Assembly: GCA_022508465.1 (NCBI GenBank)
Contig: JAFLVB010000006.1
Span: forward strand, 1 to 45,048
DNA from: Clostridiales bacterium
Lineage (GTDB): Bacteria; Bacillota; Clostridia; Christensenellales; Pumilibacteraceae
Direction of reading: 5' to 3'
DNA length: 45,048 bases
In this document: positions 1-45,048 of the stretch, piece by piece
Position numbering within the stretch: the first letter of the stretch is position 1
Layout of the letters: every line of letters starts with the position of its first letter
Program-made: the position numbers and the translations under genes
The notes under the pieces: model-generated
Told to the model about the DNA's origin: nothing
The model's input: the letters and a program-made list of their open reading frames with translations, nothing else
The model's database searches: none

Positions 1-198
1 TGTCTAACATCAGGATATTACCAACGTCATATTTTAGAAGTTGAAAATTCCGAATGGATAAATCAACTTAAATATTCACTTATGCAAAGAGATGAAGATG
101 CAACTTTTATGGATAAAGCAAGACATTTTATTTTCGATTTAAGAGATAATCTTATAGAGATTATAGCTTGGAATTTAGAAGTGAATGAATCTTTATAA
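1..198 (+). CDS. 3' end of an unidentified protein, possibly an immunity protein
   Basis: Frame 1 is open from the first base to a TAA at 196-198 and encodes 65 residues; the start lies outside the window. I do not recognise the family. The peptide is acidic and aromatic-rich, with no obvious membrane segment, and the DNA is clearly more AT-rich than the core genes that follow. The gene directly after it is a decayed copy of the tail-fibre-like gene at 44317. At the right end of the window that gene directly follows a candidate immunity gene (43812-44297). By this positional analogy the fragment could be the end of another immunity protein, but that is inference only. Confidence 0.55.
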   Translation, partial: CLTSGYYQRHILEVENSEWINQLKYSLMQRDEDATFMDKARHFIFDLRDNLIEIIAWNLEVNESL

Positions 199-209
199 GG
201 AGTTAAAAC

Positions 210-380
210 ATGATAGAATTTAAAGATAGAGTAGCTAAAAATAACAAACAAAAATTAAAGATTTATAATAGTAGTGGAGTCTTGCAAGAGACTCAGTCGG
301 TAGAAATAGCACAATAGAAGGCCGAAGAAGGCACGCCATTAAATGCCGCAACATTTAATGAAATGATGGGCGATGTTTAG
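210..380 (+). pseudogene. Decayed copy of the phage-tail-fibre-like gene at 44317
   Basis: From the ATG at 210 the DNA matches the start of the intact gene at 44317, with 9 differences in the first 96 bases by eye. Both copies encode EFKDRV, LKIYNSSGVLQET and the motif GTPLNAATFN. Relative to the intact copy, this one lacks 10 bases and then 5 more bases. Together these restore the frame, but the shifted stretch between them contains a TAG at 315-317. A second in-frame TAG at 378-380 stands where the intact copy has a tyrosine codon, and homology fades after about base 390. The gene is therefore broken. It sits 11 bases after the upstream ORF, the same arrangement as at the right edge. Confidence 0.85.
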
Positions 381-412
381 GACAACGTCAAGATACTATG
401 GGATGACGAAAG

Positions 413-442
413 CAGCTTTCTGACTTAGGAGAGCTGTTTTTT
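413..442 (+). terminator. Rho-independent terminator
   Basis: An 8-bp stem (CAGCTTTC / GAGAGCTG, one G-U pair) with an 8-nt loop is followed by six T. It closes the left accessory edge and separates it from the response-regulator operon. Confidence 0.75.
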
Positions 443-482
443 CTTGTTTTGTGTTAATAAACTTTTTTAACCGAATTGTTAT

Positions 483-514
483 TTAACGAAAATTTAACAA
501 TTATATGGTACAAT
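483..514 (+). promoter_or_regulatory. Promoter of the two-component operon with Pho-box-like direct repeats
   Basis: A TACAAT -10 box lies at 509-514, but no good -35 hexamer is spaced from it. In its place are the direct repeats TTAACG (483-488) and TTAACA (494-499), spaced 11 bp start to start, with a further TTAACC at 467-472. In Bacillus, PhoP binds TTAACA-type repeats with this 11-bp period just upstream of the -10 region of activated promoters. Because the downstream gene is an OmpR/PhoP-family regulator, autoregulation is plausible. The repeats are directly visible; the regulator assignment is inference. Confidence 0.5.
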
Positions 515-534
515 CAAATTAATAGGAGTAATTT

Positions 535-1203
535 ATGTTCAAAATTTTGCTCGCCGAAGACGAGATAAATCTAAATAAAATACTGACTTCCCAACTTAAA
601 AAGGAAGGGTATATTGTCTTTTCGACATTTGACGGGCAAGAGGCATACGAAACATTACTGCAAGAGCAGATAGACCTTGTTGTAACAGACGTTATGATGC
701 CAAATATGGACGGGAACGAATTGACGAAAAAGGTGCGTGAGATATCTTCGGAAATCCCTGTATTAATGCTTACAGCCCTTGAAGCGCTGGATGATAAAGA
801 ACGTGGATTTAATTCGGGCGTAGATGACTATCTGACTAAGCCGTTTGCGCTAAAAGAACTTTTACTACGCATAAAGGCGCTATTACGTAGATACAAAAAG
901 GCAACGGAGGGTAAACTTGTATTTCCTAACACGGTGCTTGATTACTCGGCAATGTCTGTCAGTATTAATGGTGAAGAAATTCCTTTAAGTAAAAAAGAAT
1001 TTCAAATTTTATTTTTAATGCTGATGAGGCCCAACTTTATTTTTTCGCGAGAACAAATTTTGCAGGAAATATGGGGAGTAGACAGCGAAAGCAATGATCG
1101 TACTATAGACACGCACATAACCTGGCTGCGCAGTAAAGTACATAGTCCCGATTTTGAAATAGTGACTGTCAGAGGTCTCGGATATAAGGCGGTAATTTTA
1201 TGA
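535..1203 (+). CDS. OmpR/PhoB-family response regulator
   Basis: This 222-residue DNA-binding response regulator acts as the output partner of the kinase encoded next. The N-terminal receiver domain (about 1-115) has the acidic pair E8-D9, the phospho-acceptor D52 in VVTDVMMPNMDG, T80 and K102 in the DDYLTKPF motif. The C-terminal winged helix (about 130-222) ends with the typical VRGLGYKA strand-turn. The length is normal for the family. The start is supported by AGGAG eight bases upstream. The stop overlaps the kinase start by 4 nt, so the two are translationally coupled. The signal is unknown. The PhoP-like repeats upstream and the lipid-type genes downstream suggest an envelope or phosphate stimulus, but this is inferred. 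Confidence 0.93.
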   Translation: MFKILLAEDEINLNKILTSQLKKEGYIVFSTFDGQEAYETLLQEQIDLVVTDVMMPNMDGNELTKKVREISSEIPVLMLTALEALDDKERGFNSGVDDYLTKPFALKELLLRIKALLRRYKKATEGKLVFPNTVLDYSAMSVSINGEEIPLSKKEFQILFLMLMRPNFIFSREQILQEIWGVDSESNDRTIDTHITWLRSKVHSPDFEIVTVRGLGYKAVIL

Positions 1204-2207
1204 AAAAAAGAAAGATCAGCATAACAGCTAAAATTTTGATAACGGCCGGGAGCATATTGATTGGCATTCTGTTTTTGTTCAATTTTTTAGGATTTTTCGT
1301 TTTTACGGGAACTGAAGGTCAAAGCAATATTTATCTTATTATAGGCACGTTAAGCATTGCCGTGCTTATAGCCGTATTTATTATAGTCATTTATTTTATC
1401 GTAATAAAGCGCATCTTGGAGCTTAATCAAGCGGTGCAAAAGGTTGCGCAAGGTGATTATACAGTAACTGTCTCCTCGCGTGGCAATGATGAATTATCTA
1501 CGCTTGCCGACAACTTTAATAAGATGGCTAAAGAGTTGCAGCTTAATGCAATGCTCAGCAAAGATTTTGTCAGCTATGTATCACATGAGCTAAAAACGCC
1601 GCTCAGCGTTATCCGCACTCATGCCGAGGCGCTATATGACTCAACCGATGAAGAAAGGCGAGCGTATACCGATGTAATTATCGGCGAAACAGATTGGCTA
1701 ACAGGGCTATCCAAAAATATCATTATGCTATGTCGTTTGGATAGTACAAATATGATCTCAAAGGACGATGAATTTTCTCCGTCAGAGCAAATCAAATCGT
1801 TTGTCCTTTCGACTCAAATGCAATGGGACGCAAAAAAGCTTAATGTAGAACTTGATGTAGAAGATTGTGAAATTAAGGGCAATGCAGGGCTTACTTATTT
1901 GATTTGGCAAAACCTAATAGGCAATGCGTTTAAGTTTACAAACGAAGGCGGCAATGTCAACATTTCGCTTCATAAGAGCCAAAACGAATTGAGCTTTTCG
2001 GTTATTGACGACGGCATAGGTATATCCGAAGGCGATAAGGAGAAACTGTTCTCACTCTTTTTTACAGGCAACAAATCGCGCAATCGCGAGGGAAGCGGAA
2101 TAGGTTTGTATCTCACAAAAAATATTGTGCAAAAGCTTGGTGGCAAAATATCAGTTACTTCGGAAATAAATAAAGGCAGTTGTTTTACGGTAATTTTACC
2201 GCTTTAA
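1200..2207 (+). CDS. Sensor histidine kinase without an extracytoplasmic sensor domain
   Basis: This 335-residue membrane kinase pairs with the preceding regulator. Two transmembrane helices (about 10-35 and 44-68) are separated by only some ten residues, so there is essentially no external sensing domain. A HAMP linker follows (about 70-118). HisKA has H129 in YVSHELKTPLS. The HATPase domain shows the N box (NLIGNAFKFT), the G1 box (DDGIGI) and the G2 box (GSGIGLYL). Kinases of this shape usually sense within the membrane or respond to a partner membrane protein. The gene overlaps the regulator by 4 nt and lies 27 bases before the AttH-like gene, so it probably belongs to the same transcript. 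Confidence 0.92.
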   Translation: MKKRKISITAKILITAGSILIGILFLFNFLGFFVFTGTEGQSNIYLIIGTLSIAVLIAVFIIVIYFIVIKRILELNQAVQKVAQGDYTVTVSSRGNDELSTLADNFNKMAKELQLNAMLSKDFVSYVSHELKTPLSVIRTHAEALYDSTDEERRAYTDVIIGETDWLTGLSKNIIMLCRLDSTNMISKDDEFSPSEQIKSFVLSTQMQWDAKKLNVELDVEDCEIKGNAGLTYLIWQNLIGNAFKFTNEGGNVNISLHKSQNELSFSVIDDGIGISEGDKEKLFSLFFTGNKSRNREGSGIGLYLTKNIVQKLGGKISVTSEINKGSCFTVILPL

Positions 2208-2234
2208 TAGTTTAAATAATCGAGGAAAAACACT

Positions 2235-3260
2235 ATGGGTTATAAGTTAAAAACGCTTTTTATGAAAAAGATGATAGCTAAAAAGCAAAAGAACAATCCT
2301 TTTGATTACGAGGCTGGAGAAAATTATGCACTAAGCAACAACGACGATTGGTCGATAAATAACAGCTACTATTTTTCTGCTCACGGTGCAAAAGAGAGCC
2401 TCTATTGTCGGCTTGGCATAAGGAATTGTCACTCGGAAGTGTGGTTTTATTATAGCGACGGCTCCGAGCTCTATGTGCTTAAGGATATGCTATTTAAAGG
2501 CGATGTGCCTCTTAATGTGCATAGAACAGCTTTGGGCTGGAAGGTGGAATATAAAGGTCAACTTACCAAAAAAGACGGTCTGAATGTAAGTGCCGAGTTT
2601 GAAGGCGAGTATAGTTCGAGTGAGCCTCCTGTGGACTTCTTTAGTCATATGCCGCCGATTAGAACTGCAAAGGCTATGGCGGGCGAAAAGTGGAGCAAAG
2701 AATTTTTTGCCGAGGTGCAGAGCAATAATCAGGTGCATTATGAGCAAACGGGCAGGCTTGTAGGATTGCTCAAAATAGAAGATAAAATACATAAAATCGA
2801 CTTGCCGTGTGTAAGAGATCACTCTTATGGTAAGCGTGACTGGAACTATATGAACAATCATTTATGGCTTATGGCGGTAAATGAGACATCACAGTTTAAC
2901 TTTTCAATGGTTTCGTATCCTGCAATGACATTATTAGAGGTGGGCAATTTCAAGAGAGCGAACAAACCTATGGCATTTATGATAGATGCTTCGTACGATC
3001 GTAGTGCCGTAATAACCGGAAGTGCGCCAAATAATTTGAATTTGACTATAATACTTAACGATAAAAGTAAAATTAATGTTGTCATAAATAAGACAGACGA
3101 GGATGCTTATCTCTTCCAAAATGGTGACTATTGCCTTATAGAGGGAATTGCCCAGTTTACAATAGGCAATGAAAAGTATAGGGGCATTTTGGAAGTAGGA
3201 TTTAACAAAGATAAAAACAGGATTTTTAACGGGAAAGATTTACGGAAGATTAAAATATGA
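2235..3260 (+). CDS. AttH/lipocalin-like protein (CrtC/DUF7064-type fold candidate)
   Basis: This 341-residue protein lacks a signal peptide and membrane segments and is rich in beta strands. Its recognisable feature is RDHSYGKRDW near residues 195-204. That resembles the RDHSxGxRxW signature of AttH-like/CrtC-related beta-barrel proteins, which act on or carry hydrophobic molecules. A GAGG Shine-Dalgarno lies 9 bases before the ATG. The stop overlaps the next gene's start (ATGA), so the product is probably made together with the dikinase-like enzyme. From memory, some animal proteins fuse an AttH-like domain to a dikinase domain of this type, which would fit a functional pair. The substrate is unknown and the family call is from motif memory only. 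Confidence 0.5.
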   Translation: MGYKLKTLFMKKMIAKKQKNNPFDYEAGENYALSNNDDWSINNSYYFSAHGAKESLYCRLGIRNCHSEVWFYYSDGSELYVLKDMLFKGDVPLNVHRTALGWKVEYKGQLTKKDGLNVSAEFEGEYSSSEPPVDFFSHMPPIRTAKAMAGEKWSKEFFAEVQSNNQVHYEQTGRLVGLLKIEDKIHKIDLPCVRDHSYGKRDWNYMNNHLWLMAVNETSQFNFSMVSYPAMTLLEVGNFKRANKPMAFMIDASYDRSAVITGSAPNNLNLTIILNDKSKINVVINKTDEDAYLFQNGDYCLIEGIAQFTIGNEKYRGILEVGFNKDKNRIFNGKDLRKIKI

Positions 3261-5647
3261 GAATTTTTGATATAGGCACTTTAAGCGAAGAATTGTATAG
3301 CCAGGTGGGGGGTAAAGCGCGCGGCCTTGATTTTTTGAAAAAGAACGGTTACAACATCGCAGACGGATTCATTGTCACCGACATTGACGTTATAGGCGAC
3401 GATGAATTTGAGGAGATTTTAAGCAAATTCGATTTGCTTGGAGCCGAAAGTGTTTCCGTTCGTTCAAGCGCTTCCAACGAAGACGGCAGCACATTTTCCA
3501 ATGCAGGTCAGTACGAGACATGCCTTGACGTAAAAAGAGAGGGGCTTAAAGGTGCAATCGACAGATGTCTTAAGTCACTTTGTAGCGATCGAGCAGCGGC
3601 ATATTCACAAAATCTGCTTGACGGCGAGGCGGCAAAAATGAACCTCGTGGTAGAGCGTATGATAGACGCGTCCTATGCAGGCGTAATGTTCAGCACCGAC
3701 CCGCTGTCCAAAGATCAAGTTTTGATAGAGGCAGTAAGCGGCAAGGGCGAGTTGCTTGTCAGCGGCAACAGTAGTGCGTACAGATACTCAGTGCCCAAGA
3801 TCGGATTTAAAATTGACACTCAAGACGGACTTAATCAAGATACTTTGGGCAAAATTTACTATGACGGTTTGCAAATAGCCAAAGCGTTCGGCAAAGAGGC
3901 TGATCTTGAGTGGGTTGTCGACAATAACGGAGAGCTTTATTGGCTGCAGATTAGGCCTATAACAACGCTCGACGAGGCTGATATTGATGAGTTTAATCCC
4001 GCTCATTCGCTTGATAATCATTTGCTTACAAGCCGCAATATCGGCGAAATGATGCCGGGATCGATAACTCCGCTTTCTATATCTACCAGCTTACTTGCGA
4101 TAGACTATGGAATGCGCAATATGCTTAGTAAAATCGGTGCAATCAAGAGTATAGATGCTAAGCCTAATTATTATGCGGCGCTTGCTGTCAAGTATCACTT
4201 GTTTATAGATATGTCGGCGCTGTACATACTGGGACAAAAGGTTATGCTAACATCAAACGATGCTATGAATTTGTCCATAATGGGCGAGCATTTAGATTAC
4301 TTCCCTGAGCCTGAAGGTAAAAATGCCTTTTTTCTCGTTAAGTTCATAAACGGTGTTAAGTTTGCCAAATACCTCTTTTCGTCTAAGAAGGCAAAAAAGA
4401 GAATAGTGGAAATATATGAAAAGCTTAACTTCACTTCAGATAAGAACGAAAAGGAAATTTATGACGAAATAACCAACAAGCTTTCGGCAATGAATGATGC
4501 GCTTTGCTGCCACTATATTTGCTCGAGCTTTTCCGGCTCGATGAACAGCGCGCTGTATATGATGGTTTCAAACTGCTTTGCCGATAAGGCGGAGTATATG
4601 AATTTTATTTCTTCGTTACTATCAGATATAGACGGGATAGAAAGCGCAGATATTTTGCAGTCGCTGCAAAACTTGTCTAAGGAAATTCTTTCTTACGACT
4701 GCGACGCTTTAAACTATACCTACGATGAATTGCTTGGTCTTGTAACCGACGAAAACAATATAAAGATACATACTCTGTACTGCGAGTTTTTGGCTAAGCA
4801 TGGTCATCGCTCCATAAAAGAGGCTGAATTGCGCAGTAAGGCGTGGAAGAACGACCCCGTGGCGCTAATGAAGAACCTACATACGGTTATGGCGAGTGGC
4901 ATTACCGAAAAGGACAAAAAGCAATTTGATATAGAAGAACATCTTGTAGGATTTAAGGGTTTTAAAAAGAAGTCTTTGCGCTGGATAGGCAATAATGCAC
5001 GTCAAGCTGTGCGAGACAGAGAATTTTCCAAGTCGAATATTATTAAAGTCATAGACAAGTTTAAGGATCGTTATGCGCTTTTAGCCAAAATTTTGGTAGA
5101 CAAGGGTTATCTTGCTGACGAAGATAGTATTTACTTTTTATCTCACGAGGAAATAGGTAAGCTTATATCCGGAGACGCTTCGCTAAAGCGCAAAGCGATT
5201 TCTCGCCGTATGACCTTTTTGGAGTCGGAGGATATGTCGTTTGATGATATATGCATAGGTACTCCCAAGCCGATAGAGGTGAGCGGAACTGAGGCAATAG
5301 AATGCCTTAAGGGTATTCCCGTTTGCAAAGGCAAAGTGTATGGCAAAGCGAGAATTGTCAAAACTTTTGACGACGCGCTGAAAATCAAAAAGGGTGAAAT
5401 TATGATTGCGCCGTTTACAGATATAGGTTGGTCGCCGTACTATTCGGTTATAGGCGCGCTTATCACCGAAGTAGGCAGCACGCTTTCGCACGGTGCGGTA
5501 GTTGCCAGGGAATATTGTCTTCCAACAATAGTCAATGTAAAGAATGCGACCAAGCTCATAAGAGACGGCGACTATTTGTTTGTCGATGCAAGCAAGGGTA
5601 CGGTCAGCATAATAAGTGAGGAAGAATATTTAAGTAAGAAAAGGTAA
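3257..5647 (+). CDS. Rifampin-phosphotransferase-like dikinase (PPDK_N and swivelling His domain)
   Basis: This 796-residue enzyme has domains in the order of rifampin phosphotransferase. The N-terminal ATP-grasp (about 1-240) carries VGGKARGLDFL, SVRSSASNEDG, a GVMFSTDP motif and LYWLQIRPITT. A middle region (about 245-690) has no strong motif. The C-terminal phosphohistidine domain has H745 in GSTLSHGAVVARE. There is no PEP-binding barrel after the His domain, so it is unlikely to be a true PEP synthase. Known relatives move the beta-phosphate of ATP through the histidine to an acceptor bound by the middle domain. The acceptor here is unknown. The gene overlaps the AttH-like gene by 4 nt and precedes the GT2-PlsC gene by 27 nt. 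A drug-inactivation role is possible but not shown. Confidence 0.8.
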   Translation: MRIFDIGTLSEELYSQVGGKARGLDFLKKNGYNIADGFIVTDIDVIGDDEFEEILSKFDLLGAESVSVRSSASNEDGSTFSNAGQYETCLDVKREGLKGAIDRCLKSLCSDRAAAYSQNLLDGEAAKMNLVVERMIDASYAGVMFSTDPLSKDQVLIEAVSGKGELLVSGNSSAYRYSVPKIGFKIDTQDGLNQDTLGKIYYDGLQIAKAFGKEADLEWVVDNNGELYWLQIRPITTLDEADIDEFNPAHSLDNHLLTSRNIGEMMPGSITPLSISTSLLAIDYGMRNMLSKIGAIKSIDAKPNYYAALAVKYHLFIDMSALYILGQKVMLTSNDAMNLSIMGEHLDYFPEPEGKNAFFLVKFINGVKFAKYLFSSKKAKKRIVEIYEKLNFTSDKNEKEIYDEITNKLSAMNDALCCHYICSSFSGSMNSALYMMVSNCFADKAEYMNFISSLLSDIDGIESADILQSLQNLSKEILSYDCDALNYTYDELLGLVTDENNIKIHTLYCEFLAKHGHRSIKEAELRSKAWKNDPVALMKNLHTVMASGITEKDKKQFDIEEHLVGFKGFKKKSLRWIGNNARQAVRDREFSKSNIIKVIDKFKDRYALLAKILVDKGYLADEDSIYFLSHEEIGKLISGDASLKRKAISRRMTFLESEDMSFDDICIGTPKPIEVSGTEAIECLKGIPVCKGKVYGKARIVKTFDDALKIKKGEIMIAPFTDIGWSPYYSVIGALITEVGSTLSHGAVVAREYCLPTIVNVKNATKLIRDGDYLFVDASKGTVSIISEEEYLSKKR

Positions 5648-5674
5648 AATTTAGATAAGGATTACAGAAGAAAA

Positions 5675-7753
5675 ATGTATTATATTTATTTAATTTTAAA
5701 TATTTATGTCCTTTTGTCCATTATAACATTAATCCTTTATTTGCCGAGGCTAAATGGATTTCGCTATGGATTAAAAAAGTTTCCGCATAAGGACGCTAAC
5801 GAAAAACGTCATATTGCGATATTAGTGCCGGCGCGCAACGAAAGTTCTGTTATAGGCGATCTTCTTACGTCTATTAAGGCGCAGGATTATGACAAATCAT
5901 GCTTTGATGTCTTTGTAATAGTCAAGGAGGAAAATGATCCGACTATCGAAATAGTCAAAAAGTTTGGGTTAGATGTGACGGTTATTCCGACTCAGCATTG
6001 TAAAGGTGACGCGCTCGACGGCTTTTTTAAGACTCATTCCGAGCAGCAGCTTGCCGTATATGATGCCTTTGTTATAGTCGACGCAGATGGAGTGCTTTCC
6101 CCGTCATATCTCAGCGAGCTTAACAATGCTCTCGACAATCAGGCCGACATCTTTGTAACGCGCAAAGTTGCCAAAAACTTTCTTGGTGATAAAAAAAGTC
6201 GTTCTGTTTTTTCCAACTGTTCTGCGCTCACTTATCCGCTTGTCGATGATCTCGGTAATGCTTATCGAACAAAGAAGGGTATGCCGCTTAACATTTGCGG
6301 ACAAGGGCTTATGATAAGAAGAAATGTCATAGAGGATATAGGCGGCTGGCCGTATAGAACTATGACCGAGGATTATGAACTAAAGCTCGACAGTATGTTG
6401 CGCGGCTATAAATCAATGTACTATCCATACGCAATGATTTATACAGAAGAAGCTATTAGTCATCACGAGACATTTGCGAGGCGTGTAAGGTGGTTAATAG
6501 GATATAAGCAATGCGATAAAAAATACAAAGACACTATAAAAAAGCAAGTTAAGAATAAAAAACATATAAATCGTGGCGAAGTTGAATACTTTTTCGGACT
6601 ATTGCCTTATTTCTTGTTTATGATTGCAACATTCTTGACTGCTGCAGTCGGAATAGCGCTAACTATATACTATCATATTAATGATAATGCTATGTGGAAG
6701 GCGTCGTTAATGATACTTACGGTCATGCCTCTCTTGGTTTTATATGGATTGTTACACTTATGTAGTTGGTTTGCGCTTTTAATATCATACGACGAATTTA
6801 GTGCAATCTCTAAAAAAGAACTCGTGGCAGTTGCTCTTTTTAATCCATTCTATATGCTTGAATACGTTTGCGTTTACCTTGCGAGTTTAAAAAAGATTCA
6901 TAGCAAAGAAGCTGTTGTATGGAAGCAGACAGAGCGAATTACTAATAAGCGTAGGAACAAAATAGAAGTAGTCGAGGGTGTTCATAATACTCTCGAACTT
7001 AACCGTAAATTCCATACGGAAACTATTTCTTATGGAAATAAATGGATAATGCCGGACGAAAATTATCGCTATCGTGAGGCTTGGTATGATAAAATAATAA
7101 CAGGCTTTTGGAGGAGTGTTCTCGCTTTATTCGGTCCGATACTTATTAAAATTGCTTTTCGTGCGCGCGTTGTGGGTAAGGAAAATCTTAAGGCGGTACG
7201 TAAAAGCGGCGCAATTACAGTATGCAATCATTTCCATTATCTTGATACATTATTTGTTCGTCAGGCAATAGGTCACTATAAGTCATACCATACAATGGCG
7301 CCATTTAATAATAAGAGTGGGGCCGGCGGTCATATAATAAGGCATGGCGGAATGATGCCTTTTAGCGCAAATCTTACTGCAATGCGTAATCTTGACGCCG
7401 AGATAAATCGTCAGCTTGCGCGAGGTAAGCGAGTGAATTTTTATCCCGAGCACGCTATGTGGTGGAATTACCAAAAACCTCGCCCAATGAAGGATGGCGC
7501 ATTTCACTATGCGGTAAAGTTCAAAGTGCCTGTTGTGCCAATTTTTTGCACCTTTAAAAAGACAAAGCGTGGAGGTATCCGCAAACTCTATATACACATT
7601 CTTCCCGCCGTCTATGCCGATGAAGCTTTACCACGCAAAGAGCAAATTATTGCAATGAAAGCAACTGCCGAGTCGGAATGGAAAACCTGCTACGAACAAG
7701 CATATGGAAAAAAGCTTGAGTATTTATCAAGCGACTTAAAAAATGTTGTTTAA
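5675..7753 (+). CDS. Fusion of GT2 glycosyltransferase and PlsC-type acyltransferase
   Basis: This 692-residue, two-enzyme membrane protein starts with a transmembrane helix (about 3-22). A GT2 domain follows, with ILVPARNES, the VDADG metal-binding motif, TEDYELKLD and RRVRWLIG (the QxxRW-like site). Three or so membrane helices lie at about 305-405, as in processive-type GT2 enzymes. The C-terminal part (about 480-692) is a glycerolipid acyltransferase with H519 and D524 in NHFHYLD (HX4D) and a FYPEHAMW block in place of FPEG. The combination suggests synthesis or acylation of a glycolipid. It is the last gene before a strong terminator and probably belongs to the two-component operon. Sugar donor and acceptor cannot be deduced. 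Confidence 0.82.
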   Translation: MYYIYLILNIYVLLSIITLILYLPRLNGFRYGLKKFPHKDANEKRHIAILVPARNESSVIGDLLTSIKAQDYDKSCFDVFVIVKEENDPTIEIVKKFGLDVTVIPTQHCKGDALDGFFKTHSEQQLAVYDAFVIVDADGVLSPSYLSELNNALDNQADIFVTRKVAKNFLGDKKSRSVFSNCSALTYPLVDDLGNAYRTKKGMPLNICGQGLMIRRNVIEDIGGWPYRTMTEDYELKLDSMLRGYKSMYYPYAMIYTEEAISHHETFARRVRWLIGYKQCDKKYKDTIKKQVKNKKHINRGEVEYFFGLLPYFLFMIATFLTAAVGIALTIYYHINDNAMWKASLMILTVMPLLVLYGLLHLCSWFALLISYDEFSAISKKELVAVALFNPFYMLEYVCVYLASLKKIHSKEAVVWKQTERITNKRRNKIEVVEGVHNTLELNRKFHTETISYGNKWIMPDENYRYREAWYDKIITGFWRSVLALFGPILIKIAFRARVVGKENLKAVRKSGAITVCNHFHYLDTLFVRQAIGHYKSYHTMAPFNNKSGAGGHIIRHGGMMPFSANLTAMRNLDAEINRQLARGKRVNFYPEHAMWWNYQKPRPMKDGAFHYAVKFKVPVVPIFCTFKKTKRGGIRKLYIHILPAVYADEALPRKEQIIAMKATAESEWKTCYEQAYGKKLEYLSSDLKNVV

Positions 7754-7765
7754 TTTTAATTAAAA

Positions 7766-7792
7766 AAGTTGTCTATAAAGGCAACTTTTTTT
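7766..7792 (+). terminator. Rho-independent terminator after the GT2-PlsC gene
   Basis: An 8-bp stem (AAGTTGTC / GGCAACTT, one G-U pair) with loop TATAAA runs into seven T. It ends the proposed regulator-to-GT2 transcript. Confidence 0.8.
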
Positions 7793-7818
7793 ACTGTTTA
7801 TGGTTCGATCGTTATAAT
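7790..7818 (+). promoter_or_regulatory. Weak promoter candidate for a short intergenic transcript
   Basis: TTTACT (7790-7795), a 17-bp spacer and a perfect TATAAT (7813-7818) lie between two terminators. No convincing ORF follows before the terminator at 7965; the best is a 17-codon ORF with no clear ribosome binding site. If active, it would make an RNA of roughly 175 nt. The stretch 7754-8122 otherwise holds two terminators, the promoter of the next gene and its repeats. Confidence 0.3.
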
Positions 7819-7964
7819 AAAGCGAATCCGGTTACTCAGGCAACGGACAAATGCAATATTTATGGATTGTTAGCAATTTTACCGTTCCGAAAATTCTACT
7901 ATAAGGTTAAGTGATAAAAGAAAGAGATTGCTTTGTTTTCTTGTTATTCATCTAAGACAAACAT

Positions 7965-7999
7965 AAAAATCCGAATGGAATTTACCGCTCGGATTTTTT
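7965..7999 (+). terminator. Rho-independent terminator in the intergenic region
   Basis: A 10-bp perfect stem (AAAAATCCGA / TCGGATTTTT) with a 14-nt loop ends in six T. It lies about 200 bases after the terminator that already closes the upstream operon, so it either backs that one up or ends a separate short RNA. Confidence 0.7.
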
Positions 8000-8023
8000 A
8001 TTTTCCCATTATTAACTTTCTGC

Positions 8024-8052
8024 TTGCAATCTTTTTTTTTATATGGTAAAAT
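8024..8052 (+). promoter_or_regulatory. Sigma-A-type promoter of the aminopeptidase gene
   Basis: TTGCAA (8024-8029), a 17-bp spacer and TAAAAT (8047-8052) place the transcript start near 8059, about 64 bases before the ATG. The start region is covered by the spaced repeats listed next. Confidence 0.6.
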
Positions 8053-8106
8053 ATAACTAAATTATATTACATATAACTAACGTTATATCGCATGTAACTG
8101 ACGTTA
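8051..8106 (+). repeat. Three spaced repeats, candidate operators over the transcript start
   Basis: ATATAACTAA occurs at 8051-8060 and 8071-8080, and a related ATGTAACTGA at 8092-8101. The second and third copies extend to CATATAACTAACGTTA (8070-8085) and CATGTAACTGACGTTA (8091-8106), 14 of 16 bases identical and 21 bp apart, which is two helical turns. Each of these two contains a TAAC-N4-GTTA dyad. They overlap or follow the predicted start site, the usual position for a repressor. No regulator gene is adjacent. Confidence 0.5.
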
Positions 8107-8122
8107 GAAAGGGAGCAGTATT

Positions 8123-9355
8123 ATGGACAAAAAATTTTATAAAAATAATCGCAAAAGACTTTTTGAGTTGTTGCCGGACAAGTGCGTTGCGGTAGTTTCG
8201 AGCGGATATTCGGTTAATCGCAGCGCCGACGAAGATTATGACTTTACTGCAAATAATAACTTTTTCTATCTTACAGGCATTAAGCAAGCTGAAGTTCATC
8301 TTATCTTGATTAAAGACGGCGAAAATAAATCGGAAAAGTTGTATATCGACGCGTTTGACGAGATGTATGCAAAGTGGATAGGACATAAGCTGACCAAAAA
8401 AGAGGCGTCGGACATTTGCGGAATTGCGCAAAAAGATATCTTCTATAAAGCCGCTTACGAGAAAGATCTTGACGCGCTTATAAAAGAGTACAAAACTGTC
8501 TATATTGACCTTGAAAAGGGTAAGAACGTTAATTACAATTCGTTTGGACTTACGCTTGCTCAAAAGCTCGTAGCAAACGATGTAAAGGATATTTATCCGC
8601 TTGTCATAAAACTTCGTTCGGCAAAGCAAAACGCGGAAATCGAATTGTTTAAGGAAGCTATCGACGTTACTAAGGAAGGCATTAACGAACTTATGCGTCA
8701 TGCTAAGCCGGGAATGTACGAATATCAACTTGAAGCATACTATAATTTTTCCATCAAACAAAACGGCAATCGCGAATTTGCTTTTAAGACAATAGCAGCT
8801 TCGGGTAAAAATGCAACCACTTTGCATTACTCGACAAACGATTGCGTTATGCAGGACGGCGATCTTATTTTGTTTGACCTCGGCGCGCGTGCAGGTGGAT
8901 ATTGTGCTGATATTTCGAGAACTTTTCCGATAAACGGTAAGTTCAATGAGCTTCAAAAGACTATATATAACATAGTTCTTGCTGCTAACAAAAGAATTAT
9001 CAAGATCGCTAAGGCCGGTATGACCATAGCCGAGCTTCAAGCGGCTTGCGTTGAATCTCTGACCCAAGACTGCTTAAAGGCAGGACTTATAAAGAAGGCT
9101 GAGGATATCAAAAAGTATTACTTCCACGGTGTTTCTCATTCCATAGGTCTTGACACGCACGACCCGATAGACAGGAATGCTCCGCTTCCTGTTGGCGCAG
9201 TTATTTCGGATGAGCCGGGACTTTATTTCCCCGAGTACAATATCGGTGTAAGAATCGAGGACGATTTGCTTTTGCTTAAATCCAAGGCAGTCAATCTTTC
9301 GGAAGACATAATTAAGGAAGTTGACGATATCGAAGCGTTTATGAGCGCGAAATAA
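8123..9355 (+). CDS. pepP: Xaa-Pro aminopeptidase (M24B, aminopeptidase P family)
   Basis: This cytoplasmic 410-residue metalloprotease releases an N-terminal residue that precedes proline. An AMP_N domain (about 1-135, with FTANNNFFYLTGI) is followed by the pita-bread catalytic domain. The expected metal ligands are present: D252 in LILFDLGARAGGY, D263 in CADISRTF, H339 in HGVSHSIGLDTHDP, E364 in DEPGLYF and E379 in GVRIEDD. The length is typical. GAAAGGGAG upstream is the ribosome binding site. The gene has its own promoter with repeat sequences over the start site, and the next gene has a separate promoter, so it is probably monocistronic. A large minus-strand ORF opposite it (8057-9067) is a shadow. 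Confidence 0.93.
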   Translation: MDKKFYKNNRKRLFELLPDKCVAVVSSGYSVNRSADEDYDFTANNNFFYLTGIKQAEVHLILIKDGENKSEKLYIDAFDEMYAKWIGHKLTKKEASDICGIAQKDIFYKAAYEKDLDALIKEYKTVYIDLEKGKNVNYNSFGLTLAQKLVANDVKDIYPLVIKLRSAKQNAEIELFKEAIDVTKEGINELMRHAKPGMYEYQLEAYYNFSIKQNGNREFAFKTIAASGKNATTLHYSTNDCVMQDGDLILFDLGARAGGYCADISRTFPINGKFNELQKTIYNIVLAANKRIIKIAKAGMTIAELQAACVESLTQDCLKAGLIKKAEDIKKYYFHGVSHSIGLDTHDPIDRNAPLPVGAVISDEPGLYFPEYNIGVRIEDDLLLLKSKAVNLSEDIIKEVDDIEAFMSAK

Positions 9356-9366
9356 ATTAAATACGC

Positions 9367-9395
9367 TTGCTTAATTTTCGATTTTAGTGTACAAT
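9367..9395 (+). promoter_or_regulatory. Promoter of the yggS-sepF-lspA-rluD operon
   Basis: TTGCTT (9367-9372), 17 bp and TACAAT (9390-9395) lie directly before the GGAGA ribosome binding site and the ATG at 9412. The leader would be about 10 nt. Confidence 0.55.
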
Positions 9396-9411
9396 ATAAG
9401 ACGGAGAATTT

Positions 9412-10080
9412 ATGCTGTCAGATAATATCATTACCGCAAAAAGGAATATAGAGCTTAGTGGTGGGTATAATGTTACGATAGTCGCCGCAACCAAAACAGT
9501 ACCGGCTGAGGTTATATCCTCGTTGCCAAGCTATGGTGTATCCATTGCGGGAGAAAACCGAGTGCAGGAGCTGTTATCTAAGTATGACAGCGTGAGTGGA
9601 ATTACTTGGCACTTTATCGGTAGACTTCAGCGCAACAAGGTTAAGTATATTGTCGATAAGGTGGCAATGATTCATTCGGTGGATAGCGCGGCGCTTGCAG
9701 ACGAAATCAATAAGCAGTGCGCTAAGATCAATAAGATTATGCCCGTTCTTATTGAGGTCAATATGGGCGGTGAGGAGTCAAAGGGGGGCGTTGGCGAAGG
9801 CGACGCTATAGAGCTATGCGATTACGTCAATAAGCTCGAGCATGTCAAGTTGTGTGGCATTATGAGCGTTTTGCCCAAAGACGCGCCAACCGAAATGTAT
9901 GCGTCTTTATACGACCTTTTTGTTAAGGTCAAAGGCAAATATCCTTCGGTAGACATACTTTCTGCCGGAATGAGCGGCGATTACGAAGTCGCTGTTCGTA
10001 ACGGCGCAAATTTAGTCAGGCTTGGCAGTTGCCTCTTTGGGCAAAGGATTTATCAACAAAAGGAAGTAAAGGTGAATTAA
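9412..10080 (+). CDS. yggS: PLP homeostasis protein (YggS/YlmE/PLPBP family)
   Basis: This 222-residue single-domain protein has an alanine-racemase-like TIM barrel that binds pyridoxal 5'-phosphate and buffers its supply; the family has no confirmed enzymatic activity. K28 in VAATKTV is the expected PLP lysine. Further family motifs are GENRVQELLSKY, WHFIGRLQRNK, IHSVDS, IEVNMGGEESKGG and a C-terminal SAGMSGDYEVAVRNGANLVRLG. It stands just before sepF, as ylmE does before ylmF (sepF) in Bacillus, which supports the call. The ATG follows CGGAGA by five bases. Confidence 0.94.
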   Translation: MLSDNIITAKRNIELSGGYNVTIVAATKTVPAEVISSLPSYGVSIAGENRVQELLSKYDSVSGITWHFIGRLQRNKVKYIVDKVAMIHSVDSAALADEINKQCAKINKIMPVLIEVNMGGEESKGGVGEGDAIELCDYVNKLEHVKLCGIMSVLPKDAPTEMYASLYDLFVKVKGKYPSVDILSAGMSGDYEVAVRNGANLVRLGSCLFGQRIYQQKEVKVN

Positions 10081-10082
10081 CT

Positions 10083-10538
10083 ATGGGTTTTAATCGAAGA
10101 GACAGGCGAGAAAGATCGGGGGCAAAAGAGGACTTCGAGTTTTATGAGGACACTCATAACGAGCGTGGCGAGTATATAGGCGGCGGAAGAAAATCGTCGT
10201 TTAACCGTCAAGGCGATATGAATGTGTCTGCGCCTAAAGAGGATAGTATGCGTAAAAACGAGAATGTTGCAATGCCTATGGGTAGCGGCACTCAGCGTAT
10301 AATTGTTTATTATCCCAAGACGCCGGAAGACGTAATGGTGCTTATTAAGCATCTTAAGATGAACAATCCTGCCGTCGTAAATCTCGACGACCTCGACGAA
10401 GTTACGGCTCAACGAATCTTAGACTTCCTTTCGGGTGCGATTTGCGCACTTGCGGGCACCGCACACAGAATATCGGGGAATTTATTCTTGCTTTCTCCCA
10501 AAGGCGTGGAAATTACTATACCTTATGAACATAAATGA
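10083..10538 (+). CDS. sepF: Cell division protein SepF
   Basis: SepF anchors FtsZ filaments to the membrane and helps build the septum in Gram-positive bacteria. The ORF track begins at 10029 inside yggS. The better start is the ATG at 10083, two bases after the yggS stop, with AAAGG/AAGG-type Shine-Dalgarno sequences before it, giving 151 residues. The N-terminal part is a short basic MGFNRRDRRER segment followed by a charged linker (about 15-85). The C-terminal SepF domain holds IIVYYPKTPEDV, PAVVNLDDLDEVTAQRILDFLSGA and a glycine-rich GTAHRISGNLFLLSP. Its end overlaps lspA by 14 nt. Confidence 0.93.
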   Translation: MGFNRRDRRERSGAKEDFEFYEDTHNERGEYIGGGRKSSFNRQGDMNVSAPKEDSMRKNENVAMPMGSGTQRIIVYYPKTPEDVMVLIKHLKMNNPAVVNLDDLDEVTAQRILDFLSGAICALAGTAHRISGNLFLLSPKGVEITIPYEHK

Positions 10539-11232
10539 TTTTTGGTTAAAAGTTAAATCTATTTTAAAATGGATAATGCCTGAGGCTGCCATTATTTTAG
10601 GCGGCCTTATTTTGGATCTGGTCAGCAAGACGATTGTCGAACACACAATGGAGCTTGGACAAACTGTGGCTGTTATACCTAAGCTGCTAAACTTCAGCTA
10701 TACTGTCAACACGCGTGCTGCGTTTGGCTCGGATTTCGGGCTTGGTAAGCTGTTAGGGGATAGCGGCGTAATGATATTCTTTATAATCGTTACGTTGCTT
10801 GCCGTTGGATTTTTCGGATATTTGCTTTTTAAAAAGCCCAAAAAGGGGATGCTGTATAGGATTTCCTTTGCACTGATTATTGCGGGAGCGCTCGGCAATC
10901 TTTATGACAGAGCTTTCTTAAGTGGGGTAAGGGATTTTATCCAGTTTGAATACTTGGGGCTTGAAATTTTCGGAAGTACAACCTTTGCTATATTTAATAT
11001 TGCAGATGTTTGCGTGGTTGTAGGGACTGTAATGCTGCTTGTTTACTTCATCTTCTTTGATCCTACATTAAAATCGCATAAAGGGCATAAAAGTGAAACT
11101 CAGGAAGAGCAGGAAATCGCCAATTCTGCGTCTCAAATCGAGGAAACCAACGAAGTATGTCACATAGAACAAGATAATATGACAGACATAAATAGTGAAG
11201 TTCAATCCAAAGAGAGGGATTTGGACGAATAA
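10525..11232 (+). CDS. lspA: Lipoprotein signal peptidase LspA
   Basis: Signal peptidase II cleaves signal peptides of lipoproteins after lipidation. I place the start at the ATG at 10525 (235 residues). The upstream extension in the track lies inside sepF and does not resemble the family. Four membrane helices are seen at about 18-34, 80-102, 112-126 and 155-178. The conserved blocks are NTRAAFG, GALGNLYDR with catalytic D128, GVRDFIQ, and FAIFNIAD with catalytic D161. A hydrophilic acidic tail of about 55 residues follows the last helix; most relatives stop soon after it. The gene overlaps sepF by 14 nt and rluD by 1 nt, suggesting coupling. Confidence 0.95.
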   Translation: MNINDFWLKVKSILKWIMPEAAIILGGLILDLVSKTIVEHTMELGQTVAVIPKLLNFSYTVNTRAAFGSDFGLGKLLGDSGVMIFFIIVTLLAVGFFGYLLFKKPKKGMLYRISFALIIAGALGNLYDRAFLSGVRDFIQFEYLGLEIFGSTTFAIFNIADVCVVVGTVMLLVYFIFFDPTLKSHKGHKSETQEEQEIANSASQIEETNEVCHIEQDNMTDINSEVQSKERDLDE

Positions 11233-12146
11233 TGGAAGAGGAAGTTTTTGTAATAGAGAATGGTGAAAGTCAAAGGCTGGATGTTTATCTTGCCTTTGTT
11301 TTGCCGTATACGCGGTCATATATAAAGAATTTAGTAGACGGTGGCAATGTAACCGTCAACGGTCAAAATGTCAAATGCGGCAAGATCTTAAAGACGGGAG
11401 ATGTTGTGTCGGTTTGCGTTCCGCCGACAGTTAGTACAGAGGCTTTGCCAGAAGATATCCCGCTTGATATTCTTTATGAAGATAGTGACTTGGCGGTCAT
11501 CAATAAACAGCGCGGAATATCTGTTCATCCGTCGGGGAGCATTTATTCGGGTACTTTAGTTAATGCGCTATTATTCCACTTAAAAGAGCTTTCGTCCATA
11601 AACGGTGTAATAAGGCCGGGCATAGTTCATAGGCTGGACAAGGACACAACCGGCGTTATGGTGGTAGCAAAAAACGACAAGGCGCACCTTGATTTATCTA
11701 AGCAAATTTCGGAGAGGACTGTCATAAAAAAATATATTGCTTTACTTGAAGGCAACTTGCCCAATGACGAAGGCAATGTAACAACCAATATCGCTCGTAG
11801 CGAACGTGATCGCAAACTTATGGCTGTTACCGAAGTTGGTCGCAAAGCCATAACAGATTATAAGGTGTTGGAGCGATTTACTGACAACTGCCTTGTGGAA
11901 TTCAGAATACATACGGGACGAACTCACCAAATCAGAGTTCACGCAAAGTATTTGCAACATCCCGTAGTGGGGGATCTCTCTTACGGCTACAAAAAGCAAA
12001 AATTCAATACCGAAGGTCAGCTTTTACATTCGCACTTACTTACTTTCAGGCATCCGACTACTCGCGAGGAGATGACATTTACCGCACCGCTACCCGATGA
12101 CTTTATGAAAATATTAACTACTTTACGCAAAAGCGCAAAAAAATAG
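11232..12146 (+). CDS. rluD: RluD-family rRNA pseudouridine synthase
   Basis: This 304-residue enzyme isomerises uridines in RNA. An N-terminal S4 RNA-binding domain (about 12-70, with YTRSYIKNLVDGGNVTVNG) precedes the catalytic domain, which has D136 in GIVHRLDKDTTG and the RIHTGRTHQIRVHAKYLQHPVVGD block. The size and domain order match RluD/YlyB proteins, which in Firmicutes commonly follow lspA, as here. The stop of lspA (TAA) shares its last base with this ATG. I use rluD for the family; exact target positions cannot be read from sequence. Confidence 0.92.
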   Translation: MEEEVFVIENGESQRLDVYLAFVLPYTRSYIKNLVDGGNVTVNGQNVKCGKILKTGDVVSVCVPPTVSTEALPEDIPLDILYEDSDLAVINKQRGISVHPSGSIYSGTLVNALLFHLKELSSINGVIRPGIVHRLDKDTTGVMVVAKNDKAHLDLSKQISERTVIKKYIALLEGNLPNDEGNVTTNIARSERDRKLMAVTEVGRKAITDYKVLERFTDNCLVEFRIHTGRTHQIRVHAKYLQHPVVGDLSYGYKKQKFNTEGQLLHSHLLTFRHPTTREEMTFTAPLPDDFMKILTTLRKSAKK

Positions 12147-12175
12147 TCCGCGATTACAATGAATGTTATCGCGGA
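12147..12175 (+). other. Perfect hairpin directly after the rluD stop
   Basis: TCCGCGAT and ATCGCGGA form an 8-bp stem with a 13-nt loop, beginning at the base after the TAG. It has no T-run, so it is not a classic terminator. It may stabilise the 3' end of the mRNA. Confidence 0.45.
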
Positions 12176-12275
12176 AAGGATCCAAGCTGCACTATATTCT
12201 CGTAACGATTATATTTGCATTTGCTTGGTAATAATAGTATTCTACGGCAATAAATTTTTATACGCCGTAAATCAA

Positions 12276-12304
12276 TTGACAAAATTTACTAAATGTAGTA
12301 AACT
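12276..12304 (+). promoter_or_regulatory. Strong promoter with an embedded palindromic operator
   Basis: TTGACA (12276-12281), a 17-bp spacer and TAAACT (12299-12304) form a good sigma-A promoter for the small membrane protein gene. The palindrome TTTACTA-AATG-TAGTAAA (12285-12302) fills the spacer and part of the -10 box, an ideal position for a repressor. The regulator is unknown. Confidence 0.6.
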
Positions 12305-12335
12305 TAGCTTGCTATATTAAACAGGAGAAATTGAA

Positions 12336-12680
12336 ATGGCTAAAAAGAAAAACGTTTTCCGAAGATATTTCGAAAATTTCGGACTTAAGCAAATTTGCGA
12401 TATTCTTATGGTAATATCTCTTATTGTGCTTGTTGTCGGCTGGATTCTGTGGAATACTGTCGATATTGTACTTACTGTGGCTTTCGGATTATTTATCCTT
12501 ACGTCGTTTTTGAGCATTATCAGATGCATTAGTATAATTCATAGGGAGCCTAACAAGCGTTCGCCCGAAAGACGCGCGGCAGTTGTTAATGTAATTATTA
12601 TGCTTGTCATATTTGCCGTAGCTGTATTTGCCCTTATTTGGGGAGTTATGGTAGGGTATTCATTGCCTGCAACCAATTAG
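12336..12680 (+). CDS. Small three-helix membrane protein of unknown function
   Basis: This 114-residue protein has a basic N-terminus (MAKKKNVFRR) and three predicted membrane helices at about 22-42, 44-64 and 84-108. A short basic loop (HREPNKRSPERRA) lies between the second and third. I do not recognise a family. An ACAGGAG ribosome binding site precedes the ATG. The gene has its own promoter with a palindromic operator and its own terminator, so it is a single-gene, probably regulated unit. That arrangement suggests a conditional role, but none can be assigned. Confidence 0.75.
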   Translation: MAKKKNVFRRYFENFGLKQICDILMVISLIVLVVGWILWNTVDIVLTVAFGLFILTSFLSIIRCISIIHREPNKRSPERRAAVVNVIIMLVIFAVAVFALIWGVMVGYSLPATN

Positions 12681-12682
12681 AC

Positions 12683-12706
12683 AAAAGAGAGCGTCGGCTC
12701 TCTTTT
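12683..12706 (+). terminator. Terminator after the small membrane protein gene
   Basis: A 10-bp perfect stem (AAAAGAGAGC / GCTCTCTTTT) has a 4-nt loop. The T tract is only four long and lies within the stem, so it could work in both directions. Confidence 0.65.
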
Positions 12707-12722
12707 ATCGTAATAGCGCCTT

Positions 12723-12751
12723 TCATACCACGCCGAAAAGCGGCATATAAT
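12723..12751 (+). promoter_or_regulatory. Possible sigma-E-type sporulation promoter of yqfC
   Basis: CATATAAT (12744-12751) resembles the sigma-E -10 element CATACAnT. TCATACC (12723-12729) lies 14 bp upstream, at the spacing expected for a sigma-E -35 element. The downstream genes yqfC and yqfD are sporulation genes of the mother-cell programme in Bacillus, which agrees. The match is by eye only. Confidence 0.4.
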
Positions 12752-12767
12752 ATTCCGAGGTGAATAT

Positions 12768-13034
12768 ATGAGCTTTTTCGACGAAGTCAAAAAAGAGGTG
12801 GGAATAACCGATATGCAAATGCTGAGCGGATTTTCCTACGTTAATTTTTGCGGTGAAACACTTTATATCGAGGGAATTGTAAGGCTTGAAAAGATTTTGA
12901 ATGAGTGCGTTATTATTCGCACCAAAACAGCAGTTATAGAAGTTTGCGGCGAGCTTCGCGTTGACGATATTACACAGCGGTCTATCGTGATAAGCGGCAG
13001 AATTGACAATGTGTCAACGAGGAGGCTCAAATGA
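12768..13034 (+). CDS. yqfC: Sporulation protein YqfC (YabP/YqfC family)
   Basis: This 88-residue protein has the YabP/YqfC pattern: FSYVNFCGETLYIEG, a central strand-rich part, VCGELRVDDIT and IVISGRIDNVS. In Bacillus, yqfC and yqfD are paired sporulation genes of unclear biochemical role. The same pair is present here, with a 4-nt overlap. The ATG follows CCGAGGTG. This is one of the better indications that the organism belongs to a spore-forming lineage. Confidence 0.85.
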   Translation: MSFFDEVKKEVGITDMQMLSGFSYVNFCGETLYIEGIVRLEKILNECVIIRTKTAVIEVCGELRVDDITQRSIVISGRIDNVSTRRLK

Positions 13035-14143
13035 AGTCGACTGTTGAGTATGAAGTAATCGGACTTAATCAGCTTAAGCTTATTAACACCTTTAAAAAGG
13101 AAGGTGTAATCATAAAAAAGCTCATTAGGCAGAACCAAAAGCTTATGACATTTTGTATAAGCGGCAAGGATAGAGCTAAAGTAACTGCCTTAATGGATAG
13201 TCAAGGTTTTAGCTACGCAGTAGTAAACGAGGAGAGCTTTTTTAAATCAATTAAAAATGTTTTGCCGAGGCTGGGGCTTGTAGCCGGACTGCTTGTAATG
13301 ATTATATTGTCCGTCATTGCATCGAACTATCTATGGAAGATAGAGATAAGCGGCAACGACAGAGTGGACGAGCTGACGATAATAAGGACGCTTGGTCAAA
13401 GCGGAGTTTATGTAGGACAAAGAAAAAGTTTCGACAACAAGCAGGTCGAAGAAGCTCTTATGGCGCTTGAAGACATATCCGCAGTTTCGGCGCAGATAGT
13501 GGGCACAACGCTTAAAGTCGACATTGTAGAAAGCGCGCTAATATCTCCGCCCAAACAAACGGGTGATATCATAAGTTTATATGACGCCGAAATTACGCGT
13601 ATAATAGTAAATAGCGGCAGCGCTAAAGTAAAAATCGGCGACAGAATCCCGATAGGTGCAACACTTATAGAAGGAGTCGAATATAACACCGAGGGCAATC
13701 CCATATTAGATGTACTCGCGCAAGGTTCGGTTTATGGTAAGGTAAACTTTACTTATAGCGAAACGACTTCGCTATGTGGTGGATATATTCGTACGGGCAA
13801 TGTAACAAGCAATACGATTTTAAAATTGTTTGGATTAAGCATAGGTAAAGAACTGCAAGTAGAAGGCGAATATGAAGCGGAAAAGACTTTAACCCGAATA
13901 GGCTCGTTTTTTCCTCTTTATGCCGAGACAACGCGATATTATGAGCTCGAAAAATTGCCCGATATAACATTAGAAGATTTAAAAGAGCAAGTAAAAGACA
14001 AAGCTGTAAACGGACTTATTATCCGCGCCGGCGGAAGTGCTATTGTGGCAACGGCAAACGCCACACCAATATCCGGCAATGTTTATAGAATAACCGTACA
14101 TATCGAAGCCGAGGTTTCGATCGGAGGCAAAAGAATTGACTGA
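13031..14143 (+). CDS. yqfD: Sporulation protein YqfD
   Basis: This 370-residue membrane-anchored protein belongs to the YqfD family. One hydrophobic helix lies at about 77-97 (LGLVAGLLVMIILSVIA), preceded by a cytoplasmic segment. After the helix come IEISGNDRVDE and ILRTLGQSG-like blocks resembling POTRA/FtsQ-type repeats, and a long extracytoplasmic strand-rich part to the end. It overlaps yqfC by 4 nt and phoH by 8 nt. That order matches the conserved Firmicutes operon. Length is close to other clostridial YqfD proteins (about 390). Confidence 0.88.
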   Translation: MKSTVEYEVIGLNQLKLINTFKKEGVIIKKLIRQNQKLMTFCISGKDRAKVTALMDSQGFSYAVVNEESFFKSIKNVLPRLGLVAGLLVMIILSVIASNYLWKIEISGNDRVDELTIIRTLGQSGVYVGQRKSFDNKQVEEALMALEDISAVSAQIVGTTLKVDIVESALISPPKQTGDIISLYDAEITRIIVNSGSAKVKIGDRIPIGATLIEGVEYNTEGNPILDVLAQGSVYGKVNFTYSETTSLCGGYIRTGNVTSNTILKLFGLSIGKELQVEGEYEAEKTLTRIGSFFPLYAETTRYYELEKLPDITLEDLKEQVKDKAVNGLIIRAGGSAIVATANATPISGNVYRITVHIEAEVSIGGKRID

Positions 14144-15089
14144 AATAATACAATTGGACGATGGCAGCATAATTAAACTATTTGGTAGGCTTGACGAAAA
14201 TATTGAGCTTATTCAAAAGCTGCTTGACGTTACGGTAAGGGCTCAAGACGGCGGACTTGCCGTTATCGGTGATGATGAGGGCGTCCAAAAGGCTGTAACT
14301 TTAATAGATAGTCTTAGCAAGCTGATAAAGTCGGGACACGAGATAGACAAAAGCAAAATTCGTCAAAGCATAGATTTGATCGAAGAAGATAAGACAGAAG
14401 AAATTTTTAACCTTAATAACGATGTGGTCACGACGACTGCTAAGGGTAAACAGATAAGGTGTAAGACGCTTGGTCAGCGTAATTATGTAAGAGCGATAAA
14501 GAACAAGACGATAGTGTTTGGCATAGGTCCTGCGGGAACGGGCAAAACATATTTAGCCGTTGCGCTTGCCGTTTCGGCGTTTAAAGCGGGTGAGGTAGAA
14601 AAGATTATTCTTACTCGTCCTGCTATTGAGGCGGGCGAAAAGCTCGGATTTTTACCGGGAGATCTCCAAACAAAAGTCGATCCTTATTTGCGTCCATTGT
14701 ATGATGCACTGCGCGATATGTTTGGTGTCGACAGCTATGTAAGGCTGATAGAGCGCGGTATTATCGAAATCGCTCCGCTCGCGTATATGCGTGGCAGGAC
14801 GCTTTCATCGTCGTTTATAATTCTTGACGAGGCGCAAAACACGACCGAAGAGCAAATGAAAATGTTCTTGACAAGACTGGGCGAAAACAGTAAAATGGTT
14901 ATAACAGGCGACGATACTCAGATAGACTTGCCTTTTGCAAAGTCGAGCGGACTTATAAGCGCATCAAAAATACTTACAAATATCGAGGAAATTGAAATTT
15001 GTAGATTTACGGACAAGGATGTTGTCAGACATGAGCTTGTCCAAAAAATCGTTCTTGCATACGAAAAAGCTTTAAAAAAAGAGGAGTGA
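14136..15089 (+). CDS. phoH: PhoH-family ATPase
   Basis: This 317-residue cytoplasmic P-loop protein has a KH-like N-terminal part (about 20-85) and an ATPase domain with Walker A GIGPAGTGKTYLA. The family block TRPAIEAGEKLGFLPGD follows, then Walker B FIILDEAQNTTEEQMKMFLTR and the sensor motif MVITGDDTQIDLP. PhoH/YbeZ proteins are linked to RNA metabolism and commonly lie near ybeY, as here. Translation appears to start at TTG 14136, 8-9 bases after CGGAGG and overlapping yqfD by 8 nt. Confidence 0.94.
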   Translation: MTEIIQLDDGSIIKLFGRLDENIELIQKLLDVTVRAQDGGLAVIGDDEGVQKAVTLIDSLSKLIKSGHEIDKSKIRQSIDLIEEDKTEEIFNLNNDVVTTTAKGKQIRCKTLGQRNYVRAIKNKTIVFGIGPAGTGKTYLAVALAVSAFKAGEVEKIILTRPAIEAGEKLGFLPGDLQTKVDPYLRPLYDALRDMFGVDSYVRLIERGIIEIAPLAYMRGRTLSSSFIILDEAQNTTEEQMKMFLTRLGENSKMVITGDDTQIDLPFAKSSGLISASKILTNIEEIEICRFTDKDVVRHELVQKIVLAYEKALKKEE

Positions 15090-15096
15090 GTTGATT

Positions 15097-16518
15097 ATGA
15101 CATCGAGAGGCGAAGATTTGCAAAAATCCTTATTCCATGCCGTTCTTATGTTTATCGGCCTTAGTGTATGGATTATTGCTGTAACGCTTATTCGGTTTAT
15201 ATTTATTGACGGAATGAGTAGCATGCTGAATTTGCCGTTTTTTTCATATGTGGCAATCAGCATGGGTTTTGTGTTTCTTATAAACGGTTTGTTGCTTTAT
15301 ATGTATTCGGCACTCAAATTCTATAAGCGAAAGACTAAAGAGCAGCTATCAATAATTTGTATTATTGCACTTACTTATACATTATGCCTTTATAGCGCAC
15401 TTATAAGCATTTATATTATGCCGGTGTTTTTATGCGCTTTGATTACGGCACAGCTTGGACAAAAGTCTCAGGCGTTGTTTGCTAACTTTTTGACCATTAT
15501 ATTTATAACATACGCTCTTTTAATCGTAAGCCTTGTCACCGGCACGTCGTTATTGCCTGTACTTGTTATGATGGTAACGGGACTTGTTTGCGGCGGATTG
15601 GCGTCGCTGCTATTAAGTGGTGATGCTTCAAGACTTATGTTTATGATCAAAAGCTTTTTGATTTCACTTTTCGCGGTGGGCATAATGGCTGTACTATCGC
15701 GTATAGTTGCAAGCGGAAACTTGCTTGACGAGCTGTTGTATATGGGAATATCCGCTTTTGCGAACTTTGCCTTGGGACTTATTTTGTCGCCGATAATCGA
15801 GCGTATATTCAACCTTATAACCAACGTCAGATTGATGGAGCTTACCAATCATAATTCACCGCTTATCAGCAAGTTATTAAGAGAGGCGCCGGGAACATTT
15901 AACCATTCGTTGGCAGTTGCCTCATTTGCACAGATGTGTGCGACAAGTATAGGCGAAAATCCTTATCTTGCGCGTGCGTGTGCATATTACCATGACGTAG
16001 GTAAGCTTGCCAATCCATTATATTTTAAAGAAAATCAGGCGGACTACAACCCTCATGATGACACTTTGCCGGAAGTAAGTGCCGAAATCTTGCGCTCTCA
16101 TACGGTTGAGGGCTTAAAGCTATGTAAGCAATATCATATCCCGGAGGAAATCAGCCATGTTACAATTCAGCACCATGGCACAATGCTTATACCTGTCTTT
16201 TATTATAAGGCGCAAAAGCTTACGGACGGTTCGGTAGACCCCGATGCTTATTGCTACCACGGCGAAATTCCCACATCAAAACTTGCCGCTTTAGTAATGA
16301 TTTGCGACAGTAGTGAGGCGGCAATACGTGCAATGGATCAGCCCGACGGTGACAAAGTGGACAAGCTGCTCCGAAAGCTCATAAACGATCGTCTCGAACA
16401 TGGTCAGTTTGATAACTGCGAAATTACTATGCGCGAGCTTAATACAATACGCGAAACAATTATAAGCGCTTACGGCGGATTGTTCCATAAACGTTTAAAA
16501 TATCCGGAGGGTAAATGA
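15097..16518 (+). CDS. Short PgpH-like membrane HD-domain phosphodiesterase
   Basis: PgpH/YqfF proteins hydrolyse cyclic di-AMP. This protein has a multi-helix membrane part (about 12-240, roughly seven helices) and a C-terminal HD domain with FNHSLAVASFAQM, ACAYYHDVGKL and VTIQHHGT. It is about 474 residues, while typical PgpH proteins are near 700. The N-terminal extracytoplasmic 7TMR-HDED domain is missing and the protein begins almost directly with the membrane helices. I prefer the ATG at 15097 (GAGGAG ten bases upstream) to TTG 15091 (four bases). It lies between phoH and ybeY, the usual position. Confidence 0.87.
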   Translation: MTSRGEDLQKSLFHAVLMFIGLSVWIIAVTLIRFIFIDGMSSMLNLPFFSYVAISMGFVFLINGLLLYMYSALKFYKRKTKEQLSIICIIALTYTLCLYSALISIYIMPVFLCALITAQLGQKSQALFANFLTIIFITYALLIVSLVTGTSLLPVLVMMVTGLVCGGLASLLLSGDASRLMFMIKSFLISLFAVGIMAVLSRIVASGNLLDELLYMGISAFANFALGLILSPIIERIFNLITNVRLMELTNHNSPLISKLLREAPGTFNHSLAVASFAQMCATSIGENPYLARACAYYHDVGKLANPLYFKENQADYNPHDDTLPEVSAEILRSHTVEGLKLCKQYHIPEEISHVTIQHHGTMLIPVFYYKAQKLTDGSVDPDAYCYHGEIPTSKLAALVMICDSSEAAIRAMDQPDGDKVDKLLRKLINDRLEHGQFDNCEITMRELNTIRETIISAYGGLFHKRLKYPEGK

Positions 16519-16973
16519 TTAAAATTATCGGACAAAACGATGAGCTGTTTGAGCGTGTTGCGTTTTCCGCGTATTCTGTGCTTGAACTCAGCGGCGATGC
16601 GAGTGTAGAACTTATTTATTTAGACGAAGCAGAAATGCGTAAGCTCAACCTCACAACGCGTCAAATAGATAAGAGTACGGATGTACTAAGTTATCCAAAC
16701 CTTACGCGCATTATGCCTTTTACCGAGGAAAATTATCCTTTCGATTTTGATATTGAAAATAAAGACGTGTTTTTAGGTAGCATAGTTATTTGCGAAAGTA
16801 TAGCTAAGCAGCAGGCAGAAGAATTTGGTCATTCTGTTTTGAGAGAAAAGGCATATTTGTTTTTGCACGGACTTTTGCATTTGCTTGGCTATGACCACAT
16901 GGAAGAAGAGGACAAAAAAGTTATGCGAGAGCGTGAGGAAGAAATTTTATCGAAGGTAGGAGCTACGAGATGA
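16515..16973 (+). CDS. ybeY: Endoribonuclease YbeY (rRNA maturation factor)
   Basis: This 152-residue single-domain zinc protein acts in 16S rRNA maturation and ribosome quality control. The family motif HGLLHLLGYDH is complete, giving the three zinc-binding histidines. KSTDVLSYP and the FLGSIVICESIAKQQAEEFGHS block are also typical. It overlaps pgpH and era by 4 nt each (ATGA), so translation is coupled through the three genes. Length is normal. Confidence 0.96.
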   Translation: MIKIIGQNDELFERVAFSAYSVLELSGDASVELIYLDEAEMRKLNLTTRQIDKSTDVLSYPNLTRIMPFTEENYPFDFDIENKDVFLGSIVICESIAKQQAEEFGHSVLREKAYLFLHGLLHLLGYDHMEEEDKKVMREREEEILSKVGATR

Positions 16974-17857
16974 AGTCTGGATTTATTACGTTTGTTGGTA
17001 GACCTAATGTAGGCAAGAGCAGTTTGATAAACGCTTTGGTTGGCGAAAAGGTCAGCATCGTATCGCCAAAGCCGCAGACAACGCGTGACCGCATTATGGG
17101 TATTCTCAACGAGCCGAATTTGCAAATGATTTTCGTCGATACGCCGGGTATACATAAGCCGCGTACTAAGCTTGGCGAATATATGAATAATTGCGTAAAA
17201 AGCGCAACGACAGACGTAGACGTGCTCGTCGCAGTCTTTGATGCAAGCAGAGGAATATCCGAGGAAGAACTAAGTAGACTTTCGTCGTATCTTAAATTCG
17301 GTTGCCCTGTAATTGTAGTACTTAATAAGATAGACCTTGTTTCCCGTGAGCGAGTGCTTGAACTTTTGGGCAAATTCACTCCGTATATAGACGCAGGAGT
17401 AAAGGAAGTTATTCCTTGCTCGTGCCGAAAAAATCTCAACCTTGACGCTTTGAAAAAGTCGCTTACAAATTTGTTGCCCGAAGGCGAGGCATACTTTCTT
17501 GACGACGAAATTTCGGACAAGCCGATTAGCTATATGATTTGCGAAATTATACGCGAAAAGGCGCTTTTATTGTTGCAAGACGAGATTCCTCACGGACTTG
17601 GCGTAACTATGCAACTCTACGAAAAAAGTGATAAGGTCACTCAGATAGAGTGTGACATTATTTGCGAAAGGGACACGCACAAGCAGATTATCATAGGCGA
17701 TAACGGCAGTATGATTAAGCGAATAGGTCAATCTGCAAGGCGTGATATCGAAAAGCTTATTGACGATAAAGTGTACCTTAAGTTGTTTGTAAAGGTGCGA
17801 GATGATTGGCGCAATAACACAAATTTCATCAGAGATGTAGGTTATTCGGACAAATAA
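16970..17857 (+). CDS. era: GTPase Era
   Basis: This 295-residue ribosome-assembly GTPase binds the 3' end of 16S rRNA. The G motifs are G1 GRPNVGKSSLIN, G2 TTRDRI, G3 DTPGIH and G4 NKID. A C-terminal KH domain (about 205-290) contains the GxxG-like IIGDNGSMIKRIGQSAR. Length and order are standard. It is coupled to ybeY by a 4-nt overlap and is followed by the tiny yqzL gene and recO, as in Bacillus. Confidence 0.97.
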   Translation: MKSGFITFVGRPNVGKSSLINALVGEKVSIVSPKPQTTRDRIMGILNEPNLQMIFVDTPGIHKPRTKLGEYMNNCVKSATTDVDVLVAVFDASRGISEEELSRLSSYLKFGCPVIVVLNKIDLVSRERVLELLGKFTPYIDAGVKEVIPCSCRKNLNLDALKKSLTNLLPEGEAYFLDDEISDKPISYMICEIIREKALLLLQDEIPHGLGVTMQLYEKSDKVTQIECDIICERDTHKQIIIGDNGSMIKRIGQSARRDIEKLIDDKVYLKLFVKVRDDWRNNTNFIRDVGYSDK

Positions 17858-17874
17858 TTGCACACACTGTATAT

Positions 17875-17973
17875 GTGGAAAAAAAGTTAAAGGATATAGC
17901 TTGGGATTTGTTTGTGCAAACGGGCGAGACAGGCTACTATATGCTGTATAGCAAATTAAAAGAGGATGAATAA
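17875..17973 (+). CDS. yqzL: YqzL-like small protein
   Basis: This 32-codon ORF is too short for the ORF track. It starts at GTG 17875 and encodes a peptide with the pattern DIAWDLFVQTGETGYYMLYS. The W-x-x-F-x-x-TG-x-x-x-x-Y-x-L spacing is that of YqzL proteins, which sit between era and recO in many Firmicutes, exactly as here. It ends inside the recO start, an 8-nt overlap. No other in-frame start exists upstream, and the ribosome binding site is weak. Its function is not known. Confidence 0.72.
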   Translation: MEKKLKDIAWDLFVQTGETGYYMLYSKLKEDE

Positions 17974-18583
17974 AAGCGTTACCGCTATTGTATTAAGAAG
18001 CGAAGATTATCGTGATTATGACAAAATACTCAAGCTTTTTACGCAAGAAGGCCAAGTTATGCGTGTCATAATCAGGGGAGTAAAGAAGTCGGGAGCTAAA
18101 CTTAGGTTTGCTGCCCAACCTTTTGCTTTTTGTAATTATGAGCTTAGCGGACGTAATGAAGCGAATGTAATAACAGGTGCAATGGCGATAGAGGATCTAT
18201 TTAAGGTTAGCGACTATGATATATATTCGGCAGGCTGCATTATGCTTGAGGCTGCCGAAAAGGCATGTGAGGCGCAACCAAACCCCGAGCTATTTGTGCT
18301 TTTACTCAAAAGGTTAAAGGTGTTAATTTACGGCAATTTGCATCCAAAGCTGCCGGCAATATCGTATATCCAAAACGCAATACATAAAAGCGGCTATGCT
18401 TATACTTATGACAAACCAAAGTCCGATCCGACAACCGTAATGGAGCTGCTTGCTTGTACCGAAAATTTATCGACTGATTTTACTGCGAGCGAAGATCTTA
18501 TTTACCGCACATTTAATAAAATAGCCTCGAGATTCGAGGATAAATTTTCTTGTACGCTTGTAAGCAAATCTTTTATTCTGTAA
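17966..18583 (+). CDS. recO: DNA repair protein RecO
   Basis: RecO loads RecA with RecF/RecR and anneals SSB-coated DNA. The N-terminal OB fold is clear (AIVLRSEDYRDYDKILKLFT, GQVMRVIIRGVKKSGAKL, PFAFCNYELS). The helical C-terminal part contains LLKRLKVLIYG. At 205 residues it is shorter than usual (about 240-260), and the cysteine cluster seen in zinc-binding RecO proteins is absent. It is coupled to yqzL and followed by a terminator, so it probably ends the yqfC operon. Confidence 0.85.
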   Translation: MNKSVTAIVLRSEDYRDYDKILKLFTQEGQVMRVIIRGVKKSGAKLRFAAQPFAFCNYELSGRNEANVITGAMAIEDLFKVSDYDIYSAGCIMLEAAEKACEAQPNPELFVLLLKRLKVLIYGNLHPKLPAISYIQNAIHKSGYAYTYDKPKSDPTTVMELLACTENLSTDFTASEDLIYRTFNKIASRFEDKFSCTLVSKSFIL

Positions 18584-18621
18584 TTTTATTGCTTATTGTA
18601 TGCCGTTATGCAAAATTTAAT

Positions 18622-18642
18622 GACAAAAATATTTTGTCTTTT
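18622..18642 (+). terminator. AT-rich terminator after recO
   Basis: A 7-bp stem (GACAAAA / TTTTGTC) with a 3-nt loop is followed by four T. It is weak thermodynamically but well placed between recO and the ppdK promoter. Confidence 0.5.
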
Positions 18643-18686
18643 AATGTCGATTTAAACGATAAAATGCAATTAGGGCAACAATTTAC

Positions 18687-18715
18687 TTGCATTATAAATC
18701 GGAAAATGGTATAAT
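18687..18715 (+). promoter_or_regulatory. Promoter of ppdK
   Basis: TTGCAT (18687-18692), 17 bp and a perfect TATAAT (18710-18715) lie 33 bases before the ATG at 18749, which has an AAGGAG ribosome binding site. Confidence 0.65.
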
Positions 18716-18748
18716 AAACCGATTTAATATAAGAAGGAGTTTTTACAA

Positions 18749-21388
18749 ATGTCAAAAAAGTTTGTATATTTGTTTAGCGAGGGCAAAAGCTCGATGCGTG
18801 AGCTTCTTGGCGGCAAAGGCGCCAACCTTGCTGAAATGACCAACCTTGGTTTACCTGTTCCCCAAGGTTTTACAGTTTCCACAGAAGCCTGCACTCAGTA
18901 TTATGAAGATGGCAGAAAGATTAACGAAGAAATAGAAAAACAGATTTTTGAAGCGCTCGCTAAAATCGAAAAGATGTACGGTAAAAAGTTCGGTGATGAA
19001 AACGATCCGTTGCTTGTATCTGTACGTAGCGGTGCAAGAGCTTCCATGCCGGGTATGATGGACACCATTCTTAACCTTGGTTTAAATGATAAGGCAGTAG
19101 AAGGACTTGCTAAAAAGACGGGCAATCCGAGATTCGCATATGACTCGTACCGCAGATTTATCCAAATGTTCTCAGACGTAGTTATGGAGCAGTCCAAAAA
19201 AGTATACGAGGAAATCCTCGACGAAATAAAGAATTCAAAAGGTTACAAGTCGGATACCGAGCTTACAGCCGACGACCTTAAGGAAATAGTTTCGTTGTTT
19301 AAAGCTAACTATAAAAAGAATCAAGGCGTGGACTTCCCGCAAGATCCCCACACTCAACTTCTCGAGGCAACCAAAGCAGTATTCCGTTCGTGGGACAACC
19401 CCCGCGCAAACGTTTACCGCAGAATGCACGACATTCCGTACAGCTGGGGTACTGCCGTAAATATCCAAATCATGGTATTCGGTAACAAGGGCGAAACCTC
19501 GGGTACAGGCGTTGCGTTTACACGCAATCCGTCCACCGGTGAAAAGGGTCTCTTTGGTGAGTATCTTATGAACGCTCAAGGCGAGGACGTAGTTGCCGGT
19601 ATCAGAACTCCCAAGCCCATAAATGAACTCAAACAGCAAAACGAGGAATTATATAATCAGTTCCTTGAAATTACTCATAAACTCGAAGCACATTACCGCG
19701 ATATGCAGGATATGGAGTTTACCATCGAAGAAGGCAAACTTTACATGCTCCAAACTCGTAACGGTAAGCGTACTGCAAAGGCTGCTCTTAAAATCGCAGT
19801 TGACCTCGTTAATGAGGGCATGATTGACGAAAAGCAAGCGCTTTGTATGATCGATCCCAAGCAGCTTGATGCATTGCTTCATCCGCAGTTCGTTGCAGAA
19901 GCACTCAAAAAGGCTAAGCCTTTAAGCGCTGCTTTGCCGGCATCTCCCGGCGCAGCTTGCGGACAAATCGTATTTACCGCAGAGAGAGCTTGCGAACTTA
20001 AAGAGGCGGACAAGAATGCTAAGCTCATACTTGTAAGACTTGAGACAAGCCCCGAAGACATCGAGGGTATGAACGTTTGTCAAGGTATTTTGACAGCAAG
20101 AGGCGGTATGACTTCGCACGCTGCCGTTGTTGCTCGCGGTATGGGAACTTGTTGCGTATCCGGTTGCCAAGAGATATCCAAGATTGATGAGGACGAAAAA
20201 GTGCTTGTTATCAAAGGCAAGACTCTTAAGGAAGGCGATTGGATGAGCTTGGACGGAAGCACAGGTAATATCTATGATTGCAAGATCGATACAGAGCCTG
20301 CATCGCTTACAGGCGACTTCAAGACAATCATGGATTGGTCGGATAAGTATCGCGTGCTTAAGGTTCGCACAAACGCAGACACCCCCAAGGATGCGGCTCA
20401 AGCTGTGAAATTCGGCGCAGAAGGTATCGGTCTTACAAGAACAGAGCATATGTTCTTTGATTCCGACCGTATCATGGCAATGCGCGAAATGATAGTAAGT
20501 AAAAACGTTGACGAACGCAAAAAGGCACTTGCTAAGTTGCTCCCGATGCAGAAGCAAGACTTTAAGGGAATTTACGAAGCGCTCGAAGGCAGACCGGCTA
20601 CAATAAGATTCCTTGATCCGCCGCTCCACGAATTCGTTCCGCACAATGATGAAGACATCAAAACTCTTGCAAAGGAAATGGGACTTAAGTTCGATGAGCT
20701 TAAGAGTACAATCGTAGGCTTGCATGAGTTCAACCCGATGATGGGACACCGCGGATGCAGACTTAGCGTAACATATCCCGAAATTGCAGAAATGCAAACT
20801 ACCGCAGTTATCGAGGCCGCAATCGAAGTTAATCGTGAAAAGGGTTATAACATTGTTCCCGAAATCATGATTCCGCTTGTAGGCGACATAAAAGAGCTTA
20901 AGTATGTTAAGGAAATTATCGTTAAGACCGCCGACGCTATCATCGCAAAGGAAAAGGCAAATCTTACCTATATGGTAGGAACCATGATAGAGATTCCGCG
21001 TGCTGCTCTTACCGCAGATAAGATTGCGGAAGAAGCTCAATTCTTCTCGTTCGGTACAAATGACCTTACTCAAATGACATTCGGTTTCAGCCGTGACGAC
21101 GCAGGTAAGTTCCTCAGCGAATATTACGACAAAAAGATTTTCGAGTCCGATCCGTTTGCTAAGATCGACGAAAACGGCGTAGGTCAGCTTGTTGAAATCG
21201 CTTGCGAGAAAGGTAGAAAGGTAAGAAAGGATATCAAGCTTGGTATCTGCGGCGAACACGGTGGAGATCCTGCAACTATCGCATTCTGCCATAGAACAGG
21301 ACTTACGTATGTATCTTGCTCACCGTACCGTGTACCCATTGCAAGACTTGCAGCGGCACAGGCAGCAATCAATTTTCCTCGTAAATAA
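18749..21388 (+). CDS. ppdK: Pyruvate, phosphate dikinase
   Basis: This 879-residue enzyme interconverts pyruvate, ATP and phosphate with PEP, AMP and pyrophosphate, a central glycolytic and gluconeogenic step in many anaerobes. The ATP-grasp part (about 1-340) has GGKGANLAEMTNLGLPVPQGF and SVRSGARASMPGMMDTILNLG. The swivelling domain has the phospho-histidine in GGMTSHAAVVARG. The C-terminal PEP/pyruvate barrel has GTMIEIPRAAL, FSFGTNDLTQM and the catalytic cysteine in GICGEHGGDP. The length is typical (about 875-880). Codon use looks more biased than in its neighbours, as expected for a highly expressed gene. It has its own promoter. Confidence 0.98.
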   Translation: MSKKFVYLFSEGKSSMRELLGGKGANLAEMTNLGLPVPQGFTVSTEACTQYYEDGRKINEEIEKQIFEALAKIEKMYGKKFGDENDPLLVSVRSGARASMPGMMDTILNLGLNDKAVEGLAKKTGNPRFAYDSYRRFIQMFSDVVMEQSKKVYEEILDEIKNSKGYKSDTELTADDLKEIVSLFKANYKKNQGVDFPQDPHTQLLEATKAVFRSWDNPRANVYRRMHDIPYSWGTAVNIQIMVFGNKGETSGTGVAFTRNPSTGEKGLFGEYLMNAQGEDVVAGIRTPKPINELKQQNEELYNQFLEITHKLEAHYRDMQDMEFTIEEGKLYMLQTRNGKRTAKAALKIAVDLVNEGMIDEKQALCMIDPKQLDALLHPQFVAEALKKAKPLSAALPASPGAACGQIVFTAERACELKEADKNAKLILVRLETSPEDIEGMNVCQGILTARGGMTSHAAVVARGMGTCCVSGCQEISKIDEDEKVLVIKGKTLKEGDWMSLDGSTGNIYDCKIDTEPASLTGDFKTIMDWSDKYRVLKVRTNADTPKDAAQAVKFGAEGIGLTRTEHMFFDSDRIMAMREMIVSKNVDERKKALAKLLPMQKQDFKGIYEALEGRPATIRFLDPPLHEFVPHNDEDIKTLAKEMGLKFDELKSTIVGLHEFNPMMGHRGCRLSVTYPEIAEMQTTAVIEAAIEVNREKGYNIVPEIMIPLVGDIKELKYVKEIIVKTADAIIAKEKANLTYMVGTMIEIPRAALTADKIAEEAQFFSFGTNDLTQMTFGFSRDDAGKFLSEYYDKKIFESDPFAKIDENGVGQLVEIACEKGRKVRKDIKLGICGEHGGDPATIAFCHRTGLTYVSCSPYRVPIARLAAAQAAINFPRK

Positions 21389-21397
21389 GTAACCTAA

Positions 21398-21425
21398 CAA
21401 GGGCGGCGCTTAGGCGTCGTCCTTG
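21398..21425 (+). other. Hairpin between ppdK and dgt
   Basis: CAAGGGCGGCG and CGTCGTCCTTG form an 11-bp stem with two G-U pairs and a 6-nt loop. An outer CCTAAC / GTTAGG pair (near 21393 and 21434) could extend the structure. There is no T-run, so it may be an mRNA processing or 3'-end stabiliser rather than a terminator. Confidence 0.4.
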
Positions 21426-21461
21426 CGATGGTATTGAGGTTAGGGCGTATAGGACAAATTT

Positions 21462-22451
21462 ATGGATTTTGAATTGATTACATATAAATTTGAGGATGAA
21501 TTTCTTTCGCCATATGCGACAAAGGCGCGTGATACAAAAGGAAGGCTTGCGCCTTTATCGCCTTGCCCTATACGAACTGACTTTCAACGAGACCGCGATC
21601 GTATCTTGCATTGCAAGGCGTTCAGACGGTTAAAACATAAAACTCAGGTCTTTTTGTCACCGGAGGGAGATCATTACAGGACAAGACTTACCCATACTTT
21701 AGAGGTAAGCCAAATTGCAAGGACGATTGCTCGCGCACTCAGAATGAATGAGGATCTTACAGAAGCTATTGCGCTCGGACACGATCTCGGGCATACTCCG
21801 TATGGACATGCCGGCGAGAGGGCGCTAAACAGCTTTACTCACTTTAAGCACAACGAACAGTCGCTTAGGATAGTAGACAAGCTCGAATATGACGGCAAGG
21901 GTATGAATCTCTGCTACGAAGTCAGGGATGGCATACTCAATCATCCGTCAAAATGTACGCCGAGCACAAACGAAGGGAAAATTGTCTCTTGGAGCGATCG
22001 TATTGCATATATAAATCACGATATCGATGATGCCGTTCACGGCGAAATAATCAGCGAGTCGGATATTCCCGAAGTTTATCGCAAAAATGTCGGAGCAAAT
22101 CACGGCAAACGTATCAACAATATGATTTTGGACATAATAAATCATAGCTTTGGCAAAAAAGACGTTTCTCCGAGCAAGGAATTTGTAGAGTATATTGGTG
22201 GACTTAGAGAGTTTCTTTTCGACAAAGTGTACTACAAAAGCCTTGCAAAAGCAGAGGAAAGCAAAGCAGTCGATATGATCAAATACCTATATGAGTATTA
22301 TTTCAACAATATCGACTTACTGCCCAAAAGATTGCTCGATATGGACAGCACCAAAGAACAAAAAGTATGCGATCATATTGCGGGTATGAGCGACAGATAC
22401 GCCGTAATGGTCTATCAAAATATTACGATACCTAAAAACTGGGGGTTATAA
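21462..22451 (+). CDS. dgt: dGTP triphosphohydrolase-like HD protein
   Basis: This 329-residue HD-domain protein belongs to the Dgt/SAMHD1-type dNTPase group, which removes triphosphate from deoxynucleotides. Conserved blocks are RTDFQRDRDRILHCKAFRRLKHKTQVF, RTRLTHTLEVSQIARTIAR and the HD motif IALGHDLGHTPYGHAGERAL, then IVSWSDRIAYINHDIDDAV. The length fits the short Firmicutes form. It lies directly before dnaG, a frequent clostridial arrangement that links nucleotide pools with replication. The ribosome binding site is weak. Confidence 0.92.
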   Translation: MDFELITYKFEDEFLSPYATKARDTKGRLAPLSPCPIRTDFQRDRDRILHCKAFRRLKHKTQVFLSPEGDHYRTRLTHTLEVSQIARTIARALRMNEDLTEAIALGHDLGHTPYGHAGERALNSFTHFKHNEQSLRIVDKLEYDGKGMNLCYEVRDGILNHPSKCTPSTNEGKIVSWSDRIAYINHDIDDAVHGEIISESDIPEVYRKNVGANHGKRINNMILDIINHSFGKKDVSPSKEFVEYIGGLREFLFDKVYYKSLAKAEESKAVDMIKYLYEYYFNNIDLLPKRLLDMDSTKEQKVCDHIAGMSDRYAVMVYQNITIPKNWGL

Positions 22452-22460
22452 GCGCAGCAA

Positions 22461-24212
22461 TTGGAGAGAGACTGGCTGGAAGAACTATTATCAAAGACGG
22501 ATTTGGTGCAACTTGTGTCAAAATACGTGTCACTAACCAAAAAGGGCAACAACTATTGGGCTTGCTGTCCCTTCCACCACGAAAAAACACCGTCTTTTAT
22601 GATATCTGCCGACAAGCAGCTCTATTATTGCCATGGCTGTCACGAGGGCGGAAACGCAATCACGTTTGTAAAAAAGATCGAAAGCGTGGAAAGCGGTGAC
22701 GCAATCAAAATTTTGGCAGAAGCCGCGCATATGCCAATCCCGGAATATAAAGGCAACGGCGACAAAAAGTTCGTCGATATCAAAAAAAAGAAAGAACGTT
22801 TGTCTAATTTAATGCGCGACGCCGCAATGCATTACCATGAGAATTTGTCTAAGCCTGCCGCTAAGAAGGCGCAAGACTATATAAAGGAAAGACAAATTGT
22901 TTCTATGGTGAAAAAGTTTGGCATAGGCTATTCGCTTGGGCGGACGGAAATGCTTGACTATCTCAAATCCAAAGGTTATACCTATGCCGAAATGAAGGAG
23001 GCAGGTTTAGCTCAACAAAGTGGCGACAGTTATTATGACGTTTTTATGAACAGATTAATAATTCCAATCATAAATCCATACGGTAGCGTTATTGCTTTCG
23101 GAGGGAGAATACTTGAAAGAGATACTGATTTCGCCAAATATCGCAACACCTGCCAAACTGTTCTGTTTGATAAGTCCAAAGTTTTGTTTGCACTCAATCT
23201 TGTCAAAAAGAAGAAACAGCGAGAAGGCTTGGATTCCATAATAGTCACCGAAGGTTATATGGATACGATTTCGTTGTTTAAGGTCGGGTTTGAAAATGTT
23301 GTTGCAAGTATGGGCACTTCACTAACATTGGACCAAGCCAAGCAGCTCAAAAATTACTGCAACAAAATATACATAAGTTACGACGGTGACGGCGCAGGTC
23401 AAAAGGCAACATTAAGAGGCTTGGATATACTCGAATCCGTCGGGCTTAATGTAAGGGTTGTGCCGCTCGGCGGTGGAATGGACCCCGATGACATCATCAA
23501 AAAGCATGGTGCGGAGGGATATCAAAAGCTACTTGATAGCGCTGTAACGCTTACGACTTTTAAAATTAAAAACCTTGCCGCGGCCTATGATCTAAATGAG
23601 CCGGACGGCAAAAGCAAGTTTGCGGTCGAAGCGATAAAGGTTATCAAAAAACTTGACAATCCTGTCGAGCAGGAGGAATATATCGGACAAATTCATAGGC
23701 TTACCGGCTATTCTATGGCAGTACTTATGAAGCAGGCCGAAATGAATTATGAGCCGCCGCAAACGGATCAACCAAAAGAAGAAGTAAAAAAGCCTGATTC
23801 GTTGGTTTTTGCCGAAGTGTTTGTGCTTGCCTCGCTCATAAACGAAATGCCTTATGCCGATTTTGCAGCAGACTTGTTTCCTTATCTAAATAGCGAACAG
23901 GCAAGGGCGGCATATAGTCTTGCTCTTGAAAAGTACAAGGAAGGTTATACCTTACAATCGCTTTTCAATCGAGTAGATGAAGCAAATGAAGAATATATAA
24001 ACAAACTTATAAATTATAAATTTGTTTTAAGTGACGATAAAAAGAAGTTTGACGAGTGCGTTTATCTTATTAAACGACGTGGGCTTGAGGCTCAAAAAGA
24101 AAAACTTGCAGTTGAATATCAAACAACAAAGGATTACCAAATTTTAGTAGAGCTAAATGCGGTGGAAAAGCAGCTAAAGCAAATGAAAAAAAGTGGAGGG
24201 TATAATGGCTGA
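22461..24212 (+). CDS. dnaG: DNA primase DnaG
   Basis: This 583-residue replicative primase begins with a CHC2 zinc domain, with ligands C36, H39, C57 and C60 in [12 protein letters not shown] and [10 protein letters not shown]. The RNA polymerase/TOPRIM core has [32 protein letters not shown] and [15 protein letters not shown]-terminal helicase-interaction region follows. TTG 22461 is the first usable start after the dgt stop, in the same frame, and gives the expected N-terminus ([20 protein letters not shown]). It overlaps the rpoD start by a few bases. Confidence 0.96.
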
Positions 24213-25509
24213 AAAATCGAAATTGGACATAAACTTGCTCAGCGCCGTTGGCGATCTGATTATTAAAGGCACCTCATCGGGTGGATTGACTTATGACCAA
24301 ATAAGCGATAAAATAGCAAAATATAATCCTTCTCTCGAAGCGATGGAGGAAGTTATATCGCTACTCGAGGAGCAAGGAATAAAAATCTCTAAAGAAGCTG
24401 ATGCCGTCAAGGAAGATGGCGGCGACGCAAAAGAAGTGAATAATTATAACGGGCTAAGTGAGGCAGTTGTCAAGGAGCTCGAAAGATTTTTGAGCATTGG
24501 CAGAATGCGCACACTAAGCTATGATGAAATTTGCGAAAGGCTTGCTGTCGTTTGCGAGGCGTCTGCATTTGAAGTTGATGAAGTCTTTAGATTGCTTTCT
24601 GACAATAAGATCGAAGTTATCAATTCCAATAGTGTGGATCTTAAGTCCGAATCGTTTGACAAGCTCATCTCGGATGTCAGCATTGACGATCCGGTAAAAG
24701 TATATCTAAAAGATATAGGTAGAGTTCCGCTGCTTAGCATGGATGAAGAAATCGATCTTGCCAAAAAAATGCAAGAGGGCGACGAAGAGGCTAAGCGCAA
24801 GCTCAGCGAGGCTAACTTGCGTCTTGTCGTTAATATCGCTAAGCGCTATACAGGGCGTGGCATGCTATTCTTGGATTTGATTCAAGAGGGCAACCTCGGT
24901 CTTATGAAGGCTGTGGAAAAGTTTGACTATACCAAGGGCTTCAGATTTTCCACATATGCTACTTGGTGGATTAGGCAGGCTATCACGCGTGCGATTGCCG
25001 ACCAAGCAAGGACTATCCGTATTCCCGTCCATATGGTGGAAACGATTAACAAACTTACTCGTACTACAAGACTGCTTGTTCAAGAGCTGGGCAGAGACCC
25101 TACACCCGAGGAAATTGCCAAAGAAATGGGCATTAGCGAAGAGCGTGTAAGAGAAATCCAGCGCATATCTTTGGATCCGGTATCGCTCGAAACGCCCATA
25201 GGCGAAGAGGACGACAGCCATTTGTCAGACTTTATCGAGGATACAAATGCAACTGCTCCGCAGGATGTTGCGTCATTCACAATACTAAAGGAGCATCTTA
25301 TAGCCGTTTTGGATACGCTTACTCCGCGCGAAGAAATGGTGCTTAGACTTAGATATGGCATCGAGGACGGACATCCGCGCACGCTTGAAGAGGTCGGCAA
25401 AGAGTTTGGCGTAACGCGTGAGCGTATAAGACAGATAGAGGCTAAGGCGTTGCGTAAGTTAAGGCATCCGTCTCGTAGCAAAAAACTTAAGGAATACATT
25501 GATCAATGA
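24205..25509 (+). CDS. rpoD: Primary sigma factor RpoD (SigA)
   Basis: This housekeeping sigma-70 factor has a divergent N-terminal region 1.1 (about 1-155), then region 1.2 ([17 protein letters not shown]), region 2 ([45 protein letters not shown]), region 3 and region 4.2 ([21 protein letters not shown]). I choose ATG 24205 rather than the track's GTG 24193, because GGAGGG at 24195-24200 serves the ATG. This gives 434 residues. It overlaps dnaG by 8 nt and trmK by 4 nt. The dnaG-rpoD-trmK order is the classic Firmicutes one. Confidence 0.97.
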
Positions 25510-26111
25510 GATTGAACGAAATATTCGTTCTTATACACAAGACAAAGATATTTGCCGACATTGGTTGCGATCACGGATATTTGTGCAAAATGGTTCTTGA
25601 CGCAAACAAGGCAGAACGCATTTTGGCGGTAGACATCAGTCAAGCTTGTCTTAATAAAGCTAAAATTTTGCTTGAGGATAGCGCCGAATATTATTTGGGA
25701 GACGGACTTAATCCGCTCGGAGATATTGTTCCTGACATTACCGTAATAAGCGGAATGGGCGGCAACACCATACTTCATATTTTGGAAGGACGCCTTTTGC
25801 CGGAAGTTATAATTTCGCCGCAAAATGATGTCTATAAAGTCCGTGACACGCTAACATCAAGCGGATATAAAATAATCGAGGATAAAGTTGTAACCGAAAA
25901 CGGCAAATTTTACGACATAATTCATCTGGTGCCAGGCGAGCAATGCTTAACCGAGTTGCAAAAGACTTTCGGAGTGTTTTTCGATAGAGGCGATGATGCG
26001 TTTTTACAAAGGCTAAAACGAGATAAGAACAATTTACTTTCTTATAAGCAAACGGCAGAAAATCAAAAGAAGTTACATTTGATTGAGGAGGCAGAAAGGT
26101 GGCTAAAGTAA
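25506..26111 (+). CDS. trmK: tRNA (adenine-22-N1)-methyltransferase TrmK
   Basis: This 201-residue SAM-dependent methyltransferase is a candidate for m1A22 of tRNA. The SAM motif [11 protein letters not shown] is near residue 17, followed by [17 protein letters not shown], the YLGDGL block and [12 protein letters not shown]. The helical C-terminal part is shorter than in Bacillus TrmK (about 235 residues). It starts within the rpoD stop (ATGA) and overlaps the next gene by 13 nt. The rpoD-trmK-nif3 order is that of Bacillus sigA-trmK-yqfO. Confidence 0.92.
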
Positions 26112-26905
26112 AAGAAGTATTAGACGTTATGAAAAAAATCGCGCCCGAACAGTTTGCTTATAATAAGGAATATGATAATGTCGGTCTTATTGTCGGCGAT
26201 CCCGAATCAGAAGTAAATCGTGTTTTGTGTTGTTTGGACGTTACGGAGGACATAATCGAAGAGGCTATTAGTGTAGGTGCGGGGCTGATAATCAGTCATC
26301 ATCCTATGATTTTCCGTCCTATCAAGAGCGTGACTACACTTGACGTGCAAGGACGTAAAATCTTTAGAGCTATTCAAAAAGGAATTGCAATCTATGCCGC
26401 ACACACTAATCTTGACTTTGTACGCGACGGCATAAATGAGTTTGTAGCAAATGAACTTGCACTTATGGATATAAGACCGCTTGAGCCGTACATATCAGAC
26501 AGCGAAGGCTTTGGCAGAGTCGGCAATCTTTCGGGGAGTATGTTTGCGTCCGTCTTAAAGGCAAAGGTCAAAGCGCTATTAAAAGACGACTATGTGCGTA
26601 TAATAGGCGAGCCGGATAGCGAAGTTAATCGTATTGCCGTCATCAATGGAGCAGGCGGAGGCGATACTTCATATATAGATATGGCGATAGATGCAGGAGC
26701 AGATTGTCTGATTACTGCCGATGTTAAACATCATGTAGCTGTTTATGCGCGCGAAATGAAATTGACTGTAATCGAGCCGCAGCACTTTACAATGGAATAT
26801 GTTTATATTTCGCGTCTTGTGCAAATTTTGAAAATAGAAACACTTGCAGGTAAAATTAAACTGGATATAGTTCAATCCAAACGGGAAGTTAACCCAAGAT
26901 CTTAA
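26099..26905 (+). CDS. Nif3-like dinuclear metal hexameric protein (YqfO family)
   Basis: This 268-residue member of the NIF3/YqfO family, often annotated as GTP cyclohydrolase I type 2, has no settled biochemical role. Metal-binding motifs are DNVGLIVGDP, LIISHHPMIFRPIKSV, YAAHTNLDF and, near the C-terminus, ADCLITADVKHH and IEPQHFTMEY. It lacks the central PII-like insertion found in Bacillus YqfO, matching the shorter form. It starts at GTG 26099 after GAGGAGG and overlaps trmK by 13 nt. Confidence 0.92.
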   Translation: MAKVKEVLDVMKKIAPEQFAYNKEYDNVGLIVGDPESEVNRVLCCLDVTEDIIEEAISVGAGLIISHHPMIFRPIKSVTTLDVQGRKIFRAIQKGIAIYAAHTNLDFVRDGINEFVANELALMDIRPLEPYISDSEGFGRVGNLSGSMFASVLKAKVKALLKDDYVRIIGEPDSEVNRIAVINGAGGGDTSYIDMAIDAGADCLITADVKHHVAVYAREMKLTVIEPQHFTMEYVYISRLVQILKIETLAGKIKLDIVQSKREVNPRS

Positions 26906-26922
26906 AAAGGAGAACACTCATA

Positions 26923-27639
26923 ATGGAAAATAATTTGGAAACTTTGCTTAAATATCAAAACATCGATATCAAGCTTCGCCGTGCGCTCGACTCGCTTGAA
27001 AAAAGCGACGCAAATAAAAAAATGGAGCAGGCAAGAACCGAATTTAACAGCGCCAAAAAGACGGTGCAAGACAGTGAAAAAGAGGCTGAAAATATTGTTT
27101 CAAGCTACGAGCAATCTGCTCCGCAGTTTAAAGAAATTGCAGATAAGCTCAGCGAACTTGAACTTATAATTGAAAATGCCGAAGAAGGCGACGACCTCGG
27201 TGAGCTTGCAGAGCAGCTTGAGGCGCTTAAAAACAAAGTAGCATCGTTTGAAAAACGTCTTGCCGAGTATAAGACGACTTCCGAAAAGCTTGTAAAGAGC
27301 TATCAGGACGCTAATGCCATAGGTCTTAAGATGCGCGGATATTATAATAATGCAAAGGCTGATTATACCGAGCTTATAAAGGCGTCGGAGCCGGAAGTCA
27401 ATACATTAAAGAAGCAGCTTAAAGAGCTTGAGGGGCAAATCGATCCCGAGACTATGGCTAAATATAAGGCAATTACGGCAGACAACAAATATCCGGCTTT
27501 TGTGGAAGTTCATGTAAGCGACGGAGTGTATTCTTGCAGAGGTTGCGGTCTTCAGCTTTCGCAAAAAAACACCAGTACTCTTAACGAAAACGGCACCTGC
27601 ACTTGCGAAACTTGCCGCCGCATAATTTATAAAGGTTAA
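26923..27639 (+). CDS. Coiled-coil protein with C4 zinc ribbon (DUF164/CT398-like)
   Basis: This 238-residue protein is a long, charged coiled coil (about 10-180) followed by a zinc ribbon with CRGCGLQLS and CTCETCRR. The last part matches the family of zinc-ribbon coiled-coil proteins often found next to nif3-like genes, as here. It has been discussed as a nucleic-acid or secretion-related protein, but its role is not settled. AAAAGGAGA lies before the ATG. It is two bases upstream of galU. Confidence 0.86.
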   Translation: MENNLETLLKYQNIDIKLRRALDSLEKSDANKKMEQARTEFNSAKKTVQDSEKEAENIVSSYEQSAPQFKEIADKLSELELIIENAEEGDDLGELAEQLEALKNKVASFEKRLAEYKTTSEKLVKSYQDANAIGLKMRGYYNNAKADYTELIKASEPEVNTLKKQLKELEGQIDPETMAKYKAITADNKYPAFVEVHVSDGVYSCRGCGLQLSQKNTSTLNENGTCTCETCRRIIYKG

Positions 27640-27640
27640 T

Positions 27641-28501
27641 ATGAATAAAGCAGTTATCCCGTGTGGAGGGTTGGGAACAAGGTTTTTGCCTATTACAAAG
27701 ACAGTCCCCAAAGAGCTTTTGCCTATTGTTGATGTCCCTGTAATCTCGCATATTATAGACGAGTGCGTCAGTAGCGGCCTAACAGAGGTTTTGATTATAA
27801 TCAGTCCGCATAAGGAAATTATAAAGGATTACTTCAAGCGCGATGACAGATTGTATGACGAGCTAATGGGTAAGGGCAAAACAGAGCTGGCGGAAATTTT
27901 ACTTTCTGCGTCCTCTAAGGCTGATATAAAGTTTGTAACTCAATATGAGCCGCTTGGCTCTGCTCACGCTGTGTCTCTTGCAAGAGACTTTACCGGCGAT
28001 GAGCCGTTCTGTCTTGCGCTTGGCGATGACCTTACGGTAAGCGAGGTCCCGGTCGCAAAGCAGATGATAGAGGCGTACGAAAAGACACATTCTACCATTA
28101 TTGGAGTGCAAAAATGCGAGGGAGATGACATTGTAAAGTATGGTGTGGCAGATGTAGTCTCTAATTATGACAGACATAATCTGCTAAGAGGCATTGTAGA
28201 AAAGCCTCCGCTTAATGCTTTACCGTCAAGACTTGCTTGTTACGGTAGATACATACTTAGTAATATTTACAAATATATTGATAGAACCCCCAAAGGTAAA
28301 GGTGGAGAATATCAACTTACCGATGCGTTGATGCTGCAATGCCAAGAGGAAAAAGTTTATGCTTACGAGTTTGAAGGCAAGCGTTATGATATGGGTGATA
28401 AGTTCGGAGCATTAAAGGCAGCTATTGAGCTTTCCCTTAATAGAAAAGACTTCGGTGACGATTTAAAAAGTTACATCAAGGAACTTGCAGCAACCCTTTA
28501 G
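27641..28501 (+). CDS. galU: UTP--glucose-1-phosphate uridylyltransferase
   Basis: This 286-residue enzyme makes UDP-glucose, the donor for cell-wall, capsule and glycolipid sugars. The N-terminal nucleotide-binding signature is AVIPCGGLGTRFLPITKTVPKELLPIVD. Further family blocks are QYEPLGSAHAV, LALGDDLTV, GIVEKPP and the Lys/Asp-containing FEGKRYDMGDKFG near the end. The length is typical. It lies two bases after the zinc-ribbon gene, so it is probably the last gene of the dgt-dnaG-rpoD transcript. UDP-glucose could feed the GT2 enzyme at 5675, but that link is inference. Confidence 0.95.
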   Translation: MNKAVIPCGGLGTRFLPITKTVPKELLPIVDVPVISHIIDECVSSGLTEVLIIISPHKEIIKDYFKRDDRLYDELMGKGKTELAEILLSASSKADIKFVTQYEPLGSAHAVSLARDFTGDEPFCLALGDDLTVSEVPVAKQMIEAYEKTHSTIIGVQKCEGDDIVKYGVADVVSNYDRHNLLRGIVEKPPLNALPSRLACYGRYILSNIYKYIDRTPKGKGGEYQLTDALMLQCQEEKVYAYEFEGKRYDMGDKFGALKAAIELSLNRKDFGDDLKSYIKELAATL

Positions 28502-28554
28502 GCTAAAAATCTGCAAAATTATCCCATATTTTTTTAAATTCCCTGTCAATTTTC

Positions 28555-28583
28555 TTGACAAACAAACTTTATTTCTTTATACT
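28555..28583 (+). promoter_or_regulatory. Consensus promoter of rpmF
   Basis: TTGACA (28555-28560), 17 bp and TATACT (28578-28583) lie 36 bases before the rpmF ATG. The -35 is perfect and the spacing optimal, as expected for a ribosomal protein gene. Confidence 0.75.
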
Positions 28584-28619
28584 TATATAGCATTTTGAAT
28601 ACGATAGGAGGTGCGTGTT

Positions 28620-28811
28620 ATGGCAGTACCCAAGCATAAAACATCTAAACAAAGGACGCATACGAGAAAGGCTAATTGGAAAATCAGTAAGCCAACTTTG
28701 GGAGTATGTCCCAAATGCGGCGAAATGAAACCGACGCACAGAGTTTGCAGTCATTGCGGTTATTATAACGATGAATCTGTAGTGCAAATCAAAAACGACA
28801 AAGAAGATTAA
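28620..28811 (+). CDS. rpmF: 50S ribosomal protein L32
   Basis: This 63-residue ribosomal protein starts at ATG 28620, seven bases after AGGAGGTG; the track's GTG 28611 lies inside that ribosome binding site. The N-terminus MAVPKHKTSKQRTHTRKANW is typical. The zinc-binding pairs CPKCG and CSHCG are kept, so this is the zinc-containing form. Commonly a DUF177 (YceD) gene precedes rpmF; here galU does. plsX follows, as in many bacteria, joining ribosome and lipid synthesis. Confidence 0.97.
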   Translation: MAVPKHKTSKQRTHTRKANWKISKPTLGVCPKCGEMKPTHRVCSHCGYYNDESVVQIKNDKED

Positions 28812-28823
28812 GTTCTCAATGCC

Positions 28824-28846
28824 TTGCCCCGTTTAAATCGGGGCAA
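28824..28846 (+). terminator. GC-rich hairpin between rpmF and plsX, possible partial terminator
   Basis: TTGCCCCG and CGGGGCAA form a perfect 8-bp stem with a 7-nt loop. Only scattered T follow (TTGATTTA), so it may act as an attenuator that lets rpmF be expressed more than plsX. Confidence 0.45.
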
Positions 28847-28868
28847 TTGATTTATATAGGAGATTTTT

Positions 28869-29891
28869 ATGAAAATAGTTGTAGATACCGCGGCTTGCGA
28901 CAACCCCGAAGAAGTCATTCGCGGCTGCGCGCTGTCACTTCAAAACGATAAAAAAGCAGACCTCATTTTAACAGGTGACGAGGAGCAAATAAATAAGGTC
29001 TTGTCTCTATATAATATAGATAGAAACAGGCTGGAAATTATAGACGCAAAGGAAGTTATAACCAACGAAGACGTTCCGACAGTTGCAATAAGACGAAAAT
29101 CAGACTCGTCGCTTGTAAAGGCTTATGAGGCACTTAAACGTGATGATGTTATAGGTATGGTTTCGGCGGGCAGTACAGGAGCTGTACTTTCAGGCAGCAT
29201 ACTCAAACTGGGTAGAATACGAGGCATTCATCGTCCCGCGCTTGCGCCAATATTGCCGACGGTAAACGGCAAGGAAGTTTGCCTTATCGACTGCGGTGCC
29301 AATGTCGATTGTCGCCCCGAATTTTTAGTCGAATTTGCCTTGATGGGCGTTAGCTATATGAAATCTGTTTACGGCATTGAGTCGCCGCGCGTCGGACTTG
29401 TATCGAACGGAGTTGAGGATAAAAAAGGTAACGAGCTTACAAAAGAGGTTTTTGCTCGTCTTAAGCAATTGCCTATAAATTTTGTGGGCAATATGGAGGC
29501 GCGCGAAGCGTTAAGCGGTGATTATGACGTGCTTGTTTGCGACGGTTTTGTCGGCAATGTTTTGCTTAAATCTGTCGAAGGAACTGCTCGCATGGTTATG
29601 AAAATCCTTAAATCGGCAATAATGGAAGATGGATTGGCCAAATTCGGATCGCTCTTTATGAAAAAGGCATTTGGTAAAGTCAAATCAAAAATGGACTATC
29701 AGCAAAATGGCGGCGCTCCGTTACTCGGCATAGAAAAGATTGTTGTTAAATCGCACGGCGCGTCCAATTCGGATGCGATACAAGCGTCGATTAAACAAGT
29801 TGAAAAAATGTACGAGGGCAAATTGATTGAAAATATAAAAGCCGGACTTTCGGATTTGGAGAATGTTGCTATTGGTGCCACAGATAACTGA
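28869..29891 (+). CDS. plsX: Phosphate acyltransferase PlsX
   Basis: This 340-residue enzyme converts acyl-ACP to acyl-phosphate, the donor for PlsY in phospholipid synthesis. Family blocks include VISAGSTGAVLSG-like VSAGSTGAVLSG, RIRGIHRPALAPILPT, LIDCGANVDCRPEFLVEFALMG and VGNVLLKSVEGTARM. The usual N-terminal MKIVVD..GGD motif is modified here to MKIVVDTAACDNPEEV, so the GGD part is missing. It follows rpmF and overlaps the rnc start. An acpP gene often lies between plsX and rnc in other genomes and is absent here. Confidence 0.93.
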   Translation: MKIVVDTAACDNPEEVIRGCALSLQNDKKADLILTGDEEQINKVLSLYNIDRNRLEIIDAKEVITNEDVPTVAIRRKSDSSLVKAYEALKRDDVIGMVSAGSTGAVLSGSILKLGRIRGIHRPALAPILPTVNGKEVCLIDCGANVDCRPEFLVEFALMGVSYMKSVYGIESPRVGLVSNGVEDKKGNELTKEVFARLKQLPINFVGNMEAREALSGDYDVLVCDGFVGNVLLKSVEGTARMVMKILKSAIMEDGLAKFGSLFMKKAFGKVKSKMDYQQNGGAPLLGIEKIVVKSHGASNSDAIQASIKQVEKMYEGKLIENIKAGLSDLENVAIGATDN

Positions 29892-30531
29892 AATTGAAAA
29901 GATAATAGGTTATACCTTTAAAGATAAAGCTCTAATTGAAACTGCATTTACTCATGCGTCATTTTCGCACGAGAACAATGTGGAGAGCAACGAAAAGCTT
30001 GAATTTTTGGGCGACAGCGTGCTTAACTTTGTTATAGCCGAATTGCTTTATCTTACCGCTATGGAAGATGAAGGCGGTATGACGGTCAGTCGCGCGTCGA
30101 TAGTGTCACGCGAGCCGCTTGCCGCAGCCGTGGAAAAAATGGGACTACTTAAATATCTTAAGACAGGTGTAGGCGCTAATAGAACAAAAAATTGGTCGAC
30201 AAAATTCAGATCTAATTTGTTTGAGGCGGTCTTAGGTGCAATTTATCTTGACGGCGGAATGGAGAACGCTAAGCATTTTGTATACAATCATCTCGGTCGC
30301 GATATTGCGCAAAGCGATGCAATAGATTATAAGTCGAGACTTCAAGAGTATAAGCAAGCCAGGTTTAATGATCTTCAACTCGAATACAATACTACCGATA
30401 ATGGAAATGGTGAGTTTGTCTCTAAAGTTTATCTCGGCGGCGAGCTTATAGGAGAAGGCAAAGGCAAAAAGAAAAAACTTGCCGAGCGTGTTGCTGCAGG
30501 AGCTGCACTCAAAAAACTTAATATATTTTAA
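29863..30531 (+). CDS. rnc: Ribonuclease III
   Basis: This double-strand-specific endoribonuclease of about 220 residues processes rRNA precursors. The N-terminal catalytic domain has the signature NEKLEFLGDSVLNFVIAELL and the FEAVLGAIYLDGG block with the conserved acidic residues. The C-terminal dsRNA-binding domain (about 150-220) has YKSRLQEYKQARF and GEGKGKKKKLAERVAAGAAL. The start is uncertain: ATG 29863 has a GGAG too close, and GTG 29875 gives a more typical N-terminus. Either start overlaps plsX by 17-29 nt. A terminator follows. Confidence 0.94.
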   Translation: MLLLVPQITEIEKIIGYTFKDKALIETAFTHASFSHENNVESNEKLEFLGDSVLNFVIAELLYLTAMEDEGGMTVSRASIVSREPLAAAVEKMGLLKYLKTGVGANRTKNWSTKFRSNLFEAVLGAIYLDGGMENAKHFVYNHLGRDIAQSDAIDYKSRLQEYKQARFNDLQLEYNTTDNGNGEFVSKVYLGGELIGEGKGKKKKLAERVAAGAALKKLNIF

Positions 30532-30537
30532 CTTTAT

Positions 30538-30558
30538 AGGTCGCTAAAGCGGCCTTTT
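30538..30558 (+). terminator. Terminator after rnc
   Basis: A 7-bp stem (AGGTCGC / GCGGCCT, one G-U pair) with loop TAAA is followed by a short T-run. It closes the rpmF-plsX-rnc unit. Confidence 0.6.
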
Positions 30559-30587
30559 AAAATAGTTATATTTATCCCATAAAATAT

Positions 30588-30616
30588 TTGACATTATAGA
30601 AGTTTGTATATATAAT
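30588..30616 (+). promoter_or_regulatory. Consensus promoter of the queuosine-precursor transporter
   Basis: A perfect TTGACA (30588-30593), 17 bp and a perfect TATAAT (30611-30616) put the transcript start near 30623, leaving a leader of about 226 nt before the start codon at 30849. Confidence 0.8.
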
Positions 30617-30657
30617 ACAATTGTAAAGTCGCTTTGCGCCTTTAATCCCGTCTGATT

Positions 30658-30838
30658 CATATCTTTGGACTTATGTCATTTAGATATGCAATTTTCTTGA
30701 GGACCGGCGCAAAATGCACTTACAAGCAAGCATTTTTGCTGGCTGTTACAAATATGCGAAAAGATGTTGCCTTGCCTAACCATCTATTTGCAGCCTTGGA
30801 GTCAAGGGGATCTCATTTTGGGAAATAAAAAACAAGGA
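30658..30838 (+). promoter_or_regulatory. Structured leader, candidate preQ1-type riboswitch
   Basis: The long leader between the promoter and the transporter gene folds by eye into several elements. One hairpin is CATATCT / AGATATG (30658-30688). A long hairpin runs from 30704 to 30742: CCGGCGCAAAATGC pairs with GCATTTTTGCTGG, about 13 bp with one bulge. AGATG / CATCT lies at 30762-30785, and CCTTG / CAAGG at 30794-30807. CCTTG also occurs at 30770-30774, and CAAGG also occurs at 30833-30837 as the apparent Shine-Dalgarno. Alternative pairing could therefore expose or hide it. Queuosine-precursor transporter genes are known to carry preQ1 riboswitches. I cannot match this leader to a specific class; class III would be my first guess. 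Confidence 0.5.
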
Positions 30839-30848
30839 ATTTTTAAAA

Positions 30849-31583
30849 GTGAACAAAATTAAACAAAGTTTATTGGATTTTAGACTTTTACTTAAATCCG
30901 TTCCGTCGGTAATTATTTCGGCTTTTGTTTTGGCTGTGCTTGTTATGAATCTGCTCGCAAACAAAAGTATTAATTTAAATTTGGATTGGCTTGCTCTCGA
31001 TTGTGGTATAATCGTGTCGTGGGTGGCTTTTTTATGTATGGACATTTTGACCAAACATTTTGGGCCAAAAGCGGCGACGCAAGTTTCCATATTTGCAATC
31101 ATCATAAATCTATTTGCGTGCCTTATCTTTTTTATTGTTAGCAAAATAGGTGGCGTATGGGGAATGTATTATGATTTGGGTGAGCAGGAAGTAATTAATA
31201 CCGCCTTAGACGGAACTTTTGCGGGCACTTGGTATGTCGTGCTTGGTAGTACGATTGCGTTTATAGTATCGTCGCTGATTAACAATTTCAGCAACTGGGG
31301 AATTGGACAAGTCTTTAAGAAAAATCCTGATAGTTTTGCTGCTTATATTAGTCGCGCTTACATTTCGACTGCAATCGGACAATTTGCCGATAATTTGATT
31401 TTTGCGTTATTAGTCAGTCACTTTTTCTTTGGATGGTCGATTGTGCAATGTCTTACTTGCGCGGCAACAGGAATGATTGTTGAGCTGATTTGTGAGGCAA
31501 TCTTTTCGCCGATTGGTTATGCGGTATGCAAGCGCTGGAAGAAGGAAAATGTTGGTAAAGAGTATCTGGAACTAAGGAGGTAA
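30849..31583 (+). CDS. Queuosine precursor transporter (YhhQ/VUT family)
   Basis: This 244-residue integral membrane protein has about six helices, at roughly 18-37, 44-66, 76-100, 128-147, 173-196 and 198-220. It fits the VUT/YhhQ family, which imports queuine or preQ1/preQ0 for tRNA modification. Family features are the acidic residue in CMDILTKHFGPKAA and the FADNLIFALL block near the end. It starts at GTG 30849, ten bases after an AAGGA that can be masked by the leader. The SDR gene follows after three bases. No queuosine biosynthesis genes are in the window, consistent with salvage. Confidence 0.85.
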   Translation: MNKIKQSLLDFRLLLKSVPSVIISAFVLAVLVMNLLANKSINLNLDWLALDCGIIVSWVAFLCMDILTKHFGPKAATQVSIFAIIINLFACLIFFIVSKIGGVWGMYYDLGEQEVINTALDGTFAGTWYVVLGSTIAFIVSSLINNFSNWGIGQVFKKNPDSFAAYISRAYISTAIGQFADNLIFALLVSHFFFGWSIVQCLTCAATGMIVELICEAIFSPIGYAVCKRWKKENVGKEYLELRR

Positions 31584-31586
31584 TTT

Positions 31587-32234
31587 ATGAAAGTCGCAGT
31601 TACGGGTTCAAGTAGCGGAATAGGCAAAGCGATAGCGGATAAGTTTTTGGAGTGTGGTCATTGTGTAATTGGAATCGACAAGGAGCAGGCTACTTTAGCG
31701 CATAAAAATTACTCACATAAACTCTCCGATATTTATCATAGCGAGTTGCCCGAAATTGGTGGAGTGGAGATTCTTATAAATAACGCAGGAGTACAAAATA
31801 CAGGAGACGATATTGATGTCAATCTAAAAGGCACTATAAAAGTGACTGAAAAATATGCAATGCAACCGAAAATTAAAAGCGTGGTGTTTGTTGCGTCGGC
31901 GAGTGCATCAACAGGCTCGGAGTTTCCGGAATATGTGGCAAGTAAGGGCGGAGTTGTTTCATATATGAAAAATGTTGCTCTGAGAATAGCGCAGTATGGC
32001 GCAACGAGTAACAGTATTTCTCCTGGAGGAGTGTTGACACCCTTAAATCAACACATTATTGACAGTCCAAAATTATGGCAAGAGGTTATGGACGAGACAC
32101 CTTTAAACAAATGGGCGTCAGTAGAAGAAATTGCCGAATGGGTCTACTTTGTGGCTGTGATTAATAAGTCTATGACTGCTCAAGACATAATAATAGATAA
32201 CGGCGAGAGTTCTAAGGCTAATTTTGTCTGGTAG
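31587..32234 (+). CDS. Short-chain dehydrogenase/reductase
   Basis: This 215-residue NAD(P)-dependent oxidoreductase has a Rossmann fold with TGSSSGIGKAIA as nucleotide-binding motif and LINNAGVQN as the NNAG motif. Its catalytic Ser lies in FVASASAS, and Tyr-Lys lie in YVASKGG. It is shorter than typical FabG (about 245), with a reduced segment after the first strand. C-terminal MTAQDIIIDNGE matches the usual G-Q-x-x-x-VDGG region. It lies three bases after the queuosine transporter and is probably cotranscribed. A role linked to queuosine is not evident, and the substrate is unknown. Confidence 0.86.
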   Translation: MKVAVTGSSSGIGKAIADKFLECGHCVIGIDKEQATLAHKNYSHKLSDIYHSELPEIGGVEILINNAGVQNTGDDIDVNLKGTIKVTEKYAMQPKIKSVVFVASASASTGSEFPEYVASKGGVVSYMKNVALRIAQYGATSNSISPGGVLTPLNQHIIDSPKLWQEVMDETPLNKWASVEEIAEWVYFVAVINKSMTAQDIIIDNGESSKANFVW

Positions 32235-32305
32235 AATCAGGGCGATATTTGTCTAATAGCAACTTATGAGCAAATAGGATATTTTTGTATAACTGTATAA
32301 AATGA

Positions 32306-32334
32306 TTGATTTTTTTGACTGAAAATGGTATACT
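32306..32334 (+). promoter_or_regulatory. Promoter of smc
   Basis: TTGATT (32306-32311), 17 bp and TATACT (32329-32334) lie 39 bases before the TTG start of smc. Confidence 0.5.
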
Positions 32335-32373
32335 AATTCGTATATTTTCGTTACTTTATAAGAGGTTAAAAAT

Positions 32374-35300
32374 TTGAAATTTAAGAAAATCGAAGTTTAC
32401 GGATTTAAATCATTTGCGGATAAGCTATCCGTAGAATTCGGCGAAGGAATAACTGCGATTGTCGGACCTAACGGTTGCGGCAAAAGCAATGTTGCAGACT
32501 CGATACGATGGGTTCTCGGCGAACAGTCGGCAAAACTGTTGCGCGGAACCAATATGCAAGACGTAATCTTTAAAGGCACAGAAAAGCGCAAATCGATGTC
32601 GTTTTGCGAGGTTTTGTTGTACTTCGACAACACCGACAAACTTTTCCCGTCTCTCGAATTTTCGGAAGTCGTTTTGTCGCGTAAACTCTACCGTTCTGGT
32701 GAGAGTCAATATCTTATCAACGGTACGCCGTGCAGACTTAAAGACATTACCGATCTTTTGCGTGACGGCGGAATGGGCAGAGAAGGTTACAGCATCATAG
32801 GTCAGGGCAGAATTGATGAACTTTTGTCTGCTAAGCCCGAAGACCGCAGAGCTATCTTCGAGGAAGCTGCAGGAATATCTAAATTTAAAGCGCGTAAATT
32901 GGAGTCTGAGCGTAAGCTTGTTCGTACTCGTGACAATATGAGCAGAGTCAACGACATTTTGCTTGAAAAAGGTCGTCAGCTCGAGCCTCTTACAAAGCAA
33001 GCGGAGACTGCGCAAAAGTATCTCAACTTGCGCGATCAATTAAGATATAACGAAATCAATACATATATTTATCAGTACGATACGGCAAATGTGGCAAAGG
33101 AGGCTATAAATAACCGCTTAAACGGCGTCACCGAAGAACTTGAACTTCGTCAACATGAGTTTGACGAATTGCTTGTTGACTACCGTAAGACGCTTGACAG
33201 CCGCGAGTACATAGACAAGGACATCGAGACGCTTAGGGACAAGCTGGTTGAGCTTACCGTAGGTATAGCCAATCAAGCTGCGGACATTAGACTACTTAAT
33301 CAGCAGCTTACTCATATTAACGAAAATACCGCAGCATTGAAAGACGAAAATGTCAAATTGAATGTGCTTCAAGCGGAAAATTCAAAGCTGCTCGAGACGC
33401 GAACGCAAGATGTGAAAAAATTAAGCGAGGAGCTTAAAAGCTACGAAGTTATTTATGACCAAAAGAATGCCGAATATCTTAGCGTTTCCGACGAGCTTAC
33501 CGCAAATGCCGATGAGATTGCTTCGGCTCGCAAAGAGGAGCTTGATGCAATCGAAAAGCTTGCAGATATCAAAGCAAATATGTCGCGCTACATTGCCGAG
33601 CGCGAGGCGCTCAATGAGCGTGTAACCGAGTTTGGTCAGAGAATTATTGCGCTCAAAAGCAGAATAAAAGAGCTTGAGCCTAAAATAGAGGAGCTTTCGG
33701 TTGCGGTTAGCGAAATAAAAGAGCAAAAAGGAAGTGCGCAAAAGCGACTTGACGGCTTATATACTACCAATAATGAATTGCTGTATAAGGTCAATTCGCT
33801 TGCCGTGGATATCGATAAGCTAAGCAATACATATCACACAAAGAACGGTCAATATAAAATTTTGCGTGACATGAAAGAGTCGTATGACGCTTATAACAAC
33901 AGCGTCAAAAACTTGCTTTTGGACTCCAAGAAAGATAAGGAAATATCTTCGCGCATTGAGGGCGTAGTCGCGGAACTTATTACCGTAGAGCCTAAGTTTG
34001 AAACTGCTATCGAGATGGCGCTCGGCGGAGCTGTACAAAACATCGTAGTAAGGACAGATGATGACGCTAAATATCTTGTCGAGCACTTAAAACGTACAAG
34101 ACACGGTCGCGTAACATTTTTACCAATGAACGCCGTAAAGCCTCGCGATATAGATAGTAAATATCTGCATTTGATAGAAGGCAACGGTTGTTACGGCAAG
34201 GCAAGCGATGTTATTAAGTACAACGCTAAGTATTCGCGCGTTGTGGAAAGCTTGCTTGGAGCAACGGTTATAGTCGAAAATATGGACGCCGCTATAAGGC
34301 TTAGTAAATCGACGGGATATTCGTTTAGGGTGGTAACGCTCGACGGAGATATAATCAATCCGCAAGGATACATTACAGGCGGTAGCAAGACGGGCGATCG
34401 CAATATATCAAATATTTTTACTTATGAACGCGAACTAAATGAGCTTACCGTAGAAGTAAGTGACATTGAAAGTCGATTGGCTGCGCTTAATAGCGAACGT
34501 AGCTCGCTTGTCGAAAATCAAAAGACAGTCGATGCCGAAATAAAACAGCTAAGAGATCTTATTCATGGTTGGGAGATTGACGAGGCATCTAAGTCCGAAA
34601 GTCTTACTTCGATGTCAACCGAATGTGAACAGGCTCAAAAGGATTTGATAGCTGTCGAGTATCAATATAACCGTGATGACAGCCGTATAGAAGAAATCAC
34701 AGCTTCTATAGACAGCGTTGGTGAGCTCGAAGAGCTTATTAAGTCTAAGCGAGCAGAGGCAAGCGAACTTAACGAAAGCAAGCAAAAGTATATCGATGAG
34801 TTGCGCGCTCGCCACGACAAGCTGCGCGAAGAAGTGACAAACTTGCTTATTAAGATAAACAGTCACCGTTCAGCGTACGATTCTGCCGTAAATGAAATAG
34901 ACAGAATTAAAAACGAAATTCAGGGTCAGCTCATTAAACTTGAGGCAAATTCCCTTCAGATAGAAACTAACGAAAAAGAAAAGAAGGCAATAGATGTTAA
35001 GCTTAGCGCGCTTACTGCGCAAACGGGCGAGAGCGACACCGACAAAGTTAAGGCTATAAAGGATAAACTTGCCGAGCTTGATGAGTACAAGAAAAATCTT
35101 GTATTCGAGATCGATTCGATTGATAAAAAGCGTACCGAGTATACCAATCTTTTGCAGTCACTTAATGAGCGCAAGATGTCCGAAGAATATCAACTCCAAA
35201 AGGTCGATACCGATATCGAAATGATGGAAAACAATATTCGTGAGCAGTACGATCTCGACTATCAAGGCTGTCTTGTTTACAAAGCAGAAAAGTTTGAGAT

Positions 35301-35985
35301 ATCCGAAGGTACAACTGCAATCAATAAGCTTAAAAGGCAGATTGCTGCGCTCGGCAATATAAATTTGGATGCTATCGAGCAGTGCAAAGTTGTATATGAG
35401 GAATATCATAACCTTGACGAACAAAAACGAGACCTTGAAAAGGCAGAGGCAGACCTGGTTAAGATAATAAATGATCTGTCCGCCGACATGATAAAGATAT
35501 TCTCGACGCAGTTTGAGCAAATAAGGCTTAACTTTATAAAAATATTTAAAGAACTCTTTGACGGAGGTAATGCCGATCTTTTACTTCTCGAAAGCGAAGA
35601 TCCTCTTGCCGCAGGCGTGGAAATCGTTGCTCAGCCTCCGCAAAAAAAGTTGCAAAGCATTTCGCTTTTATCCGGTGGAGAAAGAGCGCTTACGGCAATA
35701 GCAATACTCTTTGCAATACTTAGACTTAAACCGATGCCGTTCTGCGTACTCGACGAAATTGAGGCTGCGCTTGACGATGCAAACGCATCGAGGTTTGCTC
35801 AATATCTCCGCAGATTTTCTGAGGAAACTCAGTTCATCGTCATTACTCACCGTAAGCCGACTATGGAACTGTCCGACAACTTGTACGGTGTTACTATGGA
35901 AGAGCGCGGCGTAAGTAAGATAGTATCGGTTAAACTCAGCGAAGCAGTTAAGCAGGCGACACACGCCGCAAATGAGGGAGCATAA
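32374..35985 (+). CDS. smc: Chromosome segregation protein SMC
   Basis: This 1203-residue SMC ATPase compacts and segregates chromosomes with ScpA/ScpB. Walker A GPNGCGKSNVADSIRWVLGEQS is at the N-terminus. Two long coiled coils (about 170-500 and 670-1020) flank a hinge (about 515-665, with EGVVAELITVEPKFETAIEMALGG). The C-terminal head has the signature LLSGGERALTAIAILFAIL and Walker B FCVLDEIEAALDDANA. It starts at TTG 32374, after AAGAGG, giving the expected MKFKKIEVYGFKSFAD. Length is normal. ftsY follows after three bases, the usual rnc-smc-ftsY order interrupted by the transporter and SDR genes. Confidence 0.97.
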   Translation: MKFKKIEVYGFKSFADKLSVEFGEGITAIVGPNGCGKSNVADSIRWVLGEQSAKLLRGTNMQDVIFKGTEKRKSMSFCEVLLYFDNTDKLFPSLEFSEVVLSRKLYRSGESQYLINGTPCRLKDITDLLRDGGMGREGYSIIGQGRIDELLSAKPEDRRAIFEEAAGISKFKARKLESERKLVRTRDNMSRVNDILLEKGRQLEPLTKQAETAQKYLNLRDQLRYNEINTYIYQYDTANVAKEAINNRLNGVTEELELRQHEFDELLVDYRKTLDSREYIDKDIETLRDKLVELTVGIANQAADIRLLNQQLTHINENTAALKDENVKLNVLQAENSKLLETRTQDVKKLSEELKSYEVIYDQKNAEYLSVSDELTANADEIASARKEELDAIEKLADIKANMSRYIAEREALNERVTEFGQRIIALKSRIKELEPKIEELSVAVSEIKEQKGSAQKRLDGLYTTNNELLYKVNSLAVDIDKLSNTYHTKNGQYKILRDMKESYDAYNNSVKNLLLDSKKDKEISSRIEGVVAELITVEPKFETAIEMALGGAVQNIVVRTDDDAKYLVEHLKRTRHGRVTFLPMNAVKPRDIDSKYLHLIEGNGCYGKASDVIKYNAKYSRVVESLLGATVIVENMDAAIRLSKSTGYSFRVVTLDGDIINPQGYITGGSKTGDRNISNIFTYERELNELTVEVSDIESRLAALNSERSSLVENQKTVDAEIKQLRDLIHGWEIDEASKSESLTSMSTECEQAQKDLIAVEYQYNRDDSRIEEITASIDSVGELEELIKSKRAEASELNESKQKYIDELRARHDKLREEVTNLLIKINSHRSAYDSAVNEIDRIKNEIQGQLIKLEANSLQIETNEKEKKAIDVKLSALTAQTGESDTDKVKAIKDKLAELDEYKKNLVFEIDSIDKKRTEYTNLLQSLNERKMSEEYQLQKVDTDIEMMENNIREQYDLDYQGCLVYKAEKFEISEGTTAINKLKRQIAALGNINLDAIEQCKVVYEEYHNLDEQKRDLEKAEADLVKIINDLSADMIKIFSTQFEQIRLNFIKIFKELFDGGNADLLLLESEDPLAAGVEIVAQPPQKKLQSISLLSGGERALTAIAILFAILRLKPMPFCVLDEIEAALDDANASRFAQYLRRFSEETQFIVITHRKPTMELSDNLYGVTMEERGVSKIVSVKLSEAVKQATHAANEGA

Positions 35986-35988
35986 AAT

Positions 35989-36900
35989 ATGGGACTTTTC
36001 AGTAAGATTAAGGAAGGACTTAAAAAAACACGCGATAAGATAGCTTTTGCGTTTAATAAGCTGTTTACGGGTGGTGCATTAAACGACGAGTTTTACGACG
36101 AGCTCGAAGAAGTTTTAATTTCTGCCGACGTTGGAGTGGAAACTACCGAGGAAATTCTCGAGCGACTTCGCGATGCCGTTGACGAAAAGTTGATTCGTAC
36201 GCGTGAGGAAGTTCGCGATGAACTTAAGGCGATAATGTGCGATTTGCTTGACGAAAGCGAAAAGCCGGATTATACATATCCGCTTGTTATTCTTGTGGCA
36301 GGCGTAAACGGCGTGGGCAAGACAACTGCAATAGGCAAGCTTGCCAATAAGTTTCGCCTTATGGGTAAATCTGTTACTCTTGCAGCGGCAGACACGTTCA
36401 GAGCGGCGGCGGCAGATCAGCTCACAGTTTGGGCGGATAGGGCGAAGGTGCGTATAATCAAGCACGCTGAAGGGGCAGACCCTGCCGCTGTTGTTTATGA
36501 TGCTATCGCAAGTGCAAAAAGTAAAAACACCGACGTTTTGCTTATAGATACGGCAGGCAGACTTCACAACAAAAAGAACTTAATGAACGAACTTAACAAG
36601 ATTATGCGTGTCATAGATAGGGAATATCCCGAAGCTATGCGCCTTAGTTACATAGTTTTGGACGCAACAACGGGACAAAATGCTGTTTCTCAAGTAGATG
36701 TCTTTGACGAAATAATCGATATTGACGGTATCATTTTGACTAAGCTCGACGGTACCGCAAAGGGCGGCGTAGTGCTTTCCATTGCAGGACAACTTGCTGT
36801 TCCCGTAGTTTATATCGGCGTCGGCGAGGGCATTGACGATCTCGAAGACTTCGACAGCGAGAATTTTATTGATGCTTTATTTGATGAGCAACAATCATAA
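35989..36900 (+). CDS. ftsY: Signal recognition particle receptor FtsY
   Basis: This 303-residue SRP-receptor GTPase delivers nascent membrane proteins to the translocon. It has the NG domain only: a short basic N-terminus (MGLFSKIKEGLKKTRDKIA), a helical N domain, then GVNGVGKTTAIGKLA (G1), DTFRAAAADQL, DTAGR (G3), TKLDGTAKGG (G4) and a C-terminal YIGVGEGIDDLEDF. The acidic A domain of Enterobacteria is absent, normal for Firmicutes. It is cotranscribed with smc. Confidence 0.97.
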   Translation: MGLFSKIKEGLKKTRDKIAFAFNKLFTGGALNDEFYDELEEVLISADVGVETTEEILERLRDAVDEKLIRTREEVRDELKAIMCDLLDESEKPDYTYPLVILVAGVNGVGKTTAIGKLANKFRLMGKSVTLAAADTFRAAAADQLTVWADRAKVRIIKHAEGADPAAVVYDAIASAKSKNTDVLLIDTAGRLHNKKNLMNELNKIMRVIDREYPEAMRLSYIVLDATTGQNAVSQVDVFDEIIDIDGIILTKLDGTAKGGVVLSIAGQLAVPVVYIGVGEGIDDLEDFDSENFIDALFDEQQS

Positions 36901-36901
36901 A

Positions 36902-37429
36902 ATGCAACAAAAAAGATTTTTTACTTATCCTTGTGGACACATTGTCATCATCATGCTCTCTATAGGAGGTGCTTTTATCATTTTACTTGCGGGAATTCTA
37001 TTTCCTGCTCCGGAAGCATGGGGTGTGTTGGGAATTTCATTATTTTTTTGGTTATTAGTAATTTTATATAAAGAAAAAGAGAAATGTCTAAATTCTATTA
37101 TTGTAGATTCAAGTCAGGTAAAGTTTAAAAATAAAACATATCTCTGGAATGAAGTCTATATTACAATGACCTATTATCATTCTTCATTAATTGGTAGATA
37201 TTACGCTTGTCTTATTTATTTTAGTGACCATTACTTAACTAATGATGAATTAAAAAAAGCTCATAAAACTGAATTTTTTATAGCACTAACAAAGAAACGT
37301 GCAGAATACATTTTAAAATTTTATAATAAGGAAATTAAGATAGAAGCAGATTGGCACCCATATTATAATAGAAAATTGTTAGCTATTATTGAATCGCATA
37401 ATGAAAAAATTGAAAAGGGACGGGAGTGA
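36902..37429 (+). CDS. AT-rich membrane protein with PH-like domain, unknown function
   Basis: This 175-residue protein (from ATG 36902) has two hydrophobic helices (about 12-34 and 39-56) and a strand-rich cytoplasmic part, SSQVKFKNKTYLWNEVYITM, recalling small PH-like or YcxB-like proteins. I do not recognise it firmly. Codon use and base composition are much more AT-rich than in smc/ftsY or rqcH. The start could be ATG 36884 (inside ftsY) or 36902; neither has a good ribosome binding site. Immunity proteins of polymorphic toxins often look like this, so an orphan immunity gene is possible. No promoter is apparent, and the stop lies inside the terminator loop. Confidence 0.6.
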   Translation: MQQKRFFTYPCGHIVIIMLSIGGAFIILLAGILFPAPEAWGVLGISLFFWLLVILYKEKEKCLNSIIVDSSQVKFKNKTYLWNEVYITMTYYHSSLIGRYYACLIYFSDHYLTNDELKKAHKTEFFIALTKKRAEYILKFYNKEIKIEADWHPYYNRKLLAIIESHNEKIEKGRE

Positions 37430-37441
37430 TTCCCGTCCTTT
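37415..37441. terminator. Bidirectional terminator between convergent genes
   Basis: An 11-bp stem (AAGGGACGGGA / TCCCGTCCTTT, one G-U pair) with loop GTGAT has A on one side and T on the other. It can serve the plus-strand orphan gene, whose TGA is in the loop, and the minus-strand rqcH gene that ends five bases further on. Confidence 0.75.
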
Positions 37442-37445
37442 ACAG

Positions 37446-39134
37446 TTACTTAAAATCTATAACGCTTTTTGGTGAAACATAAAGCGTTTTTTGATTTGTG
37501 TAATTTACTCGTCCCGGACCTCCGCCGCTTATCGGTTTTACATTTTTAGCATAGGTGTAATCGACTGCGACTTTATCCGCCATTTTACTTTTGGAATAGT
37601 AGGCGGCAAGTTGAGCTGCGGAAGTAATAACTTCGTCGGTAGCTTCTTTATCGCTGCAATGAATAATAACATGGCTGCCGTGTGCGCCCAAAACGTGTAG
37701 CCAAATATCTTTATCGCCGGCACTTTTATATAATCTTTCGTTTTGAACGTTGTTTTTACCTATGTCGATTTTATAACCGTCTACTGTTACCGAAAGATAT
37801 GTGGACGTAGCTTTTTTACGGTTTTTAATTTCATTATTTTGTAAGAGTTTAAGCTGGAATAATTCTACTTCAATATCTTCTAAATCAGCGCGAGTAGAGC
37901 AGAGCTCAAATGAATTTAATGCGTTTTCGTACCTTAATAGTAGCTTTTTGGCGTCTTCGATTTGCTTGTCCAAAGCGGCAAGAGTGTTCTTCTTTTTGGT
38001 ATATTTTTTGTAATATGCCTGCGCATTTTCAGCAGGGGTCTTGTTTATGTCTAACATAATCTGGACATTTTCGTCAGTATAGTAGTTATAAACACAAGTT
38101 GCAGCTTCCCCCTTTTTAATTCGATAGATGTTGGCAGTAATAAGTTCGCCTTTAATGCGGTCGCTTTCGCAGTCCATACATTCGGTCTTTTTTATGGCAA
38201 ATTCTTCGAGCTTTTTGCGAGTGCGTTTTTCTGCGTTTTTAAGTATAGTCAGCAGTCTTTTTATTTGTGCGCCGAGTTCGCCATAGTCGTTTTTGTTGGC
38301 GTAATAAATGTCCATACATTCGCTAAGCAAAGTATGGCTTTCGACATCGCCGATAACCGAAAGGAAGGGCGAGGTATAGAAGTCTGTATACTTGCCGTTG
38401 TGCTTAATGAGGCACGGTTTATTAATAGTATAAATTTTGTTTAACTCATTAAAAATTGCCTCGGCTTCATGAGCGCCGTTAAGCCTTCGGATAGAGCCGA
38501 TAGCTCTTACTACACATTCGGAAATTGTTGCGGGTGCCATTCCGCTCATAATTGACAAAATGTATTTATCGGGGCTGTCGCCATCAAAGGCAGCAAGCAG
38601 TTCGACAATCTTTTTATCGTTAGGGAGTAGCTTGTCCTGCGGTGGAATTGTCGTATAAGCAAGTCCGGGCAAGACAAGGCGCTTGGGCGAAATGTCCGGA
38701 GTTATGTGCTTAACTGCCTCGGATATAATATTATTTTCGTCAACCAAGATAATGTTGGAATACGTTCCCGTGATCTCGACAATTATTCGGCGCTTTGCCT
38801 CCACAAATTCGCTCTTACATAAAATGTCTATCATAACAACTCGTTCGTAAGGCTGAGCAGTTACGCCGAGAATGATGCCGTTACCTATATGCTTGCGTAA
38901 GTGCATCAAAAAGGATGGCGCTGTAATCGGATTTTCTTTAAGCGCACGGGTAAGGTGAATTCTTGGGGCAGATGCAACTGCGGAGGCAAGCAGAAAATAG
39001 GTGTTTTTTCCGCTATGGCATTTAAGTATAATTTCGCCGGCGGTCGGCATATAAATCTTTTCAATTCGGCTTCCGGCTAAGCAATTATTCAATTCTGATG
39101 CGATAAATGAGTAATTAAGTGCGTCGTTTGGCAT
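37446..39134 (-). CDS. rqcH: Ribosome quality control factor RqcH (NFACT family)
   Basis: This 562-residue protein, formerly annotated fibronectin-binding protein, binds obstructed 50S subunits and drives addition of alanine tails to stalled peptides. NFACT-N (about 1-200) has GSRIEKIYMPTAGEIILKCH and PSFLMHLRKHIGNG. A coiled-coil middle (about 280-440) follows, with KGEAATCVYNYYTDENV. The C-terminal NFACT-R domain has DIWLHVLGAHGSHVIIH and VDYTYAKNVKPISGGGPGRV. It is the only convincing minus-strand gene and is divergent from tig, with back-to-back promoters. Length is typical of the family. Confidence 0.94.
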   Translation of the reverse strand: MPNDALNYSFIASELNNCLAGSRIEKIYMPTAGEIILKCHSGKNTYFLLASAVASAPRIHLTRALKENPITAPSFLMHLRKHIGNGIILGVTAQPYERVVMIDILCKSEFVEAKRRIIVEITGTYSNIILVDENNIISEAVKHITPDISPKRLVLPGLAYTTIPPQDKLLPNDKKIVELLAAFDGDSPDKYILSIMSGMAPATISECVVRAIGSIRRLNGAHEAEAIFNELNKIYTINKPCLIKHNGKYTDFYTSPFLSVIGDVESHTLLSECMDIYYANKNDYGELGAQIKRLLTILKNAEKRTRKKLEEFAIKKTECMDCESDRIKGELITANIYRIKKGEAATCVYNYYTDENVQIMLDINKTPAENAQAYYKKYTKKKNTLAALDKQIEDAKKLLLRYENALNSFELCSTRADLEDIEVELFQLKLLQNNEIKNRKKATSTYLSVTVDGYKIDIGKNNVQNERLYKSAGDKDIWLHVLGAHGSHVIIHCSDKEATDEVITSAAQLAAYYSKSKMADKVAVDYTYAKNVKPISGGGPGRVNYTNQKTLYVSPKSVIDFK

Positions 39135-39169
39135 ATTATCTCGCTTTTTAACGTAAATTTTATATTTTT

Positions 39170-39198
39170 ATTATATTCAAAATCGATATTTAAGTCAA
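39170..39198 (-). promoter_or_regulatory. Promoter of rqcH
   Basis: On the minus strand, TTGACT (39198-39193), 17 bp and TATAAT (39175-39170) lie upstream of rqcH. Its -35 box is only six bases from the -35 box of the divergent tig promoter. Confidence 0.65.
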
Positions 39199-39204
39199 TA
39201 GAAT

Positions 39205-39233
39205 TTGACAAAAGAATTCGTTTATGTTAATAT
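39205..39233 (+). promoter_or_regulatory. Promoter of tig-clpP-clpX
   Basis: TTGACA (39205-39210), 17 bp and TAATAT (39228-39233) lie 53 bases before the tig ATG. Confidence 0.7.
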
Positions 39234-39286
39234 ATACTTTGCGTAAGAAATCGAATATATTTATTATAGCAAAGGAAAGGAGTAAT

Positions 39287-40672
39287 ATGAATTACGAATT
39301 AGAAAAGTCGGAAGGCAAAGTTAAATTCACCTTCACGATACTCCCCGCTGAGTGGGAAGAAGAAATCAACAATGTTTACCTTAAGACCAAGCATAGGTTT
39401 AATGTGCCTGGATTCCGTAAAGGTCATGCACCGCGCAAAACCGTAGAAAACTTTTACGGTAAAGGCGTATTTTTTGACGATGCAATCAAAAACTGCGTAA
39501 AAAAGGCGTATTCTAAGGCGCTCGACGAAAACGCAGATGTTTATCCTGTTGACGAGCCTAAGGTGGATATCGAGAAGTTTGACGATAATGAAATCAAATT
39601 TACTCTTGAAGTAACCGTTAAGCCCGAAGTTAAGCTTGGTGCTTACACAGGTATTAATTTGGAGAAAGTTGAGTATACTGTTAAGCAGGACGATGTCAAG
39701 GCTGTTATCGACCGTGACCGCAAGGCGCACGTTCGCAAGATCGAGATTAAGGATCGCGCCGTTCAAAATGGCGATAAACTTACTATCGATTACAGCGGTA
39801 AGGTAGACGGAGTTAAGTTTGAAGGCGGCACTGCCGAAAAGCAAGAGCTCGTTATCGGCAGCAAAACATTTATTCCCGGCTTTGAAGATCAGCTCATCGG
39901 CATGAACATGGGTGAGACCAATGACATTTCGGTTAAGTTCCCCGAGGACTACCACGCAAAGAACCTTGCAGGCAAAGACGCAATCTTTACCGTAACAGTT
40001 CATTCCGGCGTAGTAGAAGAGATGCCCGAGGCTGACGACGGCTTTGCTCAGGAAATGGGTCCGTACGAGACATTTGCAGATTATAAAAAAGACGTAGAGA
40101 AGAAGCTTAAGGAAGATTCTAAGCGTCGCGAGCAAATGGCAAATGAAAACAACATTATAGAGGCAGTTGTTGCTAATGCACAGTTCACCGTGCCCGATTG
40201 CATGGTGGAAACTCAACTCAATTATGAGCTTCAAGATTTGAGTTACAGACTTTCGGCAAGCGGACTTAAGATAGAGGATTACTTTAAGTACATCGGCTCT
40301 AACGTAGAAGAGTTCAAGTCGGAGCGCAGACAGGACGCGCTTACAACAGTTCAGACAAGACTTGTTGTTGAGCAGCTTATCAAGGAGCTTACCGAAAGCG
40401 GCAAGATCGAAGTTACCGATAAGGAAGTTGACGACAAAATCGCCGAATTCGCACAAGGCGGAAAGATGACCGTAGAACAAATCAAAGAGGCAGGTCAAGG
40501 CGAATATATAAAGAATGATCTTCTTATGACTAAGGCAATTAAGTTCTTGATTGACAACAACACCTTTACAAAGGCGACTAAGGCTAAGAAGGAAACTAAG
40601 GAAACAGTGTCTGAGTCGGAAGTTAAAGAAGAAAAACCAAAGGCAAAAAGGGCTAAAAAGACCGAAGAATAA
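39287..40672 (+). CDS. tig: Trigger factor
   Basis: This ribosome-associated chaperone and prolyl isomerase starts at ATG 39287, after GGAAAGGAG; the track's upstream extension covers the promoter. This gives 461 residues. The N-terminal ribosome-binding domain has the signature [13 protein letters not shown]. The FKBP-type domain (about 150-240) has [13 protein letters not shown] and [25 protein letters not shown] helical C-terminal domain ends in a lysine-rich tail ([12 protein letters not shown] and onward), which is longer than usual. It is followed by clpP and clpX, the usual tig-clpP-clpX order. The large minus-strand ORF across it is a shadow. Confidence 0.97.
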
Positions 40673-40695
40673 TAAATTTTTGCAGGAGAATGGCA

Positions 40696-41289
40696 ATGAT
40701 TAAAAATCAATTGGTACCTATGGTAGTGGAGCAGCTTGATCGCGGCGAGAGATCGTACGACATTTATTCGAGACTGCTCGAGGACAGAATTGTATTTTTG
40801 TCGGGAGAAATCGACGATACCTCGGCAAATATCGTAATCGCTCAGCTTATATACTTAGAGAGTAAGGACGCAGATAAGGATATTTGCTTGTACATCAACA
40901 GCCCGGGTGGCAGCGTTACCGCAGGCATGGGTATTTACGACACCATGAACTATATTAAATGTGACGTAAGTACTGTTTGCGTTGGTATGGCTGCGTCGAT
41001 GGGAGCATTTTTGCTTTCCTCGGGAGCTAAGGGCAAACGCTTTGCACTCCGTAATAGCGAGGTTATGATTCATCAGCCGTTAGGAGGAGCGCAGGGGCAG
41101 GCGAGCGATATCGAAATTGTAGCTAAGCACATTATGCGTACCAAAGAAAAGATGATTAAAATTCTTGCCGAAAATAGCGGTCAGCCGATTGAAAAGGTCG
41201 AGCGTGATGTTGACAGAGATAATTATATGAGCGCCGAAGAAGCTTTAAGCTATGGACTTATCGACGCCATTTACGACAAAAGGTCGTAG
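40696..41289 (+). CDS. clpP: ATP-dependent Clp protease proteolytic subunit
   Basis: ClpP forms the tetradecameric protease chamber that works with ClpX. I choose ATG 40696, because AGGAG (40684-40688) is seven bases from it but only one base from the track start at 40690. This gives 197 residues. The catalytic triad is visible: Ser in [13 protein letters not shown], His in VMIHQPLGG, and Asp in [14 protein letters not shown]. The substrate-groove motif [12 protein letters not shown] is kept. It lies between tig and clpX with short spacers. Confidence 0.97.
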
Positions 41290-41300
41290 GAGGAAAAAGT

Positions 41301-42521
41301 TTGAACTATAATTTGGAACCGAAATGCTCTTTTTGCGGTAGATCGGAATCGATGGTGGATCTTATTCACGGTCCAAACAATGTCTATATTTGCAAGGACT
41401 GCACAGATATTTGCAGCAGCGAATTCCATGCCAAAGAAAAAGAGGACAATACGGCTCTTAATCTTTTAAAGCCTATGGAGATTAAGGAACGTCTTGACGA
41501 GTATATCGTTGGGCAAGATGCAGCTAAAAAGGTTTTGTCGGTTGCCGTTTATAATCATTATAAGCGTGTCAACTATAATCTTACGCAATCGAATGCTCAA
41601 GATATGGAACTCAAAAAGACCAATATCCTTATGCTTGGGCCAACAGGTAGCGGTAAGACGTTACTTGCCCAGACTCTCAGTCGCATACTTAATGTTCCTT
41701 TTGCCGTAGCCGACGCTACAACACTTACTGAAGCCGGTTATGTCGGCGAAGATGTGGAAAACATCTTGCTTAAGCTTATCCAAAATGCCGATTATGACGT
41801 TAAGCGCGCCGAGCGAGGAATTATCTATATAGACGAAATTGATAAGATTGCGCGTAAGAGCGAAAACGTAAGTATTACAAGAGACGTTTCGGGCGAAGGC
41901 GTGCAACAGGCACTATTAAAGATAGTGGAAAGTACGGTGGCAAATGTTCCTCCGCAGGGCGGTCGCAAGCATCCTCAGCAAGAGTTTATACAAATAGATA
42001 CGACTAATATCTTGTTTATCTTTGGCGGTGCATTTGTAGGGCTTGATAAAATTATAGAAAAGCGTACGCAAACTAAATCGCTTGGATTCGGCTCGCAGCT
42101 TGCCGAGGCTGTTAAGCTCAGTAACGAGACAATCCAGCCGACAGATCTTATCAAATATGGCTTAATTCCCGAATTTGTGGGCAGAATACCGGTAACAGTA
42201 AGTTTGGATCCGCTTGAAAAATCAGACTTGGTTCGTATCCTTTGCGAGCCTAAAGATGCGCTCATTAAACAGTATAAAAAGCTTATGGAAATGGATGGTA
42301 TTGAACTTGCTTTTGAAGACGGCTGTCTTGAGGCGATCGCGGATAAGGCAATAGCGCTTAAAACGGGCGCAAGGGGTCTTAGGTCGATAATAGAGAACTG
42401 CATGACCGAAATCATGTATACGGCGCCGTCTAAGGGCGATGTAAGCAAGATAATAGTAGGTAAGGATTGTGTTCTAAAAGCCTGTCCGCCTCAAATTATA
42501 AGCAAAAAGAAAGCTGTATAA
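41301..42521 (+). CDS. clpX: ClpX ATP-dependent unfoldase
   Basis: This 406-residue AAA+ unfoldase feeds substrates to ClpP. The N-terminal zinc-binding domain has CSFCG and CKDCTDIC. The AAA+ core has Walker [32 protein letters not shown], Walker [12 protein letters not shown], the ISREG-type [14 protein letters not shown], pore and sensor motifs, and the ClpP-docking LGF loop (KSLGFGSQ). It starts at TTG 41301, nine bases after GGAGG, twelve bases after clpP. A strong terminator follows. Confidence 0.97.
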
Positions 42522-42526
42522 ATATT

Positions 42527-42555
42527 AAAGGCACATTCAAACGAATGTGCCTTTT
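42527..42555 (+). terminator. Strong terminator after clpX
   Basis: A perfect 12-bp stem (AAAGGCACATTC / GAATGTGCCTTT) with loop AAAC is followed by T. It ends only a few bases before the Rhs-tip reading frame. The GTG start proposed by the track at 42547 lies inside this stem. Confidence 0.9.
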
Positions 42556-42558
42556 CTA

Positions 42559-43815
42559 ATGGAATTAGGACTATATTACATAAATGGTCGTTGGTATGAT
42601 CCGGAAATCATGCAATATCTGAATGCGGACAGTCCTGAAAACATAATAGCTCTTGCAAATGTGCTTAATTCGCTTGACAGAAATGCAATAACAGTAGCTA
42701 ATATAATTAGCTTTGATATTAATAGCGATACTATATTTACTTCTGGAGAGTATTCTCCTGATCCATATGACGAAAATGCCGATAAAACTTGGTGGCAGTT
42801 ACATTGGAAGAAAGTTGTTCAGTGGGTTGCTTTTGCGATTGCTGTACTTGCAACAATAATAGTAACAATTATAAATCCTGCGGCAGGAGCATCAATGGCA
42901 TTATACTGCCTAAAGGCTTCGATAAGCGGAATTATTATAGGCGGCGTAGTGGGTGCAATAACAAGCATAGCACAAGGCAAAAACATATGGGAAGGAATTC
43001 TGACAGGGGCATGGTATGGATTTATGAACGCTTATACCACTGCTGCAGTAATGTATGGTATAAGTGCTGCTGCTAATGCCATGTCAAGTACTGTAAATAA
43101 AGCAAAACCATGTGATGGTGCATGCTTCATAGCGGGAACTTTGGTATTATGCAAAGATCAAGACGGTAATGAGTGTCATAAGCCTATAGAAGAAATTGAA
43201 GTAGGTGATTATGTATGGGCGTATAACGAAGAAACTGGTGAAAGCGATTGGAAGCCCGTTTTAAGACTGTTCCGTAATGAGACTAAAGAATGGTATCATG
43301 TTTTCGCAGCAGGAGAAGAAATTGTTTGCACACCAAATCATCCATTCTATGTAGTAGACAAAGGTTTTGTTGAAGCAAAAGATCTAAAAATATTTGATAT
43401 TCTATTGCAATCTGATGGAACACATGCTATAATAAAAGACATAGATGTTGAAAAGCTCGAAAAAGCAGAAACAACATATAACTTTGAGGTAGCAGATTTC
43501 CATACTTATTATGTAACTGAAAGTTCTATTTTAGTCCATAATAAATGTCCAGCTGGTTCACCGCTACCTAATGAGGGATTACCCAATTCGACTGCTTTGC
43601 GATATGATGTAGAAGGAAATTTATATACAGCAAAAACCTATGGAGCAGATGGAAGAGTCGTTGCAAGGATAGATTTTCAAGGTAAACCTCATTATGCTGT
43701 GGATGTTGGGAAATCTATTATTCCTCACGTTCACCCAATTGTTTATGATTTAGAAATATATTATAGAGAATTAAATGCAGTTTCATTGCAATATTATATA
43801 GGGAGTTTATTATGA
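42559..43815 (+). CDS. 5'-truncated Rhs tip with Hint domain and C-terminal toxin candidate
   Basis: The frame opens with GLYYINGRWYDPEIMQYLNADSPENI, the closing motif of an Rhs/YD-repeat core, but no YD repeats precede it. A hydrophobic linker (about 88-140) follows. A Hint (intein-like) pretoxin domain then starts at Cys189 with CFIAGTLV and contains PIEEIEVGDYVWAYNEETGE, CTPNHPFYV, YNFEVADFHTYYV and the terminal HN (327-328). The last 90 residues, with GADGRVVARIDFQG and HVHP, are the candidate toxin. ATG 42559 has no ribosome binding site or promoter and abuts the clpX terminator. It is probably a displaced, silent orphan tip. Its stop overlaps the next gene by 4 nt. Confidence 0.8.
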   Translation: MELGLYYINGRWYDPEIMQYLNADSPENIIALANVLNSLDRNAITVANIISFDINSDTIFTSGEYSPDPYDENADKTWWQLHWKKVVQWVAFAIAVLATIIVTIINPAAGASMALYCLKASISGIIIGGVVGAITSIAQGKNIWEGILTGAWYGFMNAYTTAAVMYGISAAANAMSSTVNKAKPCDGACFIAGTLVLCKDQDGNECHKPIEEIEVGDYVWAYNEETGESDWKPVLRLFRNETKEWYHVFAAGEEIVCTPNHPFYVVDKGFVEAKDLKIFDILLQSDGTHAIIKDIDVEKLEKAETTYNFEVADFHTYYVTESSILVHNKCPAGSPLPNEGLPNSTALRYDVEGNLYTAKTYGADGRVVARIDFQGKPHYAVDVGKSIIPHVHPIVYDLEIYYRELNAVSLQYYIGSLL

Positions 43816-44297
43816 GTTTAATTTTAACAGTCAAAATAAATTTTAATGAAAAAGAATGCAATACATTTTTTGAACAAGAAATTTCTGATATTTGTTTTAA
43901 AATAATAGAGGATGCTTGCAAAAAAAAATTGGCTGTTGAAAGGATAATATTTAGAGAATCAGTTCCCTATGACTGGATCATAGAACACGAGCTTCAAAAA
44001 AATGAGATGTTATTAATAATAAGTAATAGCTATATTTTTCGAGAAGTAGAACCGATTCTTATGGATGAATTTTCTGTTTCAAAACCAAATCATTTAAAAC
44101 GATTAAGTATTTTTCAGGACTTCATACACAAAATTTATGATTTTCCAATTGTAGATCGAATTGAAGTTTCAATGTACGATGATGGAAATTATACTTTCGA
44201 AATTGTTAATTGCTCATTAATAAATTTTGCTAATGTTATGAGAAATAAGTTATATCAAAAGTTATCTTTTTCTTATAAATTTAATTTTCAAAAATAA
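43812..44297 (+). CDS. Candidate immunity protein for the adjacent toxin tip
   Basis: This 161-residue soluble protein has no recognised family, signal peptide or membrane segment. It is AT-rich like the tip gene. It begins inside the stop of the Rhs-tip ORF (ATGA) and ends 19 bases before the tail-fibre-like gene. In polymorphic-toxin systems the gene directly after the toxin normally encodes its immunity protein, and position alone supports that role here. The start has GGGAG upstream. Confidence 0.6.
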   Translation: MSLILTVKINFNEKECNTFFEQEISDICFKIIEDACKKKLAVERIIFRESVPYDWIIEHELQKNEMLLIISNSYIFREVEPILMDEFSVSKPNHLKRLSIFQDFIHKIYDFPIVDRIEVSMYDDGNYTFEIVNCSLINFANVMRNKLYQKLSFSYKFNFQK

Positions 44298-44316
44298 TTT
44301 TAAGGAGGTTCAAATA

Positions 44317-44607
44317 ATGCTTGAATTTAAAGATAGAGTTTCTAAAAATAACAAACAAAAACTTAAGATCTATAATAGCAGTGGAGTCTTGCAAGAGACT
44401 AAGTCGGTAGAAGTATTGCGCGATAGCACAATAGAAGATGTAACCGAAGAAGGCACACCATTAAATGCCGCAACATTCAATGCAATGATGGGCGAGGTTT
44501 ACGATACTGTTACACTAAAAACTAGTCCAGACAGTACAAGTAAACGTGTCTCGCTAAATCTCATTGCAGAGGAAGGCAATCTAAGACTTCAATTTACAGA
44601 TAGATAA
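44317..44607 (+). CDS. Small phage-tail-fibre-like protein, intact copy
   Basis: This 96-residue protein has LEFKDRVSKNNKQKLKIYNSSG at the start and EEGTPLNAATFNAMMGEVYD in the middle. The GTPLNAATFN block is a common feature of Firmicutes phage tail-fibre or baseplate proteins. It has no signal peptide or membrane segment. An AAGGAGG ribosome binding site precedes it at good spacing, which suggests it is translated. A broken copy lies at 210-380. It may be part of a tail-like particle or a degraded prophage. Confidence 0.6.
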   Translation: MLEFKDRVSKNNKQKLKIYNSSGVLQETKSVEVLRDSTIEDVTEEGTPLNAATFNAMMGEVYDTVTLKTSPDSTSKRVSLNLIAEEGNLRLQFTDR

Positions 44608-44656
44608 ATTATTTAGTCTAAAAGTTTTCTTACATAGTGCTTAACGCACTAAAAAG

Positions 44657-44688
44657 ACCGAAGTAGTATAAAACTATTTCGGTTTTTT
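44657..44688 (+). terminator. Terminator after the tail-fibre-like gene
   Basis: An 11-bp stem (ACCGAAGTAGT / ACTATTTCGGT, one G-U pair) has a 5-nt loop and is followed by six T. It lies in the 236-base gap between the intact tail-like gene and the partial gene at the right edge. Confidence 0.85.
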
Positions 44689-44783
44689 GTTATGCACTAA
44701 AAGTAATTTGAAAGCTCTCAATTCAATTAAAATTCTCGTTGTTCGTAACATGTTTTAATGAAAACCACTGCCAAAATCCGTCA

Positions 44784-44812
44784 TTGCATTTCACATGCCT
44801 CTTTGTTATTCT
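44784..44812 (+). promoter_or_regulatory. Possible promoter of the right-edge gene
   Basis: TTGCAT (44784-44789), 17 bp and TATTCT (44807-44812) lie 31 bases before the ATG at 44844. The -10 box is weak. Confidence 0.4.
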
Positions 44813-44843
44813 ATGTATATAAAATAAATAAAAAGGAGGAATT

Positions 44844-45048
44844 ATGGCACAATTTAATTTTAAAGATGTAAAAAACATTTACATTAATGGCAATAAGGTT
44901 GATTCTTTTGTTCTAAACGGAGCGAGAGTTTGGCCTGCACCATTGCCACCTGTAGTTGAAAGTTGTAGTTTAAGTAGGAATCTCGACAAATTTTATCTCA
45001 ATTACACAATATCCAATCCTAATGAATATAACGTTACACTATATTACA
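44844..45048 (+). CDS. Partial tail-like protein, runs off the window
   Basis: Translation from ATG 44844, after a very good AAAAGGAGG ribosome binding site, is open to the end of the window (68 codons). The N-terminus has IYINGNKVDSFVLNGARVW, a short NGxKV/LNGxxVW pattern common at the start of phage structural or tail-tip proteins. It continues into a strand-rich part that looks like the start of an Ig- or FN3-type domain. The remainder is outside the window. Confidence 0.6.
   Translation, partial: MAQFNFKDVKNIYINGNKVDSFVLNGARVWPAPLPPVVESCSLSRNLDKFYLNYTISNPNEYNVTLYY

Follow-up and report, generated by a model that had tools for sequence, protein, structure and literature searches.

Small-molecule dikinases form a large family in which most clades have no known acceptor (PMC4844700). 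The half-reaction residues of the rifampin phosphotransferase Rph are K22, R117 and T136 together with R666, E667 (with K670) and H825; remote dikinase clades retain the Arg-Glu-Lys set and are predicted to use other substrates, and one such enzyme from Clostridium difficile conferred no rifampin resistance (PMC4844700). HpeHI, PpsAB and CreHI belong to the same family and use the same histidine mechanism on small molecules in aromatic-degradation pathways, with ATP-grasp and acceptor parts on split subunits and no AttH partner described (PMC12167813). The prodiginine ligases PigC and RedH share the architecture of the dikinase described here. Both belong to pigment gene clusters. A kinase followed by a lyase, together bringing about an ATP-dependent dehydration, is known from the anaerobic degradation of sterols such as cholesterol, in which 25-hydroxysteroid kinase (25-HSK) precedes 25-phosphosteroid lyase (25-PSL) (PMC8449060, PMC11061730, PMC7411048), and the 25-HSK gene is without a lyase candidate nearby (PMC8449060). 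The two-domain lipocalin-like fold of AttH NE1406 is found in kievitone hydratase and in the fungal decalin pericyclases Phm7, Fsa2 and CghA, none of them known to act with a dikinase. Both folds of the locus described here are already known.

The pair lies in a 45,048-nucleotide stretch of a Clostridiales genome (the window), and all the locus features from 535 to 7791 are on the forward strand. The first gene encodes a 341 aa AttH-fold protein of the DUF7065+DUF7064 type (2235–3260; identified from the ORF, AlphaFold model, Foldseek and profiles) and the second a 796 aa dikinase of the three-domain small-molecule type (3257–5647; ORF, Pfam and Foldseek). The end of attH and the start of the dikinase gene share the sequence ATGA (3257–3260), and both the coordinates and the 4-nt overlap given in an earlier note on this DNA proved exact. 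Genes for an OmpR-type response regulator (535–1203) and a HAMP histidine kinase (1200–2207), both recognized by ORF and Pfam, end 27 nt upstream of attH; such regulator and kinase genes also precede the pair in two genomes of the same genus, and the two proteins probably regulate the pair from within the same transcript. A gene for a 692 aa GT2 glycosyltransferase–PlsC-type acyltransferase fusion (5675–7753; ORF and Pfam) starts 27 nt downstream of the dikinase gene and is followed by a terminator-like hairpin with a T run (7762–7791), a consensus match only, such sites being no commoner in the window than in shuffled sequence. Given the 27-nt gaps on both sides of the pair and the hairpin after GT2-PlsC, the five genes (535–7753) probably constitute a single transcript, of which GT2-PlsC is probably the final gene.

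The dikinase contains the Pfam domains PPDK_N and PEP-utilizers, and PEP-utilizers_C (the PEP/pyruvate barrel) is absent from it by Pfam. Its structural model, of moderate confidence (pLDDT 76), matches Listeria Rph (PDB 5FBS/5HV1) along its full length (Foldseek E 1.7e-30); this is the best full-length fold match, yet with only 20% identity, and the best solved-sequence matches are also Rph. The agreement of Pfam and full-length Foldseek bears out the Rph domain order without a PEP barrel that had been read from the sequence. PEP synthase and PPDK were rejected on the missing PEP-utilizers_C domain, and a canonical PPDK with the barrel is encoded separately at 18749–21388; with this ordinary enzyme elsewhere in the window, the dikinase is not the housekeeping PPDK.

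All three domains align with Rph, sharing its ATP and phosphotransfer residues as well as its domain order. The ATP-grasp domain (residues ~1–235; 3257–3961; Pfam and alignment to Rph) contains K20, R69, T88 and E218, corresponding to Rph K22, R117, T136 and E297. Within the middle, or acceptor, domain (residues ~245–680; 3989–5296; alignment to Rph), R588-E589-K592 (5018–5032) correspond to the catalytic Rph R666-E667-K670, and the swivel phosphohistidine domain (residues 683–786; 5303–5614; Pfam and alignment) contains the catalytic H745 (5489–5491), equivalent to Rph H825. K20, R69, R588, E589, K592 and H745 are invariant in the pair dikinases wherever they can be aligned, and T88 is replaced by Ser in four. 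A complete dikinase chemistry, in which ATP and an acceptor hydroxyl would yield AMP, Pi and a phosphoester, is therefore well supported at the level of sequence.

The rifampin contacts are not similarly kept. Among the alignable residues, to which this comparison applies because contacts 356–479 lie in non-aligning stretches, Rph Gln336, Gln337, Tyr351 and Thr354 are replaced by G263, E264, S278 and A281, and the dikinase scores 217.1 bits against the NCBIfam Rph model NF041857, far under its cut-off of 999. A standard Rph was rejected on these two grounds. The middle-domain comparison, with four aligned contacts replaced and the catalytic set kept, agrees with the earlier proposal of an acceptor other than rifampin, and the window dikinase fits the picture drawn for remote clades (PMC4844700). 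RedH and PigC give 243.9 bits (cut-off 1350) and 229.2 bits (cut-off 1300), with RedH among the top-scoring functionally named families. That RedH outscores the Rph model, both being far under cut-off, together with the presence of pericyclases within the AttH fold, could be taken to indicate an activating ligase like PigC or RedH, in which the dikinase would phosphorylate one partner and AttH would steer a condensation with loss of phosphate; however, there is no biosynthetic cluster around the pair and the neighbours vary by locus, and we consider this highly improbable.

The AlphaFold model of the AttH protein (pLDDT 94.3) confirms the fold originally assigned, matching AttH NE1406 (2ICH; Foldseek E 1.9e-8) as well as kievitone hydratase and Phm7/Fsa2/CghA, all at 8–11% identity. 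As a single sequence the protein matches Pfam DUF7065 under its cut-off (E 0.004, 17.6 bits; cut-off 27). DUF7064 is matched by 19 of the 20 aligned relatives (best E 5.7e-14; e.g. L073, L156 and L158 with 48.2, 46.8 and 31.6 bits against a cut-off of 24.7), and relatives also match DUF7065 and the Rv3169 family. The signature RDHSYGKRDW (residues 194–203; 2814–2843) includes D195 (codon 2817–2819), and S44, R59, E68, E170, Q171, R194, R201 and E320 are invariant polar residues of the family. D195 is conserved in 67 of 68 AttH sequences. The sole exception (L076) carries D195T, S197A, W203L and W211R and is encoded in a 97% complete genome (G078) with no detectable dikinase; this is a single case, but it matches what one would expect if the two proteins had lost a function in common.

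In keeping with the earlier note, which saw in the AttH protein a signature of proteins that handle hydrophobic molecules, AttH could be a non-enzymatic carrier that draws a lipid-like acceptor out of the membrane and hands it over to the dikinase. The lipocalin-like double barrel, the lipid genes beside the pair in Clostridia and the strongly basic N-terminal helix of all 20 aligned relatives (net charge +3 to +9) are in keeping with such a role. However, an amphipathic N-terminal membrane helix was rejected, the hydrophobic moment being low and under that of most shuffles in nearly all relatives, and the invariant polar set with its near-universal aspartate resembles an active site. We regard a pure carrier as unlikely; the coupling of an AttH partner to the dikinase stands, whereas its role is more likely that of an enzyme acting on the phosphorylated product, as suggested by its kinship to 25-PSL, a relative that removes a kinase-added phosphate.

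This kinship is distant. The best match of the AttH profile among solved sequences is 25-PSL (9fzn; E 8.6e-5, with no single stretch significant alone), and with a closer-knit profile (A3) the match weakens to E 0.09. An intermediate profile built from myxobacterial DUF7065/7064 proteins matches 25-PSL at E 3.6e-9 and the window AttH family with an hhalign probability of 99.6%. D195 aligns with D176 of 25-PSL, which lies in a motif RDxSWGxR and is changed to Asn in PDB 9g4c; since the depositors chose this residue for mutation, D176 is presumably catalytic. By profile comparison the window AttH protein is distantly related to 25-PSL, motif Asp included; we do not claim that it is itself a 25-PSL. 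The fold also spans hydratases and pericyclases, so a lyase is not deducible from the fold alone. AttH could instead act first, as a hydratase or cyclase that makes a hydroxyl on an isoprenoid-like compound, which the dikinase would then phosphorylate and so trap. The constant gene order, the presence of kievitone hydratase among the nearest folds and the phosphorylation by HpeHI, PpsAB and Rph of hydroxyls on small, often hydrophobic molecules (PMC12167813, PMC4844700) accord with this sequence of steps, but the nearest solved sequence is a phosphate lyase and no hydratase, and we think it a doubtful explanation.

Our preferred reading, to which we give somewhat less than an even chance, is that the pair is one ATP-driven enzyme system, kinase then lyase, that dehydrates a hydrophobic alcohol. 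The dikinase would move the ATP beta-phosphate onto His745, the swivel domain would ferry it to the middle domain, and R588, E589 and K592 would aid transfer to a hydroxyl, giving R-O-P, AMP and Pi. The AttH partner may then take the phosphoester into its two-barrel cavity, where D195 of the RDxSxGxR motif would eliminate phosphate and leave a double bond. The model for the lyase step is 25-PSL acting after 25-HSK, and we infer this step from the distant kinship to 25-PSL and from the kinase-plus-lyase precedent in sterol degradation. Phosphorylation would turn a poor leaving group into a good one, and the net reaction would be an ATP-dependent dehydration of R-OH to an alkene. Phosphorylation of an acceptor, suggested in the earlier note, agrees with the complete set of catalytic residues, although it is probably an intermediate and not the end point. 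The least certain part is the substrate, for which we suggest a membrane-lipid-like, isoprenoid or sterol-like alcohol. As in the sterol system, two enzymes would act on a hydrophobic alcohol in succession, first a kinase and then a lyase that removes the phosphate, and the AttH partner shares the RDxSxGxR motif with 25-PSL; however, 25-HSK is ADP-forming and not a dikinase, and its gene has no lyase candidate close by, whereas here the two genes overlap.

The two genes are adjacent and on one strand in 59 of 60 informative loci (those in which both genes were identified), always in the order attH to dikinase, and overlap by 4 nt in 45 of the 59 adjacent pairs. In the exception (L014) the 3′ end of attH occurs twice, and the extra copy is joined to the dikinase gene via the usual ATGA, indicating that a later insertion or duplication split the pair. 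Pairs are present in Clostridia, Bacteroidota, Acholeplasmatales and Myxococcota, many of the hosts coming from animal guts, and all three further close-type AttH genes in Myxococcota also adjoin dikinases. The pairwise distances of the partners are correlated (r 0.98 for 59 pairs, r 0.92 among 22 diverse pairs), and permutations never gave correlations as high. This neighbour check across genomes shows a pairing well in excess of chance and corroborates the functional coupling that had been claimed, and a near-obligatory AttH neighbour distinguishes the window dikinase from Rph.

Paired genes cluster in the dikinase tree (SH-aLRT 90), and a group of myxobacterial dikinases lacking AttH lies outside this cluster. 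The tree also shows two later separations from AttH, one in a genome (G504) that retains both kinds of gene, unlinked, and one in a 97% complete genome (G064) with four dikinases of the same clade and no AttH detected. Distant AttH proteins of Myxococcota are mostly not encoded beside a dikinase; two exceptions (L234 and L235) directly precede dikinases of another branch, which suggests that coupling arose or persisted more widely. No single ORF fusing both halves was present among the fetched bacterial loci, and putative fusions in L023 and L025 were rejected since their long AttH ORFs resemble upstream extensions. A search of the open-access portion of the literature returned no report of the pair or of animal fusions.

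The pair is a conserved, co-inherited unit with a patchy distribution. Among the 74 species of the family to which the window belongs, 11 have it; it occurs in 1 of 399 genomes sampled across the phylum, and AttH was counted in 22 of 104 members of a Bacteroidales family. The nearest relative of the window dikinase (L047, 68%) is from a different genus, which fits horizontal transfer. Such a patchy spread (in the window's family and the Bacteroidales family), with the kinship to Rph, would also accord with a detoxification or antibiotic-resistance kinase acting on a hydrophobic drug or plant compound. However, the aligned rifampin contacts are lost, no plasmid or viral copies were found, and deep co-inheritance with AttH would be unusual for a resistance gene; we judge this reading improbable. 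A mobile element was rejected as plasmids and viral contigs gave no match to the pair, and anti-phage defence as there was no PADLOC match.

Taken in full, a translationally coupled AMP-forming dikinase and AttH phosphoester lyase acting on a lipid-like alcohol in at least four phyla, including many gut bacteria, is a tentative description that we consider appreciably short of an even chance. Were kinase and lyase to act in this way, the pair would be a second solution, with an unrelated kinase, to the ATP-driven dehydration of hydrophobic alcohols, and would provide a new use for small-molecule dikinases and a function for DUF7065/DUF7064 proteins. Gut and rumen bacteria are a setting in which sterol and terpenoid conversion matters. 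As a strictly paired and catalytically intact couple, it links the small-molecule dikinases with the unassigned DUF7065/DUF7064 proteins.

There is no fixed third gene across the loci. Clostridial neighbours include GT2-PlsC (the window), PlsC (L077), a PAP2 phosphatase (L078, L079 and L081), a DegV/FakB fatty-acid-binding protein (L003 and L004) and DUF1295 as the second gene downstream (L002). These hint at lipids as the substrate class, a lean noticed post hoc and with no formal background rate; the lipid-like acceptor previously suggested is thus hinted at by the clostridial neighbours but finds no such lean in the Bacteroidales loci. A stand-in for undecaprenol or diacylglycerol kinase was rejected, DgkA (PF01219) being absent from all 14 relatives tested whether the pair is present or not, and hence uncorrelated with it. 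A more distant type of dikinase brackets a gene of the DUF3419 family, which includes the BtaA betaine-lipid enzymes, in two genomes (G038 and G010).

AttH–dikinase coupling takes a second form in the Myxococcota, in which a distant DUF7065/DUF7064-type protein is followed directly by a dikinase of a different branch (locus L234, 1433–5133; locus L235, 5869–9181). In two further loci (L225, 582–6493; L226, 6496–10555), a DUF3419 (BtaA-like) gene lies between two dikinase genes from a branch other than that of the pair, and in L225 the dikinase and DUF3419 genes overlap by 8 nt. This arrangement is present in two genomes, both from the family of the window's organism, and possibly constitutes another lipid dikinase system.

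Some dikinases also occur without a detected AttH partner. The clostridial genome G064 contains four dikinases of the same clade as that of the pair (L221–L224), and no AttH was detected in this genome. Unpaired myxobacterial dikinases (L227–L230) lie within a conserved gene group that includes a luciferase-like oxidoreductase; two more members of this group seem, by eye, to be of the DUF1015 and quinone-reductase-like types.

The histidine kinase (window 1200–2207) and response regulator genes are situated ahead of the pair only in the window's genus. By eye, the kinase appears to have two transmembrane stretches separated by a very short outside loop, resembling intramembrane-sensing kinases. 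Immediately 3′ of the pair is a gene encoding a 692-aa fusion of a GT2 glycosyltransferase and a PlsC-type acyltransferase (window 5675–7753). Elsewhere in the window, a polymorphic-toxin-like protein (42547–43815) contains pretoxin HINT and Ntox24 domains (Pfam).

Follow-up and report, generated by a model that had tools for sequence, protein, structure and literature searches.

A displaced Rhs toxin module with a phage tail-fibre-domain gene in a Clostridiales contig, and the recurrence of this pairing in the order

The window, that is, the whole stretch of DNA analysed here, is one complete contig of 45,048 bases from an assembly of 1.55 Mb that is 93% complete. Near its right end, the genes tig, clpP and clpX are followed by the clpX terminator and then by an open reading frame (42559-43815, 418 amino acids counted from the ATG) that comprises the end of an Rhs core, a Hint domain and a toxin tip. 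A small gene and a gene carrying a tail-fibre domain complete the module (Table 1). From the letters of this DNA, an earlier note had read the end of an Rhs core, an entire Hint domain, a 90-residue tip, a gene overlapping by 4 nucleotides and a gene with the motif GTPLNAATFN, and the analysis confirmed all of them. Absent from that note were the lack of a start signal or shell for the Rhs piece, the terminator at 44652-44688 and, at 210-410, a second fibre-domain gene that has decayed. Rfam and tRNA scans over the window gave no match.

Table 1 Features of the window and of holin-bearing Rhs loci used for comparison
Feature	Position	Strand	Basis
Last 65 aa of a small ORF truncated at the contig start	1-198	+	position resembles that of an immunity gene; no family match
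Decayed second fibre-domain copy	210-410	+	two TAG stops, a deletion
Terminator after the decayed copy	408-441		hairpin, z = -3.5
clpX terminator hairpin	42527-42554		12-bp stem, fold z = -4.9
Rhs core end and hydrophobic linker	42559-43176	+	alignment to L056; TIGR03696 2.9e-4 (under the family cut-off); pre-ATG sequence
Hint (pretoxin-HINT) self-cleavage domain	43177-43542	+	PF07591 2.9e-25
Hint end, conserved seam ahead of the tip	43425-43542	+	matches four L056 copies at 70-79% DNA identity
Toxin tip, Ntox24 family, 90 aa	43543-43812	+	PF15529, 31.7 bits vs curated Pfam cut-off 24
Immunity gene candidate, 161 aa, outside known families	43812-44297	+	overlaps the tip gene by 4 nt
Phage tail-fibre N-terminal domain gene, 96 aa, FKDR...GTPLNAATFN	44317-44607	+	homology to siphophage tail-operon protein
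Intrinsic terminator after the fibre-domain gene	44652-44688	+	16-bp stem and T run, z = -5.5
Gene start truncated at the contig end, N-terminus xNGxxVxxxxxNGxxVW	44844-45048	+	own AGGAGG site
Hol44 holin	L061:4248-4556		upstream of Rhs
Hol44 holin	L076:3064-3357		upstream of Rhs
Hol44 holin	L092:754-1023		upstream of Rhs
Hol44 holin	L093:5647-5943		upstream of Rhs
BhlA holin	L123:2582-2971		upstream of Rhs, 3e-10
Holin_LLH	L052:9725-10141		between fibre gene and Rhs, 4e-6

The Rhs core end of the open reading frame has the sequence GLYYINGRWYDPEIMQYLNADSPE, and its best relative is a full-length Rhs in another genome of the order (L056 in G303; 36% identity over 367 amino acids, 6.6e-56). The Hint domain is complete: the match covers positions 8-136 of the 137 in the PF07591 profile, and the C-terminal end reads ILVHNKC, with the HN in place. 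The Ntox24 score was obtained from the tip alone. A tip related to that of the window is found on a different Rhs (L072), and a search of solved structures by sequence with the tip as the query gave no match.

The Rhs piece is an orphan fragment without a shell and without a translation start. The clpX terminator directly precedes it, with no Rhs shell upstream, and its ATG sits 4 bases past the stem of this terminator. Inspection of the preceding sequence found no ribosome-binding site ahead of the ATG, and the alternative GTG start at 42547 falls within the terminator. The piece is probably not translated and the module silent. The same assembly contains two further Rhs loci: contig C40 bears a full-length gene of a different type (L011:135-5984), and contig C42 an Rhs end accompanied by several small genes (L012:3-2773). 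Neither has a fibre-domain gene. The window piece gave no DNA match to these two loci, and thus a donor for a swap was not found; the main gene is possibly missing from the incomplete assembly. A seam for the swapping of tips is visible in L056:791-4873, where the Hint end recurs four times, each ahead of a different tip and with small genes interspersed, in copies that match the Hint end of the window. A separate locus (L053:913-8365) contains six tandem cassettes of an Rhs end and a small gene, most of which open with the same Rhs core end, and then a fibre-domain gene.

The stop codon of the Rhs frame and the start codon of the next gene share the four nucleotides ATGA. The encoded protein has no convincing family match in Pfam, PHROG, NCBIfam or PADLOC, and neither Imm50 nor Imm53 matched it in a Pfam search up to E = 1. 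Comparison with solved structures by sequence gave a single match at chance level (0.054), and the structure model (pLDDT 33) was discarded as unusable. The layout of toxin plus immunity gene put forward in the earlier note fits as the conventional reading, with an Ntox24 tip; on the immunity side, the 43812-44297 gene is a candidate by virtue of its position.

The fibre-domain gene begins 19 bases after the candidate immunity gene and is preceded by an AGGAGG ribosome-binding site. Direct blastp comparison matched its protein to tail-operon proteins in L026 (1e-5) and L024 (2e-5). When the protein was searched by itself against INPHARED phages, plasmids and IMG/VR, no match was obtained, and profiles were therefore required; these gave matches in eight IMG/VR tail operons. 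The exact string GTPLNAATFN is present in just 3 of 2.9 million IMG/VR contigs, which is too rare for a general literal phage motif, and it must therefore be treated as a domain, here the 60 amino acids around the motif (FxDR...PGR...TExGTPLNAxTFN). The usual place of this domain in siphophages is past the genes for the tape measure, distal tail and tail proteins and ahead of those for holin and endolysin. Judged from this homology, the gene is assigned to the N-terminal domains of siphophage tail fibres, and the domain is of phage origin. A role as a defence gene was dropped because PADLOC gave no match to the protein. The domain had no match among solved structures searched by sequence, and its predicted structure, two hairpins with a helix between them at a pLDDT of 53, was too weak for a fold search. 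No tail genes lie beside the gene in the window or, as judged by lists of open reading frames, beside its counterparts in 10 other Rhs-linked loci.

The decayed copy at the opposite end of the contig retains 82.6% DNA identity to the intact gene across 207 columns, and it also trails the end of an unrelated small open reading frame and precedes a terminator. The gene start at 44844-45048 is possibly a further fibre-like gene; in a comparison for conservation as part of the module, its only resemblance, a weak one, was to the gene that follows the fibre gene of L030. In that locus (L030:6020-6922), a fibre-like N-terminus of the NGxxVxxxxFNGxxxW type is in frame with triosephosphate isomerase right after the fibre-domain gene. 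Within L031:1346-2766, on the border of an Rhs module, 11 bases separate the end of another fibre-domain gene from the GAPDH gene that comes next.

The homologs of the 44317 protein were tabulated by their linkage to Rhs, as the earlier note had proposed. Early queries, in which the window protein was used alone or paired with one relative and searched across the family and the order, matched in G060, G257, G277 (two loci), G230 and G190, with a marginal match in G296 (E 0.007). These matches adjoin Rhs, except for that in G230, where the contig end cuts the locus, and that in G296. The order is Rhs, one or more small genes and the fibre gene in L027, L028, L029 and L031, and the fibre gene followed by Rhs in L005. 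A profile of eight sequences, the seeds of which were partly Rhs-linked and hence a source of bias, was run on 396 genomes of the order and found 17 places, corresponding to 16 loci in 14 genomes. Eleven of the 16 loci are Rhs-linked, that is, within a few genes of Rhs or Rhs-CT (the window, G020, G190, G257, G268, G273, G277 twice, G303, G307 and G391), and the fraction among the loci outside the seed set is 6/9. The non-linked loci are ordinary phage tail operons in G332 and G103, a locus with no Rhs in view in G245, and two loci cut by contig ends (G230 and the left copy in the window). Of 15 loci in viral contigs or in genomes beyond the order, none is Rhs-linked (Fisher 6.8e-5 against 11/16 in the order). 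Among 391 genomes sampled from the class, six places were found outside the order, five in prophage tail operons and the sixth in an unclear context, none near Rhs.

Rhs cores were matched in 90 of these 396 order genomes, 183 times in total, and no more than 0.5% of the sequence is as close as 10 kb to such a core, an upper bound on the chance expectation per locus. Set against 11 of 16 observed, this excludes chance; related genomes are non-independent draws, but six or more family groups are represented among the linked loci. The enrichment of the fibre domain beside Rhs in the order is thus confirmed as genuine and repeated, and it involves both sides of Rhs. For the window, it could still be argued that a prophage remnant and an Rhs orphan share a variable spot after clpX by accident, given that the site is a contig end by an orphan fragment, that variable spots gather both kinds of debris, and that the second fibre-domain copy has decayed. 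We consider this improbable, as both copies in the genome trail a small open reading frame in the immunity position and 10 loci elsewhere have the same neighbour, at approximately 0.5% expected by chance per locus.

The compact cassette proposed in the earlier note was therefore not refuted by the tabulation, and its enrichment beside Rhs and immunity genes stood; its fixed composition did not. The fibre gene can lie on either side of Rhs, and it is upstream in L005, L052, L056 and L057. Most Rhs loci of the order are without the domain, which is present in 14 genomes against 90 with an Rhs core, and among the matches listed for 20 background Rhs loci it was absent at the threshold used. The upstream positions also bear on the proposal that the 44317 gene controls the toxin, as a second immunity protein or a chaperone for the tip. 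Its place directly past the candidate immunity gene, in a unit closed by a terminator, would suit such a role, but the domain belongs to phage fibre proteins and adjoins Rhs genes with quite different tips, and we regard this proposal as very improbable. A tree of the domain, which is short and weakly supported, requires five changes between Rhs-linked and phage versions against a mean of 9.0 in shuffles. The Rhs-linked versions are interspersed among phage versions and do not form one clade, indicating that the pairing arose, or broke, more than once.

Phage context is evident at other Rhs loci. Two IMG/VR contigs (L098:492-11250 and L095:1-11176) have the order tail fibre, endolysin, in part a further fibre, an Rhs of approximately 2000 amino acids and a small gene; we propose this as the ancestral layout, with Rhs as phage cargo. 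Hol44-type holins lie directly upstream of Rhs in four loci (1e-12 to 8e-14), and BhlA and Holin_LLH holins occur in two others (Table 1). The locus with BhlA is a phage-like scaffold of faecal origin, and its Rhs end and Hint align with those of the window along the full length. Holin-Rhs pairs occur in both bacterial and viral contigs, and the holins may be a release route for Rhs. No holin was found near 42559-45048 among the window open reading frames up to the contig end at 45048. Two Ruminococcus phages (L124 and L125, Ca. Heliusvirales) carry repeated Hint-type toxin genes near WXG-like and FtsK/SpoIIIE genes, which suggests a type VII route for these toxins.

The earlier note had also suggested that the third gene links the tip to a tail-like delivery particle. 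The analysis did not support this suggestion. Neither a tail sheath (PF04984) nor an HK97-type capsid matched in the genome of the window, a 93% complete assembly, which makes a contractile particle of its own or a complete HK97-type prophage unlikely. The fibre N-terminus is free-standing, and the Rhs orphan is probably untranslated. An intact prophage with both the GTPLN gene and Rhs was not found.

We propose, as a reading somewhat better than even in our judgement, that the window holds a displaced rhs-CT/immunity module with a co-travelling phage fibre segment, and that Rhs is prophage cargo released by holin or lysis. Prophages of this Clostridia order would have transported Rhs genes at their tail-fibre/lysis end, and prophage decay or module movement would leave the neighbouring fibre gene attached to the Rhs module. 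The scattered Rhs-linked versions on the domain tree, with their five changes, fit a repeated landing of Rhs beside phage fibre genes. An intact Rhs of the window type, which starts at the shell and has no obvious signal sequence, would be released by the adjacent phage lysis genes, either through a holin or by lysis of the whole cell. Self-cleavage by Hint would subsequently liberate the tip, against which the immunity protein would shield kin. What remains in the window would be a store of tip and immunity gene, usable once recombination through the Rhs/Hint seam joins them to a full Rhs.

Counter to the cargo reading, the window and L027, L028, L029, L031 and L053 have an intact fibre gene without an obvious tail or lysis neighbour. 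In the one genus that contains L027, L028, L029 and L031, the fibre genes beside Rhs stay open at approximately 40% identity, which argues for function over a relic and keeps alive the rival in which the fibre-domain protein is a dedicated Rhs partner. As an adaptor or a receptor-binding subunit, it would join the shell to a phage tail, that of an own prophage or of a tail-like particle, and thereby aim the toxin. The association, which is strong, recurs in six or more families of the order and occurs on either side of Rhs, is also consistent with an adaptor, as are the intact open reading frames with their own ribosome-binding sites, kept without other phage genes, and the fibre genes with collagen-like or coiled-coil shafts that directly adjoin Rhs (L028, L027 and L005). 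However, sheath and HK97 capsid are absent from the genome of the window, the gene order is variable, most Rhs loci of the order do without the domain, and one of the two copies in the window is decayed. A dedicated partner is a minority reading that we find rather unlikely. A broader version, in which this class of Clostridia Rhs is a phage-derived weapon with a captured fibre that aims or docks the shell, a captured holin that releases it and tips that swap through the Hint seam, would make the 44317 protein the aiming or docking part; we consider it unlikely.

To the question of how Rhs toxins with no obvious signal sequence exit Gram-positive-type cells, the recurring fibre and holin neighbourhood offers a testable answer, namely phage cargo with release by holin or lysis, and also a means of spotting such loci in gut genomes. 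The cargo reading would widen the range of phage-carried polymorphic toxins past the MuF proteins. In the literature searched, which did not extend to subscription papers and preprints, there was no account of Clostridia Rhs paired with tail-fibre or holin genes.

Among known systems, the orphan rhs-CT/rhsI modules of Salmonella lack start signals and become active only after recombination with the main rhs (Koskiniemi 2014, PMC3967940). The window shares with such modules (PMC3967940; Zhang 2012, PMC3482391) a displaced Rhs end, a tip, a following gene, the lack of a start and a conserved seam. It differs in that the module stands alone after clpX and not downstream of a main rhs, has no long near-identical stretch to any Rhs read from its genome, and is trailed by a phage fibre gene; L056 and some Hint-bearing loci do have the tandem orphan layout. 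Ntox24 (PF15529) is carried by Rhs, HINT and MuF proteins with Imm50 or Imm53 as partners (PMC3482391). The tip of the window likewise lies behind a Hint on an Rhs end and scores over the family cut-off, whereas its partner gene matches neither Imm50, Imm53 nor any other Pfam family.

MuF polymorphic toxins occur in temperate phages of Firmicutes, are abundant in the gut and are fused to a packaging-module protein (Jamet 2017, PMC5576092). A polymorphic toxin with its immunity gene on temperate phages of Firmicutes would be common to both systems, but the Rhs considered here is encoded separately, at the tail-fibre/lysis end, with no fusion to a packaging protein. Large signal-less toxins of Clostridia leave the cell in a holin-dependent manner (TcdE and related proteins, T10SS; PMC3369941, PMC9527704). 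A large signal-less toxin beside a phage-type holin in Clostridia resembles this release, although the proposed cargo is an Rhs interbacterial toxin, no holin was found in the window and release is inferred from other loci. The fibre gene has the same 60-amino-acid domain, including the GTPLNAATFN motif, as siphophage fibre N-termini (phrog_9010; MADYFVDRV...GTPFNAATFN in L024/L078), but in the window it is a free-standing gene of 96 amino acids with no tail operon or capsid genes. The module in the window is best placed as a variant of the orphan Rhs polymorphic toxin module, and its tail-fibre neighbour is probably a mark of carriage by a prophage.
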